DNA of 64,000 bases from Rhodospirillum centenum SW. Lineage in GTDB: Bacteria; Pseudomonadota; Alphaproteobacteria; Azospirillales; Azospirillaceae. Under the pieces are notes generated by a model. The model saw nothing but the letters and a program-made list of their open reading frames with translations, was not told where the DNA came from and ran no database searches. This document shows, piece after piece, positions 1 through 64,000 of this stretch; within the stretch, counting starts at the first letter, position 1; each line of letters opens with the position of its first letter. Position numbers and translations under genes: made by a program. The stretch lies in the NCBI RefSeq assembly GCF_000016185.1, contig NC_011420.2:1446501-1510500 (forward strand), read 5' to 3'.

Positions 1-494
1 AGGCAGCGCAGGATCTGGATCTCCCGCTGTGACAGCCCCTTGCGCGAGACCGGCATCTCCAGCCCGTTGCCGTTCACCCGGCCGCTGATGAGCAGGGCTG
101 CGAGGTGCGTGGGAAACACCTTCTCTCCCATCATCACCAGACGCAGGGACTGGGTCAGGGCATCCGAGGACAGATCCTTCATCAGATAGCCGTCGGCCCC
201 GGCTTCCAGCGCATTGGAAAGGCGCCGGGTGCAGAGATCCGTGGTCAGGACGACCATGCGGGAATTCGGCAGCGCCTGGCGCAGGCGGCGCATCGCCTCT
301 GCCTCCTCCTCACCACCATTGACGAGATCGAGCAGGATGAGGTCGGGCTTCAGGCCTTGATCGGCAACCGTGACCCCCTCACGCACATTGCTCGCCTCGG
401 CGACGATCTTGAAGGGAGATTCGTCGAGAAGCCGCTTCAGCCCCTCGCGGAAAAGCTTGTTCGCATCAATGAGGAAGGCAGTCACGTTTTCCAT
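1..494 (-). CDS. NarL/FixJ-family response regulator (C-terminus cut by window edge)
   Basis: Reading the minus strand from an ATG at 494 gives a CheY-like receiver domain. It has the LLDL phosphoacceptor region, a TTD stretch and the conserved lysine in YLMKDL, followed by the start of a LuxR-type helix-turn-helix (the LSQREIQIL segment). A GGGAG Shine-Dalgarno lies 5-9 bases upstream. The first acidic pocket reads IDAN instead of the usual DD pair, so the metal site may be altered. The rest of the DNA-binding domain lies outside the window. A transcription factor role is clear from the family; the sensor kinase and targets cannot be told. Homologues beside exopolysaccharide genes often control those genes, but that is inference here. 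Confidence 0.9.
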   Translation of the reverse strand, partial: MENVTAFLIDANKLFREGLKRLLDESPFKIVAEASNVREGVTVADQGLKPDLILLDLVNGGEEEAEAMRRLRQALPNSRMVVLTTDLCTRRLSNALEAGADGYLMKDLSSDALTQSLRLVMMGEKVFPTHLAALLISGRVNGNGLEMPVSRKGLSQREIQILRC

Positions 495-641
495 GTTTCG
501 CTCCCGCGCTAGTTTGGATATGGCGTTTATCGACCAGCGCCCCCTCGGGCGCCCCGTCAGGGCGTACCCCCTGCCCCTCTGTTCTTGTCGCGCTTCCGAT
601 CCCCTCTTTCGGGCGGAAGTTACGCCGGTATCGACTGGTTT

Positions 642-707
642 GATATCTCTCGAAGGCCTTAAATCCCGAAGGCTTTAGACCTATGACATCCTTCGGCTCA
701 GGATATC
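642..707. repeat. Nested direct and inverted repeats upstream of the response regulator
   Basis: GATATC at 642-647 plus CGAAGG at 651-656 is mirrored by CCTTCG at 690-695 plus GATATC at 702-707. Inside, a 15-base unit beginning CGAAGGC occurs at 651-665 and again at 667-681 with three differences. It lies about 150-210 bases upstream of the regulator start, so it is a candidate operator or 5'-UTR structure. Function is inferred from position only. Confidence 0.4.
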
Positions 708-933
708 TTATGTATTCATTCAATACCCCGACCGATTTATCATGAACCGGACGAGATCATAATTCCCGTTTTATTAGATCAAGCGCATACGTCGCCAGAA
801 AAAACGCATCAGGCGTGCCACAGCCCGCCTTGATGCCGCCGGAATGGCCCTGACGCATCATGCTATCGACGGTGGGTCGGCGCACGGATCTGCGCAGAAA
901 ATGCAGGGGGAAAGGGAAAAGAAACAATAAATG

Positions 934-960
934 GTGGATGCGATTAAGCATCGCCTCCAC
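934..960. repeat. Imperfect palindrome, 11-base arms
   Basis: GTGGATGCGAT (934-944) and ATCGCCTCCAC (950-960) are reverse complements except for one base, with a 5-base spacer. No T-run follows, so a protein-binding site is as likely as an RNA hairpin. Confidence 0.35.
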
Positions 961-1326
961 ATAAGGTACGTCCGGACGGTCTATATAGTGCGGACCGCCA
1001 TGCCTATTCCATTCTGCCGGCATTCGCCTCCGCCATCCGCTTGGCGCCCGCGTCAGAGCCGCAGGGCATATGGCGGGACGGGATATCCGGTCGGCGGCTG
1101 CCATCCAGGGCAGCAGGTCGGCAATGCCAGGGTGATTATGCCCGTCATCACGACAAGGACAGAGCATTCCAGTCAGGAATACTCCATGGCGCCATGGACA
1201 GGGACATCATCCGTCCGCACCGATGGGCAGAGCCGTATGCCAGGGAGCCGCTCCAGCGGAAGGGGAAAGGGGCCGGCGGGACGGAACGCACGCCCTGGAG
1301 CGGGCCTGCCGTTACTGCCCCTGCCG

Positions 1327-1521
1327 TCACTTCACCAGGGAGATCACCCCGACCACGAGCAGGGCGATGGCGGCCCAGGGCAGCAGGGCAGCAGCGATCC
1401 AAACCGCAAGCCGATGATGGCGCGGGAGCAGTTCCAGTTCGGGAGCCGGATGGCCGGACTCCGCCTCCGGCATCCTGTCATCCGGTGCGCACCGTTCGAT
1501 GTCAACCTTGACCACAGACAC
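1327..1521 (-). CDS. Small single-pass membrane protein, unknown
   Basis: A 64-residue frame starts at a GTG at 1521 with GGGAG 8 bases upstream. The N-terminal half is polar and acidic. The C-terminal 25 residues, around WIAAALLPWAAIALLVVG, form one hydrophobic helix ending in a lysine. That profile and the ribosome site support a real small membrane protein. It stands alone, about 110 bases downstream (in minus-strand sense) of the AAA+ ATPase gene and in the same direction, so it may share its transcript. I recognise no family. Confidence 0.45.
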   Translation of the reverse strand: MSVVKVDIERCAPDDRMPEAESGHPAPELELLPRHHRLAVWIAAALLPWAAIALLVVGVISLVK

Positions 1522-1634
1522 AGGCCAGCTCCCGAAGCGAGGCGATCAGTATGCCGCAACGCTAGCCGAACCACCCTTGCCGACAGGTTAAGCCTGACCT
1601 TTCGATCGCGCACGACCGGGGAGGACGCCGGAAA

Positions 1635-3155
1635 TCAGACCAGCCCCCGCTGCTGCGCCTGAGCCAGCAGGATGAACTGGCGCATCATCTGGTTCCGGAA
1701 GCGCAGCCGGTGCCCGCCGGGAACGATGACCTGCTGGAGCACACCGCCCTCGCCCACCGCCAGTTCGTTCAGCACCGACAGCACGCTGGCTTCCGGCAGC
1801 CTGCGCCCGTTCCCGCCCGGACGCAGCGGGACGGCGGGAACGTCCGCCGCGCGGAAGCTGCCGAACTCGTCAAACGGCGCCTGGGCCGCCAGGTACAGGA
1901 CATCCGCGACGGTTCCGTTCTCCTCCGGGCCGATGACCCGGTGATAGGCTTCGACCAGACCTCGCTCCGCCTCGGCAGCGCAGCGGCGCAGCGCATCCGC
2001 CAGATCCTCCCGCTCGACGTTGCGCGCGCCCCGGGCCACGGCACCGCGGGCGGCATGCAGGCTGAGAAGCTGGGCGTAGTAGGGCAGCCCCTTGGAGAAG
2101 GCGACGATCTTCTGCCGGACCTCGGGCGCGAAGGTCAGGCCCGCAGCCTCCGCCCCCACCAGGATGATGCGTTCGATCTCCCGGTCGGTCATGGGCGGCA
2201 GGTGGACCGCCACCAGCGAACGCTGAATGGACGGGTGCTTGCCCAGAAGCTGGTCCACGGTCTCGGCCACCCCGATGACGAAGAGGGTCACCGGACTGCC
2301 GTTGTCCGTCAGGTTCTTGATCAGCTCCGCCAGCTTGTTCTTCACGTCCTCGCTGAGAACGCGGTCATACTCGTCCAGGACGAACATGACATGTGTGCCG
2401 GCGATCTCGTCCAGCACGTCGGCAAGCTGGGTGACGCTGAACGCACCGGGCGGCAGGCGGGCATCGAAGCCGCCGCTGCTGCGGCCGGCGGCGAAGGGGC
2501 TGGTCGCGGCACCGCGCTGGAAGTTCGCCGGGACCCGCCGCAGCAGGCTGCGGAACATGTCCTCGAAGCACAGCTCCGCCGAGCAGGTCATCTTGACGGT
2601 GAGATAGCCCGCCTGTCCCGCGATGCGCTCCACCGCATTCGCCAGCGAGGTCTTGCCGCGGCCGCGGTCGCCATGCAGGACGACATGCGCCCGCTCCTCC
2701 TCGATGGCGGCGATGATCCGGCGCAGTGTGTTCAGCCGGCCGACGAACAGGCCGTTGACCTCCTGTTTCGGCCGGGTCGGGGTGAAGGCCTCGCGCAGGG
2801 CCTGGCTGACCTCCGGCGGGATGCCGGAGACGGCCTGCGCCGACGCGGCCATGCGGATGCCGTTGGCGACCGGCAGAGAGAAGCGCGGCAGCTCCTCATC
2901 CGGTGGCGGAGCCGCCGTCAGGGCACCGCCGCGCACCTCGCGCAGGGGCGGCGGACCCGGACGGAGCGGCCGGTCGGAACCCGGTCCGGGGCTGAGCGGC
3001 TCGAACGGCACCTCGACGGCTGCCGGTCCCGGCCGCCGGGAACGCAGGTCGATCCCGCCGGCATTGCCCGTCAGGCCATCGCCCGTGAAAGTGTCGCCGT
3101 GCCGGCGCTTGCGGAAGAAGTCGCGCATGGTCGTGTTCGCCGCGTTGTCGTCCAT
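1635..3155 (-). CDS. AAA+ ATPase, Orc1/Cdc6- or ExeA-like
   Basis: A 506-residue protein. An unstructured, proline- and arginine-rich N-terminus of about 130 residues is followed by an AAA+ module. Walker A reads GDRGRGKTS, Walker B reads FVLDEYDR, and a sensor-like IGVAE segment follows; an alpha-helical lid and a winged-helix-like C-terminus complete it. No membrane segment is seen. The family includes archaeal-type and GspA/ExeA-type ATPases that use ATP to remodel partners. It lies 50 bases downstream of the polysaccharide export lipoprotein gene on the same strand, so a role in surface polysaccharide assembly is possible but inferred. There is no clear Shine-Dalgarno at the ATG at 3155; an ATG at 3128 is an alternative. 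Confidence 0.8.
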   Translation of the reverse strand: MDDNAANTTMRDFFRKRRHGDTFTGDGLTGNAGGIDLRSRRPGPAAVEVPFEPLSPGPGSDRPLRPGPPPLREVRGGALTAAPPPDEELPRFSLPVANGIRMAASAQAVSGIPPEVSQALREAFTPTRPKQEVNGLFVGRLNTLRRIIAAIEEERAHVVLHGDRGRGKTSLANAVERIAGQAGYLTVKMTCSAELCFEDMFRSLLRRVPANFQRGAATSPFAAGRSSGGFDARLPPGAFSVTQLADVLDEIAGTHVMFVLDEYDRVLSEDVKNKLAELIKNLTDNGSPVTLFVIGVAETVDQLLGKHPSIQRSLVAVHLPPMTDREIERIILVGAEAAGLTFAPEVRQKIVAFSKGLPYYAQLLSLHAARGAVARGARNVEREDLADALRRCAAEAERGLVEAYHRVIGPEENGTVADVLYLAAQAPFDEFGSFRAADVPAVPLRPGGNGRRLPEASVLSVLNELAVGEGGVLQQVIVPGGHRLRFRNQMMRQFILLAQAQQRGLV

Positions 3156-3205
3156 GGCCGGACAAACACCGGCCCGCTCTTGACGGATCGTGTCTTTTAC
3201 GGGGC

Positions 3206-3790
3206 TCAGAAGAACCTTTCGGGCACGCGGATGACGTCATCCGGGAGCACAGGAGTATTGGGTGCCGCCCGCCGTTCCTGCTTCTCGCCGTCGATGGTGC
3301 GGGTGATCAGGACATAGTCCTCGCGCGCCCGGTAGGTGTAGCCGCCGGCCAGCGCCACCGCCGTGACGGCGGACATGCCGCTGGCATAGGGATACTGGCC
3401 GGGCTTGTTGACCTCCCCGATGATGTAGAAGGGGCGGAAGTTCAGCACCTCGACGCTGACCTTCGGGTCGCGCACATAGCCTTCGGCAAGGCGCTCTGCG
3501 ATGCGCTTCTCAACCTGCCGGGAGGTCAGCCCCTTGGCCGCCACGCCGCCGATCAGCGGCAGCGCGATCTGGCCCGATCCATCCACGGAGAACTCACCGG
3601 AAAGCTGCTCCTGCCCGAACACGATCACGCGCACGGCATCACCCGGCCCCAGACGGTATTCGCCTGCGTCGGCCAGGGCGACGGTCGGCTCCAGCGGCGG
3701 CGCCGTGGCCGACTGGCAGGCGGAAAGGGCGGCAGCCGCCAGCACGGCGACCATCAGGATGCCGCTCCGGAGGACAGTTCGGATCGTCAT
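3206..3790 (-). CDS. Polysaccharide biosynthesis/export lipoprotein (Wza-like, short form)
   Basis: A 194-residue lipoprotein. The signal peptide ends in a lipobox, LSAC, near residue 21. Next comes the poly-export domain (YRLGPGDAVRVIVFGQ) and a SLBB-type segment (FYIIGEVNKPGQYPY). It should sit in the periplasm, anchored to the outer membrane, and help polysaccharide leave the cell. It is about half the length of E. coli Wza and lacks the C-terminal pore helix, like many alphaproteobacterial exopolysaccharide exporters. The ATG at 3790 was chosen because GAGG precedes it and the signal peptide starts there; the open frame extends further upstream without a ribosome site. Confidence 0.9.
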   Translation of the reverse strand: MTIRTVLRSGILMVAVLAAAALSACQSATAPPLEPTVALADAGEYRLGPGDAVRVIVFGQEQLSGEFSVDGSGQIALPLIGGVAAKGLTSRQVEKRIAERLAEGYVRDPKVSVEVLNFRPFYIIGEVNKPGQYPYASGMSAVTAVALAGGYTYRAREDYVLITRTIDGEKQERRAAPNTPVLPDDVIRVPERFF

Positions 3791-4008
3791 GTACGCCTCG
3801 CGCAGATCTTCGATGGGTGCCCACAGCCTGGACCCGAGGCTTCCGATTCCGAAAAAACGGAGAAGCGGCAGCCATGCGGGTTCCTGTCGTAAGCCGACGG
3901 ACTGAGGAACGCGGGCTCCACCCGCCCGTTCCCGCGCGCCGTTCCGGCGTTGGGGGAACCCCGGAAGTCCCCGCCGGTTGCCGTCCGATCTAGTCCAAGG
4001 AGAATCCC

Positions 4009-4209
4009 ATGCCCGACCGGCCATCCCGCAACGGCCGGACGACACCCGCCGGTGATCGTCCGACGGTGCCGACGCATCCCTCGCCCCGGCATCCGGGTGA
4101 TGATGCCATGCCCCCCTATTCGCCCGGCGGCGTGCCCGAGCCGGAGACGGACGAGAAGACCAATCCGGAGCACGCGGCCCCGGCCTATCCGCCGCGCCGG
4201 GCGCCCTGA
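4009..4209 (+). CDS. Small proline-rich hypothetical protein
   Basis: This 66-residue frame has a strong AAGGAG ribosome site 6-7 bases before the ATG at 4009. The product is rich in proline, charged and apparently disordered, with no membrane or signal segment. It is divergent from the export lipoprotein gene and ends just before the convergent otsB stop. I do not recognise a family; the ribosome site is the main evidence. Confidence 0.6.
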   Translation: MPDRPSRNGRTTPAGDRPTVPTHPSPRHPGDDAMPPYSPGGVPEPETDEKTNPEHAAPAYPPRRAP

Positions 4210-4214
4210 CGCCC

Positions 4215-5033
4215 CTACCCGCCGAGCCGCGCGGAGAGGGCGTCCAGCAGATGTCCCACGGCAGGAATGTCCGGCAGCATGGCAGCCGCAGCGGTGGGGT
4301 GGCCGTGGTCGCCCACCAGGATGCCCATGCCCCGGTCGCGCAGGGCGGCGAAGGCGTCCTCGTCCGTCAGGTCGTCGCCGACATAGACGGGAAAGGAGGC
4401 GCCCAGGCCCTCCGTTCCGATCAGGTGCAGGACGGCACGGCCCTTGTCCCAGGGCAGGTCCGGGCGCAGTTCGACCAGCTCCTTGCCGCCGGTCCGGCGG
4501 AGCTGCGGCTCGGTGGCGGCGACGCTGCGCACGGCGTCCGCGACCTCTGGCTTGCGGGCTTCCTCCACCAGCCGGGTATGTACCGCGACGGCGTAGCGCT
4601 TGCGCTCCACCAGGGCGCCCGGGATGCCGGCCAGGGCCTGCTCCAGCGCGCTGCCGGCACGTTCCAGGGCCGGCCGGTAGTCTTCTCCCCTGCGGTGCCG
4701 GCCGGAAGGAGCGTCGATGTCGAATCCATGGCTGCCGGCGTAGATCAGGCCCTCGACGCCCACCCTGGTCCGCACGTCATCAAGGTCGCGCCCGCTGACG
4801 ATGGCGACCGGGACCAGCCGTGCCAGCCGACGCAGGCGCCCGCGCATCGCCTCTCCCAGTTCGGCGAGGTCGGGGCGCTGCACGATCTCCGTCAGGGTTC
4901 CGTCGAAGTCCAGGAACAGGGCGGGATCAGATCCGGCCAGGCGGTCTGCCAGGGCGGCGATGCCGGCATCGTCCAGCGGTCCGGCGGAAACCGCCGTCTG
5001 CGGGGCGGATCGCGGAAACGTGGATTGCTGCAT
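4215..5033 (-). CDS. otsB: Trehalose-6-phosphate phosphatase
   Basis: A 272-residue HAD-superfamily enzyme that would dephosphorylate trehalose-6-phosphate to trehalose, an osmoprotectant, in the cytoplasm. Motif I is LDFDGTL near residues 41-47, with both aspartates. Motif II is the SGR region, and motif III/IV is VGDDLTDEDAF near residue 220. The start at 5033 has GAGG upstream and gives a normal family length. No trehalose-6-phosphate synthase (otsA) lies in the window on either side, so its partner must be elsewhere. Confidence 0.93.
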   Translation of the reverse strand: MQQSTFPRSAPQTAVSAGPLDDAGIAALADRLAGSDPALFLDFDGTLTEIVQRPDLAELGEAMRGRLRRLARLVPVAIVSGRDLDDVRTRVGVEGLIYAGSHGFDIDAPSGRHRRGEDYRPALERAGSALEQALAGIPGALVERKRYAVAVHTRLVEEARKPEVADAVRSVAATEPQLRRTGGKELVELRPDLPWDKGRAVLHLIGTEGLGASFPVYVGDDLTDEDAFAALRDRGMGILVGDHGHPTAAAAMLPDIPAVGHLLDALSARLGG

Positions 5034-5092
5034 GGAACACCTCGATCTCGTGCACGGGAGGTCCAGCACCGGCATGCGCCGGGTGCCCGGAG

Positions 5093-5124
5093 GCCCGGGG
5101 GGCTGTGTGCCCGGGGGGCTGTGT
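5093..5124. repeat. Perfect 16-base tandem duplication
   Basis: A 16-base unit beginning GCCCGGGG and ending TGTGT is repeated twice without a gap (5093-5108 and 5109-5124). It lies upstream of otsB. It is probably a slippage product; no function is visible. Confidence 0.8.
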
Positions 5125-5207
5125 CCCCAGGGTGTCGCCCTCACCGCCAAGGCGGCCACCGCTGATGCAGCCGCGCAACACCTGGACCGGAATGCCGCCG
5201 AAACGAC

Positions 5208-5232
5208 AGCGGCCCCGGGAAAGGGGCCGCTT
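5208..5232. repeat. Strong GC hairpin upstream of the small RNA
   Basis: AGCGGCCCC (5208-5216) pairs perfectly with GGGGCCGCT (5223-5231) around a GGGAAA loop. Neither side has a good T-run. It lies just before the putative promoter of the plus-strand small RNA and could be a minus-strand terminator or a structural boundary. Confidence 0.45.
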
Positions 5233-5238
5233 CCGCTC

Positions 5239-5267
5239 TTGCCAACCGTCCCGGCCGGCGCGATATT
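5239..5267 (+). promoter_or_regulatory. Candidate sigma-70 promoter of the small RNA
   Basis: TTGCCA (5239-5244) and GATATT (5262-5267) are 17 bases apart. A start about 7 bases downstream would place the first RNA hairpin right at the 5' end. Matches to the consensus are moderate. Confidence 0.45.
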
Positions 5268-5273
5268 GTGCAT

Positions 5274-5352
5274 CGCAGCATTCGTGCTGCATTGCCCTTT
5301 GTTGGGCGTTTCCTCCCTAGACTCAGGCCGCTCTGTGAGCGGCCCTTTTTTT
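5274..5352 (+). ncRNA. Putative small RNA with exposed anti-Shine-Dalgarno segment
   Basis: About 79 nucleotides with three hairpins and no reading frame. Hairpin 1 is GCAGCA-TTCG-TGCTGC (5275-5290). Hairpin 2 is GCCC-TTTGTT-GGGC (5294-5307). An unpaired GTTTCCTCCCTAGAC stretch follows, then a perfect intrinsic terminator. The CCTCC core can pair with ribosome sites, as in the alphaproteobacterial anti-SD small RNAs (such as alpha-r14 and CcsR types). The segment GCGTTTCCTCCCTAG is identical to one in the second putative small RNA near 15.9 kb, at the same place in the layout. Expression and targets are inferred. Confidence 0.65.
5326..5352 (+). terminator. Rho-independent terminator of the small RNA
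   Basis: GGCCGCTC (5326-5333) and GAGCGGCC (5337-5344) pair perfectly around a TGT loop and are followed by C and seven T residues. This is the clearest intrinsic terminator in the window. It cannot serve a plus-strand protein gene, because none lies upstream. Confidence 0.9.
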
Positions 5353-5420
5353 GCCAGAACGTCGCAGCGACGACAACCCCCCATCCGGGTGGGTTGCGCA
5401 ACAAAAGTCCTAGGCCATCC

Positions 5421-5586
5421 TGTGGACAAGTCTGTGGACGTTTCGTGCGTATCCGGCCCTGTGCACCTTCCGAGACCGGATCCGGTCCCCTGCCGGCATG
5501 GCAGCATGCCTCCGGGAAGGGCAGTACCTGCCGGACCGGAAGGTCCGGCGGCGCGACTCGGACCAGCGTGCCGACGCTGTGGATAG
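5421..5586. other. Cluster of DnaA-box-like nonamers
   Basis: TGTGGACAA (5421-5429), TGTGGACGT (5433-5441) and TGTGGATAG (5578-5586) are close to the DnaA box TGTGGATAA, with one, two and one mismatch. A 7-base-stem hairpin with a GGAA loop lies at 5531-5548. These fill the gap between the small RNA and nagA. There is no AT-rich unwinding region, so this is not an obvious replication origin. Confidence 0.3.
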
Positions 5587-5667
5587 TTCCGGCTGCCGCT
5601 TGCATCCGTGCGCCCGCGGGGCTTTGATCGCCTCCCCCCAGACTGCCGCCCGGACGGGAGACGGCGC

Positions 5668-6813
5668 ATGTACGCCCTTGTCAACGCCACCCTGGAAAGC
5701 CCCGATGGTCCCCTGGCCGGTCATGCCCTCGTGGTGGAGGGCGAGCGCATCGCCGCCCTGCTGCCGGAGCGGGAGCTGCCGGGATCGCTGCGCCGGATCG
5801 ACCTGGGCGGCGGCACCCTGGCGCCGGGCTTCATCGACCTTCAGGTGAACGGTGGCGGCGGCGTACTGCTGAACGACGACCCGTCGCCGGAAGCCTTCGC
5901 CCGCGTGGCCGCGGCGCACCGACGGTCCGGCACCACCGCCCTGCTGCCCACCCTCATCAGCGACCGTCCGCCCGTTCGCGCGGCGGCGGTCGCAGCGCTG
6001 GACGCGGCGCGGGCGATGGGGCATCCCTCGATCCTGGGCCTTCACCTGGAAGGGCCTCACCTGTTCCCCGGCCGGCGTGGCGTGCATCCGGCCGAGGTGC
6101 TGGTGCCGCCGACGGAAGCGGACTTCGCCCTGGTGGAGCGCGCCGCACGGTCGGGCCGGGTGCTCGTGACCGTAGCGCCGGAGATCGTGGGACCGGACGG
6201 CATCCGGCGGTTCCGGGCGGCAGGCGCCATCGTCGCTCTCGGCCACAGCGACTCTTCCCATGCCGATGCCTGCGCCGCCTTCGAGGCGGGAGCCAGCGGG
6301 GTGACGCACCTTTACAACGCCATGAGCCAGCTCGGCAGCCGGGAACCCGGGCTGGTCGGCGCTGCCCTGGACCATGATGACGTCTGGTGCGGCCTGATCG
6401 CGGACGGGCACCATGTCCACTGGGCATCGGTCCGGCTGGCCTGGCGGGTCAAGCGGCACCGGCTGGTGCTGGTGACCGACGCCATGCCCCCGGTGGGGGC
6501 GGAGGCCCCCGGCGACTATCTCCTGGGCGGGGAGCGCATCCGGGTCGAGGGGGGCCGTTGCGTCACGGCGGAAGGCCGGCTCGCCGGCTCCGCGCTCGAC
6601 ATGGCGTCGGCGGTGCGCAACATGGTCCGCCATGTCGGTGTGCCGCTGTCCGAGGCCCTGGCCCTGGCCGCCGCGGCCCCCGCGGACGCCCTCGGCCTGG
6701 GACACCGGATCGGCCGTCTCCGCCCCGGTCTCAGGGCCGATCTCGTCCATCTGGACGGTACGCTCGAAGTCCGCCGGACCTGGGTCGCCGGAAGGGCCGA
6801 TCCACCCCTCTGA
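5668..6813 (+). CDS. nagA: N-acetylglucosamine-6-phosphate deacetylase
   Basis: A 381-residue amidohydrolase-fold enzyme that would remove acetate from GlcNAc-6-phosphate in amino-sugar and cell-wall recycling. Seen motifs: PGFIDLQVNG, the metal-site LHLEGPH, GHSDSSH, THLYNAMS and VTDAM with the catalytic aspartate. The ATG at 5668 has GGGAG 8 bases upstream and matches the normal family start; the frame is open for 20 more codons without support. No nagB, nagK or GntR-type regulator is adjacent, so the gene looks monocistronic. Confidence 0.93.
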   Translation: MYALVNATLESPDGPLAGHALVVEGERIAALLPERELPGSLRRIDLGGGTLAPGFIDLQVNGGGGVLLNDDPSPEAFARVAAAHRRSGTTALLPTLISDRPPVRAAAVAALDAARAMGHPSILGLHLEGPHLFPGRRGVHPAEVLVPPTEADFALVERAARSGRVLVTVAPEIVGPDGIRRFRAAGAIVALGHSDSSHADACAAFEAGASGVTHLYNAMSQLGSREPGLVGAALDHDDVWCGLIADGHHVHWASVRLAWRVKRHRLVLVTDAMPPVGAEAPGDYLLGGERIRVEGGRCVTAEGRLAGSALDMASAVRNMVRHVGVPLSEALALAAAAPADALGLGHRIGRLRPGLRADLVHLDGTLEVRRTWVAGRADPPL

Positions 6814-6986
6814 TACCGCCCCCGGCGGCAGGATCCCCCCCTTCCGGGACTGCCGCCCGTCCGAAGGCGCAGACAGCGGTGTGGCGGCAATCCGGTATCG
6901 TCCATGGGTGCAGCGCAACCTTTCCCCCTCGGGGACCGTTGCCGCCTCTATGACCACGGATGTCCGCGAAAGGACCGGCCGCGACC

Positions 6987-8468
6987 ATGAGAAGCGGATC
7001 ACTGGCTGCCGCCGAGCCCGATGAGACCGGACCGGAGCTTGATGCCGACGCCATCTTCAACGGCCTGCTGCTCGCCCTGATCGGCCGCCGCCGCCTGCTG
7101 ACCCTGGTCGGAGAGACCCCCGGCGACCGGATCGCCCTGCTGGCACGGCTGGCCCGTCATGTCGAGACGGACGGGTCCCTGGTGCTGACGGTCGGCGCCG
7201 GCCCCGGCGTCACGGTCGAGGATCTGATCGAGGTCGCCGGCCGTGCCGTGCTGGACGGCCGCCCCCCGGGCGAGGGACAGTTCGACGCGCTGGTCGATCT
7301 GCTGGAGACGCGGCTGGATCAGGCCGGCACCGGCATCCTGATGGTGGAGGAGGCCGAGCGGCTTCCCCCCGACACGCTCCGGGATCTGGTCGAACTGTCA
7401 GGGTCGATGAGCACGGAGGGCAACTTCCTTCAGATCCTGCTGTCCGGCAGCCCAGAGCTGGAGGGACGGCTGCATCAGGCGGACCTGATGCCGGTTCTGC
7501 GGGCGGTCGGTACGCTCTACCGCATGCCCCCGTCCCGTCCGGACCGCAGCGGTACGGGCATGCCGCCCACCACCCTGCGCCCGTCGCGCCGGCCGGCAAT
7601 GGAGCCGCCGCCCCGGTCAGCAGGCTCCAGGGGCTGGTTCCTGCTCGCCCTGCTGGCCGCGGCCAGTGCCGCCGGAACCTGGTGGCTGGGCGGCGCGGAC
7701 AGGAGCCTGTGGACCGCCCCTGATCGCACGGCCCCGCCATCCATCCAGACGGCAGAGGCCCCGCCCTCCCCGGAAATGCCGGTGAGCGGGCCGCGCCGCG
7801 ACGGAACGGGCGACGACGCCCGCACCGCCGGAACGGCCCCGGTGCCCCCGATGGACGCGCCGGAACCGGCCGGGGAGCCCCCGCCCGCGGAGTCGCGCCC
7901 GGTCACGGATGCCGAAACGGCAGCCCCTCTGCAGCCCCCCTCACCCGAGCCACCGGCCATCGACCTTCCCGTCCGGACGCCGACAGCACCGCCTGCGCCA
8001 GCAGCGGAGACTCAGGAAGAGGCCGCTCGATCCGAGACCTCCCTTGTCGGCCCCCTGCTGGAGCGGGCGCAGGAGCAGATCGCGGCCCGCCACCTCACCA
8101 CACCGCGGGGCGACAACGCCCTGGACACGCTGCGCGCGATCATGGAGGTAGCCCCCGGACATCCCGCCGTCGCGGAGATGCGGCAGCGGATCATCGCCAC
8201 CTACCGGCAATGGGCGCGCCTGTCGGAACAGCGCGGCGACTGGGATCTGGCCCGCATCTATTACCAGCGCGCCCTGCGGGTGGACCCGGCGAACCGGACG
8301 GTGACACAGCTTCTGGACTCGCTCGGCGCCCGCCGGGCCGGCGGTCGCCCCGTCGCGGCGGCGGCAGCAGGGGCGGCGGACGCGCCGGCTGCGTCTCCCC
8401 CCGTCCGTCCCGCCACGGCCGAAAGCCGTCCGGACCCGGACGATCCGCCGCCACCCCGGCTGCGCTGA
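6987..8468 (+). CDS. Membrane-anchored ExeA/GspA-like pseudo-ATPase with TPR-like C-terminus
   Basis: 493 residues. Residues 1-190 resemble the ATPase domain of ExeA/GspA, but the P-loop reads GETPGDRIA, without the GKT/S that binds nucleotide; the Walker B-like part reads ILMVEEAERL. A membrane helix (WFLLALLAAASAAGTWWL) lies near 215-235. A long Pro/Ala linker follows, then a helical C-terminus with one TPR-like unit (GDWDLARIYYQRALRVDP). The layout suggests a cytoplasmic head and a periplasmic TPR domain, as in cell-envelope assembly factors. The ATG at 6987 was chosen because AAAGGA precedes it; 6960 has no ribosome site. Confidence 0.65.
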   Translation: MRSGSLAAAEPDETGPELDADAIFNGLLLALIGRRRLLTLVGETPGDRIALLARLARHVETDGSLVLTVGAGPGVTVEDLIEVAGRAVLDGRPPGEGQFDALVDLLETRLDQAGTGILMVEEAERLPPDTLRDLVELSGSMSTEGNFLQILLSGSPELEGRLHQADLMPVLRAVGTLYRMPPSRPDRSGTGMPPTTLRPSRRPAMEPPPRSAGSRGWFLLALLAAASAAGTWWLGGADRSLWTAPDRTAPPSIQTAEAPPSPEMPVSGPRRDGTGDDARTAGTAPVPPMDAPEPAGEPPPAESRPVTDAETAAPLQPPSPEPPAIDLPVRTPTAPPAPAAETQEEAARSETSLVGPLLERAQEQIAARHLTTPRGDNALDTLRAIMEVAPGHPAVAEMRQRIIATYRQWARLSEQRGDWDLARIYYQRALRVDPANRTVTQLLDSLGARRAGGRPVAAAAAGAADAPAASPPVRPATAESRPDPDDPPPPRLR

Positions 8469-8478
8469 GCCGGAACCG

Positions 8479-9069
8479 TCAGTCCAGGGTCGGTTCCCGC
8501 CGCTCCCGCGGAGCACCGGCAGGCGTGCCGGAAGCGGCCGGGCGGGACGGCGGGCGGGCTTCCGCCTCGATCAGGGCGACCAGCGCCGCCAGGATGTCCA
8601 CCGGCCGCGGCGGGCAGCCGGGGATCATGAGATCGACCGGCACCACCTTCTCCACCCCGCCGACCACGGCGTAGCTGTCGGCGAACGGTCCGCCGTCGAT
8701 GGCGCACTGGCCCAGCGCCACCACCCATTTCGGGTCGGGCGTGGCCTCCCAGGTCTTCAGGAGCGCCTCGCGCATGTTCGTCGTGACCGGGCCGGTGACC
8801 AGCAGCACGTCGGCATGCCGGGGCGAGGCGACGAAGCTGAACCCGAAGCGCTCCAGGTCGTAGACCGGGTTGTTCAGCGCGTGGATCTCCATCTCGCAGG
8901 CATTGCAGGAGCCGGCATCGACCTGCCGGATGGCAAGGCTGCGCCCCAGCCGGCGGCGCGACGCCGTGTCCAGCCGGCGGGCGAGCGCCTCGACGGTGGC
9001 GTCGGCGGGGGCCGGCCCGGCGATGGTGCGGGGCCCCTTCAGCAGGATGCGCGCGATCACGCCGAACAT
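8479..9069 (-). CDS. hyfI: Hydrogenase-4/complex I small-subunit homologue (HyfI/NuoB-like)
   Basis: 196 residues. It carries the four cysteines that hold the cluster next to the active site in NuoB and Ech/Hyf small subunits: C55 and C58 (SCNACEME), C122 (GQCAIDGG) and C152 (PGCPPRP). It would pass electrons to or from the large subunit on the cytoplasmic face. It is the last gene of the operon, 10 bases after hyfG, and converges with the pseudo-ATPase gene. The C-terminus has an extra Ala/Pro/Arg-rich tail of about 30 residues. The ATG at 9069 has GAGAGG upstream. Confidence 0.9.
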   Translation of the reverse strand: MFGVIARILLKGPRTIAGPAPADATVEALARRLDTASRRRLGRSLAIRQVDAGSCNACEMEIHALNNPVYDLERFGFSFVASPRHADVLLVTGPVTTNMREALLKTWEATPDPKWVVALGQCAIDGGPFADSYAVVGGVEKVVPVDLMIPGCPPRPVDILAALVALIEAEARPPSRPAASGTPAGAPRERREPTLD

Positions 9070-9079
9070 GACCGGCCTC

Positions 9080-10606
9080 TCATAGATCGTGGCCCGAATA
9101 GGAGCAGTTGAACGACTTGTTGCAGATCGGGAAGTCCGCGACGATGTTGCCCTCGATCGCGGCCTCCAGCAGCGGCCACTGGAACCAGGACGGATCGCGC
9201 AGATGCGCCCGCTCGATCCGCCCGCCCGCCCCCAGGCGCAGCCAGCACAGCACGTCGCCGCGGAAGCTCTCCACCAGCGCCATGCCCTCCGCCGGCTGCT
9301 CCGGCGCCGGCAGCAGGGCGCGGGCCGGGCCGGGCTCCAGCCGCTTCAGGATCTGGCGGATCAGGCGGATGCTCTGTTCCACCTCCGCGAAGCGGATCAG
9401 GATGCGGGCGTTGACGTCGCCGTGCGGCAGCGTCGGCACGTCGAACTCCAGGTCCGGATAGGGCGCGTAGCCGGGGCTGCGGCGGGCATCGGCGGCGCGG
9501 GAAGAGGCACGGCCGACAGGCCCGCCGGCACCGAAGCGGTGCGCCAGCGCGGGCGACACGATCCCCGTCCCGACCGTCCGGTCCAGCAACGAGGAGGTGC
9601 CGTCGTAGAGCGCCGCGAGTTGCCGCACCACGCGCGGCACCGCGTCCAGCATGTCGTAGAGTGCGGCCCGGCCCTCCTCCTTCAGGTCCACGGCGATGCC
9701 GCCGGGCACGATCCGGTCCATCATGAAGCGGTGGCCGAAGCAGGTGTCCGCCGTCCGCATCACGCGCTCGCGCAGGGTCGATCCTTCCGCCAGCATCAGC
9801 GCGAAGGCGGCGTCGTTGCAGATGGCGCCGATGTCGTTCAGGTGGTTCGCCAGCCGCTCCAGCTCCGCCATCAGGGCGCGCAGCAGCCGGGCCCGCGGCG
9901 GCACCTCCAGCCCCAGCGCCGCCTCCACCGCCAGCGCGAAGGCCAGGGCATACGCAACCGTGCTGTCGCCGGAGATGCGGCCGGCCAGCCGGGCCGCCTC
10001 CTCCGGCAGCCGGCCGCGCATCAGCCGTTCCGTCCCCTTGTGGACATAGCCCAGCCGCTCCTCCAGCCGCACCACCGTCTCTCCCTGGCAGGAGAAGCGG
10101 AAATGCCCGGGTTCGATGATGCCGGCATGCACCGGCCCGACGGGGATCTGGTGCAGGCCGGGACCTTCGGCCGGCAGGAAGTCGTAGGTGCGCACCGCCG
10201 GCGCCGGACCGGCGGGCGCCGTCCCCAGCGGCTGGCGCTGGCGCCAGCGGTCATGGTCCAGCCAGGGGCGGGTGTCGTCCAACCCCTCCGGGACCAGCCC
10301 GGTCAGGTCCCGGACCGCCCGCTCCAGCCGCTTCGCCGACGGCCGGACGGCGGAGAGCGAGGGGAACCGCCCTTCCGGACAGGCCAGGGAGAGGACGGCG
10401 ATGTCGCCCTCCGCCTCGTCGCGCAGGGCGGCGTGGACGCAGGCGGCCTCCGCCCAGAGGCCCAGAAGGCTCCAGCCGCCATAGGGCAGCCGGTCGATCA
10501 GGGCGGTCCAGCCCTCCCGGTCCGTCTCGAACCGGGGCCAGGGCCGGTGCCGCTCCACACGGCGCCCGATGCCGTCCAGGAACCCGAGGAGCCCGTTGTC
10601 GCCCAT
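9080..10606 (-). CDS. hyfG: Hydrogenase-4 large-subunit homologue (HyfG/NuoCD-like) lacking nickel ligands
   Basis: 508 residues: an N-terminal NuoC-like part (to about 170), then a NuoD/HycE-like part. True NiFe hydrogenases have R-x-C-G-x-C before the HyfG core; here the matching place reads RISGDS, with serines for both cysteines. The C-terminus ends NKSFNCSYSGHDL, where the canonical CxxC pair would be; only a C-x5-C is present. A NiFe centre is therefore unlikely. This is typical of Ehr-type complexes (known from Geobacter and others). The ATG at 10606 has GGGG about 8 bases upstream; an ATG at 10612 overlaps the hyfF stop (TGATG) and is equally possible. Confidence 0.88.
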   Translation of the reverse strand: MGDNGLLGFLDGIGRRVERHRPWPRFETDREGWTALIDRLPYGGWSLLGLWAEAACVHAALRDEAEGDIAVLSLACPEGRFPSLSAVRPSAKRLERAVRDLTGLVPEGLDDTRPWLDHDRWRQRQPLGTAPAGPAPAVRTYDFLPAEGPGLHQIPVGPVHAGIIEPGHFRFSCQGETVVRLEERLGYVHKGTERLMRGRLPEEAARLAGRISGDSTVAYALAFALAVEAALGLEVPPRARLLRALMAELERLANHLNDIGAICNDAAFALMLAEGSTLRERVMRTADTCFGHRFMMDRIVPGGIAVDLKEEGRAALYDMLDAVPRVVRQLAALYDGTSSLLDRTVGTGIVSPALAHRFGAGGPVGRASSRAADARRSPGYAPYPDLEFDVPTLPHGDVNARILIRFAEVEQSIRLIRQILKRLEPGPARALLPAPEQPAEGMALVESFRGDVLCWLRLGAGGRIERAHLRDPSWFQWPLLEAAIEGNIVADFPICNKSFNCSYSGHDL

Positions 10607-10611
10607 GGCCA

Positions 10612-12087
10612 TCACCCCAGCAGCGTCGCAACGGTCTGGAACCACGCCACCAGCGGCGCCGGCAGCCAGAGCCCGGCGACCAGCACCAGCGCCAGATGCA
10701 GGTAGAGCGGCACGAGGGCAGCGCCGGCCCGCCCCGGCGGCGCCGTCGGCTCCCCGAAGCAGAGTTCGTGCAGGCGCAGCATCAGGGCGCCGAACCCGAG
10801 CAGCAGACCCACCACGAAGACGGCCGCCAGCCACGGCGCCCGGGCGAAGCTGGTGGTGGCGATCAGGAACTCGCTCATGAACACGCCGAAGGGCGGCAGC
10901 CCGGCGATCGCCACCACGCCCAGCAGCAGACCCCATCCCAGCGCCGGATGGCTGGCGGTCAGGCCCCGGATGTCGGCCAGCTTCTGCGTCCCCGTCGCCT
11001 GGGTGACATGGCCCACGGCGAAGAAGATCGCCGACTTGGTCAGGCTGTGCAGGGTCATGTGCAGCAGCCCGGCGAAGTTGGCGATCGGGCCGCCCATGCC
11101 GAAGGCGAAGGTGATGATGCCCATGTGCTCGATCGAGCTGTAGGCGAAGAAACGCTTGATGTCGCGCCGCCGGTACAGCATCAGCGCCGCCAGCAGCAGC
11201 GTGCCCAGCCCCATCACGATCATGAGCTGTCCGGGCGCCAGCGCCTCCCCGTTCGCGGCCAGCAGCATCTTGAAGCGCAGCACGGCGTAGAGCGCCACGT
11301 TCAGCAGCAGCCCCGACAGCACGGCGGAGATCGGCGTCGGCCCTTCCGCATGCGCATCGGGCAGCCAGGCGTGCAGCGGCACCAGCCCCACCTTGGTGCC
11401 GTAACCGATCAGCAGGAAGACGAAGGCGAGGTCCAGCAGGTCCGGGTCGATCCGCGCCGCCGCCGGCAGCAGGGCCGACCAGGACATGGCAGCGTCGCCC
11501 TCCCCCAGCACCGGCTGCGCCGCCATGAACAGCAGGATGGTGCCGAACAGGGCCAGCGCGATCCCGACGCCGCAGAGGATGAAGTACTTCCAGGCCGCCT
11601 CGATGGCGGCATGGGTGCGGTAGAGGCTGACCATCAGCACCGTCGTCAGCGTCGCCCCCTCCACCGCCACCCAGAGAACGCCCAGATTGTTCGCCAGCAG
11701 CGCCAGCAGCATGGTGAACATGAACGCCTGATACATGGCGTGGTAGAAGCGCAGGTGCAGCGGCGACAGGCGCCCGTCCTCCAGCTCGTGCCGGATGTAG
11801 CCGGCACTGAACAGGCTCGTGGTGAAGCCGACGAAGGCCGTCAGCAGCACCAGATAGACATTGAAATCGTCCACCAGCAGCAGCGGCGTCGTCTCCGGCC
11901 GGTGAAGGACGAGCGCCACGGCAGCCGCCAGCGTCAGGCCCGATCCGGCGACGTTGATCCGCGCCGCGGCCCTGTAGCCGGGCACGGCCAGCAGGACGGC
12001 CGCGAACAGGACCGGCAGGGCCAGCACCAGAGGGGCCAGGATTTCGGCCCCCGGCATTCCGGGGATCAGGGTCGGGACCTGCATCAC
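10612..12087 (-). CDS. hyfF: Antiporter-like membrane subunit HyfF
   Basis: A 491-residue, highly hydrophobic proton-conducting antiporter-like protein of the NuoL/M/N and Mrp family, with about 14 membrane segments. Family signatures include the charged pair region around the glutamate in WVAVEGATL and lysine/histidine residues in GYGTKVGLVPLHAWLPDAH and LHSLTKSAIFF. In such complexes it couples redox chemistry to ion movement. It starts inside the end of hyfE (ATGA overlap). Confidence 0.92.
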   Translation of the reverse strand: MMQVPTLIPGMPGAEILAPLVLALPVLFAAVLLAVPGYRAAARINVAGSGLTLAAAVALVLHRPETTPLLLVDDFNVYLVLLTAFVGFTTSLFSAGYIRHELEDGRLSPLHLRFYHAMYQAFMFTMLLALLANNLGVLWVAVEGATLTTVLMVSLYRTHAAIEAAWKYFILCGVGIALALFGTILLFMAAQPVLGEGDAAMSWSALLPAAARIDPDLLDLAFVFLLIGYGTKVGLVPLHAWLPDAHAEGPTPISAVLSGLLLNVALYAVLRFKMLLAANGEALAPGQLMIVMGLGTLLLAALMLYRRRDIKRFFAYSSIEHMGIITFAFGMGGPIANFAGLLHMTLHSLTKSAIFFAVGHVTQATGTQKLADIRGLTASHPALGWGLLLGVVAIAGLPPFGVFMSEFLIATTSFARAPWLAAVFVVGLLLGFGALMLRLHELCFGEPTAPPGRAGAALVPLYLHLALVLVAGLWLPAPLVAWFQTVATLLG

Positions 12088-12752
12088 TCCCTCCGCCCCT
12101 CGCCCCGGAAGCTCTCCAGGTAATGGATATCCAGACTGTCGAACCGCTCGCGGATCTGGAAGAAGAAGATGCCAAAGATGATGAAGGCGACCATCACGGC
12201 AAAGGCGACCAGCATCTCCACCACCAGCGGCATCCCCCTGACGCCGATCGCGGCCAGGATCAGGCCGTTCTCAAGGCTCATGAAGCCGATCACCTGACCG
12301 ATGGCGTTGCGCCGGGTGATCATCATCAGCAGGCCCAGCAGCACGACCGACAGCGCCAGCGCCAGCCCCTCGCGCGTCAGCGCGGAGGCTTCGGCCGTCA
12401 ACGGCAGGACGAGAAGGAGCGCCAGCGTCACGAGGGAGACGCCGATCGCCATGGTCGGCCCCACGCCCATGGCCTGCTGCACCGTGCGGTGGATGCCCAG
12501 CCGCTCGATGATGCGCAGCAGCGCCAGCGGGATGATCAGGGCCTTGAACAGCAGGGCGATCACGGCGGTGACGTAGAGGTGCGGGTTGTCCTGGAAGAAG
12601 CCCTGCCACGCCGCGGCCGCGGCCAGGAAGACGGACTGGGTGGCGAAGGCGCTGATGAGCGCCGTCAGCCGGCGCTGGTAGAGCAGCGCGAAGCTCATCA
12701 GCAGGACCGAAGCCCCGAGCAGATGCGCCATGTCGTAGCCGATCTCACCCAT
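12084..12752 (-). CDS. hyfE: Hydrogenase-4 membrane subunit HyfE
   Basis: 222 residues with about six membrane helices, including a NuoK-like region (VIGFMSLENGLILAAIG) that holds the conserved glutamate. In hydrogenase-4-like complexes it links the antiporter modules. It lies 8 bases after hyfC with GAGGG before the ATG and overlaps hyfF by four bases, so translation is probably coupled. Confidence 0.9.
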   Translation of the reverse strand: MGEIGYDMAHLLGASVLLMSFALLYQRRLTALISAFATQSVFLAAAAAWQGFFQDNPHLYVTAVIALLFKALIIPLALLRIIERLGIHRTVQQAMGVGPTMAIGVSLVTLALLLVLPLTAEASALTREGLALALSVVLLGLLMMITRRNAIGQVIGFMSLENGLILAAIGVRGMPLVVEMLVAFAVMVAFIIFGIFFFQIRERFDSLDIHYLESFRGEGRRE

Positions 12753-12760
12753 CGGACCCT

Positions 12761-13732
12761 CTACAGCGCCGTGGACACGAACAGGAAGATCGCCGCCAGC
12801 AGTCCCAGCAGCAGCGCCCCGCCCAGAAACTCGCCGACGCGGAAGACCCGCATCTTCGCCACCGTCGTCTCGAACAGGGCCAGCGCCACGGCCGCCGCCA
12901 GCAGCTTGCCCAGGAAGGAGCCCAGGCCGATGGCCCAGGCGGTCGGACCGTCGCCCGGCTGGGCGATGCCCCAGGGCACGAAGACGCAGAGGATCAGCGC
13001 CATGAACAGCAGCAGGCGCAGCATCCCCGCCGCCTCCATCAGCGCCAGATGGCGGCCGGAATATTCCAGCACCATGGCCTCATGGACCATGGTCAGCTCC
13101 AGATGCGTGGCGGGATTGTCCACCGGGATGCGCCCGGCCTCCGCGATGGCGACCATGATCAGGCTGATCAGCCCCAGCGCCAGGGAGACGCGCAGCCCCA
13201 CCCCCTGCCCCAGCGTGCCGTCTACGATGGCGGCCAGCGAGGTGGTCTGGAGCAGGATCGCCAGGGTGAAGATCACGGCCAGCATGGCGGGTTCCGCCAG
13301 GGCGGAGATCATCGCCTCCCGCGAGGCGCCGAGACCGCCGAAGGCGGTGCCGATGTCCATGGCGGCCAGCCCGGTGAAGAAGCGCGCCGTCGTCAGCAGC
13401 GCCACCAGCGCGATCAGGTCCGCCACCGGCGCCAGCGCCAGCGCCGTCGTGAAGGTCGGCACCAGTCCGGCTGCCAGCCAGAGCATGGTGAAGACGATGT
13501 AGGGCGTGGCGCGGAACAGCCAGGAGGCGTTCTCCGCCACCACGGCCTCCTTCCGGGTCAGGCGCAGCAGGGCGCGATAGGGTTGCAGCACAGGCGGCCC
13601 CCGCCGCCCCTGCAACCGAGCCTTGATCCCCCGCACCACGCCGGTCAAGAGCGGCGCGAGCGCCAGAACCACCAGCATCTGCACGCACTGGAACAGAACG
13701 GCGAGTGCAGCCTCCGAGACCTGCCCGCTCAT
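12761..13732 (-). CDS. hyfC: Membrane anchor subunit HyfC (NuoH-like)
   Basis: 323 residues, about eight membrane helices. Family marks are RLQGRRGPPVLQPY near the N-terminus and AEAGRIPVDNPATHLELTMVHE, the acidic loop that touches the quinone-site region in complex I. It would dock the hydrophilic HyfG-HyfI pair to the membrane. The start at 13732 overlaps the hyfB stop by four bases (ATGA). The long frame upstream is a shadow of hyfB. Confidence 0.92.
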   Translation of the reverse strand: MSGQVSEAALAVLFQCVQMLVVLALAPLLTGVVRGIKARLQGRRGPPVLQPYRALLRLTRKEAVVAENASWLFRATPYIVFTMLWLAAGLVPTFTTALALAPVADLIALVALLTTARFFTGLAAMDIGTAFGGLGASREAMISALAEPAMLAVIFTLAILLQTTSLAAIVDGTLGQGVGLRVSLALGLISLIMVAIAEAGRIPVDNPATHLELTMVHEAMVLEYSGRHLALMEAAGMLRLLLFMALILCVFVPWGIAQPGDGPTAWAIGLGSFLGKLLAAAVALALFETTVAKMRVFRVGEFLGGALLLGLLAAIFLFVSTAL

Positions 13733-15774
13733 TTCACCACCGCCACGACGGTCAGCAGGAAGACCAGCGCCCCGAACATCAGGGTCAGGTAATGCCGGAT
13801 GGTCAGGAACTGCATCCCGTTGACCTTGTCCGCCAGCCAGCCGACGGCACGGCAGAGCGGGTCGATCAGCCAGGTCCAGGCCGGGTCGGAGCTGCGGATC
13901 TCCAGCCGGGCCGGCCGCATCTCCCCCGGCTCGGGCATGTCCACCCGCTCGCGCGCGGCGAAGACGCCGGCGGCGAAGACCCGGCGCAGCGGCTGGGAGA
14001 AGCTGTCGCCGCTGTACTGGGCCACGGGACCGACGTCGGGATGGCCGCAGCCCCAAGGCTCGCCCCGGCGCACCGCGGCGTCGGAAGTGCGGACGATCAG
14101 CAGCCGCAGCAGCACCGTGAGCGCCGCGGTCAGGCCCAGGACGAACAGGCCACTGTAGGAATTGCCGCCGAAGCCGTCGCCCGGGGCGGCGGGGGCCAGC
14201 CACATCCAGGCCAGCGTCCCGGCACGGCTGTCCATCGGGGTGCCGACCATACCGGCGGCGGCATCACCGAACAGGGCCAGGACGCTGCCCGGCAGCACCC
14301 CCACCAGCAGGCAGAGGGCGGCCGGCAGCAGCATCGCCAGCAGCATGGCGGGACCGACCTCCCGCGCCTGGGCCGCGGCGGGCGACCGCGGGCGGCCCAG
14401 GAAGACGATGCCGTAGAAGCGCAGGAAGCAGGCGGCGGTGAGCGCCGCAGCCAGGGCCAGGGCGACGCCGACGACCATGGTCGCCACCTTCATCTCCCAC
14501 AGCCCGAGCTGCGGTCCGCTGAGCACCGCCTGGAACAGCAGCCATTCCGAGGCGAAGCCGTTCAGCGGCGGCAGGGCGGAAATGGCGGCAGCCCCGACCA
14601 GCACCAGGGGCGCCGTCCGCGGCAGCCGGTGGATCAGACCGCCCAGCCGGTTCAGCCCGCCCTGCCCCGTCGCCGTCAGCACGGCGCCGGCACCGTAGAA
14701 CAGCAGCGTCTTGTAGAGGCTGTGGTTCAGCGCGTGCAGCAGGGCCGCGGAGAAGGCGATGGCCGCCACGCCCTGCTGCCCGTCCGCCTTGAACACCAGG
14801 GCGAGCCCCAGCCCGACGGAGATGACGCCGATGTTCTCCACCGTGGAATAGGCCAGCAGGCGCTTCATCTCGTCCTGCATCAGGGCGTAGAGGATGCCCA
14901 GCACCGCCGTCGCCGACCCCAGCGCCAGCAGCACCCCGCCCCACCACCAGTCCGGCGTGCCCGCCAGATCGAACAGCACCCGCACCAGGGCATAGAGCGC
15001 GACCTTGGTCATCACCCCGCTCATCAGGGCGGAGACGTGACTCGGCGCCGCCGGATGCGCCAGCGGCAGCCAGACATGCAGCGGTGCCAGCCCCGCCTTG
15101 GACCCCGCCCCGAGCACCACCAGCATCACCGCCAGCCCGGCGGCGAGGGGGTCATGGGGAGCGGCGCGGATGTCGTCGAAGCCGTAGCCACCGGCGCTGC
15201 CGGCCAGCACGCCGAAGCAGAGCAGCAGCACCATGGTGCCGAAGCTCGCCATGATCAGATAGATGCGTCCCGCCTCGCGGTTGCCGGCCTCGCGGTGGTT
15301 CGCCAGCACCAGCAGCCAGGAGGTCAGCGACATGAACTCCCAGCCGACCAGGAACAGGAAGGCGTCGCTGGCCAGAAGCACCAGGTTCATCCCCGCCAGA
15401 AACAGCGGGAAGGCCGGCAGCACGCGGCCCGGTTCCAGCCCGTGGCCGCTGCCGGCCTGGGCACGGCCATAGCCCCAGCCGAACAGGCTGGCCGTGACGC
15501 CGGCAAGGTTCACCATCAGCAGGAAGACGGCCGAGAGCGCATCCAGCACCAGTTCGGAGCGCAGCCAGGGCAGGCCCACGGGCACCGGCATCCGCCAGAC
15601 GCCGCCCTGTCCCAGCAGATGCACCAGCGCGGCCAGCACCAGCACAGCGCAGCAGGCCGCGGTGCCGCCATAGACGATCAGCGCCGTGCGGGGCGAGCGG
15701 GGACGGACGGCGCCGATGCCCCCCAGCGTCAGCAGGAGGAGCAGGGATGGGAGAACGAACTGCAAGGCGGGCAC
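13729..15774 (-). CDS. hyfB: Antiporter-like membrane subunit HyfB
   Basis: About 681 residues, an antiporter-like subunit of the NuoL/HyfB type. It has VGWEFMSLTSWLLV (conserved glutamate), GAGSKAGLAPLHVWLPLAHP (lysine and histidine) and LNHSLYKTLLF, then a C-terminal extension with a last membrane helix, as in HyfB. It is the first gene of the operon. The start is uncertain: GTG at 15774, or TTG at 15765 with GAGG about 9 bases upstream. The frame stays open to 15924, but that part overlaps a small RNA terminator on the same strand, so the longer form is unlikely. Confidence 0.88.
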   Translation of the reverse strand: MPALQFVLPSLLLLLTLGGIGAVRPRSPRTALIVYGGTAACCAVLVLAALVHLLGQGGVWRMPVPVGLPWLRSELVLDALSAVFLLMVNLAGVTASLFGWGYGRAQAGSGHGLEPGRVLPAFPLFLAGMNLVLLASDAFLFLVGWEFMSLTSWLLVLANHREAGNREAGRIYLIMASFGTMVLLLCFGVLAGSAGGYGFDDIRAAPHDPLAAGLAVMLVVLGAGSKAGLAPLHVWLPLAHPAAPSHVSALMSGVMTKVALYALVRVLFDLAGTPDWWWGGVLLALGSATAVLGILYALMQDEMKRLLAYSTVENIGVISVGLGLALVFKADGQQGVAAIAFSAALLHALNHSLYKTLLFYGAGAVLTATGQGGLNRLGGLIHRLPRTAPLVLVGAAAISALPPLNGFASEWLLFQAVLSGPQLGLWEMKVATMVVGVALALAAALTAACFLRFYGIVFLGRPRSPAAAQAREVGPAMLLAMLLPAALCLLVGVLPGSVLALFGDAAAGMVGTPMDSRAGTLAWMWLAPAAPGDGFGGNSYSGLFVLGLTAALTVLLRLLIVRTSDAAVRRGEPWGCGHPDVGPVAQYSGDSFSQPLRRVFAAGVFAARERVDMPEPGEMRPARLEIRSSDPAWTWLIDPLCRAVGWLADKVNGMQFLTIRHYLTLMFGALVFLLTVVAVVK

Positions 15775-15877
15775 CCTCGACGAGGATGCCCCTAGTTTAG
15801 GGATCGCCCCCCGGTCCTGCGCAAGCCCGAACTGCACGACGCTCCGTCCCGGCAGAAAGCGGCGGGCCCAGGGTCGG

Positions 15878-15912
15878 AAAAAGAAAGCCCCGGAACCAGG
15901 AGGTGCCGGGGC
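15878..15912 (-). terminator. Rho-independent terminator of the second small RNA
   Basis: Read on the minus strand, GCCCCGG (15912-15906) pairs with CCGGGGC (15893-15887), with three more pairs inside after a mismatch and a TCCT loop. TTTCTTTTT follows (15886-15878). It lies inside the 5' extension of the hyfB frame, which argues for the shorter HyfB. Confidence 0.85.
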
Positions 15913-15955
15913 CAGGAGTTTCAACTAGGGAGGAAACGCAACCACAGTTGCCAGA
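15878..15955 (-). ncRNA. Second putative small RNA with anti-Shine-Dalgarno motifs
   Basis: About 78 nucleotides on the minus strand. Hairpin GCAAC-TGTG-GTTGC (15951-15938) is followed by GTTTCCTCCCTAGTTGA, then by a terminator hairpin. The 15-base GCGTTTCCTCCCTAG (15939-15925) is identical to that of the RNA near 5.3 kb, while the preceding stem differs in sequence but keeps its pairing. The terminator loop itself carries ACCTCCT, a second anti-SD motif. I find no clear promoter; the 5' end is set by the hairpin. It sits about 100 bases upstream of hyfB. Confidence 0.65.
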
Positions 15956-16123
15956 CCTTGATAGCCTGATCCCGTTAAGCGCCCGTTAATGGCGATGATG
16001 GGGCGACCTTAACAATCCTTGATACTACTTAATCGTTGAACCCCAGGGCGGCGCATCGCCTCTGGCAGACGAGGCCGGCTTGCGCTATGCAGCCCCCCGG
16101 TTCCTATTTCCGGCTAATGATCC

Positions 16124-18514
16124 ATGCTCAGCATCGCCCAGCGCATCGCCCAGGAGCTTGCCGTCCGCCCGCAGCAGGTGGAAGCGGCGGTCGCCCTTCT
16201 GGACGAAGGCTCCACGGTTCCCTTCGTCGCCCGCTACCGCAAGGAGGCCACGGGCGGCCTGGACGACACCCAGCTCCGTACCCTTGAGGAGCGGCTGCGC
16301 TACCTGCGCGAACTGGAGGAGCGCCGCACCGCGATCCTCCAGTCGATCACCGAGCAGGGCAAACTGACCCCGGAACTGGAGAAGGAGATCACCGAGGCGG
16401 ACACCAAGACCCGACTCGAAGACCTCTACCTCCCCTACCGGCCGAAGCGGCGGACCAAGGCCATGATCGCCCGCGAGGCGGGGCTGGAGCCGCTGGCCGA
16501 CCTGCTGCTGGGCGACCCGTCGCGCCAGCCGGAGGCCGAAGCCGCCGCCTTCGTGGATGCCGAGAAGGGCGTCGCCGACGTGAAGGCCGCGCTGGACGGC
16601 GCCCGCGCCATCCTGGTGGAACGCATGGGCGAGAATGCCGAACTGGTCGGCAGCCTGCGCACCTACTGCTACGAGCACGGCCGCGTCGTCTCCAGGGTGG
16701 TGGAGGAGAAGCGCGAGGAAGGCGCCAAGTTCAGCGACTATTTCGACTTCGGCGAGGCGCTGAAGCAGGTCCCCTCGCACCGCGCGCTCGCGCTGTTCCG
16801 CGGCCGCGCCGCCGGCGTGCTGGACCTGAAGATGGAGGTCGGCGAGGAGCCGCCGCCGGGCACGCCGCATGTCTGCGAGACGATGATCGCCGCCCGCTAC
16901 GCCATCGCCGACCGCGGCCGCGCGGCCGACCGCTGGCTGCTGGACACCTGCCGCTGGGCCTGGCGCACCAAGATCGCCCTGCACCTGGAGCTGGACCTGA
17001 TGGGCGTCATCCGCGACCGCGCGGAGGACGAGGCGATCAGCGTCTTCGGCCTGAACCTGAAGGACCTGCTGCTGGCCCCGCCGGCCGGCCAGCGCGCCAC
17101 GCTGGGCCTTGACCCCGGCATCCGCACCGGCGTCAAGGTCGCCGTGGTGGACGCCACCGGGAAGCTGGTGGAGACGACGACCATCTACCCGCACGAGCCG
17201 CGCCGCGACTGGGACGGCTCCATCGCCGTGCTGGCCGCGCTCTGCCTGCGCCACGGGGTCGAGCTGATCGCCATCGGCAACGGCACGGCCAGCCGTGAGA
17301 CGGACAGGCTGGCCGCCGACATGATGAAGCGGCACCCTGACCTGAAGGTCACCAAGGTGATGGTGTCGGAGGCCGGCGCCTCGGTCTACTCCGCCTCGGA
17401 GACGGCGGCGCTGGAGTTCCCCGGCCTGGATGTCAGCCTGCGCGGCGCCGTCTCCATCGCCCGCCGGCTCCAGGACCCGCTGGCCGAGCTGGTGAAGATC
17501 GACCCGAAGTCGATCGGCGTCGGCCAGTACCAGCACGATGTCAGCCCGGCCAAGCTGGCCCGCACCCTGGACGCCGTGGTCGAGGACTGCGTGAACGGCG
17601 TCGGCGTCGATCTCAACACCGCCTCGGTGCCGCTGCTGGCCCGCGTCTCCGGCCTGTCGGAGAGCGTGGCGAAGAACGTCGTGGAGTTCCGCAACAGCAA
17701 CGGCGCCTTCCGCCTGCGCCGGCAGCTTCTGGAGGTCTCGCGCCTCGGCCCCAAGGCGTTCGAGCAGGCGGCCGGCTTCCTGCGCATCCGCGACGGCGAC
17801 AACCCGCTGGACGGCAGTGCGGTCCACCCGGAAGCCTATCCGGTGGTGGAGCGCATCCTGGCCCGTACCGGCCGCGACCTGAAGCAGATCATCGGCGACG
17901 TCGCCTTCCTGCGCTCGCTGGATCCGGCCGACTTCACGGACGAGCGGTTCGGCGTCCCCACCGTCACGGACATCCTGCGCGAGCTGGAGAAGCCGGGCCG
18001 TGACCCGCGGCCGGAGTTCAAGACGGCCGCCTTCAAGGACGGCGTGGAAGACCTGAAGGACCTTCAGCCCGGCATGGTGCTGGAAGGCGTGGTGACCAAC
18101 GTCACCAACTTCGGCGCCTTCGTCGATGTCGGCGTCCACCAGGACGGGCTGGTCCACATCTCCCAGCTCTCCCACACCTTCGTGAAGGACCCGCGCGCCG
18201 TGGTGAAGGCGGGCGACATCGTGAAGGTGAAGGTGCTTGAGGTGGACCTGAAGCGCCGCCGCGTCGCCCTCACCATGAAGCTGGACGAGCAGCCCGCCCC
18301 GCGCCGGGCCGAGCCGCAGGCGCCGCGGGCCGAACGGCAGCCGGGCGCCTCCCGCCGGCCGGACGCGCCGCGCTCCGCGGACAACCGGCCCCGCCCCGCC
18401 GCGGCGCGGGAGGAGCGTCCCGCCAAGGCAGCCAAGGCGCCGGCGGCGCAGCCGCAGGTGGGCGCTCTGGGGGCCGCACTGGCCGAGGCGATGGCGCGCG
18501 CGAAGAAGGGCTGA
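16124..18514 (+). CDS. tex: RNA-binding transcription accessory protein Tex
   Basis: 796 residues, the usual length plus a tail. Tex-type helical N-terminus, a YqgF/RNase H-like domain ([17 protein letters not shown]), helix-hairpin-helix motifs ([14 protein letters not shown] and following) and an S1 RNA-binding domain ([18 protein letters not shown]) near 650-720. The last 75 residues are Arg/Pro/Ala-rich and probably disordered. Tex proteins act on transcription and RNA turnover in the cytoplasm. It stands alone and is divergent from the small RNA and hyf operon. The ribosome site at 16124 is weak. Confidence 0.95.
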
Positions 18515-18536
18515 GTCTTCCCGGCCCCGGAGGGAA

Positions 18537-18562
18537 ACCCGGTCGGACAGGTCCGACCGGGT
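18537..18562. terminator. Bidirectional terminator between tex and the asparaginase gene
   Basis: ACCCGGTCGGAC (18537-18548) and GTCCGACCGGGT (18551-18562) are perfect reverse complements two bases apart. It lies between two convergent genes. Read on the minus strand the hairpin is followed by TTTCCCT, so it fits best as the terminator of the asparaginase gene. Confidence 0.7.
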
Positions 18563-18586
18563 CCGTCCAGCGCAGCCCCTCTCCGC

Positions 18587-19714
18587 TCAGAGTTCGCCGC
18601 GGAAGATGGCGACGACGGGGGCACCGCCCGCAACCTGCCGCGCGCGGTACATGCCCGAGGTGTTGAAACTCCAGGCGACCTGCCCGTCGGGCGTCACGGC
18701 GATGACGCCGCCGTCGCCGCCCAGTTCCGTCAGGCTGTGGCCGATCACCTCGTCCGCCGCGGCCTGGAGCCCCATGCCGCGCAGTTCCACCAGGTCGCAG
18801 ATCGAGCGGGCGACGCCCAGCCGGATGAAGTATTCCCCCGTTCCGGTGGCGGAGACGGCGCAGGAGCGGTCGGAGGCATAGGTGCCCGCACCGATCACCG
18901 GCACGTCGCCGACCCGGCCCCAGATCTTGGCGGTGGTGCCGCCGGTGGACGTGGCCGCCGCCACATGGCCCTGCCTGTCCAGGGCGACGGCGCCGACGGT
19001 GCCGAACTTGCGGTCCTCCGGCCGGTAGGTCGCGGCGGCATCGGCGGTCGGTTCCGGCGGCGCATCCGCCGGCCGCGGCGGCAGGGGCAGACTGCGCTGG
19101 CGCAGGGTACGCAGCAGCGACTGCCAGCGCCATTCGGTGAAGAACCAGGAGGGGGGCGCCTGCTCCACCCCGGCCTCGCGGCCGAACTGCTCCGCCCCGG
19201 CGCCGATCAGCATGACGTGCGGCGACCGATCCATCACGGCACGGGCCAGGCTGACCGGATGCCGTACCCCGGTGACGCCGGCCACCGCCCCCGCCTTCAG
19301 CGTCGCCCCGTCCATCACGGCGGCGTCCAGTTCGATCCGCCCGTCCGCCGTGAACACGGCGCCGCGGCCGGCATTGAACTGGGGGTCGTCCTCCAGCCCG
19401 CGGATGACGGCCTCCACCGCGTCCAGCGCGGACCCGCCCGCCTCCAGCACGGCGCTGCCCCGCTCCAGCGCGGCCGAAAGCGCCGCACGGTAGGACGCCT
19501 CGGTCTCCGGCCCCATCCGCTCGCGGTCCATGGTGCCGGCCCCGCCATGCACGGCCAGGGTCCAGGCCGGCCGCTCCGCCCGGGCGGCGGGAGCCTGCCG
19601 TCCGGACGGCGTGGCGGCGCAGGCGGACAGCGACAGCGCCATGGCGAGCAGGACGCAGAAGCGGCGGGCTCCCCGCCGTGTCGCATCGGCAGAGGGCAGA
19701 AGATCGGGGGTCAT
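18587..19714 (-). CDS. Lipoprotein-type isoaspartyl peptidase/L-asparaginase (Ntn hydrolase)
   Basis: 375 residues. The plant-type asparaginase family shows in LAVHGGAGT, GRGAVFTADGRIELDAAVMDG, the autocleavage site FGTVGAVALD (threonine becomes the nucleophile) and ATSTGGTTAKIWGRVGD. It would hydrolyse isoaspartyl dipeptides and asparagine. Unusually for the bacterial enzymes, the N-terminus is a signal peptide with a lipobox (SLSAC near residue 33), so it should be a periplasmic lipoprotein. The start at 19714 has GGAGA upstream. The linker before the threonine is long and proline-rich. Confidence 0.9.
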   Translation of the reverse strand: MTPDLLPSADATRRGARRFCVLLAMALSLSACAATPSGRQAPAARAERPAWTLAVHGGAGTMDRERMGPETEASYRAALSAALERGSAVLEAGGSALDAVEAVIRGLEDDPQFNAGRGAVFTADGRIELDAAVMDGATLKAGAVAGVTGVRHPVSLARAVMDRSPHVMLIGAGAEQFGREAGVEQAPPSWFFTEWRWQSLLRTLRQRSLPLPPRPADAPPEPTADAAATYRPEDRKFGTVGAVALDRQGHVAAATSTGGTTAKIWGRVGDVPVIGAGTYASDRSCAVSATGTGEYFIRLGVARSICDLVELRGMGLQAAADEVIGHSLTELGGDGGVIAVTPDGQVAWSFNTSGMYRARQVAGGAPVVAIFRGEL

Positions 19715-19843
19715 GGCAGTCTCCGCAGGGGCCTGACAGCAGCCGGCGGCGATCCGGACCCTCCGGGTCGGGGATGGATCGCCGGCACCTGTCCAGCTTG
19801 GATCACGCCCCCCGGCGTGCCTCAAGCCCTTTCGGACGGAGGG

Positions 19844-20356
19844 TCAGCCTTTCCGCGCGACCAGCTTGGCGCGGGCGATGGCCAGCGACTGCGACAGGGC
19901 CCGTCCCAGCTCCCCGCCGTCGCCGCGGATGTCGTCGCGCACGATGGCGTGCATCGCGTCGATGTGCAGGGCGATCACCGTGAGCTGGGCCTGCGAGGGA
20001 TTCTCCAGTTCGACCAGGAAGCTGTTGAGGTTGTGCGCGAACTCCGACAGCAGGTCGTAGCCGAAGGTCTTGCCCAGGGCCAGGATGCCCTCGGAGATCT
20101 TGAAGACGCGGCGCAGATGGGCGGGCCGGTTCTCCGCGTCCGCCATCGCCGTGTTGAAGGCGTCATGCAGATCCGTCAGGTCGATGCGGGTCTGCGCCTT
20201 GTGGGCATCGGCCATCCGGGAGACATGGATGTGGGCGCGTTCCAGCGAAGCCGGGTCGATCCGGCCGGGCTTGCCGTCGGCCGATCCCCCGACCTTCTCC
20301 CGCAGCCTGTTCGGCCGCCGGATGATCTCGACATGCGGCTTCTTGTCGGTGCTCAT
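19844..20356 (-). CDS. Degenerate HPt-like helical protein
   Basis: 170 residues, all helical after a basic N-terminus. The segment EFAHNLNSFLVEL resembles the histidine phosphotransfer box (AHxLKGS) but lacks its lysine and glycine. The start overlaps the stop of the upstream receiver gene by four bases (ATGA), so the two are coupled. A role as phosphotransfer partner or as a non-phosphorylated binding partner of that receiver is inferred from this pairing. Confidence 0.6.
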   Translation of the reverse strand: MSTDKKPHVEIIRRPNRLREKVGGSADGKPGRIDPASLERAHIHVSRMADAHKAQTRIDLTDLHDAFNTAMADAENRPAHLRRVFKISEGILALGKTFGYDLLSEFAHNLNSFLVELENPSQAQLTVIALHIDAMHAIVRDDIRGDGGELGRALSQSLAIARAKLVARKG

Positions 20357-20985
20357 GCCTCGGTCTCCTGCTGCGGGGCATCGCCCGGTTCTTCCTCCGC
20401 CCGGCGCTCCACCACGACGTGCTCCCCCTCGTCCACGAGCCGGATGCCCTCTTCCGTCATGACGCGCCGGTCCGCCCCGTCGAAGGGCAGGGTCTGCCGC
20501 CGCCGGTCGGGGCCGAAATAGCCCGGTGCCCGGACGAAGGGCCGCGGCCGGTCGATGACCGCCAGCAGACGCGAGGCGACGTTCAGAACCGACATCGGCT
20601 TGGCGAGATACTCCGTCACCCCGACATCGCGCGCCGCGGTGACAGAGCGGTAATCGGCCTCGCCGCTCATCATGATGAAGGGCAGGAACTTCACCTTGTC
20701 GCTTTCGTGGGTCCTGATCCAGCGCAGCAGTTCCAGCCCGTCGCCCGGTGCCATCAGGTGGTCGGCGAAGATGACGTCCACCTCCTTCACGTCGAGCTGC
20801 ATCTGGGCCGACACCTCAAGGACGGCCATCGCCTCCTCCCCGTTGTCGGCCTGGATCACCTTGCCCACCCCGAGCGCCTTCAGGATGGTGACGAGAATGG
20901 AGCGGACGAAGCGGTTGTCGTCGGCAACCAGGATCGAAAGGTCGTCGAACCTGTAGTACTTGCCACTGGTCCGCTTCGAGGTCAT
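20353..20985 (-). CDS. CheY-like receiver protein with C-terminal extension
   Basis: 210 residues. Receiver domain in the first 140: ILVADDN acidic pocket, phosphoacceptor aspartate in IFADHLM, serine in IMMSGEA and lysine in YLAKPMS. The C-terminal 70 residues are charged and contain GYFGPDRRRQ, a short motif often seen in such alphaproteobacterial receivers. There is no DNA-binding domain. The start at MTSKRT was chosen by alignment to the receiver; the frame upstream runs through a GC-rich promoter-like region. It is coupled to the HPt-like gene. Confidence 0.85.
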   Translation of the reverse strand: MTSKRTSGKYYRFDDLSILVADDNRFVRSILVTILKALGVGKVIQADNGEEAMAVLEVSAQMQLDVKEVDVIFADHLMAPGDGLELLRWIRTHESDKVKFLPFIMMSGEADYRSVTAARDVGVTEYLAKPMSVLNVASRLLAVIDRPRPFVRAPGYFGPDRRRQTLPFDGADRRVMTEEGIRLVDEGEHVVVERRAEEEPGDAPQQETEA

Positions 20986-21276
20986 GGGCGTCGTCGGAGG
21001 TACGCGGGATCGGAGGGCGATACTAGCCCGACCGGAGTGGCGCGACCACCGGAGGTTTGGGCGCACCCGCCCCGCCGCGGTCATGCATCCGCCGGCCGTG
21101 CCGTACTGAAGGCTCCCCCCCTGCCCGGACCTCAGTCAAGGATGGCCAGGGGGGACCTCGACCGAAAGACCACGGCCGGGATCGGCATCCGAGGAGCGTC
21201 CGGTTCTTAACGGTTTGCTTACCGCCCGCCGGTTACATTTGCTCATCTGCCGGACTGGCGCTGACGGAATCGGACA

Positions 21277-21633
21277 ATGGCCACGAAGTCTGCTCCCCCG
21301 AACGACAACGCCTACGACGACACGCTGGAGCGCACCGCCGTCGTCATGTATGCCCTGCTGGAGCAGTTGCATGACGTTCTGGCCGACTCCGGCAAGCCCG
21401 ACGATGTCAACCTGGGCATGCTGATGGGTCTGACGATGTTCCTTGACGACCGCATCGGGCCCTTCCGGGCCGAGCGGCTCATGGCCTCCTCCCCGTCCAT
21501 CATCCTGAAGACGGATGCCCATGTCGTGCGGGAGCAGCTCGATCAGTTCCTGCCGGTGCTGAACGCCTTCGGCGAGCACCTGGCGAAGCTGGAGCCGACC
21601 GCCCGCACCCGCGACCTGGAACCTGCCCGCTGA
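21277..21633 (+). CDS. Conserved-looking hypothetical protein, helical
   Basis: 118 residues, acidic, without membrane or signal segments, predicted helical throughout. GGAATCGG precedes the ATG at 21277. It is divergent from the receiver/HPt pair. I recognise no domain. Confidence 0.6.
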   Translation: MATKSAPPNDNAYDDTLERTAVVMYALLEQLHDVLADSGKPDDVNLGMLMGLTMFLDDRIGPFRAERLMASSPSIILKTDAHVVREQLDQFLPVLNAFGEHLAKLEPTARTRDLEPAR

Positions 21634-21802
21634 GCCTGCATCCCCCCTGAACGGTGCTCCCGCTCGCGTCCGGGAACGGTCCGCACCGCGGTGGACTGCA
21701 TAAAATTGCCGCGGACGGTCTTCCGATCTGCCCCTTCCCCTCCCACCTCTGCTCCAGGCGGTGCCCGTCGGCGCCGCATCAGAGTGCCCCGCGGGAGGGC
21801 TC

Positions 21803-22126
21803 ATGGACTGGGTGGCGGTTGTCGCTGTCGCAACACTGGTCGGCGGACTGGGCTTCGGGGCCCTGCTCGCCGTCTTCTGCCTGGGCATGAGCGCAACGCT
21901 GCGCCGGAGCCTGGAAGAGGTCTCCTCGCGCCAGATCCAGTCCATCCGGCAGCTTTCCGAGGCGCAGGTGCAGCAGCAGCGCCAGCTTCAGGAGGCGCGG
22001 CTTCAAATTCAGGCGCTTGCCCAAGCCAATCAGCGCCTTGTCGAACAGATGCGAGCGCTCGACGACCGCGTGGGCGATGTCGGCGGGCCGCCGATACCGT
22101 CCGGACGCGACCGCACCCTGCACTGA
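21803..22126 (+). CDS. Small membrane protein with coiled coil
   Basis: 107 residues. One N-terminal membrane helix (residues 3-28) is followed by a glutamine-rich coiled coil (about 35-85). GGGAGGG precedes the ATG at 21803. Four bases separate it from the methyltransferase gene, so they are probably co-transcribed. Function unknown. Confidence 0.6.
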   Translation: MDWVAVVAVATLVGGLGFGALLAVFCLGMSATLRRSLEEVSSRQIQSIRQLSEAQVQQQRQLQEARLQIQALAQANQRLVEQMRALDDRVGDVGGPPIPSGRDRTLH

Positions 22127-22130
22127 CCCC

Positions 22131-22979
22131 ATGACAACCTGCTCTGCCCACCCCGACAGGCAGACCGAACGTGTCCGCTGGGACCGGAGTGCGGATGCGT
22201 GGGACCGCTGGGCCGACCGGATGGCCGAACCTGCCGACCGCATGAACCAGCCGCTGCTGCGGGCTGTCGGGCTCGCGCCGGGGCATCGCCTGCTCGACCT
22301 CGCCTCCGGAACGGGGGAGCCGGCGCTGTCGGCAGCAGCCCTCGTCGGCACTGACGGGCTGGTGGTCGCCACCGATCTGGTCGCGTCCATGCTGGAGGGC
22401 ACCCGCCGGCGGGCGGCGCAGCGCGGCACGGGCGCCATGCACTTTTCCCTGGCGGACATGGAGCATCTGCCCTTCGCCGCCGGAAGCTTCGACCGTGTGA
22501 CCTGCCGTTTCGGGCTGATGTTCGTTCCCGACGCCGTGCGGGCTGCCGCGGAAGTGGCGCGGGTGCTGCGGCCCGGCGGCGTCGCCGGATTCATCGTCTG
22601 GGGACCGGCAGAGGAGAACACCCTGTTCCGGGAGCTGGCCACCGCCGTGGATACCGTGCTGGGGCCGGACCTGGAGGCGGGCATGCCGGTCCTGTTCCGC
22701 TTCGCGGCCGAAGGCAGCCTCGCGGCCACCCTCTCGAAGGGCGGGCTGGAGGTGACGGACGAGCAGCCGCTGCGGCTGGACCACAGCGTGCCCGCCGGCC
22801 GCCCCTTCTGGGCACCGACCCTGGACATGGGTTTCGCTCCCCGGTTGGCGGGAGAGCCGCCGGAGCGGCTGGCAGCCGTCGCACAGGCAGCGGAGCGGCG
22901 TTTCCGCGATCTTGCCGGTCCCGACGGCATGGTCCCGGTGCGCCTGCACGCCCGCCTCTGCATCGGCCGCAAGGCCTGA
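22131..22979 (+). CDS. Class I SAM-dependent methyltransferase
   Basis: 282 residues with the SAM-binding motif LLDLASGTGEPALSAA, an acidic motif II (VATDLVASML) and the ADMEHLPFAAGSFDRVTCRFGLMF post-motif, as in UbiE/COQ5-like and other small-molecule methyltransferases. The C-terminal third is not distinctive, so the substrate cannot be told. The start at 22131 gives a typical N-terminus (WDRSADAWDRWA). Confidence 0.85.
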   Translation: MTTCSAHPDRQTERVRWDRSADAWDRWADRMAEPADRMNQPLLRAVGLAPGHRLLDLASGTGEPALSAAALVGTDGLVVATDLVASMLEGTRRRAAQRGTGAMHFSLADMEHLPFAAGSFDRVTCRFGLMFVPDAVRAAAEVARVLRPGGVAGFIVWGPAEENTLFRELATAVDTVLGPDLEAGMPVLFRFAAEGSLAATLSKGGLEVTDEQPLRLDHSVPAGRPFWAPTLDMGFAPRLAGEPPERLAAVAQAAERRFRDLAGPDGMVPVRLHARLCIGRKA

Positions 22980-23067
22980 CGACGCAGCGAACCGTCCCTT
23001 GCAGCGAAGCTGTCCAGCCCGATCGGGGCGGGAGTGGCCCTTGCAGACCCTGCCCCGTCCCGTCATA

Positions 23068-23111
23068 TGCCATGCCAATAGGCAGCTTGTGCCATGTCGA
23101 TAGGCAACTTG
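23068..23111. repeat. Two adjacent 22-base direct repeats upstream of padR
   Basis: TGCCATGCCAATAGGCAGCTTG (23068-23089) is followed directly by a copy with three changes (23090-23111). Each copy contains TGCC and GGCA, giving internal dyad symmetry. They lie 57-100 bases before the PadR start codon and are candidate binding sites. Confidence 0.6.
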
Positions 23112-23138
23112 ACCATATCAGTATGCTTTGTATGGTCA
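23110..23138. promoter_or_regulatory. Palindrome, candidate PadR operator
   Basis: TGACCATA (23110-23117) and TATGGTCA (23131-23138) are exact inverted repeats 13 bases apart. PadR proteins bind such spaced palindromes near their own promoters; assignment to this PadR is inferred from position. Confidence 0.5.
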
Positions 23139-23167
23139 GGTCAAATCCCGACGCTGGTCGTGCAGAA

Positions 23168-23719
23168 ATGATCGATGTTAAGACACTTTGTCTGGGCGTG
23201 CTGAGTCGCGGCGACGCCTCCGGCTACGAAATCCGGAAGGAGTTCGAGGAAGGACCTTTCAGCAATTTCAGTGATGCTGGCTTTGGTTCAATCTACCCGG
23301 CATTACGAAAACTGCTCGAAGATGGATTGATTTCCATCGCACAGCACGGAACCGACGCAAGGCCTGACAAGAAGGTCTACCGGATCACCGCGGCCGGCCG
23401 CCAGGTGCTGTGCCAGGCGGTGCTGCGGCATCCGGCCCCGGACCGGCTCCGGTCGGACTTCATGTTCATGATCCTGTTCAGCCATCTGATGCCGTCGCGG
23501 CATCTGGAACGGATTCTGACCGACCGCATCGAAGATTATGAGCGTCTCATCGAGGACATGGAGCGGCGCGAAAGTTGCGATGCAGCACACAGCCCTCCTG
23601 GCGAGAAGTTCGTACATGGCCTAGGTTTGGCGATGCATCGCGCTGCGGCAGCCTACCTGGAGGAGCACCGGCACCAGTTGCTGGAGGGCATCCGTCTCCA
23701 GACGAAGGTGGCAGAATGA
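23168..23719 (+). CDS. PadR-family transcriptional regulator
   Basis: 183 residues. The N-terminal winged helix (VKTLCLGVLSRGDASGYEI... GSIYPALRKLLEDGLI) is classic PadR; the C-terminal half is the helical dimer domain. Many PadR proteins repress neighbouring efflux genes and respond to toxic ligands. The RND pump genes start 58 bases downstream in the same direction, so it likely controls them. The ATG at 23168 fits the family; the frame is open upstream through the repeats. Confidence 0.9.
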   Translation: MIDVKTLCLGVLSRGDASGYEIRKEFEEGPFSNFSDAGFGSIYPALRKLLEDGLISIAQHGTDARPDKKVYRITAAGRQVLCQAVLRHPAPDRLRSDFMFMILFSHLMPSRHLERILTDRIEDYERLIEDMERRESCDAAHSPPGEKFVHGLGLAMHRAAAAYLEEHRHQLLEGIRLQTKVAE

Positions 23720-23777
23720 ACGCGCGACAACCTGATTGAGAGGACGGCGGAATCCACCCGCCGCGGGGCGGGAGGGA

Positions 23778-24854
23778 ATGAAGCGGTCCTATGTCGTTGC
23801 TCTGACGATCACGCTTGTCGCCGTGGTCTGGATGGCCTCCGGCCAGTTCGGTGGAGGAGCCGCGCAGGATGCGCTGCCCGCCACGGCGACGCAGCAGGCG
23901 CGCGAGCTTGTCTCTGTCCGCGTCGCCGCGCTGGAGGCGGAGCCGATGACCAGCGAGGTCGTGGTCAACGGCCGCAGCCAGGCCTATCGCAGCGTCGCCA
24001 TCAAGGCAGAGGTCCGCGGCCGGGTGGACGCCATTCTGGCCGAGCGCGGCGCCGCCGTCACGGCCGGAGCGCCCCTGGTGCGGATCGCGGTGGATGCACG
24101 CCGGGCCGATCTGGAGGAGGCCCGGGCCAGAGTTGCCCTGCGCAAGACCGAATGGGACGCCGCCCGCCGGCTGGCCGACCAGGGATTCAGTTCCGAAATC
24201 CGCCGGGCCGAGACGAAGGCCGCCTACGAAGCGGCCCTCGCCGCCGTCAAGGCGGCGGAACTCGCCCTTGAGAAGACGGAGATCACGGCCCCGTTCGAGG
24301 GGATCGTGGACAAGCGTCCGGTGGAACTGGGCGACTTCGTCGATGTCGGTGACCCGATCGCCACCATCGTGGACCTGGACCCGATCAAGTTCGTCGCCTT
24401 TGTCGGCGAGCGTCATGTCCGCGACCTGTCCCTGGGGGGCATCGCCCATGCCCGTACCCTGTCCGGCGACGAGGTGGAGGGGCGCATCACCTTCATCGCT
24501 GCCGCGGCCGACCCCGACGCCCGCACCTTCCGCGTGGAGGTGGAGGCGCCGAATGCCGGTCGCACCATCGTGGACGGGTTGACCAGCGCGCTGCGCCTGC
24601 CGGTGGCCCAGCAGATGGCGCACCGGCTGAGCCCGGCCGTGCTGACGCTGGACGATGCGGGCACCATCGGCGTGAAGACCGTCGATGCCGACGACATCGT
24701 GCGCTTCGTTCCCGTCAGGATCCTGTCCAGCGATCCGGCAGGCATCTGGGTGGACGGCCTTCCCCGGACGGCGACGGCGGTGACCGTCGGGCAGGAGTTC
24801 GTCGTGGCCGGCCAGAAGGTGAAGCCCGTCAGCCAGCCGGGAGGTGTCTCGTGA
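23778..24854 (+). CDS. RND efflux periplasmic adaptor (membrane fusion protein)
   Basis: 358 residues, HlyD/AcrA type. An N-terminal membrane anchor (VVALTITLVAVVWMAS), a barrel-lipoyl half (VAIKAEVRGRVDAILAERGAAV), a short alpha-hairpin and a second lipoyl half (APFEGIVDKRPVELGDFV). It bridges the inner-membrane pump to an outer-membrane channel. GGGAGGGA precedes the ATG. Its stop overlaps the pump start. No outer-membrane factor gene is near. Confidence 0.93.
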   Translation: MKRSYVVALTITLVAVVWMASGQFGGGAAQDALPATATQQARELVSVRVAALEAEPMTSEVVVNGRSQAYRSVAIKAEVRGRVDAILAERGAAVTAGAPLVRIAVDARRADLEEARARVALRKTEWDAARRLADQGFSSEIRRAETKAAYEAALAAVKAAELALEKTEITAPFEGIVDKRPVELGDFVDVGDPIATIVDLDPIKFVAFVGERHVRDLSLGGIAHARTLSGDEVEGRITFIAAAADPDARTFRVEVEAPNAGRTIVDGLTSALRLPVAQQMAHRLSPAVLTLDDAGTIGVKTVDADDIVRFVPVRILSSDPAGIWVDGLPRTATAVTVGQEFVVAGQKVKPVSQPGGVS

Positions 24855-27800
24855 GCGCCCTGATCGGCTGGGCCATCGGCCGCTCCCGCATGGTCATCGC
24901 GCTGTTCGTGCTGCTGCTGGTCGGCGGCGTCGGCGCCTATGCGACGATGCCGAAGGAAGCCGCGCCGGACATCAACATTCCGATCATCTACGTCTCCGTC
25001 ACCTACGAGGGCATCTCCCCCGAGGACGCCGAACGCCTGCTGGTCCGCCCGATCGAGCAGGAGGTGCGCACCATCGAGGGCGTCAAGGAGATGACCGCCA
25101 CCGCCTACCAGGGCGGGGCGAACGTGGTGCTGGAGTTCGAAGCGGGGTTCGACGCCGACACGGCCCTGGACGATGTGCGCCAGAAGGTCGATCTGGCCCG
25201 GCCGGAACTGCCCGACGGGGTGGACGAGCCACGGGTCAGCGAGGTCAACTTCTCGCTTTTCCCGGTCATCGTCGTCACCCTGTCGGGCGACGTGCCGGAA
25301 CGCACCCTGCTGCGGCTCGCCCGCGATCTGGAGGACCGGATCGAGGGGTTGAGCGAAGTGCTCTCCGTCGATGTCAGCGGCGACCGCGAGGAACTGGTCG
25401 AGGTCGTCATCGACCCGATGCTGCTGGAGAGCTACGGGCTGAACCCCAACGATGTCATCACCCTGTTCAGCCGCTCCAACCGGCTGGTCGCGGCGGGCAA
25501 CCTGGACACCGGTGCCGGCCGTTTCGCGGTGAAGGTGCCCGGGCTGTTCGAGACGGTGGACGACGTCCTGGACATGCCGATCAAGGTCAGCGGCGACAGC
25601 GCCGTGCGCTTCCGCGACGTGGCGGAGGTGCGCCGCACCTTCCGCGACCCGACCAGCTTCGCCCGCGTGGATGGCGAGCGCGCCATCGCGCTGGAGGTGG
25701 TGAAGCGCACCGGCGAGAACGTGATCGACACGATCGAGAAGGTCCGCGCCACCGTTGCCGAGGCGCAGCGGACCTGGCCCGCCGCGGTGGCGGTCAGCTT
25801 CTCCCAGGACCAGTCGAACGAGATCCGGATGATGCTGTCCGATCTCACCAACAATCTCATCAGCGCCATCCTGCTGGTGATGATCGTCTGCATCGCCGCC
25901 CTGGGCGTGCAGGCCGGGCTGCTGGTGGGCGTGGCCATTCCGGGCTCGTTCCTGACCGGGCTGCTGGTGCTGATGGTGATGGGCCTGTCCATCAACAACA
26001 TCGTGCTGTTCAGCCTGATCATGGTCGTCGGCATGCTGGTCGACGGCGCCATCATCACCAACGAGTACGCCGACCGGAAGATGACGGAGGGGCTGAGCCC
26101 CCGCGAGGCCTACAGCCTCGCCGCGCAGCGCATGGCCTGGCCGATCATCACCTCCACCGCCACAACCCTGGCCGCCTTCGCCCCGCTGCTGTTCTGGCCG
26201 GGCATGGTCGGCGAATTCATGAAGTTCCTGCCGATCACGCTGATCGCCACACTCTCCGCCTCGATCCTGATGGCGCTGATCTTCATCCCGACGCTGGGAT
26301 CGGTGTTCGGCCATGCCGGGCAGACGGACCCGGCCCTGATGAAGGCGCTGGCGGCGAGCGAATCGGGGGACCTGTGCACCCTGCGCGGTTTCACGGGCTT
26401 CTATGTCCGCCTGCTGGACCGGGCGCTCGACCATCCCGGCAAGGTGGTCGGCGCCGGCTTCGCCGGGCTGGTCGCCGTCTGGGTCTACTACGCCACCCAC
26501 GGCAACGGCGTGGAGTTCTTTCCCGAATCCGAGCCGCAGGTGGCGACCGTCATGGTCCACGCCCGTGGCAACATGTCGGTCTATGAGAAGGACCAGCTTG
26601 TCCGCGAGGTGGAGGAGCGGGTCCTGGAGTTCAGCGGCGAGTTCAAGAGCGTCTACACCCGCACCATCGGGCAGAGCACCGGCGGCGGGGGCGGCATCAT
26701 GGGCGATCAGGCCGAGGACGTGATCGGCCGTGTCGATATCCAGTTCCTGGACTGGGACGAGCGCCGCCCGGCCGACCTCATCCTGGCCGACATCCAGGCA
26801 CGGACGGCGGACCTGCCCGGCATCCTCGTGGAGACGCGCAAGCAGGAGGACGGCCCCCCCGTCGGCAAGCCGATCCAGGTTGAACTGTCCTCGGTCTATT
26901 CCGACAGGCTTCCGGCCGCGGTGGAGCATCTGCGCCGGGGGCTGGAGGCGGTCGGCGGCTTCGTCGGCATCGAGGACAGCCGTCCCCTGCCCGGCATCGA
27001 CTGGCAGATCGCGGTGGACCGCGGTCAGGCCGCGAAGTTCGGCCTGGACGTCTCGGCCGTGGGCGACGCCGTCCGCCTCGTCACCAACGGCCTGATCCTG
27101 GAGACCTACCGGCCCGACGATAGCGAGGACGAGATCGACATCGTCGCCCGCTATCCGCTGGACTACCGCTCGCTCGACCAGCTCGACCTGATCCGGCTGC
27201 CGACGGCGCAGGGGCTGGTGCCGATCAGCAATTTCGTCACCCGCGAACCGCACCCGACGGTCGGCGTCATCAACCGCACCGACGGCAAGCGGGTGATGGA
27301 GGTGAAGGCGGATGTCCCCCCCGGCGTGCTCGCCTCCGACAAGCTGCTGGAGTTGCAGGCCTGGCTGCAGGCCAACCCGCCGGACCCGACGGTCACCCTG
27401 ACCTTCAAGGGCGAGGACGAGGAACAGCGGGAGAGCAGTGCCTTCCTCACCCAGGCCTTCGCCGTGGCCCTGTTCCTGATCGCGGTCATCCTGATCGCGC
27501 AGTTCAACAGCTTCTACAGCACCGCCCTGATCCTCTCCGCCGTCATCATGTCCACGGTCGGGGTGCTGATCGGGCTGCTGCTGACCGGCCAGCCGTTCGG
27601 CATCGTCATGACCGGTATCGGCGTGATCTCGCTCGCCGGCATCGTGGTGAACAACAACATCGTCCTGATCGACACCTACGACCGTCTGCACAGGACGACA
27701 CCCAGCGCCCGCGAGGCGCTGCTGCGCACGGGCGCCCAGCGCCTGCGGCCGGTCTTCCTGACCACGGTGACGACGGTGCTGGGCCTGATGCCGATGGTCT

Positions 27801-28063
27801 TCCAGGTCAACCTGGACTTCGTCAGCCGGGAGATTTCCGTCGGCGCCCCCTCAACCCAGTGGTGGGGCGGGTTCTCCACCGCCATCGCCTTCGGGCTGAG
27901 CTTCGCCACGGTGCTGACGCTGATCGTGACGCCCTGCGCCCTGATGCTGCGGGAGAACATGATCGCCGCGCTGCGGCGGCTCTGGCCGTTCGGTCGCCGG
28001 CGGCGCCCGGACGACGGCCGCCCCGGTGACCGCCGCCCGCCGCTGGCCAAGGCGGCGGAGTAA
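24851..28063 (+). CDS. RND-family efflux transporter
   Basis: 1070 residues, AcrB/CzcA-like, with 12 membrane segments and two large periplasmic loops. TM4 reads GMLVDGAIITNEYADRK: the second aspartate of the usual DD proton-relay pair is glycine. It starts at a GTG overlapping the adaptor stop by four bases. Likely proton-driven export of a toxic compound, under PadR control; substrate unknown. Confidence 0.93.
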   Translation: MSALIGWAIGRSRMVIALFVLLLVGGVGAYATMPKEAAPDINIPIIYVSVTYEGISPEDAERLLVRPIEQEVRTIEGVKEMTATAYQGGANVVLEFEAGFDADTALDDVRQKVDLARPELPDGVDEPRVSEVNFSLFPVIVVTLSGDVPERTLLRLARDLEDRIEGLSEVLSVDVSGDREELVEVVIDPMLLESYGLNPNDVITLFSRSNRLVAAGNLDTGAGRFAVKVPGLFETVDDVLDMPIKVSGDSAVRFRDVAEVRRTFRDPTSFARVDGERAIALEVVKRTGENVIDTIEKVRATVAEAQRTWPAAVAVSFSQDQSNEIRMMLSDLTNNLISAILLVMIVCIAALGVQAGLLVGVAIPGSFLTGLLVLMVMGLSINNIVLFSLIMVVGMLVDGAIITNEYADRKMTEGLSPREAYSLAAQRMAWPIITSTATTLAAFAPLLFWPGMVGEFMKFLPITLIATLSASILMALIFIPTLGSVFGHAGQTDPALMKALAASESGDLCTLRGFTGFYVRLLDRALDHPGKVVGAGFAGLVAVWVYYATHGNGVEFFPESEPQVATVMVHARGNMSVYEKDQLVREVEERVLEFSGEFKSVYTRTIGQSTGGGGGIMGDQAEDVIGRVDIQFLDWDERRPADLILADIQARTADLPGILVETRKQEDGPPVGKPIQVELSSVYSDRLPAAVEHLRRGLEAVGGFVGIEDSRPLPGIDWQIAVDRGQAAKFGLDVSAVGDAVRLVTNGLILETYRPDDSEDEIDIVARYPLDYRSLDQLDLIRLPTAQGLVPISNFVTREPHPTVGVINRTDGKRVMEVKADVPPGVLASDKLLELQAWLQANPPDPTVTLTFKGEDEEQRESSAFLTQAFAVALFLIAVILIAQFNSFYSTALILSAVIMSTVGVLIGLLLTGQPFGIVMTGIGVISLAGIVVNNNIVLIDTYDRLHRTTPSAREALLRTGAQRLRPVFLTTVTTVLGLMPMVFQVNLDFVSREISVGAPSTQWWGGFSTAIAFGLSFATVLTLIVTPCALMLRENMIAALRRLWPFGRRRRPDDGRPGDRRPPLAKAAE

Positions 28064-28084
28064 GCGATACGGCAAAAGACGGCG

Positions 28085-28103
28085 GGGGGGCTCGTGGCCC
28101 CCC
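28085..28103 (-). terminator. Terminator hairpin between the RND and pssA genes
   Basis: GGGGGGC (28085-28091) pairs with GCCCCCC (28097-28103). Read on the minus strand it is followed within a few bases by CGTCTTTT, so it fits the end of the pssA transcript; it may also stop plus-strand reading. Confidence 0.55.
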
Positions 28104-28125
28104 AGCCGGTCGGACGCGCGGGCGG

Positions 28126-29016
28126 TCAGGACCGCGCCGCGCCGTCCTCTGCTGCTGCTTCTGTCGCTACGGGCGATCCGGCCGGGGCCGCGCCGGAACC
28201 GGCATCCGCCGGCGTGGCCGAGAGCCGTTCCGCCTCGTCCCTCAGGCGCTCATAGTGCTTCACGCTGAGGGGCAGGCTGCCGAGATAGGCGATGCCGATG
28301 ACCGTCAGCGTCGCCCAGGGCGCACTGACCAGCCCCGCGGAGATCGCGGCCACGCCGATCAGCACGAAGACGACATAGCGCGGCGGGATGCGCAGGCCCT
28401 TGAGCGAGAAGGTCGGCAAAGCGCTGACCATCAGGGCCGCGATCGCCACGACCCACGGCACCACCAGCCAGGAATGGTCGAAGATGCCGGTGCCCAGTTC
28501 CAGCGTGGCGATCAGCGGGAGGATGGCAAGCCCCGCCCCCGCGGGAGCCGGCACGCCGGTGAAGTAGTTGTAGGCCCAGGCCGGCTTCTCCACGGCCATC
28601 CCCAGCGCCGTGTTGAACCGGGCCAGCCGCAGCGCCGCGCAGATACCCAGCAGGACCGCGGCGATCCAGCCGAAGGTCCCGGCGTCCTTGAGGACCCAGA
28701 CATAGAGGATCATGGCCGGAGCGACGCCGAAGCTGACCACGTCCGAGAGGCTGTCCAGCTCCTCGCCGAACTTGCTCTGCGCGTTCAGCAGGCGGGCGAT
28801 CCGGCCGTCCAGCGCGTCGAAGACGGCGGCGACGACGATGGCGATCACCGCCGGCTCGAACCGGCCTTCCAGGCCGAAGCGCATCGCCGTCATGCCCGAG
28901 GCCAGGGCCAGGAGCGTCAGGACGTTCGGCAGCAGCTTGTTGACCGTGAGGCCGCGCAGGCGCGGCGGCCGGACCCGGCGGCCCCGCCGCCCGAACACCC
29001 GGGGCGGGCGGACCAT
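28126..29016 (-). CDS. pssA: CDP-diacylglycerol-serine O-phosphatidyltransferase
   Basis: 296 residues, inner-membrane enzyme with about eight helices. The CDP-alcohol phosphotransferase signature is complete: DALDGRIAR, then G, then DSLSD. It joins CDP-diacylglycerol and serine to make phosphatidylserine. The start overlaps the psd stop (TGATG), so the two steps of phosphatidylethanolamine synthesis are made together. The Ala/Gly-rich C-terminal tail is longer than usual. Confidence 0.95.
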   Translation of the reverse strand: MVRPPRVFGRRGRRVRPPRLRGLTVNKLLPNVLTLLALASGMTAMRFGLEGRFEPAVIAIVVAAVFDALDGRIARLLNAQSKFGEELDSLSDVVSFGVAPAMILYVWVLKDAGTFGWIAAVLLGICAALRLARFNTALGMAVEKPAWAYNYFTGVPAPAGAGLAILPLIATLELGTGIFDHSWLVVPWVVAIAALMVSALPTFSLKGLRIPPRYVVFVLIGVAAISAGLVSAPWATLTVIGIAYLGSLPLSVKHYERLRDEAERLSATPADAGSGAAPAGSPVATEAAAEDGAARS

Positions 29017-29708
29017 CAGCGGATCTCCCCCTGCCGCGCCGGCTCGACGCCGTAGAGGTCGGCCAGGATCGTCTCACCCGCCACCATGCGCTGGCCGACG
29101 CAGACCAGCGGCGGCGTGCCCTTGGGCAGGTAGACGTCGCAGCGGCTGCCGAAGCGGATCAGCCCGTAGCGCTCACCCGAGCGGACGGTCTGGCCCGGCT
29201 CGATGTGGCAGATGATGCGGCGGGCCACCAGACCCGCGATCTGCACCACCGCGACCTCGCGCTCATCCGGCAGGACGACGCGGACGGAGTTGCGCTCGTT
29301 CAGCTCGCTCGCCTTGTCCAGCGACGCGTTCAGGAAGGCGCCCGGATGGTACTCCACGGCCCGCACCACGCCGTCCACCGGCATGCGGTTCACATGCACG
29401 TCGAAGACGTTCAGGAACACGCTGACGCGGGGCAGCGGCTCGGGGCCCATGCCGAGTTCCGGCGGCGGGGCGGCCTCGGTGATCATGGAGACGACGCCGT
29501 CGGCGGGGCTCACCACCAGTCCGTGACCGACCGGGGTCACCCGGTCCGGGTCGCGGAAGAAGTAGGCGCACCAGCCGGTCAGGCCGAGGCCGATCCAGCC
29601 CAGGGCCGGGGACAGGGAGAAGAGAAGCGCCGCGACGACTGCGAAGGCGGCGATGAAGGGCCAGCCGGCGCGGTGGATCGGGACGATGACGGTCTTGAGC
29701 GCGGACAT
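29016..29708 (-). CDS. psd: Phosphatidylserine decarboxylase proenzyme
   Basis: 230 residues, the short membrane-bound type. An N-terminal membrane region, FFRDPDR, SPADGVV and the processing site GS in [10 protein letters not shown], where cleavage makes the pyruvoyl serine. It makes phosphatidylethanolamine from the PssA product. Start chosen at 29708 (MSALKT) to match family members; an upstream ATG at 29753 lies in a lower-GC promoter-like region. Confidence 0.94.
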
Positions 29709-29754
29709 GCGGTTGGAACACCCGGGTTGAGGAAAATCACATTCTAAAGACATG

Positions 29755-29783
29755 GACGGCGGAAATTAAGCCCTTCCGCCGTC
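29755..29783. repeat. Perfect 10-base inverted repeat in the psd/receiver divergent region
   Basis: GACGGCGGAA (29755-29764) and TTCCGCCGTC (29774-29783) are exact reverse complements with a 9-base AT-rich spacer; three more pairs can form beyond a one-base bulge. It lies between the divergent psd and receiver genes and could be a shared operator. Confidence 0.5.
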
Positions 29784-29912
29784 ATGCAGGGATGACGTGG
29801 CGCCGCTGGATCCTACCTCCATCGACATATTTCGAATTCGCACACAAGTTGGGATTAACCGTTCCTTGCCTCCTGCGGCATGATGCGAATCCCCAAGCGA
29901 GGCAGTCCGGTA

Positions 29913-30320
29913 ATGCACGTCCAGGTCAAGATCCGCGCGGCGTCGCGCGCCCTCCGCCTTCTGGTGGCCGAAGACGAAGCCGTCATCGCCCTGGGCCTGA
30001 AGCAGTTCCTGCTCAGCGCCGGCCATGACGTCTGTGGCATCGTCGCCACCGCTGACGATGCCGTCGCAGCGGCCGGACGCCTGCACCCCGATCTGGTGCT
30101 GATGGACATCATGCTGCGCAACGGCGATGGCGTGGACGCCGCCTGCTCCATCTGGGAAGCCTACCGGATCCGCAGCCTGTTCATGAGCGCGCTCGATATG
30201 GCGACCCAGCGTGACCGGGCGGCCGCCGCCTATCCCCTGGGATTCCTCACCAAACCCTACCGCTGCGAGGACCTGCTGTCCCGGCTGGAACAGGCGGCCT
30301 GCGCCGGGATCGGCGCCTGA
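29913..30320 (+). CDS. Stand-alone CheY-like response regulator
   Basis: 135 residues, a single receiver domain: LVAEDEA, phosphoacceptor aspartate in VLMDIMLRNGDG, serine in LFMSAL, lysine in LTKPYR. The order and the GLKQFLLSAGH segment resemble the receivers of HWE/HisKA2 kinase systems. No output domain. Start chosen at 29913 with GAGG about 10 bases upstream; ATGs at 29880 and 29883 are alternatives. Confidence 0.87.
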   Translation: MHVQVKIRAASRALRLLVAEDEAVIALGLKQFLLSAGHDVCGIVATADDAVAAAGRLHPDLVLMDIMLRNGDGVDAACSIWEAYRIRSLFMSALDMATQRDRAAAAYPLGFLTKPYRCEDLLSRLEQAACAGIGA

Positions 30321-30325
30321 CCCGC

Positions 30326-30342
30326 GGGGGGTGCCGCCCCCC
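30326..30342 (+). terminator. G/C-only hairpin after the receiver gene
   Basis: GGGGGG (30326-30331) and CCCCCC (30337-30342) flank a TGCCG loop six bases after the stop codon. There is no T-run, so it may be a weak terminator or only stabilise the mRNA end. Confidence 0.4.
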
Positions 30343-30472
30343 TCTGACCGATCGGTGCCCGAAGGGTGCTTCCCATGGGCTTTGCCCACAACTACAGTGG
30401 GGATGGCGGCGTTTTGCCGCGGCCGTCCCGCGTGGCTGCCACGGGGGCGGTGACCTCTCCGCGAAGGGTGTC

Positions 30473-31219
30473 ATGGGCGATCTGGACCTGCTGACCCAGG
30501 ACGAGCTGGAGGCCCTGACCGAGGCCGCGCGGGAGGTCGCGCTCTGCGCCCGTGTCCTGGCGAAGACGGGCGACAATGTCATCTCCGAGGTGCTGCGGGG
30601 GGCCGGTCCGTTCTACGAGTGGCGCCATTACCCGCCCAGCGACGTCTATGACAGCGAGTACCACGCCCAGTTCTATTATCACGCCCATCCCCCGGAGGAG
30701 CGCGTGGAGGGCGAGCACGGCCATTTCCACACCTTCCTGCGTCCGCTGGGCATGCCCGAGGGGATCAGGCCCGTCGCCCTGCCGGACCTGGAGCCGGACG
30801 AGGACGGCAACGACGCCCTGGCCCATCTGGTCGGCATCTCGATGGACAGGTCGGGCCGGCCGATCCGCCTGTTCACGACGAACCGCTGGGTGACGGGGGA
30901 GACCTGGTACAGGGCGGAGGACGTGATCCGCATGCTCGACGGCTTCGTCGTGGACCACGCCCGTCCGAGCTGGCCGCTGAACCGCTGGATCACGGCGCTG
31001 GTGCGCTTCTACCGACCGCGGATCACCACGCTGCTGATGCAGCGCGACGCGGCGGTCGCCCGCTGGCAGACAGATCACCCCGACAGCTATGTCTACGATG
31101 ACCGCGGGCTGGAGGTTCCGTCGGAGACGGCGGTCGATCTCGATTCGGACATGGCCGCGGTAGAGGCGGCAATGCGCAGGATGCGGCGCGGCCTGCGTCA
31201 GGCGGGCGGCAGGCGCTGA
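30473..31219 (+). CDS. Hypothetical protein, DUF6969-like
   Basis: 248 residues, soluble. The central part has a run of aromatic and histidine residues (FYEWRHYPPSDVYD, QFYYHAHPPEE, GHFHTFLRP) that recall the DUF6969 family as I remember it; the clustered histidines suggest metal binding. No signal or membrane segment. It lies alone between the receiver and the DUF2336 gene. Function unknown. Confidence 0.7.
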   Translation: MGDLDLLTQDELEALTEAAREVALCARVLAKTGDNVISEVLRGAGPFYEWRHYPPSDVYDSEYHAQFYYHAHPPEERVEGEHGHFHTFLRPLGMPEGIRPVALPDLEPDEDGNDALAHLVGISMDRSGRPIRLFTTNRWVTGETWYRAEDVIRMLDGFVVDHARPSWPLNRWITALVRFYRPRITTLLMQRDAAVARWQTDHPDSYVYDDRGLEVPSETAVDLDSDMAAVEAAMRRMRRGLRQAGGRR

Positions 31220-31307
31220 GAGTCTGCTGCAAATTGCCTTCGCAAACCGGCCCGTCCTGCTTTAAAACTGTCAGACGGTCCGACTCCCCAACGGGCAGGG
31301 CTTCCCC

Positions 31308-32441
31308 ATGTCACGGCAGGACGACAGCGCCCCCATGTCCGATACCCTGAGCCAACAGGACGTCCTGCGGCTGTTGCAGGATCCGTCCCCGCAGACCCGG
31401 GCGGACATGGCCGGGAAGGTCGCGGGCCAGTTCTCCGGCAAGCACCTCTCGGCCTCCGAACGTGTGCTGGCAGAGGACATCGTCCGCATCATGGCCAAGG
31501 ATGTGGCCGTGCGGGTCCGTGCCGCCCTGTCGGACAGCCTCAAGACCAGCACTTCGATCCCGCGCGACGTGGCCCTGACCCTCGCCCGCGACGTGGAGGA
31601 GGTGGCGCTGCCCTTCATCGAGGTGTCGGCGCTGCTGAGCGAAACCGACCTGATGGAGATCGTCCACACCGGGTCGGAACAGAAGCAGACCGCCGTCGCC
31701 AAGCGTCCCGACGTGACCGAGAAGGTCGCCGACGCCCTGGTTGACAAGGGCGCGGAACAGGCGGTCGCGGCGCTGATGGCGAACGAGGAGGCGGCGGTGA
31801 CGCCGACCGCCATGGATCGCGCGCTCGACCGCTTCCCCGGCAGCGAGACCGTACAGGGTCCGCTGATCAACCGCAGCAAACTCCCGGTGACCGTGGCCGA
31901 GCGGCTGGTCACCATGGTTTCCGAGCAGCTCCGCCAGCAGCTCGTCTCCCGCCATGACCTGCCGGCCGATTTCGCCGCCGACATCATCCTGCAGAGCCGT
32001 GAGCGCGCGACCTACGCTCTGGTCGGTGAGGCCGGTGAGGATGAGCTTGAGCGGCTGGTGGACCAGCTCGCCCGTGGCGGCCGGCTGACCCCGTCTCTGC
32101 TGCTGCGCGCCCTCTGCGTGGGCGACCTGCCGTTCTTCGAGGTCGCCATGGGCCGGCTGGCTGGAGTTCCGGCCGCCAATGCCCGGCTGCTGATCCACGA
32201 TGCCGGTCGCCTGGGTCTCCGTTCGCTGTGCGAGAAGGCGTCGCTGCCGGGCCACCTCTATCCGGCCGTCCGCGTCGCCGTGGACGTGGCGCGGGAGACC
32301 GAGTTCGACGGCGGTGACCAGGATCTGGAACGGCACCGCCGCCGCATGCTGGAGCGCATCCTCACCCAGTTCGAGGAGATGGCCAGCGAGGATCTGAACT
32401 ACCTGCTGCGCAAGCTGTCCGACCTCAACGTCGCCGCCTGA
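31308..32441 (+). CDS. DUF2336 domain protein
   Basis: 377 residues, nearly all helical, with HEAT-like repeats in the N-terminal half (VRVRAALSDSLKTS, VALTLARDVEEVALPF). The pattern ELIKTGS-like MEIVHTGSEQKQTAVAKR is the DUF2336 hallmark, a family common in Rhodospirillales and often found near signalling genes. Function unknown. The start at 31308 has GGGCAGGG upstream; an ATG at 31335 is possible. Confidence 0.85.
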   Translation: MSRQDDSAPMSDTLSQQDVLRLLQDPSPQTRADMAGKVAGQFSGKHLSASERVLAEDIVRIMAKDVAVRVRAALSDSLKTSTSIPRDVALTLARDVEEVALPFIEVSALLSETDLMEIVHTGSEQKQTAVAKRPDVTEKVADALVDKGAEQAVAALMANEEAAVTPTAMDRALDRFPGSETVQGPLINRSKLPVTVAERLVTMVSEQLRQQLVSRHDLPADFAADIILQSRERATYALVGEAGEDELERLVDQLARGGRLTPSLLLRALCVGDLPFFEVAMGRLAGVPAANARLLIHDAGRLGLRSLCEKASLPGHLYPAVRVAVDVARETEFDGGDQDLERHRRRMLERILTQFEEMASEDLNYLLRKLSDLNVAA

Positions 32442-32523
32442 CGGGATCAGGCGGTGCGGCGCACGGAACCTGCGGAAGTGCCCGATGTTCACCTTCGGCC
32501 AAGCCGAAGGGGGACAGCCGACG

Positions 32524-33369
32524 ATGGCCGGTGCCGACCATACCCGGGACACGATGCGCGGCGCTGCCGCGCAGGACGACAGGAACAGCCGCGCGCATGC
32601 CAGCCGCGATCCGGCTGACATAGAACGCGAGATCGACGCCATCCGTGGCCGGATGGAGGAGACCCTGCGGGCACTGGAGGGCCGGCTCACACCAGACAGG
32701 CTCGTCGACTCCGCGGCCAACGCCTTCCGGAGCGCCGGTCAGGTCGGCCCGACTCTGGACGATGTCGTCGATGCCGTCCGGCGCAACCCGCTTCCGCTGC
32801 TGCTGATCGGCGCCGGTGTCGCCTGGATCGCCTATGACCTGCTGCGGCGCGACGGTTCCCGCTCGGCTGCGATGCCGCAGCATTCCCCTCCGCAGGAACA
32901 CGCGGCGGCGGCTCTCGTCGCCGATCTGGTCGGGGTCGCCCGTCAGGCGACGCGGACCCTGCGCCGCGCCGGGATGCATCTGCCGGAAGGACCGACGCGC
33001 CTGCTCCTGCGCGAAGCGGCGGAGGAGCGGGGCCTCACGGCCGCGCTGTTGCAGTCCGAACTGCACCGGCTGGTCGGCTGGACCGTCCATGGCACCGCGC
33101 CCGGCGGCCTGGAACTGGCCGGATGGCGGCAGGTCGAAGCGCTGCTGGCCGACGGGGCCGAGGCGGACCTGACCGCCGCCATCGCCACGGCCGAGGCGGA
33201 GACGGAGGAATGCTTCCGCGCGGCGCTGGCGCATGACCTGCCGGGTGAGCTGCACCTGATCGTCGCCGCCCGTCTGATGGAGGTTCGGCGCACCCGGGAA
33301 CGGCTGGCACAGCGCCTGGCGCGCGGTGCCACGGGCTCCGAAGACGGGGCGGCGGAGAGGGCCGCATGA
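32524..33369 (+). CDS. DUF3618 membrane protein with helical C-terminus
   Basis: 281 residues. The N-terminus carries the DUF3618 pattern (IEREIDAIRGRMEETLRALEGRLTPD), followed by one membrane helix (PLPLLLIGAGVAWIAYDLL). The C-terminal 130 residues are helical and resemble a four-helix bundle of the DUF892/YciE kind. DUF3618 proteins often sit with YqjD-type or phage-holin-like proteins in stress-related loci. Its stop overlaps the yihY-like start by four bases. ATG at 32524 chosen for a GGGGGA upstream. Confidence 0.75.
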   Translation: MAGADHTRDTMRGAAAQDDRNSRAHASRDPADIEREIDAIRGRMEETLRALEGRLTPDRLVDSAANAFRSAGQVGPTLDDVVDAVRRNPLPLLLIGAGVAWIAYDLLRRDGSRSAAMPQHSPPQEHAAAALVADLVGVARQATRTLRRAGMHLPEGPTRLLLREAAEERGLTAALLQSELHRLVGWTVHGTAPGGLELAGWRQVEALLADGAEADLTAAIATAEAETEECFRAALAHDLPGELHLIVAARLMEVRRTRERLAQRLARGATGSEDGAAERAA

Positions 33370-34349
33370 CCGGGGGCGCGCGGCACACCGATCGGGAGGC
33401 GGACCATGCGGCGGATCAGCAGGGCCGCCATGCCGACAGTCCCAGCCAGATCCCGGCCCGCGGCTGGTGGTCGATCCTGAAGCGCACGCTGGCGGAATCG
33501 TCCCGTGACAATGTCTGGGTCGTGGCCGCCGGTGTCGCCTTCCTGACCCTGCTGGCGATCTTCCCGGCGCTGACGGCGACCTTTTCCCTCTACGGGCTGG
33601 TCGCCGACCCGCAGCAGGTCGAAGAACAGGTCGCTGCCCTGGCCTCCGTCCTGCCGGCGCAGGGCCGGGAGGTTCTGGTGGGGCAGCTCCATGCACTGGC
33701 AGGGCAGAGCGGAGAAGCCCTGGGCTTCGGTCTCGTCATCGGCCTGGGAATTGCGCTCTGGTCGGCTTCCGGTGGCGTCAAGGCGCTCATGAGCGCGCTC
33801 AACATCGTCTACGAGGAGGAGGAGAAGCGCAGCTTCCTGCACTTCACCGGGACGGCGCTGGCCCTGACGCTGGGCTTCATCCTGCTGCTGATCTTCCTGA
33901 TCGCCGTCGTCATCGCCACCCCGGTGGTGCTGGGCTTCCTCGGTCTCGGCGGGACGGCGGATGTCCTCGTGCGACTGCTGCGCTGGCCGCTGCTGGCCTG
34001 CGGGATCGCCGGCGCTCTGGCGGTGCTGTACCGCTACGGTCCCAGCCGGGCCCGGGCGCGGTGGCGCTGGGTGAGCTGGGGGTCGGCCGCGGCGACCCTG
34101 CTCTGGATCGTCGGGTCCATCGCCTTCTCCCTCTACATCACCCATTTCGCGGATTACAACGCCACCTACGGATCGCTGGGGGCCGGCATCATCCTGCTGC
34201 TCTGGCTCTATCTGGGCGCCTATGCGGTGCTGCTGGGGGCGGAGCTGGATGCGGAGATGGAGCACCAGACGGCGCGCGACACCACGACCGGGCCGGAACG
34301 GCCCATGGGCAGCCGCGACGCCCGCATGGCCGACACCGTGGCGAAGTGA
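33366..34349 (+). CDS. YihY/BrkB-family inner-membrane protein
   Basis: 327 residues with about six membrane helices and the family features DNVWVVAAGVAFLTLLAIFPAL and YGSLGAGIILLLWLYLGAYAVLLGAELDAE. Once annotated as RNase BN in error; its role in the envelope is unclear. Start overlaps the DUF3618 stop (ATGA), so they are co-translated. It converges with hrpB. Confidence 0.92.
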   Translation: MTGGARHTDREADHAADQQGRHADSPSQIPARGWWSILKRTLAESSRDNVWVVAAGVAFLTLLAIFPALTATFSLYGLVADPQQVEEQVAALASVLPAQGREVLVGQLHALAGQSGEALGFGLVIGLGIALWSASGGVKALMSALNIVYEEEEKRSFLHFTGTALALTLGFILLLIFLIAVVIATPVVLGFLGLGGTADVLVRLLRWPLLACGIAGALAVLYRYGPSRARARWRWVSWGSAAATLLWIVGSIAFSLYITHFADYNATYGSLGAGIILLLWLYLGAYAVLLGAELDAEMEHQTARDTTTGPERPMGSRDARMADTVAK

Positions 34350-34385
34350 CGGTCGGGGGCATCCCGGTGCCGTGGAGGGTTCCGG

Positions 34386-36893
34386 TCAGGAGGCCGGCGG
34401 CCGGCGCTTCGCCCGCGCCGTCGGTTCCGCCTGCAAGGGATCGTCCGGCCAGTAGTGCCGGGGGTAGCGTCCGGCGAGGTCCTTCTTTACCTCCCGGTAC
34501 GCGTTGGCCCAGAAGGAGGCGAGGTCGCGCGTCACCTGCACCGGGCGGTGCGCCGGCGACAGCAGGTGCAGCAGCAGCGGCACCCGTCCGCCGGCGATCC
34601 GCGGCGTCTCCGCCTCGCCGAACAGTTCCTGGAGCCGCACAGCCAGCACCGGCTCCGCCGCCGCATAGTCGATCGGGATGCGGGAGCCGGTGGGCACGGT
34701 GACATGGGTCGGCGCCAGCCTGTCCAGTTCCTGCTTCGCCTGCCAGTCGAGCATTCCGGTCACGGCGCCGTGCAGGTCGATGCGGTCCAGATGGCCGCGG
34801 CGGGTGACCCCGGACAGCCACGGGGCCAGCCAGTCCTCCAGCCCGTCCAGGAGGGCCGCATCTCCCATGTCGGGCCACGGCTCCCCCAGGGTCCGGCGCA
34901 GGAAGCCGACCCGCAGGCGCCAGGCCTCCAGCTCCTTCGTCCAGGGCAGGCAGGACAGGCCCATCTCCCGGATGCCCTCCAGCAGGGCGGGCAGCACCCG
35001 GTCGGCGGGCGGTGGCACCAGGGGTTCGTCCTTCAGCACCAGCCCGAACAGCCGGCGACGGCGGCGGGCCAGCACGGCCTGCTCGCGGCTGTCCCAGGCG
35101 ACCACCTCCTCGCGGCGCAGCGCGTCGGCGAAGTCCTCCTCCAGGTCGGCCTGGGTCAGCGGGGCGGCCAGGAAGATGCGGGCGTCGCGCCCCTGGCCAT
35201 CCAGGTCGGCGACCGCCAGGAAATCGGCCGTCGCCAGCGGGTCCGTCGGGTCCAGGGCGGCACCGCGCCCACCGGACAGCCGGAACTGTCCCGGCGCACC
35301 GGGCCGGCGTTGTGCGACCCTGTCCGGGTAGGCCAGGGCCAGCAGGGTGCCGGCCGCATCGCTGCCGGTGTCCCCGGCCGGGCCGTCGATCTGGCGTTCG
35401 AGCTGCCGGGCCTGCTCCCGGACCTGGTGCAGGCCGCCCCGGTCCACGCGCGGATCGCCCCGGCGCTCCTCCAGCAGGTCCAGGCGCAGCCGCAGGTCGG
35501 CGTCGCGCGCCCCGCCGCGCAGGAGGTCGCGTTCCCCCAGCACGGCGGCGATGCGGCAGGCCAGCCGCTTGTAGCCCCGCCCGGCACCGGCGATGACCAT
35601 ATGGGCGAGGCGCGGGTGCAGCCCCAGCTCCGCCATGCGGCGGCCGTGCGGGGTGATGCGCAGCCCGTCATCCAGGGCGCCGAGCTGGCGCAGCAGGTCG
35701 CGGGCCTGGGCGAGAGCGGCCTCCGGCGGCCGGTCCAACCAGGGCAGTTCCGCCGCGTCGGTGATGCCCCACTGCGCCAGTTCCAGGGCCAGCGGGGCCA
35801 GATCGGCGCGCAGGATCTCCGCCGGGGTGAAGGGGATCAGGGCGCGGTCGGCCGCCTCGCTCCACAGCCGGTAGCAGACGCCGGGTTCCAGGCGGCCGGC
35901 ACGGCCGCGCCGCTGGTCGGCCGAGGCGCGGGAGACGCGCACCGTCTCCAGCCGCCCCATGCCGCTGCGCGGGTCGAACCGCCCGATGCGCGACAGGCCG
36001 GCATCCACGACGACCCGGATGCCCTCGATGGTCAGGCTGGTCTCGGCGATGGAGGTCGCCAGCACCACCTTGCGCCGGCCGGCCGGGGCGGGCCGGATGG
36101 CGGCGTCCTGGGCATCCAGCGAGAGGTCGCCGTAGAGCGGCGTCAGCAGGATGCCGTCGCGCAGGGGCGGATCGGACAGCAGCCTCTCGACCCGCCGGAT
36201 CTCGCCGCCGCCGGGCAGGAAGACCAGCACGCTGCCGCTCTCTTCCGCCAGCGCGCGCCGGACCGCGCGGGCCGCGGCCTCCTCCGTCCGGTCGCCGGCG
36301 GCGGGCTCGATCCAGCGGGTCTCCACCGCATAGGCGCGGCCCTCGCTGGTCAGCACCGGCGCACCGCCCAGCAGTTCCGCCACCGGACCGCCGTCCAGGG
36401 TGGCGGACATCACCAGCAGGCGCAGGTCCGGCCGCAGCAGGGCCTGGGACTGCAGGCAGAAGGCCAGCGACAGGTCGGCATCCAGGCTGCGCTCGTGGAA
36501 CTCGTCGAACAGGACGGCGGCGACGCCCTCCAGTGTCGGGTCGGCCTGGAGCCGACGCAGGAACAGCCCCTCCGTCACCACCTCGACGCGGGTGCGGGCG
36601 GAGATGCGCGAGTCCAGGCGGACCCGGTATCCGACCGTCTCCCCCACGGCCTCGCCCAGCATCTCCGCCATCCGGCGGGCGGCGGTGCGGGCGGCCAGCC
36701 GGCGCGGCTCCAGCATCACGATGCGACCGTCCGCCGCCCAGGGCCGGTCCAGCAGGGCCAGCGGCACCCGCGTCGTCTTGCCCGCGCCCGGCGGCGCCTG
36801 GAGCACGGCGGCAGCCGTGCGGTCCAGGGTCGCGGTCAGGTCCGGCAGGATGCCGTCGATGGGAAGCGGGGAGAAGGAAGGCTGGGAAGTCAT
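34386..36893 (-). CDS. hrpB: ATP-dependent RNA helicase HrpB
   Basis: 835 residues, full length. DExH helicase: Walker A APPGAGKTT, motif II DEFHERSLDADL, motif III MSATLDG, motif V TSIAETSLTI and motif VI DQRRGRAGR, then the HrpB C-terminal domains. Cytoplasmic RNA remodelling, dispensable in E. coli. Start at 36893 (MTSQP) puts GGAG close to the ATG. Stands alone. Confidence 0.95.
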   Translation of the reverse strand: MTSQPSFSPLPIDGILPDLTATLDRTAAAVLQAPPGAGKTTRVPLALLDRPWAADGRIVMLEPRRLAARTAARRMAEMLGEAVGETVGYRVRLDSRISARTRVEVVTEGLFLRRLQADPTLEGVAAVLFDEFHERSLDADLSLAFCLQSQALLRPDLRLLVMSATLDGGPVAELLGGAPVLTSEGRAYAVETRWIEPAAGDRTEEAAARAVRRALAEESGSVLVFLPGGGEIRRVERLLSDPPLRDGILLTPLYGDLSLDAQDAAIRPAPAGRRKVVLATSIAETSLTIEGIRVVVDAGLSRIGRFDPRSGMGRLETVRVSRASADQRRGRAGRLEPGVCYRLWSEAADRALIPFTPAEILRADLAPLALELAQWGITDAAELPWLDRPPEAALAQARDLLRQLGALDDGLRITPHGRRMAELGLHPRLAHMVIAGAGRGYKRLACRIAAVLGERDLLRGGARDADLRLRLDLLEERRGDPRVDRGGLHQVREQARQLERQIDGPAGDTGSDAAGTLLALAYPDRVAQRRPGAPGQFRLSGGRGAALDPTDPLATADFLAVADLDGQGRDARIFLAAPLTQADLEEDFADALRREEVVAWDSREQAVLARRRRRLFGLVLKDEPLVPPPADRVLPALLEGIREMGLSCLPWTKELEAWRLRVGFLRRTLGEPWPDMGDAALLDGLEDWLAPWLSGVTRRGHLDRIDLHGAVTGMLDWQAKQELDRLAPTHVTVPTGSRIPIDYAAAEPVLAVRLQELFGEAETPRIAGGRVPLLLHLLSPAHRPVQVTRDLASFWANAYREVKKDLAGRYPRHYWPDDPLQAEPTARAKRRPPAS

Positions 36894-36993
36894 GGCTCCG
36901 CCCGGCAGCATGCGGCGCCCCTCATAGCGCATCGGGGCGGGGCCATGGAACCGCCGGGCGTATCCCAGGGGGCCCCGGGAGACTTCCTGGGTG

Positions 36994-38028
36994 TCAGGGG
37001 GAGACCTGGCCGGCCTCCGTCAGGGCGCGCTCCGCCCCGGGGTGGCGCGGCGCCACCGCCACGGGTCCGGCCAGGATGTCGCGGCCGACTGATCGCAGCG
37101 CCGGATGCAGGCCCCCCAGATCCTCCGCCCGGTCCAGAATGCTCCGGGTCAGGTCGTGGATGGCCCCTTCGTCCACCGCGGCCGTGGTCACCAGCATCGC
37201 CACCACCCCGACGGAGGGCACATCCTCGTCGGCCCCGGGATAGAGCCCGCCCGGGATCGCCGCCTTCACGAGATCCGGACGCTCCGCCACAAGCGCATCC
37301 ACAGGCGTCCCCTCGATGGGCACGAGAACGCCGCTGCACCCCGTGACCGCCTGCATCACGGCACCGTTGGGATGGCCCGCGGCGAAGACCACAGCCTCCG
37401 CCTTGCCATCGCAGAGAAGCTCACCCTGCCGGTCGGGCGACAGGTCGGACAGGCCGGCGAGATCGGCATCGGTCCAGCCGAAGCGGCGGGCCACCGTCTC
37501 GAACAGGGTGCGGATGGCCGATCCGGCCGGGCCGGCATTGACCGTCCGTCCTTTCAGGTCGGCAAAACCGGCGATGCCCGAATCCGGCGCAGCCAGAATC
37601 GCCAGCGTCTCGGCATGCAGCGTCAGCACGGTCCGCAGGTCGGCAAAGGGACCGGCGGCAGCGAACCGTCCCTCCCCCGAGAAGGCCTGCCGCACCCAGT
37701 CGGACTGGGCGATGGCAAGGTCGATCTCGCCCGCCCGCAGGGCGTTCAGGTTGAAGACCGATCCCTCCGTCGCCTCCACGAGGCAGCGCACCCGGCCGTC
37801 GCGGTTGGCGAGACTGCACAGCGCAGCCCCGACCGGCAGGTAGAGGCCGGTGACGGCTCCCGTGCCCAGCACCAGATCCCGTTGGGCTGGCTTGGCCGCC
37901 GGCGGCGCCATGGCCGGCTGGGGGGCGGTGGTCTGTGCTGCCGTGTGCCGGGCAGCGGCGAGCGACGGGGCCAGGAGGGCGGGAACCGCAAGCGCGGCGC
38001 CGAACAGCGAGCGTCGGGGGATCGTCAC
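36994..38028 (-). CDS. TAXI-family TRAP solute-binding protein (orphan)
   Basis: 344 residues. Signal region with a twin-arginine-like start (IPRRSLFGAALAVPALLAP), so Tat export is possible. The mature part follows the TAXI pattern: LVLGTGAVTGLYLPVGAALCSLAN, then EGSVFNLNALRAGEIDLAIAQSD and GRTVNAGPAGSAIRT. TAXI proteins capture small carboxylates or amino acids for TRAP permeases, but no permease gene is near. It lies 28 bases after the Mla lipoprotein gene and probably belongs to that operon. Start: GTG at 38028, no clear ribosome site. Confidence 0.85.
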   Translation of the reverse strand: MTIPRRSLFGAALAVPALLAPSLAAARHTAAQTTAPQPAMAPPAAKPAQRDLVLGTGAVTGLYLPVGAALCSLANRDGRVRCLVEATEGSVFNLNALRAGEIDLAIAQSDWVRQAFSGEGRFAAAGPFADLRTVLTLHAETLAILAAPDSGIAGFADLKGRTVNAGPAGSAIRTLFETVARRFGWTDADLAGLSDLSPDRQGELLCDGKAEAVVFAAGHPNGAVMQAVTGCSGVLVPIEGTPVDALVAERPDLVKAAIPGGLYPGADEDVPSVGVVAMLVTTAAVDEGAIHDLTRSILDRAEDLGGLHPALRSVGRDILAGPVAVAPRHPGAERALTEAGQVSP

Positions 38029-38056
38029 GGGAGAAACCGGTCGTTGCGGAGGGATA

Positions 38057-38731
38057 TCAGCGGTCAAAGGCGGCCGGGATCGGATCGGCCTCGACGTTCG
38101 CATGGCCCTGGCGGATCGTCCATTCGACCATCCGGCGCATGACAGCTTCCAGCGCATCGTCCATCGCCTCGATCATGTCCGAGAAGGCAGAGCCCTTGGC
38201 GGGCACCTGGGCCTCGAAGGACTCGCTGGCGACGATGATGCGGCGCGGCATCCGCACCAGTTTCGCCGTCATCCGCACACGGCCGACGGGGCGGCTCTCC
38301 CCCGGGGTGCCGCCGTTGTACTCGGCCTGGAAGTCGCGCAGATCCGTCTTCAGGATGAAGTCGGCGCGCAGGCCGGTCGCCTCGCGGCCGACGGCGACGA
38401 TCCGGTTGCTGTTCTCGAAGGATTCGATCAGCAGGAGCTGCGCCATCGACGGCGCCCGATCGACCCAGTTGGCGCCGGCGAAGTAGGTGAGACGGCTCTG
38501 CGTCTCGCCGAGGGCGATGCGGGCCGTGTCGATGCCGGTGTTCGCCAGGGGCGTCTCCACCAGGAGCTGCCAGTCCACCCGCGGCAGGCCGGCCGTGAAC
38601 TCCCGCGCCGGGGACAGCACGTAGAGCCGCGGCGGCGGCGGCGTCAGCACGTCCGCCACGCTGCAGCCCCCCAGCAACGGCAGGGTCGCGGTCAGTCCCA
38701 GCAGCCGCCGACGGTTGGGATCGAACGTCAT
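38057..38731 (-). CDS. ABC-type transport auxiliary lipoprotein (PqiC-like)
   Basis: 224 residues. An N-terminal signal with arginines (NRRRLLGL) and lipobox LLGGC around residue 23. The rest fits the ABC_trans_aux domain (RLYVLSPAREF, FAGANWVDRAPSMAQLLLIESFE). Partner lipoproteins of MCE/Mla importers that help lipids reach the outer membrane. The start overlaps the mlaD-like stop by four bases. Confidence 0.88.
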   Translation of the reverse strand: MTFDPNRRRLLGLTATLPLLGGCSVADVLTPPPPRLYVLSPAREFTAGLPRVDWQLLVETPLANTGIDTARIALGETQSRLTYFAGANWVDRAPSMAQLLLIESFENSNRIVAVGREATGLRADFILKTDLRDFQAEYNGGTPGESRPVGRVRMTAKLVRMPRRIIVASESFEAQVPAKGSAFSDMIEAMDDALEAVMRRMVEWTIRQGHANVEADPIPAAFDR

Positions 38732-39690
38732 TTCACCTCCACGCCGGTCCGGCCGGTGCCGAAGATCAGTTGCGACGGGTCGCGTTCCAGCCGGCCCGTC
38801 ACCCGGGACAGGTTCGCCGCCAGATCCTGGAGCTGGATCGTCAGGGCGCCGAACTCATAGAGCGTCTCGTTCGTGAAGTCGCGGATCGGTTCGCGGTTCT
38901 CATGCACCATGGCCCGCACCTCCTCCGCCGTCGTCGCCAGCGACGACGTCAGACGGGTCAGGTCGCGGGAGGTCTTGGCCAGTTCGGCCGCGACGGTCTG
39001 CACGTCGGCACCGACCCCGGCGACCACCTTGTTGGCGTTGCCCAGGAGCTGCGTCGCCTGACGGCTGACGGCCTTCACCTCCGTGCGCAGCTCACCGACG
39101 AGCTGGTCGGCATTCCGCATGGTCGTGTTGGCGCCGTCGCTCGCCGCCGCGAGATTGCCCAGGATGGCGGCGAACGCCTTCTGGTTCTCGTCGTTCAGCA
39201 GGGTCGAGACCTTCTCCGAGATGGCGATGAGGTTCCCCAGGAGCTGCGGTGCCTGCGCCAGCACTTCCGCGATGGTGCTGGGGCGCGACGGGATCACCGG
39301 GATGCCGCCCTCCTCCGCCGCCAGCAGTGGCGCGTCACGGGAACCGCCGGCGATCTCCACATAGACGCCGCCGGTGACGCCGACCGGCTCCAGCGACGCG
39401 AGGGCGTCGGTCTTGATCGGGGTGTCCTCCGGCACCTCCACCGTCACCTGCACCCGCTCCACGTTGTCGGGATCGAGGCGGATGTCGGAGACGGTGCCCA
39501 CGGCCACGCCGCGGTAACGGACCGGACTGCCTTCGACCAGCCCCGTCACCGTGCCGGTGAAGTAGATGCGGTACGGCGTCGTCGCCCCTTCGAGCTGGAC
39601 CTTCGCCAGCCAGACGACGAAGACGAACAGCCCCGCGACGAGCGCGAGCACGAAGGCACCGACGATGGTGTAGCTGGCCCTATTCTCCAT
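38728..39690 (-). CDS. MCE-family lipid-binding protein (MlaD-like)
   Basis: 320 residues: one N-terminal membrane helix, the MCE domain (YRIYFTGTVTGLVEGSPVRYRGVAVGTV, residues 40-115) and a long helical C-terminal part (150-290) that should form a tunnel across the periplasm. Perfect AAGGAG ribosome site before the ATG at 39690. E. coli MlaD is much shorter; the long helix resembles PqiB/Mce proteins and the Arabidopsis TGD2 type. Confidence 0.93.
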   Translation of the reverse strand: MENRASYTIVGAFVLALVAGLFVFVVWLAKVQLEGATTPYRIYFTGTVTGLVEGSPVRYRGVAVGTVSDIRLDPDNVERVQVTVEVPEDTPIKTDALASLEPVGVTGGVYVEIAGGSRDAPLLAAEEGGIPVIPSRPSTIAEVLAQAPQLLGNLIAISEKVSTLLNDENQKAFAAILGNLAAASDGANTTMRNADQLVGELRTEVKAVSRQATQLLGNANKVVAGVGADVQTVAAELAKTSRDLTRLTSSLATTAEEVRAMVHENREPIRDFTNETLYEFGALTIQLQDLAANLSRVTGRLERDPSQLIFGTGRTGVEVK

Positions 39691-39694
39691 CCGC

Positions 39695-40510
39695 TCACTC
39701 CTTCGCCGCACGCGCAGCGCGGCCCCGCGGACCATGGAAATAGTCGCGGATCCAGGGATGCTCTTCCTGCACCAGGGTTTCGGTGGTGCCGACAATGAGG
39801 CGCTTGTCGATCAGGACGGCGATACGGTCGCAGATCGCATAGAGGCTGTCGAGGTCGTGGGTCACCATGAAGACGGTCAGCCCCAGGCTGCGCTTCAGGT
39901 TGCCGATCAGCTCGTCGAAGGCGGCGGCACCGATCGGGTCCAGCCCCGCGGTGGGCTCGTCCAGGAACAGGATCTCCGGGTCGAGCGCCAGGGCGCGCGC
40001 CAGACCGGCGCGCTTGCGCATGCCGCCGGAGAGCTGTGAGGGGTATTTGGCGCCGGCATCGGGCGGCAGCCCGACCATGGACACCTTCACCCGCGCGATC
40101 TGTTCCATCATGCCCGGCGGAAGGGCGGCATGTTCCTTCAGCGGGACCATGATGTTCTCCAGCACCGTCAGGGAGCTGAAGAGGGCCCCGTCCTGGAACA
40201 GGACGCCCCAGCGGGACTGCATCCGGCGCACCGCCTCCGCGTCCAGGCCGGTGGTGTCCTTCCCGAACACCTCGATGCGGCCGCCGCTCGGGCGGATCAG
40301 CCCGATGATCTCCCGCAGCAGCACGGACTTCCCCGTGCCGGAGCCGCCGACCAGCCCCAGCACCTCGCCCCGGTAGACATCCAGATCCACCCCGTCATGC
40401 ACCACCTGGGCGCCGAACTGCGTGCGCAGGCCGCGCACGCGGATCACCGCCTCGCGGCGGCCGCCGGGCTCAGATGCCGAGGTAGGAGAAGAGGATGGAG
40501 AAGAGAGCAT
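39695..40510 (-). CDS. Lipid ABC transporter ATP-binding protein (MlaF-like)
   Basis: 271 residues. Walker [10 protein letters not shown], signature [15 protein letters not shown], Walker [14 protein letters not shown] and the D- and H-loops are intact. Powers phospholipid traffic with the MlaE-like permease. The ATG at 40510 overlaps mlaE by 41 bases; a GTG at 40447 just after the mlaE stop with GAGG upstream is a plausible alternative that removes the low-complexity N-terminus. Confidence 0.93.
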
Positions 40511-41624
40511 CGAGGACGATCACGAGGAAGATGGAGACGACGACCGAGCGGGTGGTGAGCTGGCCCACGCTCTGGGCGCTGCCGGTCACGCGCAGCCCTT
40601 CGTAGCAGCCGACCAGGGCGATGACGATGGCGAACACCGGCGCCTTGACCAGCCCGACGAACAGCGTGGTTTCGTTGACCGCGAGCTGGAGCTGCTTGAG
40701 GAACTGGCCGAAGGTGATGTCGAGATAGCTGTAGGCCATCACGGCGCCGCCGAACAGCGCCACCACGTTGGCGTAGAACCCCAGCAGCGGCAGTGCGACC
40801 ATCAGCGCCAGCAGCCGCGGCAGCACCAGCAGCTCCACCGGGTCCAGGCCCAGCGTGCGCATGGCGTCCACCTCCTGGTTCACCTTCATGGTGCCGATCT
40901 GCGCCGTGAAGGCGGAGCCGGAGCGGCCGGCGACGATGATCGACGTCATCAGGATGCCGATCTCGCGCAGGACGCCGATGCCCAGCAGGTTGACGACGAA
41001 GATCTCCGCCCCGAACAGGCGGAGCTGGTCGGCACCCTGGTAGGCCAGGACGATGCCGATCAGAAAGGACAGCAGGCCCACGATGGGCAGCGCGTTCAGG
41101 CCGACCTGCTCCAGATGGAAGACGAAGGGGGTCATCCGGAACCGGCGCGGCTGGCGCACCAGCCGCAGGGCCGTGACGGTGACCATGCCCAGGAAGCCCA
41201 GCAGCTTCGCGGCATCCTGCCCCGCCTCCACGGTCGCCCGGCCGACCCGCTCCAGCAGGTCGTGCATCGGCTCGTAACGGGGGAGCGCGGGACTGTCCGC
41301 CCGGGAAGCGCGGCGCACCTCCCGCAGCAGGGCGCAGAGATCGGGCCGGGCACCGACGATGGCAACGGTATGGCCTTCGGCGCGCAGCCGCTCCGCCAGC
41401 CGGTCGATCAGCAGCGCGCCGGCCGTGTCCAGCGCGACCAGGCCGCTCAGGTCGATGCAGACGGACGACGCGGGCCGGTCCGGCCCCGCCGTGCGCAGCC
41501 GCTGGTCCAGGCGCGGCACGGCCGACAGATCCCAGCGACCGCCGGCCGCCAGGACCCACTGGTCCTCCTCCCAGGCCGTACTGATCCAGCCGGGGTCCTT
41601 CGTCGCTTCAGCTCCTGCCCGCAT
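40470..41624 (-). CDS. STAS-MlaE fusion permease
   Basis: 384 residues. Residues 15-115 form a STAS domain ([22 protein letters not shown]), and residues 130-384 the MlaE permease with about five helices ([47 protein letters not shown]). In E. coli the STAS protein MlaB is separate; fusion is common in alphaproteobacteria. First gene of the operon mlaE-F-D-lipoprotein-TAXI. No mlaC is seen. Confidence 0.93.
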
Positions 41625-41670
41625 GCCTCACTCCGCGCCGGGGTGCGCCCTTCCGAGGCGGCCTGCCCAC

Positions 41671-41699
41671 TTGACAGGAACCGCCCGGGCCGGTCAACA
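41671..41699 (+). promoter_or_regulatory. Candidate apt promoter with overlapping direct repeat
   Basis: TTGACA (41671-41676) is followed after 17 bases by TCAACA (41694-41699), a weak -10. GGCCGGTCAAC occurs twice at 41688-41698 and 41702-41712, overlapping and following this -10. The exact -35 and the 84-base distance to apt support a promoter. Confidence 0.4.
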
Positions 41700-41783
41700 C
41701 CGGCCGGTCAACGGGTTCCGGGCGGCCGGACCCGACGGGTAGGCCGGAACAGCCGGCAGCCCCGGTCCGCGAAAGGGTCAGCC

Positions 41784-42299
41784 ATGGACATCCGTTCCCA
41801 CATCCGCACCGTGCCGGACTTCCCCAAGCCCGGTATCCTCTTCTACGATATTTCGACCCTGCTCGCCCATGCCGAAGCCTGGAAGGCGACGGTGGAGAAG
41901 CTGGCCGAGGCGGTCGCCCCGCACAAGCCGGACCTGCTGGTCGGCATCGAGTCGCGTGGCTTCCTGGTCGCGGCGCCGCTGTCGCTGGCCCTGGGCTGCG
42001 GCTTCGCCATGGTGCGCAAGAAGGGCAAGCTGCCCGGCCAGACGATCCGCTACACCTACGATCTGGAATACGGCACCGACACGGTCGAGATTCAGGCCGA
42101 CGCCATCGCCCCCGGCCAGCGCGTGGTCGTGCTGGACGATCTGCTGGCGACCGGCGGGACGATGGCGGCGGCGATCCATCTGCTGCGCAGCGTCGGCGCC
42201 GACGTGACGGCCGCGGCCTTCATCATGGAGCTGGCCTTCCTGAACGGCCGGGACCGGCTGGACGTGCCGGCCGAGGTCCTGATCAGCTACGAGTCCTGA
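41784..42299 (+). CDS. apt: Adenine phosphoribosyltransferase
   Basis: 171 residues, full length. Type I PRTase: the PRPP-binding loop [13 protein letters not shown], an early IESRGF motif and KLPG loop are typical of Apt. It converts adenine and PRPP to AMP in purine salvage. The end overlaps the convergent permease gene by 13 bases. Confidence 0.96.
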
Positions 42300-43078
42300 G
42301 CGGGCCCAAGCTCGCTCTCGTGCCAGCGCCGGAGCAGCCGGCGCTGGAGCCACGACAGCGCCGCGAAGATCGCTATCCCCAGCAGCGACAGCAGCAGCAG
42401 CGCGGCGAACAGTCGCGGGATGGCGAGCCGGTTGCCCGACTCGACGATCCTCCAGGCAAGCCCCGAGGCTGTACCGGAGCCGGCCACGAACTCGGCCACC
42501 ACGGCCCCGATCAGGGCCAGCCCGCCCGACACCTTCATGCCCGCCAGGATATAGGGCAGCGCCGAGGGGATCTGGAGCCGCCACAGCGTCTGCCAGCGGC
42601 TGGCGCCATGGAGGCGGAACAGGTCACGCAGGTTCGGGTCCACCGACGACAGCCCCAGCGTGGCGTTCGACAGGATCGGGAAGAAGGCCACGATCCAGGC
42701 CAGGATCAGCAGGGCGAGGTCGATCCGCTCATAGCCGACCCAGATCACCACCAGGGGAGCGATGGCGACGACCGGCGTCACCTGGAGGATGACGGCATAG
42801 GGGTAGAGCGCGGCCGCCAGCAGCCGCGACCGGCTGAACAGCACGGCCAGCGCCACGCCGCTGACGACGGCCAGCACGAAGGCCTGGACCGTGATCAGGA
42901 CGGTCACCCGGAGCGACGGCAGGAGGATGCCGGCATCGGCCACCAGGGACTGGAGGATCAGGGACGGCGGCGGCAGCACGAAGACCGGCACCGCCGCCAC
43001 GCGCACCGCCCCTTCCCAGACGGCGAGCACGACCAGTCCCAGCAGGGCCGGCAGCAGGCGGCGCAGGGGTCCGGTCAC
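42287..43078 (-). CDS. ABC transporter permease (SsuC/ThiX-like)
   Basis: 263 residues with six membrane helices and the EAA loop around [24 protein letters not shown]. It belongs to the permease class used for sulfonates, nitrate and pyrimidine precursors. The start overlaps the ATPase stop by four bases. Substrate set by the binding protein two genes upstream. Confidence 0.9.
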
Positions 43079-43860
43079 GGCATCCCTCCCCCGCCGGCGC
43101 TGTCACCCATGGCCGCCGCCAGCAGGGCCGACGCCTCCCGGCACAGGACGCCGAATCCGGCCTCCGTCCGGAGATACGGCCGGCGCGGCCGGGGAAGATC
43201 CACCGCCATCTCCGCCACGATGCGACCGGGACGGGGCGACATCACGGCGATCCGGGTGGAGAGGTAGACCCCTTCGAAGACGCTGTGCGTCACGAACAGC
43301 GCGGTGACGCCGGTCTCCTGCCACAGCGCCAGCAGCTCGTCGTTCAGGCGGAAGCGCGTGATCTCGTCCAGCGCCGCGAAGGGCTCGTCCAGCAGCAGCA
43401 CGCGCGGCCGGGTCACCAGCGCCCGCGCCAGGGCCGCGCGCATCCGCATGCCGCCCGACAGCTCCCGCGGGAAGGCCGCGGCGACGTCCACCAGCCCGAC
43501 ACGGGCGAGCTGCTCCGCCGCGCGCTCCCGCGCTTCCGCCTTCGCCACGCCGGCGAGATCCAGCGGCAGACGCACATTGTCGGCGACCGTCGCCCAGGGC
43601 ATCAGCGTCGGCTCCTGGAAGACGAAGCCGATGTCGCCGGGGCCCGGCGGCGCAGACCAGTGGACGCCCCCCGCGGTGGGGGGCAGCAGACCGGCGATCA
43701 GGCGCAGCAGGGTGCTCTTGCCGCAGCCGGACGAGCCGAGCAGGCTGACGAACTCCCCGCGCGCGACGGTGAGACCGACATCGGCCAGGGCCTCCGTTCC
43801 GGCCGTGCCTCCGGGGGCATAGCGCAGACCCAGCCCCTCGCTCCGGAGCAGCGGTTCCAC
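43075..43860 (-). CDS. ABC transporter ATP-binding protein (SsuB/ThiZ-like)
   Basis: 261 residues: Walker A LGSSGCGKST, Q-loop FQEPTLMPW, signature LSGGMRMRAALARAL, Walker B VLLLDEPFAALD. The GTG at 43860, two bases after the binding-protein stop, was chosen because GGGAGGG lies about 11 bases upstream and it matches family length. Drives the importer with the adjacent permease. Confidence 0.9.
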   Translation of the reverse strand: MEPLLRSEGLGLRYAPGGTAGTEALADVGLTVARGEFVSLLGSSGCGKSTLLRLIAGLLPPTAGGVHWSAPPGPGDIGFVFQEPTLMPWATVADNVRLPLDLAGVAKAEARERAAEQLARVGLVDVAAAFPRELSGGMRMRAALARALVTRPRVLLLDEPFAALDEITRFRLNDELLALWQETGVTALFVTHSVFEGVYLSTRIAVMSPRPGRIVAEMAVDLPRPRRPYLRTEAGFGVLCREASALLAAAMGDSAGGGGMP

Positions 43861-43862
43861 GC

Positions 43863-44882
43863 TCAGGGCCGTCCCTCCCGGCCGTGTCCCTTGTTCACGA
43901 AGCGCAGGTCCACGCCCTGCCGCCAGTCCAGGTCCGCGGGATAGAGGCCCAGTTGCTTCATCTCCGCCGTGAAGGCTTCCCACCGGGCCGCCGTCATGGC
44001 GCCGACACCGAGGGTCGCCGCGTCGCCGCTGTCCACGATGCCGTAGTCCAGCATGCGGGCGCGGGCATAGGCGGTGGTGGCGTCGTCCATCTCCGGATTG
44101 TCCTTCTTGATCAGGGCGTTGGCCGGTGCCGGGTCACCGTAGAGGTAACTGTACCAGCCCTCGATGCTGGCATCGACGAAGGCCTGCACCACCTCCGGCT
44201 TCCGCTCCAGAAGCTCGCGGCGGACCATGATCATGGCCGAGTAGCTGAGGAACCCGTTGTCCGCCAGCAGGAAGACCCGGGGCGTCACCCCTGCCTTGGT
44301 GGCGGTGAACGGTTCGCTGGTCAGGTAGCCCTGCTGGATCGCCGTCGGATCGACCAGGAAGGGGGCGATGTTGAAGGTGTATTTGCGGATCTGGCGGTCC
44401 TCGAACCCGTAGCGGGACTTCAGCCAGCGCCAGATCGTGTTGACCGAGGGATCGCCGATATGGATCGGCTTGCCCTTCATGTCCGCGAGCGCCCGCACGT
44501 CGTCGCGCGGATGCGTCATCAGGATCGTCGGGTCCTTCTGGAACAGGGCCGCCACGGCAACCACCGGCGCCCCCGCCTGGACCATGTTCAGCGGGAAGAA
44601 GCCCGAGGAGCCCATGGCCGCGTCGATCGCCCCGGCGGCCAGCAGCCGCTGCGAATCCATGCCCGGCCCGCCGGGGCGGAGCTTCACCTCCAGCCCGTGG
44701 CGGGCATAGATCCCGGTGGCAAGCGCCTGGTAGAAGCCGCCATGTTCGGCCTGCGCCACCCAGTCGGTCATGAAGGTCAGCGTCTCCGCCGCCCGGGCCG
44801 GCCCGGAGAGCGCGAACAGCGCAAGGATGCAGGCAAGGAACCGCCCCGGTCGGAACGGCCGCAGACCCGGCCCGAAACGCAT
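43863..44882 (-). CDS. NMT1/THI5-like substrate-binding protein
   Basis: 339 residues. Signal peptide with cleavage near PARA-AE (about residue 32). The mature start TFMTDWVAQAEHGGFYQALATGIYARHGLEV follows the THI5/ThiY pattern (W, HGGFY), a family that binds thiamine-pyrimidine precursors. GGGGAGG 7 bases before the ATG at 44882. No thiamine riboswitch was found upstream, so the ligand remains inferred. Confidence 0.87.
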   Translation of the reverse strand: MRFGPGLRPFRPGRFLACILALFALSGPARAAETLTFMTDWVAQAEHGGFYQALATGIYARHGLEVKLRPGGPGMDSQRLLAAGAIDAAMGSSGFFPLNMVQAGAPVVAVAALFQKDPTILMTHPRDDVRALADMKGKPIHIGDPSVNTIWRWLKSRYGFEDRQIRKYTFNIAPFLVDPTAIQQGYLTSEPFTATKAGVTPRVFLLADNGFLSYSAMIMVRRELLERKPEVVQAFVDASIEGWYSYLYGDPAPANALIKKDNPEMDDATTAYARARMLDYGIVDSGDAATLGVGAMTAARWEAFTAEMKQLGLYPADLDWRQGVDLRFVNKGHGREGRP

Positions 44883-44894
44883 GCCATCCTCCCC

Positions 44895-44923
44895 GCCTGT
44901 CATCCGGGCAGCCTGTCATCCGG
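44895..44923. repeat. Paired 13-base direct repeats just before the binding-protein gene
   Basis: GCCTGTCATCCGG occurs exactly at 44895-44907 and 44911-44923, a 16-base period, starting 13 bases from the ATG. The first copy borders the ribosome site, so a regulator bound here could block translation or transcription. Confidence 0.6.
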
Positions 44924-45085
44924 CCAGCCCCGCCACCTGATCCGCTGGCCCGCCTGGACCCCGGCCGGAAGGATAGGGCGCCGACCGCCGTTGCCAAGCG
45001 GCTGGAGGATATCCGCCCGCCGCGACCGCCGCTATGCTGCCGCGCGACCCCTTGTCCCGATCCCGGCCGCCATAGGTTTCCGTCC

Positions 45086-45445
45086 ATGTCGCACCTGCGC
45101 ATCCTCGTCAACGGCGTCGCCAGCCACCTGCGCCTCGCCCCGGCGGAAACCGCCGTCCCCGTCCTGGTCAGCGTCTGGCTGGAGGCGGCGATTCCCGGTC
45201 CGTTCGCCGGCGATACGGCCGACATCGACCGCACCGTGGACTACAGCCGGATCGTCCGCTTCATCCTGGAGCGGCTGGACGGGCAAGGTCCGTTCCCGAG
45301 CCCGGAGGCGGCGGCACGGGCGGTCGCCCGGTTCGTTTTCGCCGAGGACGAGCGCATCCGCAGCGTGCGCGTCGCCCTGTCCGGGCGGGAGGGGGGCGGC
45401 CCCGCCGCGACCGTCGAACTGAGCCTGGAGCGCGACCATGCCTGA
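45086..45445 (+). CDS. Dihydroneopterin aldolase-like protein (FolB fold)
   Basis: 119 residues, T-fold length and pattern: ILVNGVASHLRL, VSVWLEA, DIDRTVDYSRIVRFILE and a final VRVALSG. FolB releases glycolaldehyde to make the folate pterin. The usual lysine and glutamate are not certain by eye. Its stop overlaps the SDR gene start by eight bases, which supports a pterin function. Confidence 0.75.
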   Translation: MSHLRILVNGVASHLRLAPAETAVPVLVSVWLEAAIPGPFAGDTADIDRTVDYSRIVRFILERLDGQGPFPSPEAAARAVARFVFAEDERIRSVRVALSGREGGGPAATVELSLERDHA

Positions 45446-46214
45446 TCCCCTGTCCCCCGCGCCGCAGCCCCTGGTCCTGGTCACCGGCGGGGCGAAGCGG
45501 CTGGGCCGCGCCATCGTGGAAGCCTGCGCCGCGGAGAGCTGGAGCGTGGTGATCCACCACCGCGCCTCCGCTGCCGAGGCCGAGGCGCTGGCCACCACCC
45601 TGCGGGACCGGGGCGTGGACGCCGCCACCGTAGCCGGCGACCTTGCGGACCCGGACGCCGCGTCCGCACTTGTGGAGTCGGCGGCGGCAGCGGCCGGGCG
45701 GCCGGTGACGGCTGTCGTCAACAGCGCCTCCGTCTTCGAGTGGGACGGGATCGGCACGCTGACCGCCGAGAGCTTCCTGCACCACATGCTGCCGAACGCA
45801 CTGGCGCCCTGCCTGCTGATCCAGGGCCTGCTGCGGCAGTTGCCCCGGGGCGTGCAGGGCGCCGTGGTCAACCTGCTGGACCAGAAGCTGGCCGCCCCCT
45901 ACGGCGACCATTTCTCCTACACCCTGAGCAAGTACGCCCTGATGGGAGCGACGGAGACGCTGGCCCGGTCGGAAGCGCCGCGGCTGCGGGTCAACGCCGT
46001 GGCGCCGGGCTACACCCTGCCCGCACCGGGGCAGAGCCGGGCGGAATTCGAGCGCCTGCACGGCCGCACGCCGCTGGGGCACGGTCCCGCCCCGGCGGAG
46101 ATCGCGGCGGCGGCAATCTTCCTGCTGCGCACGCCCTCCGTCACCGGGCAGACCGTCTATGTCGATGCCGGGATGCGCTTCCAGCAGCGCACCCGCGACA
46201 TCGGATTCGACTGA
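45438..46214 (+). CDS. SDR-family reductase, FolM/pteridine-reductase-like
   Basis: 258 residues, Rossmann-fold short-chain dehydrogenase. The nucleotide site reads TGGAKRLGR, the TGxxxRxG variant of FolM and PTR1 reductases, with NSAS and the YTLSKYAL catalytic tyrosine-lysine. It would reduce dihydropterins or dihydrofolate with NADPH. Overlap with the FolB-like gene supports this. Confidence 0.8.
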   Translation: MPDPLSPAPQPLVLVTGGAKRLGRAIVEACAAESWSVVIHHRASAAEAEALATTLRDRGVDAATVAGDLADPDAASALVESAAAAAGRPVTAVVNSASVFEWDGIGTLTAESFLHHMLPNALAPCLLIQGLLRQLPRGVQGAVVNLLDQKLAAPYGDHFSYTLSKYALMGATETLARSEAPRLRVNAVAPGYTLPAPGQSRAEFERLHGRTPLGHGPAPAEIAAAAIFLLRTPSVTGQTVYVDAGMRFQQRTRDIGFD

Positions 46215-46235
46215 GGGGGTTCCACCGAAGCCGGA

Positions 46236-47042
46236 TCAGCCGCCCGGCTCCGCACCGTCCCAGGGCAGCGGCAGGCGGTGGACCTCCCCGACCAGGGTCG
46301 CCAGCGCCGTCGCCGCGTGCTCCAGCAGGGCCTGCCCGGCCTCCGCCGTCGCCAGCCGGGCGTCACCGACGGCACCCGCGGGGTTCAGGTCGCCGGTCAT
46401 CCAGCCCGTGCCGATACGGCCATGGCTGCGCAGGAAGCGGTTCCCCGCCGCCACGGCGCGGGCCGCGCTGGGAAAGTCGGCGATGCGGTCGCGCCGCACG
46501 AGGTCGGGGCGGAGATGCAGCATCAGACTCGTCTCCACCGCCCCGCCATGGATGCCGAACTCCAGCTCCTCCGGCGGGAACAGGCCGGGCGGGTAGCCGA
46601 ACCGTGTCCAGGAGGCGGGCACAACCAGCAGGCCCCGTCGCACCCGCAGGTCCACCGCCATCAGGTCCAGCAGCGGCGGGTTGCCGCCATGGCTGTTGAA
46701 CAGCACCAGCCGGCGCACCCCGGCGGCGTGCGCGCCCTCCGCCAGTTCCGTCCAGGCGGCCCGCGCCGTCTCCGCCCGCAGGGTCAGCGTGCCGGGGAAG
46801 CCGCCATGCTCCGGAGAGTGGCCGACCCCCTGCGCCGGCAGGGCCAGCGCCGGCAGCTCCGGCGGCAGCAGGGCGAGCGCCCGCTCCAGGATGCCGCGGT
46901 TGATGACGGCATCGGTGGCGAGCGGCAGGTGCGGCCCGTGCTGCTCCGTCGCCGCCACGGGCAGGATGGCGACCGTACCGGGCGGCAGGGCGCGGATATC
47001 CTCCGTCGTCAGTTCGTCCCAGAAGCGGGTGCGCAGGACCAT
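46236..47042 (-). CDS. Creatininase-family amidohydrolase
   Basis: 268 residues. Metal-binding motifs of the family are seen: TEQHGPHLPLATDA, EHGGFPGTLTL, NSHGGNPP and GIHGGAVETSLML. Members open cyclic amides (creatinine, mycofactocin and FAPy-type compounds), so the substrate here is not known. GGGGAG precedes the ATG at 47042. Converges with the SDR gene. Confidence 0.9.
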   Translation of the reverse strand: MVLRTRFWDELTTEDIRALPPGTVAILPVAATEQHGPHLPLATDAVINRGILERALALLPPELPALALPAQGVGHSPEHGGFPGTLTLRAETARAAWTELAEGAHAAGVRRLVLFNSHGGNPPLLDLMAVDLRVRRGLLVVPASWTRFGYPPGLFPPEELEFGIHGGAVETSLMLHLRPDLVRRDRIADFPSAARAVAAGNRFLRSHGRIGTGWMTGDLNPAGAVGDARLATAEAGQALLEHAATALATLVGEVHRLPLPWDGAEPGG

Positions 47043-47117
47043 CACTCTCCCCATCCTTCTCCACAGGCCCCATCTCTCTGCACAGGACGAGGATAGTGGC
47101 AGAGGGAGGCCGCGGCC

Positions 47118-47915
47118 ATGCTGATCGCCCAGTTGACGGACCTGCACGTCACCGCCCGCGGCGCCCGGGCGTTCGGAGAGGTGGACACGAACGACGCCCT
47201 GGCCCGCGCCGTGGCCCATGTCGCCGCCCTGCCCCGCCGGCCGGATCTGGTCGTGGTGACCGGGGACGTCGTCAACGGGCCGCAGCCGGGCGAGTATGCG
47301 ATGGCGGCGGAGCTGCTGGCCGGGCTGGGCCTGCCGCTGCTGGTCATCCCCGGCAACCACGACGACCGCGAGGAGCTGCGCACGGCCCTGCGTCCGCTGG
47401 ACCCGGGGCTGCCCGACGGGCCGTACCTGCACCGCATGATGGATACCGGGCCGCTGCGCATCCTGGCGCTGGATACCGTCGTGCCCGGCCGGCCGGAAGG
47501 TGCTCTGGACGCGCCGCGGCTGGCCTGGATTGCCGACCGGCTGGCCGAGGCCCCCCATGAACGGCCGCTGCTGGTGCTGATGCACCACCCGCCCTTCGTG
47601 AGCGGTATCGGCCACATGGACCGCATGAACTGCGCCGGTGCGGACGCGCTGGCCGGCCTGCTGCGCGGCCGCACCGTCGCCGGCCTGCTCTGCGGCCATG
47701 TCCATCGGCCGATCGCCGCCCACTGGCGCGGCATTCCCTGCTTCTGCGGCCCCGCTACGGCGCATCTGGTCGCCCTGGACCTGGAGCCGGAGTCTCCGGC
47801 CCGCTGGACGCGGGAGCCGCCGGCGGTCGCCCTGCACCTGTGGGACGACGCGCACGGCCTGCGCACCCATCTGAGCTTCATCGGTGATTTCCCGCCGGCG
47901 CGCTTCCCCTGGTAG
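47118..47915 (+). CDS. Calcineurin-like phosphodiesterase (CpdA/GpdQ-like)
   Basis: 265 residues with a full binuclear-metal site: TDLHV, VVTGDVVNG, IPGNHDDRE, MHHPPF and CGHVHRP. Class III cyclic-nucleotide or glycerophosphodiester phosphodiesterase in the cytoplasm. AGAGGGAGG lies upstream of the ATG. Divergent from the creatininase gene. Confidence 0.9.
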   Translation: MLIAQLTDLHVTARGARAFGEVDTNDALARAVAHVAALPRRPDLVVVTGDVVNGPQPGEYAMAAELLAGLGLPLLVIPGNHDDREELRTALRPLDPGLPDGPYLHRMMDTGPLRILALDTVVPGRPEGALDAPRLAWIADRLAEAPHERPLLVLMHHPPFVSGIGHMDRMNCAGADALAGLLRGRTVAGLLCGHVHRPIAAHWRGIPCFCGPATAHLVALDLEPESPARWTREPPAVALHLWDDAHGLRTHLSFIGDFPPARFPW

Positions 47916-48031
47916 GGGCGCCCCCGGGCTGCTCCACGGTAGGGGGTTGCCGCCGGCGACAGGCCGTCGCACTCTCGCCGCAGGACGCGACACCCGTGAA
48001 CGGGACGCCACGGAACCCCAGGGAGGACACG

Positions 48032-49525
48032 TTGGACGCCGCCACCCCCATCGACTGGCAGGACCGCGCCGCACGGCTGAGCTTCCGTACCCAGATCTTC
48101 ATCGACGGCCGCTTCGTGCCCGCGGCCTCGGGCAAGACCTTCGAGTGCCTGTCCCCGCGCGACGGGCGCGTGCTGACCCGGGTCGCGGCCGGCGACACGG
48201 AGGACGTGGACCGCGCCGTCGCCAGCGCGCGCAAGGCGTTCGAGAGCGGCATCTGGCGCGACCGCCACCCGCGCGAGCGCAAGAAGGTGCTGCTGAAGCT
48301 GGCCGAACTGATCCTGGAGAACGCCGACGAGCTGGCGCTCCTGGAGACCCTGGACATGGGCAAGCCGATCCGGGACAGCCGCAGCATCGACGTGCCGCTG
48401 TCCGCGCGCTGCGCCGCCTATTACGGGGAGGCGATCGACAAGCTGTACGACCAGGTCGGCCCCAGCGGCCCGGACTCCATGTCGCTGATCCTGCGCGAGC
48501 CGCTGGGCGTGATCGCGGCGGTGGTGCCGTGGAACTTCCCCCTGATGATGGCGGTGTGGAAGCTGGCGCCGGCGCTGGCGACCGGCAATTCGGTCGTGCT
48601 CAAGCCGGCCGAGCAGTCGCCGCTGAGCGCGCTGCGGCTGGCCGAACTGGCGATCGAGGCCGAGCTGCCGCCGAGCGTGCTGAACGTCGTGCCGGGCTTC
48701 GGAGAGACGGCCGGGCGAGCGCTGGGCCTGCACATGGACGTGGACATGGTGACCTTCACCGGCTCCACCGAGGTGAGGAAGTACTTCCTCACCTACGCCG
48801 GCCAGTCGAACATGAAGCGGGTCAGCCTGGAGTGCGGCGGCAAGACCCCGCACATCGTCATGGCCGACGCCGCCGACCTGGATCTGGCCGCGCAGAACGC
48901 CGCCGGCGGCATCTTCTTCAACCAGGGCGAGGTCTGCAACGCCGGCTCCCGCCTGCTGGTGCAGGAGAGCATCAAGGACGCTTTCCTGGAGAAGGTCGTC
49001 GCTTACGCCCGCGACTGGGTGCCGGGCGACCCGCTGGACTGGAACAGCCGCACCGGCGCCATGGTGGACCAGCGCCAGCACGGCCGCGTGCTGGGCTACA
49101 TCGAGAAGGGCAAGGCCGAAGGTGCCGTGCTGAGGACGGGCGGCGGAGCGGCGCGGACGGAGACGGGCGGCTTCTACATCGAGCCCACCGTGTTCGACGG
49201 CGTCTCCAGCGCCATGACCATCGCGCGGGAGGAGATCTTCGGACCCGTGCTCTCCACCCTCACCTTCAAGGACGCCGACGAGGCCATCCGCATCGCCAAC
49301 GACACGATCTACGGGCTGGCCGCAGCGGTGTGGACGAAGGACCTCTCCACCGCCATGCGCGCGGCCAAGGCGATCCGGGCGGGCAGCGTCTGGATCAACT
49401 GCTTCGACGCCGGCGACATCACCACCCCCTTCGGCGGCTTCAAGCAGTCCGGCTTCGGCCGCGACAAGAGCCTGCATGCGCTGGAGAAGTACACTGACCT
49501 GAAGAGCGTCTGGATCGAGCTGTGA
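48032..49525 (+). CDS. NAD(P)+-dependent aldehyde dehydrogenase, PuuC-like
   Basis: 497 residues. Family motifs: VVPWNFPLMMAVWKLAPALATGNS, catalytic glutamate in SLECGGKTPH, and nucleophile cysteine in NQGEVCNAGSR. The FNQGEVC and DAGDITTPFGGFKQSGFGRDKS patterns are typical of PuuC, which oxidises gamma-glutamyl-aminobutyraldehyde in putrescine breakdown. The TTG at 48032 was chosen for a perfect GGAGG five bases upstream; a GTG at 47996 lacks one. Confidence 0.9.
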   Translation: MDAATPIDWQDRAARLSFRTQIFIDGRFVPAASGKTFECLSPRDGRVLTRVAAGDTEDVDRAVASARKAFESGIWRDRHPRERKKVLLKLAELILENADELALLETLDMGKPIRDSRSIDVPLSARCAAYYGEAIDKLYDQVGPSGPDSMSLILREPLGVIAAVVPWNFPLMMAVWKLAPALATGNSVVLKPAEQSPLSALRLAELAIEAELPPSVLNVVPGFGETAGRALGLHMDVDMVTFTGSTEVRKYFLTYAGQSNMKRVSLECGGKTPHIVMADAADLDLAAQNAAGGIFFNQGEVCNAGSRLLVQESIKDAFLEKVVAYARDWVPGDPLDWNSRTGAMVDQRQHGRVLGYIEKGKAEGAVLRTGGGAARTETGGFYIEPTVFDGVSSAMTIAREEIFGPVLSTLTFKDADEAIRIANDTIYGLAAAVWTKDLSTAMRAAKAIRAGSVWINCFDAGDITTPFGGFKQSGFGRDKSLHALEKYTDLKSVWIEL

Positions 49526-49600
49526 GGGACTGCGGGTTGAACCCGACCCCGATTCCCGCTAGGTCACTGCATGGAACACCGTAACGCCAGGGAGCGAACC

Positions 49601-50236
49601 GTGCTCGTCAACCCGTTCCGCCTCGACGACGAAGACCAGCCTGAAAAGCCGGAGAACGACAAGGACAAGAAGGCCGAAACCCTGCCCGGTCCGTTCCAGG
49701 CGATCCAGCAGGCCCTGTTCAAGAGCCGCACCGTCCTGATCTTCGGCGAGATCAACCAGAAGGTGGCCCAGGATACGGTCGCCCAGCTCCTGGCCTACGC
49801 CTCCATCAGCGACGATCCCATCAACATCGTCATCAACTCCCCCGGCGGGCATGTGGAGAGCGGCGACAGCATCCACGACACCATCCGCTTCATCAAACCG
49901 CGGGTGAAGATCCTGGGCACCGGCTGGGTCGCCTCGGCCGGCGCACACATCTTCCTGGGTGCCCACCGGGAGAACCGCTACTGCCTGCCCAACACGCGCT
50001 TCCTGATCCACCAGCCGATGGGCGGCGCCGGCGGCCGCGCCAGCGACATCGCCATCGAGGCGCAGGAGATCATCAAGATGCGCCGTCGGATCAACAGCAT
50101 CATCGCGCGGGAGACCGGCCAGCCGCTGGAGCGGGTGGAGCAGGACACCGACCGGAACTACTGGATGAGCGCGGAGGAGGCCAAGGAGTACGGTCTCGTC
50201 ACGCACATCGTCGCCACCCAGGCGGAGTTCGACTGA
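49601..50236 (+). CDS. ClpP-type protease subunit, divergent paralogue
   Basis: 211 residues. The S14 fold with an intact-looking triad: serine in VASAGAHIFLGA, histidine in LIHQPMGG and aspartate in DTDRNYWMSAEEA. Differences from housekeeping ClpP: ASAGA for ASMGA, and a charged, lysine/glutamate-rich N-terminal tail (DDEDQPEKPENDKDKK). No clpX, clpA or tig gene is near, so it is probably a second ClpP. The GTG at 49601 has GGGAG upstream; the ATG at 49571 does not. Confidence 0.88.
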   Translation: MLVNPFRLDDEDQPEKPENDKDKKAETLPGPFQAIQQALFKSRTVLIFGEINQKVAQDTVAQLLAYASISDDPINIVINSPGGHVESGDSIHDTIRFIKPRVKILGTGWVASAGAHIFLGAHRENRYCLPNTRFLIHQPMGGAGGRASDIAIEAQEIIKMRRRINSIIARETGQPLERVEQDTDRNYWMSAEEAKEYGLVTHIVATQAEFD

Positions 50237-50322
50237 GCGTGACCGGGGGGCCGGACGCGCCTCCGGCCCCCGGCCGCCCCGACTGCCCTTTCGGCGTGCA
50301 GCAGGCGCCGACGCCGGGTCCC

Positions 50323-50976
50323 ATGCTGATCCTCGGCGTCAATGTCGGCCCCGTCGTGCCGCGGCTGTCCGCCCGCGGCCGGCCCTCCCGGACCGGCATC
50401 GCCAAGGTCCCCGTCGCCGGCCCCGTCGCCGTTCACCGGCACGGGCTGGAGGGGGACGCGAGCGCCTATCGCCCGCGCGACCTGGGCGACACCGCGGTCC
50501 ATGCCTTCTGCCTGGAAAGCTACGCCCGCTTCGCCGCCCTGCGCGGCGCCCCCCTGCCCGTCCCCTGCTTCGGGGAGAACCTGACCATCGAGGGCTACGG
50601 CGAGGACGAGGCCCGCATCGGCGACGTGCTGCGCGCCGGCACGGCCCTGCTGCGGGTGACCCAGCCGGTGGTGCGCTGCCGCTGGCCTGCGGTGCTGTCG
50701 GGCGAGCCGCGCCTGACCCGCTGGGCCACGCGGGAGGGCCTGACCGGCTGGTTCCTGGAGGTGCTGGAGCCCGGCCATGTCGCCGCCGGCGACCGGCTGG
50801 ACCTGCTGGACCGCGGCCCCGCGGGCTGGACCGTCCGCCGCCTGAACCGGCTGATCACGGCGAAACCGCCCGACGCCACGGATGCCGCGGCGGCACTGGC
50901 CCTGCCCGGACTGGCGGAGCGCTGGAAGGCGGCGCTTCGCCGAGCCGCGGCAGCGGACCCGCTCAGGCCGGTTTGA
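50323..50976 (+). CDS. MOSC-domain protein, YiiM-like
   Basis: 217 residues: LGVNVGP, a GLEGD motif, CFGENLTIEG and TQPVVRCRWPA, where the cysteine of the PC.K motif lies. MOSC proteins handle molybdenum cofactor or sulfur, with YiiM acting on N-hydroxylated compounds. The ATG at 50323 matches the family start; a GTG at 50239 would add 28 residues. It ends 14 bases inside the convergent VOC gene. Confidence 0.8.
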   Translation: MLILGVNVGPVVPRLSARGRPSRTGIAKVPVAGPVAVHRHGLEGDASAYRPRDLGDTAVHAFCLESYARFAALRGAPLPVPCFGENLTIEGYGEDEARIGDVLRAGTALLRVTQPVVRCRWPAVLSGEPRLTRWATREGLTGWFLEVLEPGHVAAGDRLDLLDRGPAGWTVRRLNRLITAKPPDATDAAAALALPGLAERWKAALRRAAAADPLRPV

Positions 50977-51373
50977 TGACCACGCTGTCGGCGGAGCGGA
51001 TGGACGGCCCGTGGTACACCGCCTCGATGTTGTTGCCGTCGGGATCGAGCACGAAGGCCGCGTAATAGCCGGGATGGTAGGAGCGCTCGCCGGGGCCACC
51101 GTTGTCCCGACCGCCGGCGGCGATGGCTGCGGCATGGAAGCGCTCCACCGTCTCCCGGTCGCCGGCCTGGAAGGCCAGATGCAGGCCCTGCGTCAGCGGC
51201 CCGTCGGCCGTGCCGGAGACATAGAGTTCGTCCAGGCCGATATAACCCTCGCCCTCAAGCGTCACCGGCAGGCCCAGCGCCTCCGCCACGGCCCGGTAGA
51301 AGCGCCGCGAGGCTTCGAGGTCGCCCGCCTTGATGTGCACATGGTCGATCAGCCGACCCGTATGGAACTCCAT
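50963..51373 (-). CDS. VOC-family (glyoxalase-like) protein
   Basis: 136 residues with the two beta-alpha-beta-beta-beta repeats: LIDHVHIKAGDLEASRRFY at the start and YYAAFVLDPDGNNIEAVYHG at the end, giving metal-ligand histidine and glutamate. Dioxygenase or lyase type unknown. AAGGAAGC precedes the ATG at 51373. Downstream of aguA's stop in minus sense by 35 bases. Confidence 0.9.
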   Translation of the reverse strand: MEFHTGRLIDHVHIKAGDLEASRRFYRAVAEALGLPVTLEGEGYIGLDELYVSGTADGPLTQGLHLAFQAGDRETVERFHAAAIAAGGRDNGGPGERSYHPGYYAAFVLDPDGNNIEAVYHGPSIRSADSVVIKPA

Positions 51374-51408
51374 GTCCTGCTTCCTTCGCTGTCCGGTCCG
51401 GCCGGCCG

Positions 51409-52419
51409 TCAGGCCGGCTGCTGCTGGGTGATGCAATGGATGCCGCCGCCGCCGCGGACGATGTCCAGCGCCGGGACCTGGACCACATCCCGGTCCGGGA
51501 ACAACCGGCGGAACAGGCGGAATGCCTCCACGTCCTCCGGGTCCTCGAAGGCCGGCATCACCACCCCGCCGTTGGCCAGATAGAAGTTGATGTAGGAAAG
51601 GGTGAGGCGGATGCCGCTCTGCTCCTTGCGCGCGGGCGTGCGGATCGTCACCACCTCAAGCGTGCGGCCGGCGGCGTCCTTTGACGCCTTCAGGCGCTCG
51701 ATGTTCTCCCGGAAGACGGGGTAGTTCGGATCGGCCGTGTCGTCCGTCGTCAGCGCCAGCACGACGCCGGGGCGGACGAAGCAGGCGATCTCGTCGATAT
51801 GGCCGTCGGTCTCGTCCTGCTCATACCCCCGCTCCAGCCAGAGAATCTCCCGCACGCCCAGGAAGTCGCGCAGGTGCCCCTCGATCTCGGCCTTCGACAG
51901 ACCGGGATTGCGGTTGGGGTTCAGCAGGCACTCCTGCGTCGTCAGCAGGGTGCCTTCCCCGTCCACATGGAAAGAGCCGCCCTCCATGACCAGCGGCGCC
52001 ACGAAGCGGGGCAGGCCCAGCCGGTCCAGGATGCGGGCCGCGACCTCGGTGTCGGGCTGGAAGTCCTCGTAATTGCGGCCCCAGGCGTTGAAGCCCCAAT
52101 GGACGCCGGCCTGCTGCCCGGCATCGTTCACCAGGAAGGTGGGGCCGTTGTCGCGCAGCCAGCTGTCGGAGAGGGTCAGGGGCATCACCTCCACCCCCTT
52201 GCCGCAGGACAGGCTCACCTCCGCCACCTCGCTCTCGGGGCAGAGCATGGTCACGGGCTCGAACTGCGCGATCGCCTTGGCCACCTCGGCATAGGCCAGG
52301 CGGGCGGCGGCAAGGCCGTTGGGGAAGGTCTCCGCCCGCACGGGCCAGGCCATCCAGCAGCGGGAGTGCGGCGACCATTCGGCCGGCATGCGGAAGCCCA
52401 GCGAAGCAGGAACGGGCAT
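51409..52419 (-). CDS. aguA: Agmatine deiminase
   Basis: 336 residues, peptidyl-arginine-deiminase-like family: PAEWSPHSRCWMAWP, DSWLRDNGPTF, MEGGSFHVDGEGT, and GGGGIHCITQQQP with the nucleophile cysteine near the C-terminus. It converts agmatine to N-carbamoylputrescine. No aguB lies in the window, so the second step must be elsewhere. AAGGA 7 bases before the ATG at 52419; an ATG at 52425 is close to the site. It is followed by the VOC gene. Confidence 0.93.
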   Translation of the reverse strand: MPVPASLGFRMPAEWSPHSRCWMAWPVRAETFPNGLAAARLAYAEVAKAIAQFEPVTMLCPESEVAEVSLSCGKGVEVMPLTLSDSWLRDNGPTFLVNDAGQQAGVHWGFNAWGRNYEDFQPDTEVAARILDRLGLPRFVAPLVMEGGSFHVDGEGTLLTTQECLLNPNRNPGLSKAEIEGHLRDFLGVREILWLERGYEQDETDGHIDEIACFVRPGVVLALTTDDTADPNYPVFRENIERLKASKDAAGRTLEVVTIRTPARKEQSGIRLTLSYINFYLANGGVVMPAFEDPEDVEAFRLFRRLFPDRDVVQVPALDIVRGGGGIHCITQQQPA

Positions 52420-52494
52420 GGTCATGTCCTTGGCTAGAAAGGGGGCGCTGACGCCCACCGCATAACATAAAGGCACGATGCCCGGAAAACGGAA

Positions 52495-52522
52495 CGCCCC
52501 GGCGAAGGTAATCGCCGGGGCG
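52495..52522 (-). terminator. Intrinsic terminator, probably of the pot operon
   Basis: CGCCCCGGCG (52495-52504) pairs perfectly with CGCCGGGGCG (52513-52522) around AAGGTAAT. Read on the minus strand, TTCCGTTTT follows. It lies 430 bases after the last pot gene and just before aguA, so it separates the two. Confidence 0.7.
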
Positions 52523-52609
52523 CTCTGGTGACAACCTGCCGGCCCGCGGAAATGGCAACCGGCTAATGGTCGTTATGGTGACTGCGAAACGAATCTGACC
52601 CGTGTCGCC

Positions 52610-52702
52610 TTAATCCCGGCGCTGGGCCTTCACAGCAGGCGTGTCCGCATACGGCAGCAAATTGCCAAGACGGAAGAGGGGAAGCATCAGGAAGTACCTC
52701 AT
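52610..52702 (-). CDS. Possible 30-residue protein between pot genes and terminator
   Basis: A short frame starts at an ATG at 52702 with GGAGCGG 5 bases upstream and ends in TAA. The N-terminal half is hydrophobic (YFLMLPLFRLGNLL), the C-terminus basic. It lies in the 536-base stretch between the last pot gene and aguA, which otherwise shows only a low-GC patch and the terminator. Weak evidence; unknown function. Confidence 0.3.
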   Translation of the reverse strand: MRYFLMLPLFRLGNLLPYADTPAVKAQRRD

Positions 52703-52955
52703 GGCACCGCTCCATGGCAGTTGACGATGCCAGTAATATAATTGCCCGGCGGATTTTATGCCAGCCGGCGGCGCCCGGCCCCGTCATGCGCAAGGCGCAT
52801 GACGACAGCCGAAAATGTCGCATAACACGGCGGATTGGCTTGCATCTGCTGTTCGAGCCATGCGCTGACGCGATAGCTGGGGCCTGCGGCGGATCGTCTC
52901 CCGACGCTCCGCCGCAGGCCGGAGGGCAGCCAATGTGACAGTTCTAGGAAAAAGA

Positions 52956-53786
52956 TCAGCCCTGCTGCGCCATCTGCTCGTCGCGCCGCCGGGTCCGCTC
53001 GGCCCGGGCGTTCATCACGCCGGCGATGACGATGCCCACCGCCACGACCGCCACCACGATGGTCGCCAGCGCGTTGATCTGCGGGCTGACGCCCAGGCGC
53101 ACGCTGGAGAACACCACCATCGGCAGGGTTGTCGAGCCGGGGCCGGAGACGAAGCTGGCGATCACCAGATCGTCCAGCGACAGGGTGAAGGCCAGCAGCC
53201 AGCCCGCCACGACCGAGGGCGCGATGATCGGCAGGGTGATGACGAAGAACACCTTGGCCGGACGCGCACCCAGATCCATCGCCGCCTCCTCCAGACTGGC
53301 GTCCAGGCTGACCAGACGCGACTGGATGACCACGGCCACGAAGGACATGGTGAAGGTGATGTGGGCGATGACGATGGTCGTCGTGCCACGCCCCGCGGGC
53401 CAGCCGATCAACTGCTCCAGGCTGACGAACAGCAGCAGCAGCGACAGGCCCATGATGACCTCCGGCATCACCAGGGGAGCCGAGATCATCCCGCCGAACA
53501 GGGCGCGGCCGCGGAACGGCCCGAAGCGGGCCATCAGCAGCCCCGCCATGGTGCCCAGCACCACCGCCCCGCAGGCGGTGATGAAGGCGATCCGCAGCGA
53601 CAGCCACGCCGCCTCCAGAAGCTGCGCGTTCTGCATCAGCTCCCCGTACCAGCGGAAGGAGAAACCGCTCCAGACCGTGACCAGACGGTTGTCGTTGAAG
53701 GAATAGGCGATCAGCAGCAGGATCGGCCCGTAGAGGAAGATCAGGCCGACCGCCAGCGCCCCGCGCAGAAACCAGGATTTCGGCAT
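52956..53786 (-). CDS. Polyamine ABC transporter permease (PotC/PotI-like)
   Basis: 276 residues with six membrane helices; EAA loop EEAAMDLGARPAKVFFVITLPIIAP. Substrates putrescine or spermidine by context. Last of four pot genes, three bases after the PotB-like stop. The C-terminal tail is rich in arginine and glutamine. Confidence 0.92.
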   Translation of the reverse strand: MPKSWFLRGALAVGLIFLYGPILLLIAYSFNDNRLVTVWSGFSFRWYGELMQNAQLLEAAWLSLRIAFITACGAVVLGTMAGLLMARFGPFRGRALFGGMISAPLVMPEVIMGLSLLLLFVSLEQLIGWPAGRGTTTIVIAHITFTMSFVAVVIQSRLVSLDASLEEAAMDLGARPAKVFFVITLPIIAPSVVAGWLLAFTLSLDDLVIASFVSGPGSTTLPMVVFSSVRLGVSPQINALATIVVAVVAVGIVIAGVMNARAERTRRRDEQMAQQG

Positions 53787-53789
53787 GGC

Positions 53790-54785
53790 TCAGGCCCCCT
53801 CCTGCTCCTGCTGGCGCCCCTGGATGCTCTGGAACCACATGATCGGCACCACGAGGAAGACCAGCAGCGCGATCGCCACGGCAGAGGCGACCGGCCAGTC
53901 ACGGCTGTTGAAGAATTCGTCCCACAGAACCTTGCCGATCATCAGCGTATCGGGCCCGCCCAGCAGAGCGGGGATCACGAACTCGCCCGTCGCCGGGATG
54001 AAGACCAGCAGCGAGCCCGCCAGGATGCCCGGTATCGACAACGGCAGGGTGATGGTGAGGAACGCCTTCCAGGGCGGGCAGCCCAGGTCGGCCGCCGCCT
54101 CCAGCAGGGTGTTGTCCAGCTTCTCCAGCGTCGCGTAGAGCGGCAGGATCATGAAGGGCAGGTAGGAATAGACGATGCCGATATAGGCCGCGGTCGGCGT
54201 GTAGAGGATCTGCAGGGGCTGGTCGATCACGCCCAGCGCCATCAGCACGGCGTTGAGGTTCGCCGTCACCAGCCCGTCGTCGCGCAGCAGCATGATCCAG
54301 GCATAGACCCGGATCAGGAAGCTGGTCCAGAACGGCAGGATCACCATCATCAGCAGGGGCGTGCGCCAGCGCGGCTCGGACTTCGCCAGGGCATAGGCCA
54401 CGGGATAGCCGATCAGCAGGCAGAACAGCGTAGAGACGAAGGCGATCCAGAGCGAGTTCAGGTAGGAGATGACATAGAGATCGTCGGAGACCAGGAACCG
54501 GAAATTGTCCCAGATCAGGGTGATCGTCGTCCGCCCCTCCTCCCCCACCGTCTCGAACATGGGCGTGTAGGGCGGGATGCCGACCGTCGTCTGCGACAGG
54601 GCGATCTTGAAGACGATCAGGAACGGGACGAGGAAGAACAGCAGCAGCCAGAAGAAGGGGACGGCAGTGACCACCCCCTTCCCCGTGATGCCGACGCGCC
54701 GCAGCAGGTCGCCCACATGCACACGCCGCGGCGGCGACACCGCCGCTCCGCCGGTAGCGCCGGTATATCCGGCCATGTCCGCCAT
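53790..54785 (-). CDS. Polyamine ABC transporter permease (PotB/PotH-like)
   Basis: 331 residues, six core membrane helices after a cytoplasmic N-terminus of about 35 residues; EAA loop LLEAAADLGCPPWKAFLTITLPLSIPG. Longer than E. coli PotB because of the extra N-terminus. Ten bases after the ATPase gene. Confidence 0.92.
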   Translation of the reverse strand: MADMAGYTGATGGAAVSPPRRVHVGDLLRRVGITGKGVVTAVPFFWLLLFFLVPFLIVFKIALSQTTVGIPPYTPMFETVGEEGRTTITLIWDNFRFLVSDDLYVISYLNSLWIAFVSTLFCLLIGYPVAYALAKSEPRWRTPLLMMVILPFWTSFLIRVYAWIMLLRDDGLVTANLNAVLMALGVIDQPLQILYTPTAAYIGIVYSYLPFMILPLYATLEKLDNTLLEAAADLGCPPWKAFLTITLPLSIPGILAGSLLVFIPATGEFVIPALLGGPDTLMIGKVLWDEFFNSRDWPVASAVAIALLVFLVVPIMWFQSIQGRQQEQEGA

Positions 54786-54795
54786 CGCCGCCCCC

Positions 54796-55962
54796 CTATT
54801 CGGTCAGGACGCTGCCGGCGAAGGGCCGCCAGCTCAGATACACGCGGTCGCCCCAGGTGATGGGCATCTCCGTGCGCCGGGTCAGGTTCGGAGCCGTCAC
54901 CCGCACGCGCACGCCGGTGTCCAGTTCCACGTCGTAGATGGAGACATCGCCCAGATAGGCGATCTCGCGCACCACGCCGGTGGTCTGGTTCCGGCCCGGC
55001 ATCATGTCGGGCGGCGGCTCCTTGGCGATGGCCACCTTCTCCGGCCGGATCGCCACCCAGCAGGCCGTCCCGGCGCCGATGGAGGCGGGGTGATTGATGT
55101 AGAGATCGCAGCCCGACTGCTCGGAGCGGACAAGGCAGTGGTCCGGCTCGTTCTCCACCACCCGGCCCTCGAACATGTTCACCGACCCGATGAAGCCGGC
55201 GACGAAGCGGGTGTGCGGATATTCGTAGATTTCGGTCGGCGTGCCGACCTGGGCGATGTAGCCCCGGTTCATCACGGCGATGCGGGTGGACATGGTCATC
55301 GCCTCCTCCTGGTCGTGGGTGACGACCACGAAGGTGATGCCGACCTTCTCCTGGATGTTCACCAGCTCGAACTGGGTCTGCTCGCGCAGCTTCTTGTCGA
55401 GCGCGCCCAGCGGTTCGTCCAGCAGCAGCAGCTTGGGACGCTTCACCAGGGCGCGGGCCAGGGCGACGCGCTGACGCTGGCCGCCGGAAAGCTGGTGCGG
55501 CTTGCGCTTGGCGAACGGCCCGAGCTGAACGAGGTTCAACGCCTCCTCCACGCGCTCGCGGATCTCCGCCTTCGGCAGGCGGTCCTGATGCAGACCGAAG
55601 GCGATGTTGCCCTCCACCGTCATGTGGGGGAACAGGGCGTAGGACTGGAACATCATGTTCACGGGGCGCTCATAGGGCGGCACCCCGGTCATGTCCACGC
55701 CGTCGATGAAGATCTTGCCCTCGGTCGGCGTCTCGAAGCCGGCGAGCATGCGCAGCAGCGTCGTCTTGCCCGACCCCGATCCCCCCAGCAGCGAGAAGAA
55801 CTCGCCGCGGTAGATCGACAGGGAGACATCGTCCACGGCGACGAAATCGCCGAACTTCTTGGTCACCTTCTCGACGCGGACATAGGGCTTGGCCTTGGGA
55901 TCGCGCCAAGGTTCCTGCTGCAACTGAGTCTGCGTCCGGCTCTGCGCCTGCACTATCGCCAT
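54796..55962 (-). CDS. Polyamine ABC transporter ATP-binding protein (PotA/PotG-like)
   Basis: 388 residues. Walker A LGGSGSGKTT, Q-loop FQSYALFPHM, signature LSGGQRQRVALARAL, Walker B LLLLDEPLGALD, then a TOBE domain in the C-terminal third (CWVAIRPEKVAI). Separated from potF by a hairpin, so its level may be lower than that of the binding protein. GGGAAGGG lies before the ATG. Confidence 0.94.
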   Translation of the reverse strand: MAIVQAQSRTQTQLQQEPWRDPKAKPYVRVEKVTKKFGDFVAVDDVSLSIYRGEFFSLLGGSGSGKTTLLRMLAGFETPTEGKIFIDGVDMTGVPPYERPVNMMFQSYALFPHMTVEGNIAFGLHQDRLPKAEIRERVEEALNLVQLGPFAKRKPHQLSGGQRQRVALARALVKRPKLLLLDEPLGALDKKLREQTQFELVNIQEKVGITFVVVTHDQEEAMTMSTRIAVMNRGYIAQVGTPTEIYEYPHTRFVAGFIGSVNMFEGRVVENEPDHCLVRSEQSGCDLYINHPASIGAGTACWVAIRPEKVAIAKEPPPDMMPGRNQTTGVVREIAYLGDVSIYDVELDTGVRVRVTAPNLTRRTEMPITWGDRVYLSWRPFAGSVLTE

Positions 55963-56009
55963 CGGGTGTGCCCTTCCCGCTGCCCGACCGGGGTTACGCC
56001 AAACGGAAA

Positions 56010-56035
56010 CGCCCCGGCAGAGCTTTGCCAGGGCG
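56010..56035 (-). terminator. Attenuating hairpin after the binding-protein gene
   Basis: Ten-base arms (56010-56019 and 56026-56035) pair with one mismatch, and on the minus strand GTTTCCGTTT follows. It lies between potF-like and the ATPase gene; partial termination here would give more binding protein than transporter, as in many ABC operons. Confidence 0.55.
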
Positions 56036-56063
56036 CTCCCTCAACCTGTCTGCCGCTGAACCG

Positions 56064-57161
56064 TCAGCGGCCGGTCTTGATCCGTGTCCAGGTCCGGGTG
56101 CGCTCGCGGTCCGCCCGCGCCCCCACCTGCTTTGCCGTGAACATCTTCGCCATCAGGTCCGCCGGCGGGAACACCTTGGGGTTCTTCGCCACGGATTCGT
56201 CCATCAACGGCCATGAAGCCGGAACGGCGTTGGCATAGGCGACGAAATCGCTGATGCCGGCCATGACCTTCGGCTGCAAAGCGAAGTTGATCCAGGTGTG
56301 CGCCGCCTCAAGGTTGGGGGCGTTCGCCGGAATCGCCATCATGTCGAACCAGACCTGCGCGCCTTCCTTGGGGATCACGTAGTCGATCTCGACGCCGGCC
56401 TTGGCTTCCTCGGCACGGGCCGCGGACTGGAAGATGTCGCCGGAGTAGCCGAACGCGACACAGGCATCACCCGATGCCAACGGGTCGATGACCGACGGCA
56501 CGAACGCCTTGATGTGCGGGCGGATGGCCAGCATCGTCTCCTCGACCTTCTTGAGGTCGGCGGACTTGTCCGAGTTCGGGTCGAGGCCGAGATAGTGGAA
56601 CACGGTCGGCAGCACGTCGGTGGCGCTGTCCAGCACGACGATTCCGCACTTCGCCAGCTTCGCCGCGTTCTCCGGCTTGAAGATCATGTCCCAGCTGTCG
56701 GTGCTGACGTCGGGCGCCACTTCCTTGATCTTCTTGGTGTCGAAGCCGATCCCGATGGTGCCCCACTGGTAGATGACGCCGTACTCGTTGCCGGGGTCGG
56801 TGCGCTGGACCAGCGCCATCAGCGCAGGGTCCAGGTTCTTGAGATTGGGGATCTTGGACTTGTCCAGCTTCTGGACCGCGCCGGCCTGGATCAGCTTGGA
56901 CAGGGTGGGCTCGGCCGTGGGCACGATCACGTCGTAGCCGGAATTGCCCGTCAGCAGCTTGGCTTCCAGCGTCTCCAGATCGGTGAAGACGTCGTACTTC
57001 GGCGCGATGCCGGTTTCCTTCTGGAAGTCCTCCAGCGTCGTCTCGCCGATGTAGTCGGCCCAGTTGTAGATGTTGACCGTCTTGTTCTGGGCCACGGCCG
57101 TCCCGGCCAGGAGCAGCGCCGCGGCGGCGCCCATGGTGCCAAGAATCCTGTTCAGCTTCAT
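56064..57161 (-). CDS. Putrescine-binding periplasmic protein (PotF/SpuD-like)
   Basis: 365 residues. Signal peptide cut after TAVA-QN (about residue 25). NIYNWADYIGE, TGNSGYDVIVPT, YQWGTIGIGFD and SGDACVAFGYSGDI are hallmarks of PotD/PotF/SpuD. First gene of the importer operon, behind a good promoter. GGGGG lies before the ATG at 57161. Ligand preference between putrescine and spermidine is not settled by eye. Confidence 0.93.
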   Translation of the reverse strand: MKLNRILGTMGAAAALLLAGTAVAQNKTVNIYNWADYIGETTLEDFQKETGIAPKYDVFTDLETLEAKLLTGNSGYDVIVPTAEPTLSKLIQAGAVQKLDKSKIPNLKNLDPALMALVQRTDPGNEYGVIYQWGTIGIGFDTKKIKEVAPDVSTDSWDMIFKPENAAKLAKCGIVVLDSATDVLPTVFHYLGLDPNSDKSADLKKVEETMLAIRPHIKAFVPSVIDPLASGDACVAFGYSGDIFQSAARAEEAKAGVEIDYVIPKEGAQVWFDMMAIPANAPNLEAAHTWINFALQPKVMAGISDFVAYANAVPASWPLMDESVAKNPKVFPPADLMAKMFTAKQVGARADRERTRTWTRIKTGR

Positions 57162-57248
57162 CGAAGACCCCCTGTGGGATGGGAGAAGGCCGACGCTACG
57201 CGGTCTTTGTGGCGCGCCGATGTCCGGGTCCGGTCCGGAGTGTATCGC

Positions 57249-57277
57249 ATTGCACCCATTGACCTCTCCGATGTCAA
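57249..57277 (-). promoter_or_regulatory. Promoter of the polyamine importer operon
   Basis: On the minus strand TTGACA (57277-57272) is followed after exactly 17 bases by TGCAAT (57254-57249). This exact -35 and a fair -10 lie about 88 bases upstream of the binding-protein ATG. It lies in the 299-base gap between the importer and the aminotransferase gene. Confidence 0.65.
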
Positions 57278-57460
57278 CGAAAGACGGGGCTACGGGGTCG
57301 GGTGGAACGGGACGGTGCCCCACCCCGCCTTCCTCCGCCCGGAACCGGGTGCCTCGGCAGGACCCGAGGGGGGCCGTGGACGACGGCCGGAGCCGGAAAA
57401 CAGGCCCGGACCGCCCGTCTGTTCCGAATCACCCGGCGGAACCGGCCCCCGCCCCCGCCT

Positions 57461-58843
57461 TCAGAGCGCGCCGAGGTCGCGGGCAGTCTGGTCCAGCGAG
57501 AGCCGGGCGCGCGCCACCATCTCGTCCGCCTCCGCATGGCTGAGCGTCAGCGGCGGCGCGAACACCAGACTGTCGCGGATGCCGCGCATGATGACGTTGT
57601 TGCGGAAGCAGTGGTCGCGCGCCATCAGCCCGACCTTGCCGTCGCCGGGCCAACGCTCGCGGGTGCGCCGGTCCTTGACGATCTCGATGGCGCCGATCAG
57701 CCCCTCGCTGCGGATTTCCCCGACCAGAGGGTGCCCCTCCAGCGCCTCCTCGAAGCGGCGGCGCAGATAGGGGCCGATGTCGGTCCGCACCCGCTCGACG
57801 AGGGTCTCCCGTTCGATCAGGTCGATGTTCGCCAGCGCCACGGCACAGGGCACCGGATGACCCGAATAGGTGAAGCCGTGGTAGAACTCCCCGCCCTCCT
57901 CGATCAGCGTCTCCGCCACGCGGTCACCGACCATGACGGCGGAGAGCGGCAGATAGCCCGAGGTGATGCCCTTCGCCAGGGTCATGAAGTCGGGCTCGAT
58001 GCCGTAGCGCTGGCTGCCGAACCAGTGGCCCAGCCGACCGAAGCCGCAGATCACCTCGTCGGCGATCAACAGGATGTCATGCTCGCGGCAGATGCGGTTG
58101 ATCTCCGGCCAGTAGCTGTCGGGCGGGATGATGACGCCGCCCGCCCCCTGGATCGGCTCGCCAATGAAGGCGGCCACGTTCTCCGGCCCCAGTTCCAGGA
58201 TCTTCTCCTCCACCGCCCGCGCCGCCAGCCGGCCGAACGCCTCCGGATCCAGCCCGCGGGCGAGGTCGAAGGCATAGGGCGGCATGACGTGGTGGAAGCC
58301 CGGCAGCGGCAGGTCGCCCTGGCCGTGCATCACTCCGATCCCGCCCAGCGAGGTCGAAGCCATGGTGGTGCCGTGATAGCCATGCGTGCGGCTGATGAAG
58401 GCCTTCTTGCCGGGGCGGCCCTTCAGGTTCCAGTAGTGCCGGACCATGCGGACGATGGTGTCGTTCGCCTCCGACCCCGAATTGGCGAAGAAGGCGCGGG
58501 AGAGGCCCGGCGGCGCCAGCTCAGCCAGCTTGCCGGCGAGCCGCGCCACCGGCTCCGTCGTCGTCTTGAAGAAGCCGTGATAGAAGCTGAGGTCCAGGAG
58601 CTGGCGGTGTGCAGCTTCGGCCAGTTCGGCGCGGCCGTAGCCGACATTGACGCACCAGAGCCCGGCCATGCCGTCGAGGATGCGCTGGCCGTCGGCATCG
58701 GTGAGCCACACCCCCTCGCCCCGGACGATCAGGCGCGCGCCGCCCTCGGCGGCCAGCGCCTTGGTGTCGGTGAAGGGATGCAGGTGGTGGCGGCCGTCGA
58801 GGGCCTTCAGGGCATCGGGCCCGAGCGGGCTGTGGGTGTCCAT
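57461..58843 (-). CDS. Class III aminotransferase, putrescine-pyruvate type (SpuC-like)
   Basis: 460 residues. PLP fold type I: ANSGSEANDT, SRTHGYHGTT, LIADEVICGFGRLG, and the PLP lysine in LAKGITSGYLPL. It matches SpuC-type enzymes that move the amino group of putrescine or related omega-amines to pyruvate. It lies upstream of the importer in the same direction. No ribosome site directly before the ATG at 58843; an overlapping short frame just upstream may couple translation. Confidence 0.88.
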   Translation of the reverse strand: MDTHSPLGPDALKALDGRHHLHPFTDTKALAAEGGARLIVRGEGVWLTDADGQRILDGMAGLWCVNVGYGRAELAEAAHRQLLDLSFYHGFFKTTTEPVARLAGKLAELAPPGLSRAFFANSGSEANDTIVRMVRHYWNLKGRPGKKAFISRTHGYHGTTMASTSLGGIGVMHGQGDLPLPGFHHVMPPYAFDLARGLDPEAFGRLAARAVEEKILELGPENVAAFIGEPIQGAGGVIIPPDSYWPEINRICREHDILLIADEVICGFGRLGHWFGSQRYGIEPDFMTLAKGITSGYLPLSAVMVGDRVAETLIEEGGEFYHGFTYSGHPVPCAVALANIDLIERETLVERVRTDIGPYLRRRFEEALEGHPLVGEIRSEGLIGAIEIVKDRRTRERWPGDGKVGLMARDHCFRNNVIMRGIRDSLVFAPPLTLSHAEADEMVARARLSLDQTARDLGAL

Positions 58844-58980
58844 GGCAGTCGTCCATCGCTGGGAAAGGCGGAAGGCGGCATCGCGGGGGTGCTGGCGGCC
58901 GGGCGCGCCGGCGGGTTGAACCCGATCCGGGCGCAGAGCCGCAGCAGCTCTTCCTTGCGGGTGCGGGCCAGATAGCGCAC
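58807..58980 (-). CDS. Possible 57-residue leader protein overlapping the aminotransferase start
   Basis: A GTG at 58980 is preceded by a near-perfect GGGGGAGGT site. The frame runs 57 codons and ends 37 bases inside the aminotransferase gene. The first 20 residues are basic and helical (VRYLARTRKEELLRLC), the rest Pro/Ala-rich. It could be a translated leader or a chance frame. No family recognised. Confidence 0.35.
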   Translation of the reverse strand: MRYLARTRKEELLRLCARIGFNPPARPAASTPAMPPSAFPSDGRLPWTPTARSGPMP

Positions 58981-59190
58981 CGGACCTCCCCCTCTTCCGC
59001 TTGCCGGCCTGGGGCCGACGGACGTCATCCCCGTTCTACGTCAGGAGCGCGGAGGCTTCCACCCCCGCGCGCTCCCCCGGCGTTCCGGGGCGACCGCAGG
59101 GCGGCCGGTCCCGGGCAAAGGCGGCCGCTCCGGTTCTCCAACGCCCGCGACGGTCCTATGCTCCGGACGGAGCAGAGACGGGGATCTGTC

Positions 59191-59991
59191 ATGGACGAGT
59201 CGGTCAGGGTGGAACGGTGCGGGCCGGTGATGACGGTCATCCTCGACCGCCCCGCCGTGCGGAACGCCGTGGACGGCGCCACGGCCCAGGCGCTGGCGGC
59301 GGCCTTCCTGGCGTTCGAGAGGGACGAGGCGGCTGCCGTCGCCGTCCTCTGGGGCGCGGGAGGCAGCTTCTGCGCCGGGGCCGACCTGAAGGCGTTCGCG
59401 GCCGGAGGCAGCAACCCGCTGGTCGCCCCGCGCGCCGGCGAGGGCAACGATCCGCTGCGCACCGACGCTCCCATGGGGCCGACCCGCATGCGCCTGTCCA
59501 AGCCGGTCATCGCCGCGGTGGAGGGACACGCCGTCGCCGGGGGGCTGGAACTGGCCTGCTGGTGCGACCTGCGGGTGGCGGCCGAGGATGCGGTGTTCGG
59601 CGTGTTCTGCCGGCGCTGGGGCGTGCCGCTGATCGACGGCGGCACGGTCCGCCTGCCCCGTCTGATCGGGCACGGACGGGCCATGGACATGATCCTCACC
59701 GGCCGGCCGGTGGCAGCATCCGAAGCGCTGGCAATGGGGCTGGCCGACCGCGTCGTGCCCGCGGGCGCCGCGCGGGCCGAGGCGGAAGCCCTGGCCCGGC
59801 ACATCGCCTCCTTCCCGCAGGCCTGCCTCCGGTCGGACCGGATGAGCGCCTGCGAACAGTGGGATCTGCCCCATGACCGGGCCATCGCCAACGAGTTCGC
59901 CCACGGCTTCGCCACGCTCGGGACGGGCGAGGCCGCCCACGGGGCGGCCCGCTTCGCCGCCGGCTCCGGAAGGGGTGGATGCCTGGAATGA
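59191..59991 (+). CDS. Enoyl-CoA hydratase/isomerase-family protein
   Basis: 266 residues of the crotonase fold. Oxyanion-hole segments FCAGADLKAFAAG and EGHAVAGGLELACWCDLRVA. The usual catalytic glutamate positions are not both evident (RRWGVPLIDGGTVRLPRLIG holds aspartate), as in several hydratase-like members, so the reaction is open. GGGGA precedes the ATG at 59191. Confidence 0.88.
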   Translation: MDESVRVERCGPVMTVILDRPAVRNAVDGATAQALAAAFLAFERDEAAAVAVLWGAGGSFCAGADLKAFAAGGSNPLVAPRAGEGNDPLRTDAPMGPTRMRLSKPVIAAVEGHAVAGGLELACWCDLRVAAEDAVFGVFCRRWGVPLIDGGTVRLPRLIGHGRAMDMILTGRPVAASEALAMGLADRVVPAGAARAEAEALARHIASFPQACLRSDRMSACEQWDLPHDRAIANEFAHGFATLGTGEAAHGAARFAAGSGRGGCLE

Positions 59992-60043
59992 CTTCAACGA
60001 ACCGGGCGAGTATAACGACGCTACGCAAGACGCCCGAGCAATC

Positions 60044-61819
<1,776 letters not shown>

Positions 61820-61848
61820 CCCGCCCCGGCCGCCGCCCGGCCCTGTCG

Positions 61849-63192
61849 TCAGACGTTCAGCAGCAGGTTCTCGCGCTCCCAGGAGCTGATGACCCGCTGA
61901 TACGCCTCGTACTCCGCCTGCTTGACGTAGCTGACGGCGGCCACGAAGCGGTCGCCCAGCGTCTCCTTCAGCGGCTTGCAGGCGTTGAACTTCGCCAGCG
62001 CGTCGGTCTGGTGCCGCGGCAGGGTGAAGGCCAGCCGGTGGGCCGAGCCCTTGACCGGATCGGTCGGCTCCAGCGCCTGGACCATGCCGATGTAGCCGCA
62101 GGCGAGGCTGGCGGCGATGGCGAGGTAGGGGTTGGCGTCGGCGCCGGCGACACGGTTCTCCACCCGACGGGCTTCCGGCGGGCTGACCGGGACGCGGAAG
62201 CCGGTGGTGCGGTTGTCCCGCCCCCAGTGGACGTTGATCGGCGCGTCGGAGCCCTGGACCAGACGCCGGTAGCTGTTCACGTTCGGCGCCAGCATCGGCA
62301 TGGCATAGGGCAGGTACTTCTGAAGCCCGGCGATGTGGCTCATGAACAGATCGGTGTCGCCACCGTCCGCCGCCCCGAACAGGTTCTGCCCCGTGACCTT
62401 GTCCACCACCGACTGGTGGACATGCATGGCGCTGCCCGGCTCGTTCTGCATCGGCTTCGCCATGAAGGTGGCGTAGACGTTGTGCCGGATCGCCGCCTCG
62501 CGCACGGTGCGCTTGAACAGCAGCACCTGGTCGGCGAGGTCGAGCGGGTCGCCATGGTTGAAGTTGATCTCGATCTGCGCCGCCCCGGCCTCGTGGGACA
62601 TGGTATCGACGTCGATCTCCTGCTTCTCGCAGAAATCGTAGACGTCCTCGAAGATCGGGTCGAACTCGTTGACGGCGTCGATGCCATAGGCCTGACGGCC
62701 GCTCTCCTGCCGGCCGGAACGGCCGATCGGAGGCACCAGCGGGTAGTCGGGGTCCTTGTTGATGGCGACCAGGAAGAACTCCAGTTCCGGCGCCACGATC
62801 GGCTTCCAGCCGCGGGCATCGTAAAGATCCAGCACCCGCTTGAGCACGTAGCGGGGGGAGATGTCGACCGGCGACCCGTCGGCATAGAGGCAGTCGCACA
62901 CCACCTGGGCCGTCGGTTCCTGATACCAGGGCACCATGCGGATGGTGCTGGCATCGGGGATCATGTAGACGTCGAAATTCTCCGGGCTGGTGACGTCCTC
63001 GTCATCGGGGTACTCGCCCGTGACGGTCTGGATGAAGATGCTCTCCGGCAGCCGCAGGCCCCGGTCGCGCAGGATGCGCAGGAATTTCTCGGCCGGCAGG
63101 ATCTTGCCACGGGCGATGCCGGACATGTCGGGGACCAGGCACTCCACCTCGGTGATCTGCCGGGACCGGATGAATTCTTCCAATGGATTCAT
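61849..63192 (-). CDS. puuA: Glutamine synthetase-like, gamma-glutamylputrescine synthetase type
   Basis: 447 residues. GS fold: metal-site region ELEFFLVA, ATP and glutamate sites GAAQIEINFNHGD, and MHVHQSV, NRTTGFRVP, ENRVAGADANPYLA. The short N-terminal beta-grasp domain (TEVECLVPDMSGIARGK) and GS-III/PuuA-like spacing suit a polyamine-ligating enzyme that adds glutamate to putrescine. Start at 63192. Converges with the hybrid kinase gene and is divergent from the next GS-like gene. Confidence 0.85.
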   Translation of the reverse strand: MNPLEEFIRSRQITEVECLVPDMSGIARGKILPAEKFLRILRDRGLRLPESIFIQTVTGEYPDDEDVTSPENFDVYMIPDASTIRMVPWYQEPTAQVVCDCLYADGSPVDISPRYVLKRVLDLYDARGWKPIVAPELEFFLVAINKDPDYPLVPPIGRSGRQESGRQAYGIDAVNEFDPIFEDVYDFCEKQEIDVDTMSHEAGAAQIEINFNHGDPLDLADQVLLFKRTVREAAIRHNVYATFMAKPMQNEPGSAMHVHQSVVDKVTGQNLFGAADGGDTDLFMSHIAGLQKYLPYAMPMLAPNVNSYRRLVQGSDAPINVHWGRDNRTTGFRVPVSPPEARRVENRVAGADANPYLAIAASLACGYIGMVQALEPTDPVKGSAHRLAFTLPRHQTDALAKFNACKPLKETLGDRFVAAVSYVKQAEYEAYQRVISSWERENLLLNV

Positions 63193-63446
63193 GAAACCGC
63201 CGCAGGATGCCGCTGCGTCCCGCAGCCCTCCGCGCTGTTGCGTCCACCCCAGTATAGGCAAAGTCCCCGGGGGTGCGGCAAGGGGCCGCCGCAGCCGCGC
63301 CACGAAGGTCCGACTCGGCCGCACCCACGGCGGTTCCGCCGGGAACGGATTTCCGCTCCGGCCGTCCTTGACTCGCGGGGGCGGCGGGGCCGAGCATGCG
63401 CGCCCGCAGCATGCTGCGCCCTTCCCCATCGTGCCCGACGGCCCCC

Positions 63447-64000
63447 ATGTCCAGCTACCGCATTGCCAGCGAAATCCAGGAATTCCGCAGCCGATACCCC
63501 GACGTTCAGGCGGTGGACGTGCTGCTTCCGGACCTCTGCGGCGTGTTCCGGGGCAAACGGGTGCCGATCGACGAGCTGGGCAAGGTCTGGACCGACGGCG
63601 TCGCCATTCCCGGCTGCACCTTCGCCGTGGACATCACGGGCGAAACGATCGAGGAAACGGGCATGAGCCAGGCGCTGGGCGTGCCCGACCGCATCTGCCT
63701 GCCGGTCGCCGGCACGCTGGCCCCGGTGCCCTGGGCGGCACGGCCGCTGGGACAGGTGCTGACCTCCATGCGCGGACCGCAGGGCGAACCGTTCCCCTAT
63801 GCCCCCCGCTCGCTGGTCGAGACGCTGGTGGGCACGCTTGCCGCGCGGGGACTGACGCCCGTCATCGCGGTCGAGCTGGAGTTCTACCTGATCGCCGGCG
63901 GCCGTGGCGCCTTCGAGCCGCCGCGCCCGCCCGTCTCGCCCAAGAACGGGCTGCCGCAGGACCGCACCCAGGTCTACGGGCTGGCCGAGCTTGAGGATTT
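63447..64000 (+). CDS. Second glutamine synthetase-like (PuuA family) protein, cut at right edge
   Basis: The first 184 residues from the ATG at 63447. The start resembles the first GS-like protein (VQAVDVLLPDLCGVFRGKR against TEVECLVPDMSGIARGK) and reaches the catalytic EL EFYLIA region, but the sequence differs clearly, so it is a paralogue. A divergent promoter region of 254 bases separates them. Two PuuA-like ligases with different polyamines or amines as substrates would fit. Confidence 0.85.
   Translation, partial: MSSYRIASEIQEFRSRYPDVQAVDVLLPDLCGVFRGKRVPIDELGKVWTDGVAIPGCTFAVDITGETIEETGMSQALGVPDRICLPVAGTLAPVPWAARPLGQVLTSMRGPQGEPFPYAPRSLVETLVGTLAARGLTPVIAVELEFYLIAGGRGAFEPPRPPVSPKNGLPQDRTQVYGLAELED

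Follow-up and report, generated by a model that had tools for sequence, protein, structure and literature searches.

The alphaR8 small RNAs are defined by a weak hairpin upstream of the 10-mer UUUCCUCCCU and a Rho-independent terminator, and have been reported across the Alphaproteobacteria, Rickettsiales excepted (PMC12559287). Caulobacter crescentus has four copies, SisA-D, with one common 10-mer, separate promoters and no motif shared by the sibling upstream regions; SisA silences mRNAs via the 10-mer (PMC12559287). For mmgR of Sinorhizobium meliloti (alphaR8/MmgR; RF00519, suhB), control by NtrC and AniA is reported in a review (PMC7143759). CtrA does not occur as a term in the main text of the SisA-D paper (PMC12559287), and the tags R0133, R0143 and R0157 (SisB-D) do not appear in the passages covered of a computational study that surveyed CtrA-boxed ncRNAs of the cell cycle (PMC5988900). 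In Caulobacter, full TTAA-N7-TTAA motifs have their 5' base near -35, a position consistent with activation by CtrA, and six ncRNAs there have both a CtrA motif and ChIP enrichment (PMC4287350).

The window analysed here, a 64,000-nucleotide stretch of the Rhodospirillum centenum SW genome, holds two loci, RNA1 and RNA2 (Table 1), which look like sibling genes of alphaR8-type (MmgR/suhB, RF00519; Caulobacter SisA-D) anti-Shine-Dalgarno sRNAs, a family that probably blocks translation start sites. Both have the internal UUUCCUCCCU 3' of a weak hairpin and a Rho-independent terminator, as in S. meliloti. RNA1 scored 55.7 bits against RF00519 (5287-5359), above the gathering score of 41; RNA2, the fourth-best match in the genome, reached 29.2 bits, below that score, and is therefore named a divergent variant of the alphaR8 type. 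The FGase gene, the usual neighbour in S. meliloti and in single-copy species, is absent at both loci, RNA1 lying by otsB- and nagA-like genes and RNA2 by tex and an antiporter-like gene. An FGase gene is found near the alphaR8 copy at 3630419, with one GNAT gene between; as the family's usual place is thus outside the window loci, RNA1 and RNA2 are both regarded as paralogues. They are two of four alphaR8-type copies in the genome, C. crescentus likewise having four, and the matches per genome ranged from at least 2 to at least 18 in 81 genomes of the same family, these being lower bounds obtained with stricter filters.

Table 1. Predicted features of the two sRNA loci, in window coordinates
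Feature	Position	Strand	Evidence
Sigma-70-like promoter of RNA1, TTGCCA-17-GATATT	5239..5267	+	consensus scan, 9/12 matches; shuffles mean 0.1
RNA1, alphaR8/MmgR (suhB) sRNA, three hairpins	5274..5352	+	RF00519 match; fold z -4.43
Shared 15-mer GCGTTTCCTCCCTAG with anti-SD core CCUCCC, RNA1	5306..5320	+	exact match
Intrinsic terminator, RNA1	5326..5352	+	8-pair stem and T-run ending at 5352
RNA2, divergent alphaR8-type sRNA, tex-linked	15878..15952	-	RF00519 below cut-off; orthologues beside tex; fold z -3.90
Intrinsic terminator, RNA2	15878..15913	-	fold; 5-pair part found by scan; T-run ending at 15878
Shared 15-mer with anti-SD core, RNA2	15925..15939	-	exact match
5' hairpin GCAAC-TGTG-GTTGC, RNA2	15938..15951	-	fold; both sides changed, pairing kept in L109 and L113
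-10-like TATCAA, RNA2	15958..15963	-	position; TATATC/TATACC-like hexamers in many orthologues, by eye
Full CtrA-type box TTAACGGGCGCTTAA upstream of RNA2	15975..15989	-	exact TTAA-N7-TTAA
tex, divergent neighbour of RNA2, synteny anchor	16124..18514	+	Pfam Tex_N, Tex_YqgF, Tex_central_region, S1

What is new here, and sets RNA2 apart, is that it belongs to an orthologue subgroup anchored at tex with a conserved CtrA-type box, which the first-pass annotation had missed. RNA2-type copies adjoin tex in six genera of the family (g1, g7, g9, g11, g12 and g13), and 36 of these copies, drawn among the matches listed and including RNA2 itself, were scored. Left out were the second copies of tandem pairs and three copies whose loci lack the tex start, L069 and L071, which carry the box, and L055, which is of another type and has none; a 37th tex-linked copy, L108, has an altered seed, with the box present. 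A TTAA-N7-TTAA box with at most one mismatch was found upstream of all 36 scored copies (three exact), and all but one of them, 35 in number, have their best site at -53 to -59 relative to the seed. It should be noted that 28 of the 36 boxes come from genus g11 and represent one lineage, not independent cases. None of the other spacers from 2 to 13 exceeded 12 of the 36 copies; spacer 2 gave nine exact matches (TTAACCTTAA, in g11). Among 27 other alphaR8 copies, RNA1 among them and L033 excluded for its coding context, no box with one mismatch or fewer was found, and an N7 site with two mismatches was present in seven. The fit was poorer for 11 RNA2-like copies in stretches without tex, where the box was exact in one, had one mismatch in two, two mismatches in seven and four in L084. 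The hairpin of L084 is of another type.

Within the window TTAA-N7-TTAA occurs once, at RNA2 (expected 0), and across the genome there are 15 exact boxes against six in the reversed control; only three of the other 14 are tied to motility, being located beside flgI or chemotaxis-receptor genes. No sigma-70-like promoter was recognized for RNA2 by the consensus scan. Its 5' end is probably near 15952, judging from the position of the -10-like hexamer (15963-15958), which would place the 5' base of the box at -37. At the level of sequence, and with this inferred start, the arrangement is that of a CtrA-activated promoter (TTAA-N7-TTAA, 5' base near -35): the RNA2 box is the published CtrA full box, placed where an activator would bind. 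The CtrA-controlled ncRNAs of Caulobacter likewise have the motif upstream, and whereas no motif is common to the SisA-D upstream regions, the box of RNA2 is conserved among its own orthologues.

The RNAs could instead be two ordinary alphaR8 paralogues, with TTAA-N7-TTAA serving tex or some other AT-rich regulator and RNA2 having no link to CtrA. The box does lie between divergent genes, and in L109 and L113 (g7) an exact box is closer to tex. However, it tracks the sRNA and not tex: eight tex upstream regions judged sRNA-free, by seed searches and by eye (L117 with 415 bases upstream only), contain no box with 0-1 mismatch, the best sites there having 2-4. Its spacing is likewise fixed relative to the sRNA and not to tex, the tex-to-box distance being 130-186 over nine listed loci whose best site is that of the sRNA, and L083, in a 3-kb stretch without tex, carries an exact box at -56. 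Ordinary paralogy of this kind is thus considered unlikely, at roughly one chance in five. Since the box sits in a divergent intergenic region, tex may also be under its control.

TTNA-N7-TTAA together with the seed was found in 13 of 385 genomes in a class-wide scan. By terminator and position, only L240 and L241, both of family f93, and the match in the own genome were judged sRNA-like; the remaining ones look like chance, mostly in AT-rich DNA. A named-genome scan for box and seed gave at least 118 stretches, and three of the matches listed were judged sRNA-like: L139 (an Acetobacteraceae MAG), L211 (a Candidatus Puniceispirillum MAG) and L225 (a Sphingorhabdus MAG). No tex match was seen in L139, L240 or L241. 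As alphaR8 copies are very many in the class, these few matches outside the tex group may be due to chance.

The first-pass annotation had described the same layout at both loci, a hairpin, an identical 15-mer and an intrinsic terminator, and each of these was recovered by fold or scan. The extents of RNA1 and the 3' end of RNA2 also stood, while the start of RNA2, given as 15955, is more likely a few bases inward. The minimum free energies are -33.2 kcal/mol for RNA1 and -30.5 kcal/mol for RNA2, the latter folded from the inferred start; the predicted loops are UUCG, UUUGUU and UGU in RNA1 and UGUG, CCUA and UCCU in RNA2. In the RNA2 fold the 10-mer is partly inside a weak stem-loop, so that the term 'single-stranded' holds less well than for RNA1. 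Presentation of the seed in a GUUUC/GAAAC loop is present in this fold and is not claimed, because fold predictions differ among orthologues. The mean unpaired probability of the core was 0.77 in the 36 tex-linked copies and 0.79 in 25 others (but only 0.18 in L104 and 0.20 in L105); the folded sequences took in untranscribed 5' bases, and these values do not serve as evidence. A further ACCTCCT had been assigned to the terminator loop of RNA2; it exists (15904-15898), but the loop holds UCCU only, with ACC paired to GGU in the minimum free energy fold. A role for this second motif has no comparative support, as it is missing in the aligned orthologues L104, L105 and L085.

The first-pass view that both belong to one kind of anti-SD sRNA is supported. 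A search of 59 genomes found the 13-mer GTTTCCTCCCTAG in 21, the own included, and a hairpin-seed-terminator context was judged by eye in 29 of 30 listed loci, L033 being the exception; the outcome named at first as refuting, absence of the motif from such contexts in relatives, was thus not seen. The kinship suggested at first was with alpha-r14 (NfeR1, cuckoo) or CcsR RNAs, whose CU-rich anti-SD motifs are alike; alpha-r14 has three hairpins with the motif unpaired in every loop, according to a review (PMC7143759). Compared by this published description, the folds of RNA1 and RNA2 do not have the three-loop layout, each RNA having a single UUUCCUCCCU 3' of the hairpin. The only CcsR match listed at RNA1 was CcsR1 with 16.6 bits against a cut-off of 65.3, upstream and on the opposite strand, and none was listed at RNA2 in the Rfam scan; membership in either family is therefore very improbable, and alphaR8/MmgR takes its place. 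It is even less probable that the 15-mer lies by chance beside unrelated terminators without sRNAs, since, although shuffled windows average 1.38 matches with at most three mismatches, it is exact at both sites, has no third exact copy within the window and has a 12-base core (TTTCCTCCCTAG) found at only these two sites across the 4,355,543-base genome, while RNA1 matches RF00519 and orthologues occur in several genera, a conservation that weighs strongly against chance.

Potential targets were searched as GGGAGGAA-N3-10-ATG, which occurs at 32 places in the own genome against three in the reversed control. Loci for 30 of the 32 yielded 23 different ORFs with a length of 100 aa or more, which were scanned. 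Acyl-CoA enzyme domains (ECH, 3HCDH, acyl-CoA dehydrogenase, AMP-binding or MaoC, a list chosen post hoc from this ORF set) were found in eight of the 23, against none of 22 control ORFs (Fisher one-sided p 0.0023), which came from 40 loci with either of two alternative SD patterns that occur at 10 and 91 places; counting only ORFs with any Pfam match, the figures are 8/19 and 0/13 (p 0.0072). In another genome, G012, the excess was not reproduced: the pattern occurs there at 66 places, and of the 25 ORFs obtained from the first 30, two had such domains (p 0.28 against the same controls) and five were uptake proteins. As strong SDs make an SD-based search non-specific, the predicted targets are taken as a lead only.

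From the RNA architecture, the match to the family, the orthologues adjoining tex and the conserved box at nearly fixed spacing, the interpretation reached with fair confidence is that these are two alphaR8-type sRNAs, RNA2 being a CtrA-activated sibling in a carbon-metabolism sRNA family. Both would be transcribed as terminator-ended sRNAs of about 75-80 nt, whose UUUCCUCCCU would pair with GGGAGGAAA-like Shine-Dalgarno sites and repress translation, presumably with Hfq. The four genomic siblings would have targets in common and separate promoters, RNA1 being driven from an ordinary sigma-70-like promoter and RNA2 from one with a full CtrA box in place of the -35 region; phosphorylated CtrA, by binding there, would therefore turn RNA2 on. 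RNA2 could then be a post-transcriptional arm on carbon metabolism of the CtrA programme, which in R. centenum covers motility and encystment suppression; deletion of the CtrA homologue RC1_1752 reportedly gave more cyst formation there (PMC4340629). More tentatively, and with the odds somewhat against it, the Azospirillaceae may possess a dedicated developmental alphaR8 branch, in which CtrA directly activates the tex-linked sibling to repress catabolic (acyl-CoA, uptake) mRNAs, so that carbon use and PHB-rich cysts would be set by a two-component cell-fate regulator.

Genomes carry several alphaR8 siblings, and a sibling with the same seed and its own CtrA box offers a testable answer to why this is so. 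If it holds, paralogues would plug a single target set into different regulators, in a host that is a model for cyst formation.

The first-pass annotation had proposed that two unlinked small RNAs carry an identical anti-Shine-Dalgarno segment at the same place, and this was borne out by folds and terminator scans, which put the 15-mer GCGTTTCCTCCCTAG 3' of a hairpin and 5' of an intrinsic terminator at both loci. These are its only two exact copies in the window, and its 12-base core was found at just two sites in the 4,355,543-base genome, those of RNA1 and RNA2. RNA1 scored 55.7 bits to the suhB/MmgR (alphaR8) family RF00519, whose cut-off is 41; RNA2, which has the same architecture, fell below it with 29.2 bits. 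Genome-wide the two ranked first and fourth, with copies at 3630419 (55.6 bits) and 1275797 (38.3 bits) between them and a fifth match at 21.8 bits (E 0.065).

An alphaR8 RNA, as described in PMC12559287, has a single-stranded UUUCCUCCCU 3' of a weak hairpin and ends in a Rho-independent terminator, and in most species an FGase gene adjoins it. An FGase gene (PF05013) was found near the 3630419 copy, separated from it by one GNAT gene, and therefore both RNA1 and RNA2 are extra siblings. R. centenum falls within the Azospirillum clade (PMC4340629). Multiple copies are the rule in its family: RF00519 matched in 81/81 genomes, above cut-off in 80, with 2 to 18 matches per genome at E 0.005 or less. 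RNA1 and RNA2 are of an already known kind.

Each half of trehalose synthesis has an alphaR8 copy near its gene: RNA1 adjoins an otsB-like trehalose phosphatase gene, and the FGase-linked copy a trehalose-phosphate synthase gene (GT20, otsA-like). The 1275797 copy is flanked by a permease gene on one side and a methyladenine glycosylase gene on the other. A stretch in retrieved locus L008, in which a strong hairpin is followed by an anti-SD sequence (listed below) and a terminator, scored 21.1 bits to RF00519 and is possibly a separate anti-SD sRNA. The genes downstream of RNA2 are of the NADH-quinone oxidoreductase / Mrp antiporter type, perhaps a hydrogenase-4-like operon.

Features discussed in the text (window positions unless stated otherwise)
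Feature	Position	Strand	Sequence
RNA1	5274-5352	+	
Shared 15-mer of RNA1	5306-5320	+	
RNA1 with adjoining phosphatase gene	4215-5690		
RNA2	about 15952-15878	-	
Shared 15-mer of RNA2	15939-15925	-	
CtrA-type box upstream of RNA2	15989-15975		TTAACGGGCGCTTAA
Antiporter-type genes	8479-15795	-	
alphaR8-like copy	genome 1275797-1275872 (L102 about 3998-4073)	-	seed GATTCCTCCCTAA
FGase-linked alphaR8 copy with adjoining synthase gene	L101 2217-3932		
Hairpin-terminator stretch	L008 about 1501-1570 (genome 1324661-1324730)		contains CAACCTCCTTATGAGG

The gene divergent from RNA2 is tex. With copies collected both by using tex as anchor and by a pattern search on the RNA sequence, RNA2-like sRNAs were found beside tex in six genera (g1, g7, g9, g11, g12 and g13), and RNA2 is a member of this tex-linked orthologue group. 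Its 5' hairpin varies with pairing kept, as in GCAAC/GTTGC in L103 and GAACGCAC/GTGCGTTT in L109, the latter located via tex rather than via the RNA pattern. In a scripted stem search of 20 copies, which halts at short loops or mismatches, L065 alone yielded just a 3-pair stem, though GCAAC and GTTGC are present. The anti-SD seed of L108 is altered to TTTCCCTCCC, with sRNA and box both present. Tandem duplicates occur in L052, L062, L067 and L068, 170-203 bases apart and each with GTTAAC upstream. A relative of the first antiporter-type gene stands beside tex in many, not all, of the orthologous loci.

Upstream of RNA2 lies a match to TTAA-N7-TTAA, the full CtrA motif as given in PMC4287350; RNA1, in contrast, has a sigma-70-like promoter and no such box. 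The exact motif occurs once in the window (0 expected); the whole genome has 15 such sites, and a reversed-pattern control gave 6. Among the 14 other genomic boxes, one has flgI on one side and a response-regulator gene on the other, two adjoin chemotaxis-receptor genes, three genes in total, and two more have dnaK and a PAS histidine-kinase gene downstream, respectively; the neighbours of the remainder, part of which were scanned against Pfam, gave no match or other functions.

When second copies of the tandem pairs were left out, a box with at most one mismatch was present in 36/36 scored tex-linked copies (exact in 3), and in 35 the best-scoring site was 53-59 bases 5' of the seed. The exception, L058, has its listed site farther upstream, yet TTTA-N7-TTAA at the usual position matches equally well. 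Spacers other than N7 gave at most 12/36 copies at one mismatch or fewer; spacer 2 gave 9 exact matches, all due to TTAACCTTAA of genus g11. No 0-1-mismatch box was found in the 27 other alphaR8 copies (RNA1 included), seven of which have a 2-mismatch site, and shuffled upstream regions of 11 loci gave a 0-1-mismatch site in 0.2 to 6.6 percent, depending on locus. Eight tex regions judged sRNA-free (L106, L107, L111, L112 and L114-L117, L117 being only 415 bases) likewise had none, their best sites showing 2 to 4 mismatches. The box holds its distance to the seed nearly constant, not that to tex, and is absent from the sRNA-free tex regions; it is therefore assigned to the sRNA, with a reservation for L109 and L113, where an exact box is closer to tex. 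In these two g7 loci that box is about 113 bases from tex, and L113 has a longer coding-like stretch between it and the sRNA.

Beyond tex, 11 RNA2-like copies in tex-free stretches (including L084, of a different hairpin type) often have a weaker box at the same position, with no mismatch in one, one in two, two in seven and four in one. Outside the family, at least three stretches among the 118 matches listed combine an alphaR8-like seed and terminator with an exact upstream box, namely L139 (an Acetobacteraceae MAG), L211 (a Candidatus Puniceispirillum MAG) and L225 (a Sphingorhabdus MAG), and L240 and L241 of family f93 have TTCA-N7-TTAA with seed and terminator. These five sets may be separate gains or chance. 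In the open-access literature searched, no alphaR8 subgroup with a CtrA-type box as its fixed promoter was found described; priority is not firm.

Among the targets predicted in the organism's own genome, a bias towards acyl-CoA genes was observed (8/23 against 0/22 in controls), which was not replicated in a second genome, G012 (2/25 predicted targets). Cysts of R. centenum are rich in PHB. In S. meliloti, PHB is described as limited by MmgR (PMC7143759), and Caulobacter SisA as repressing mRNAs via the alphaR8 10-mer and being titrated by the sponge CrfA (PMC12559287). Cyst formation in R. centenum is reported to be enhanced on CtrA loss and suppressed by a phospho-mimic (PMC4340629). The simplest joint reading is a predicted chain in which CtrA-P would raise RNA2, and RNA2 would repress mRNAs with GGGAGGAAA-like start sites.
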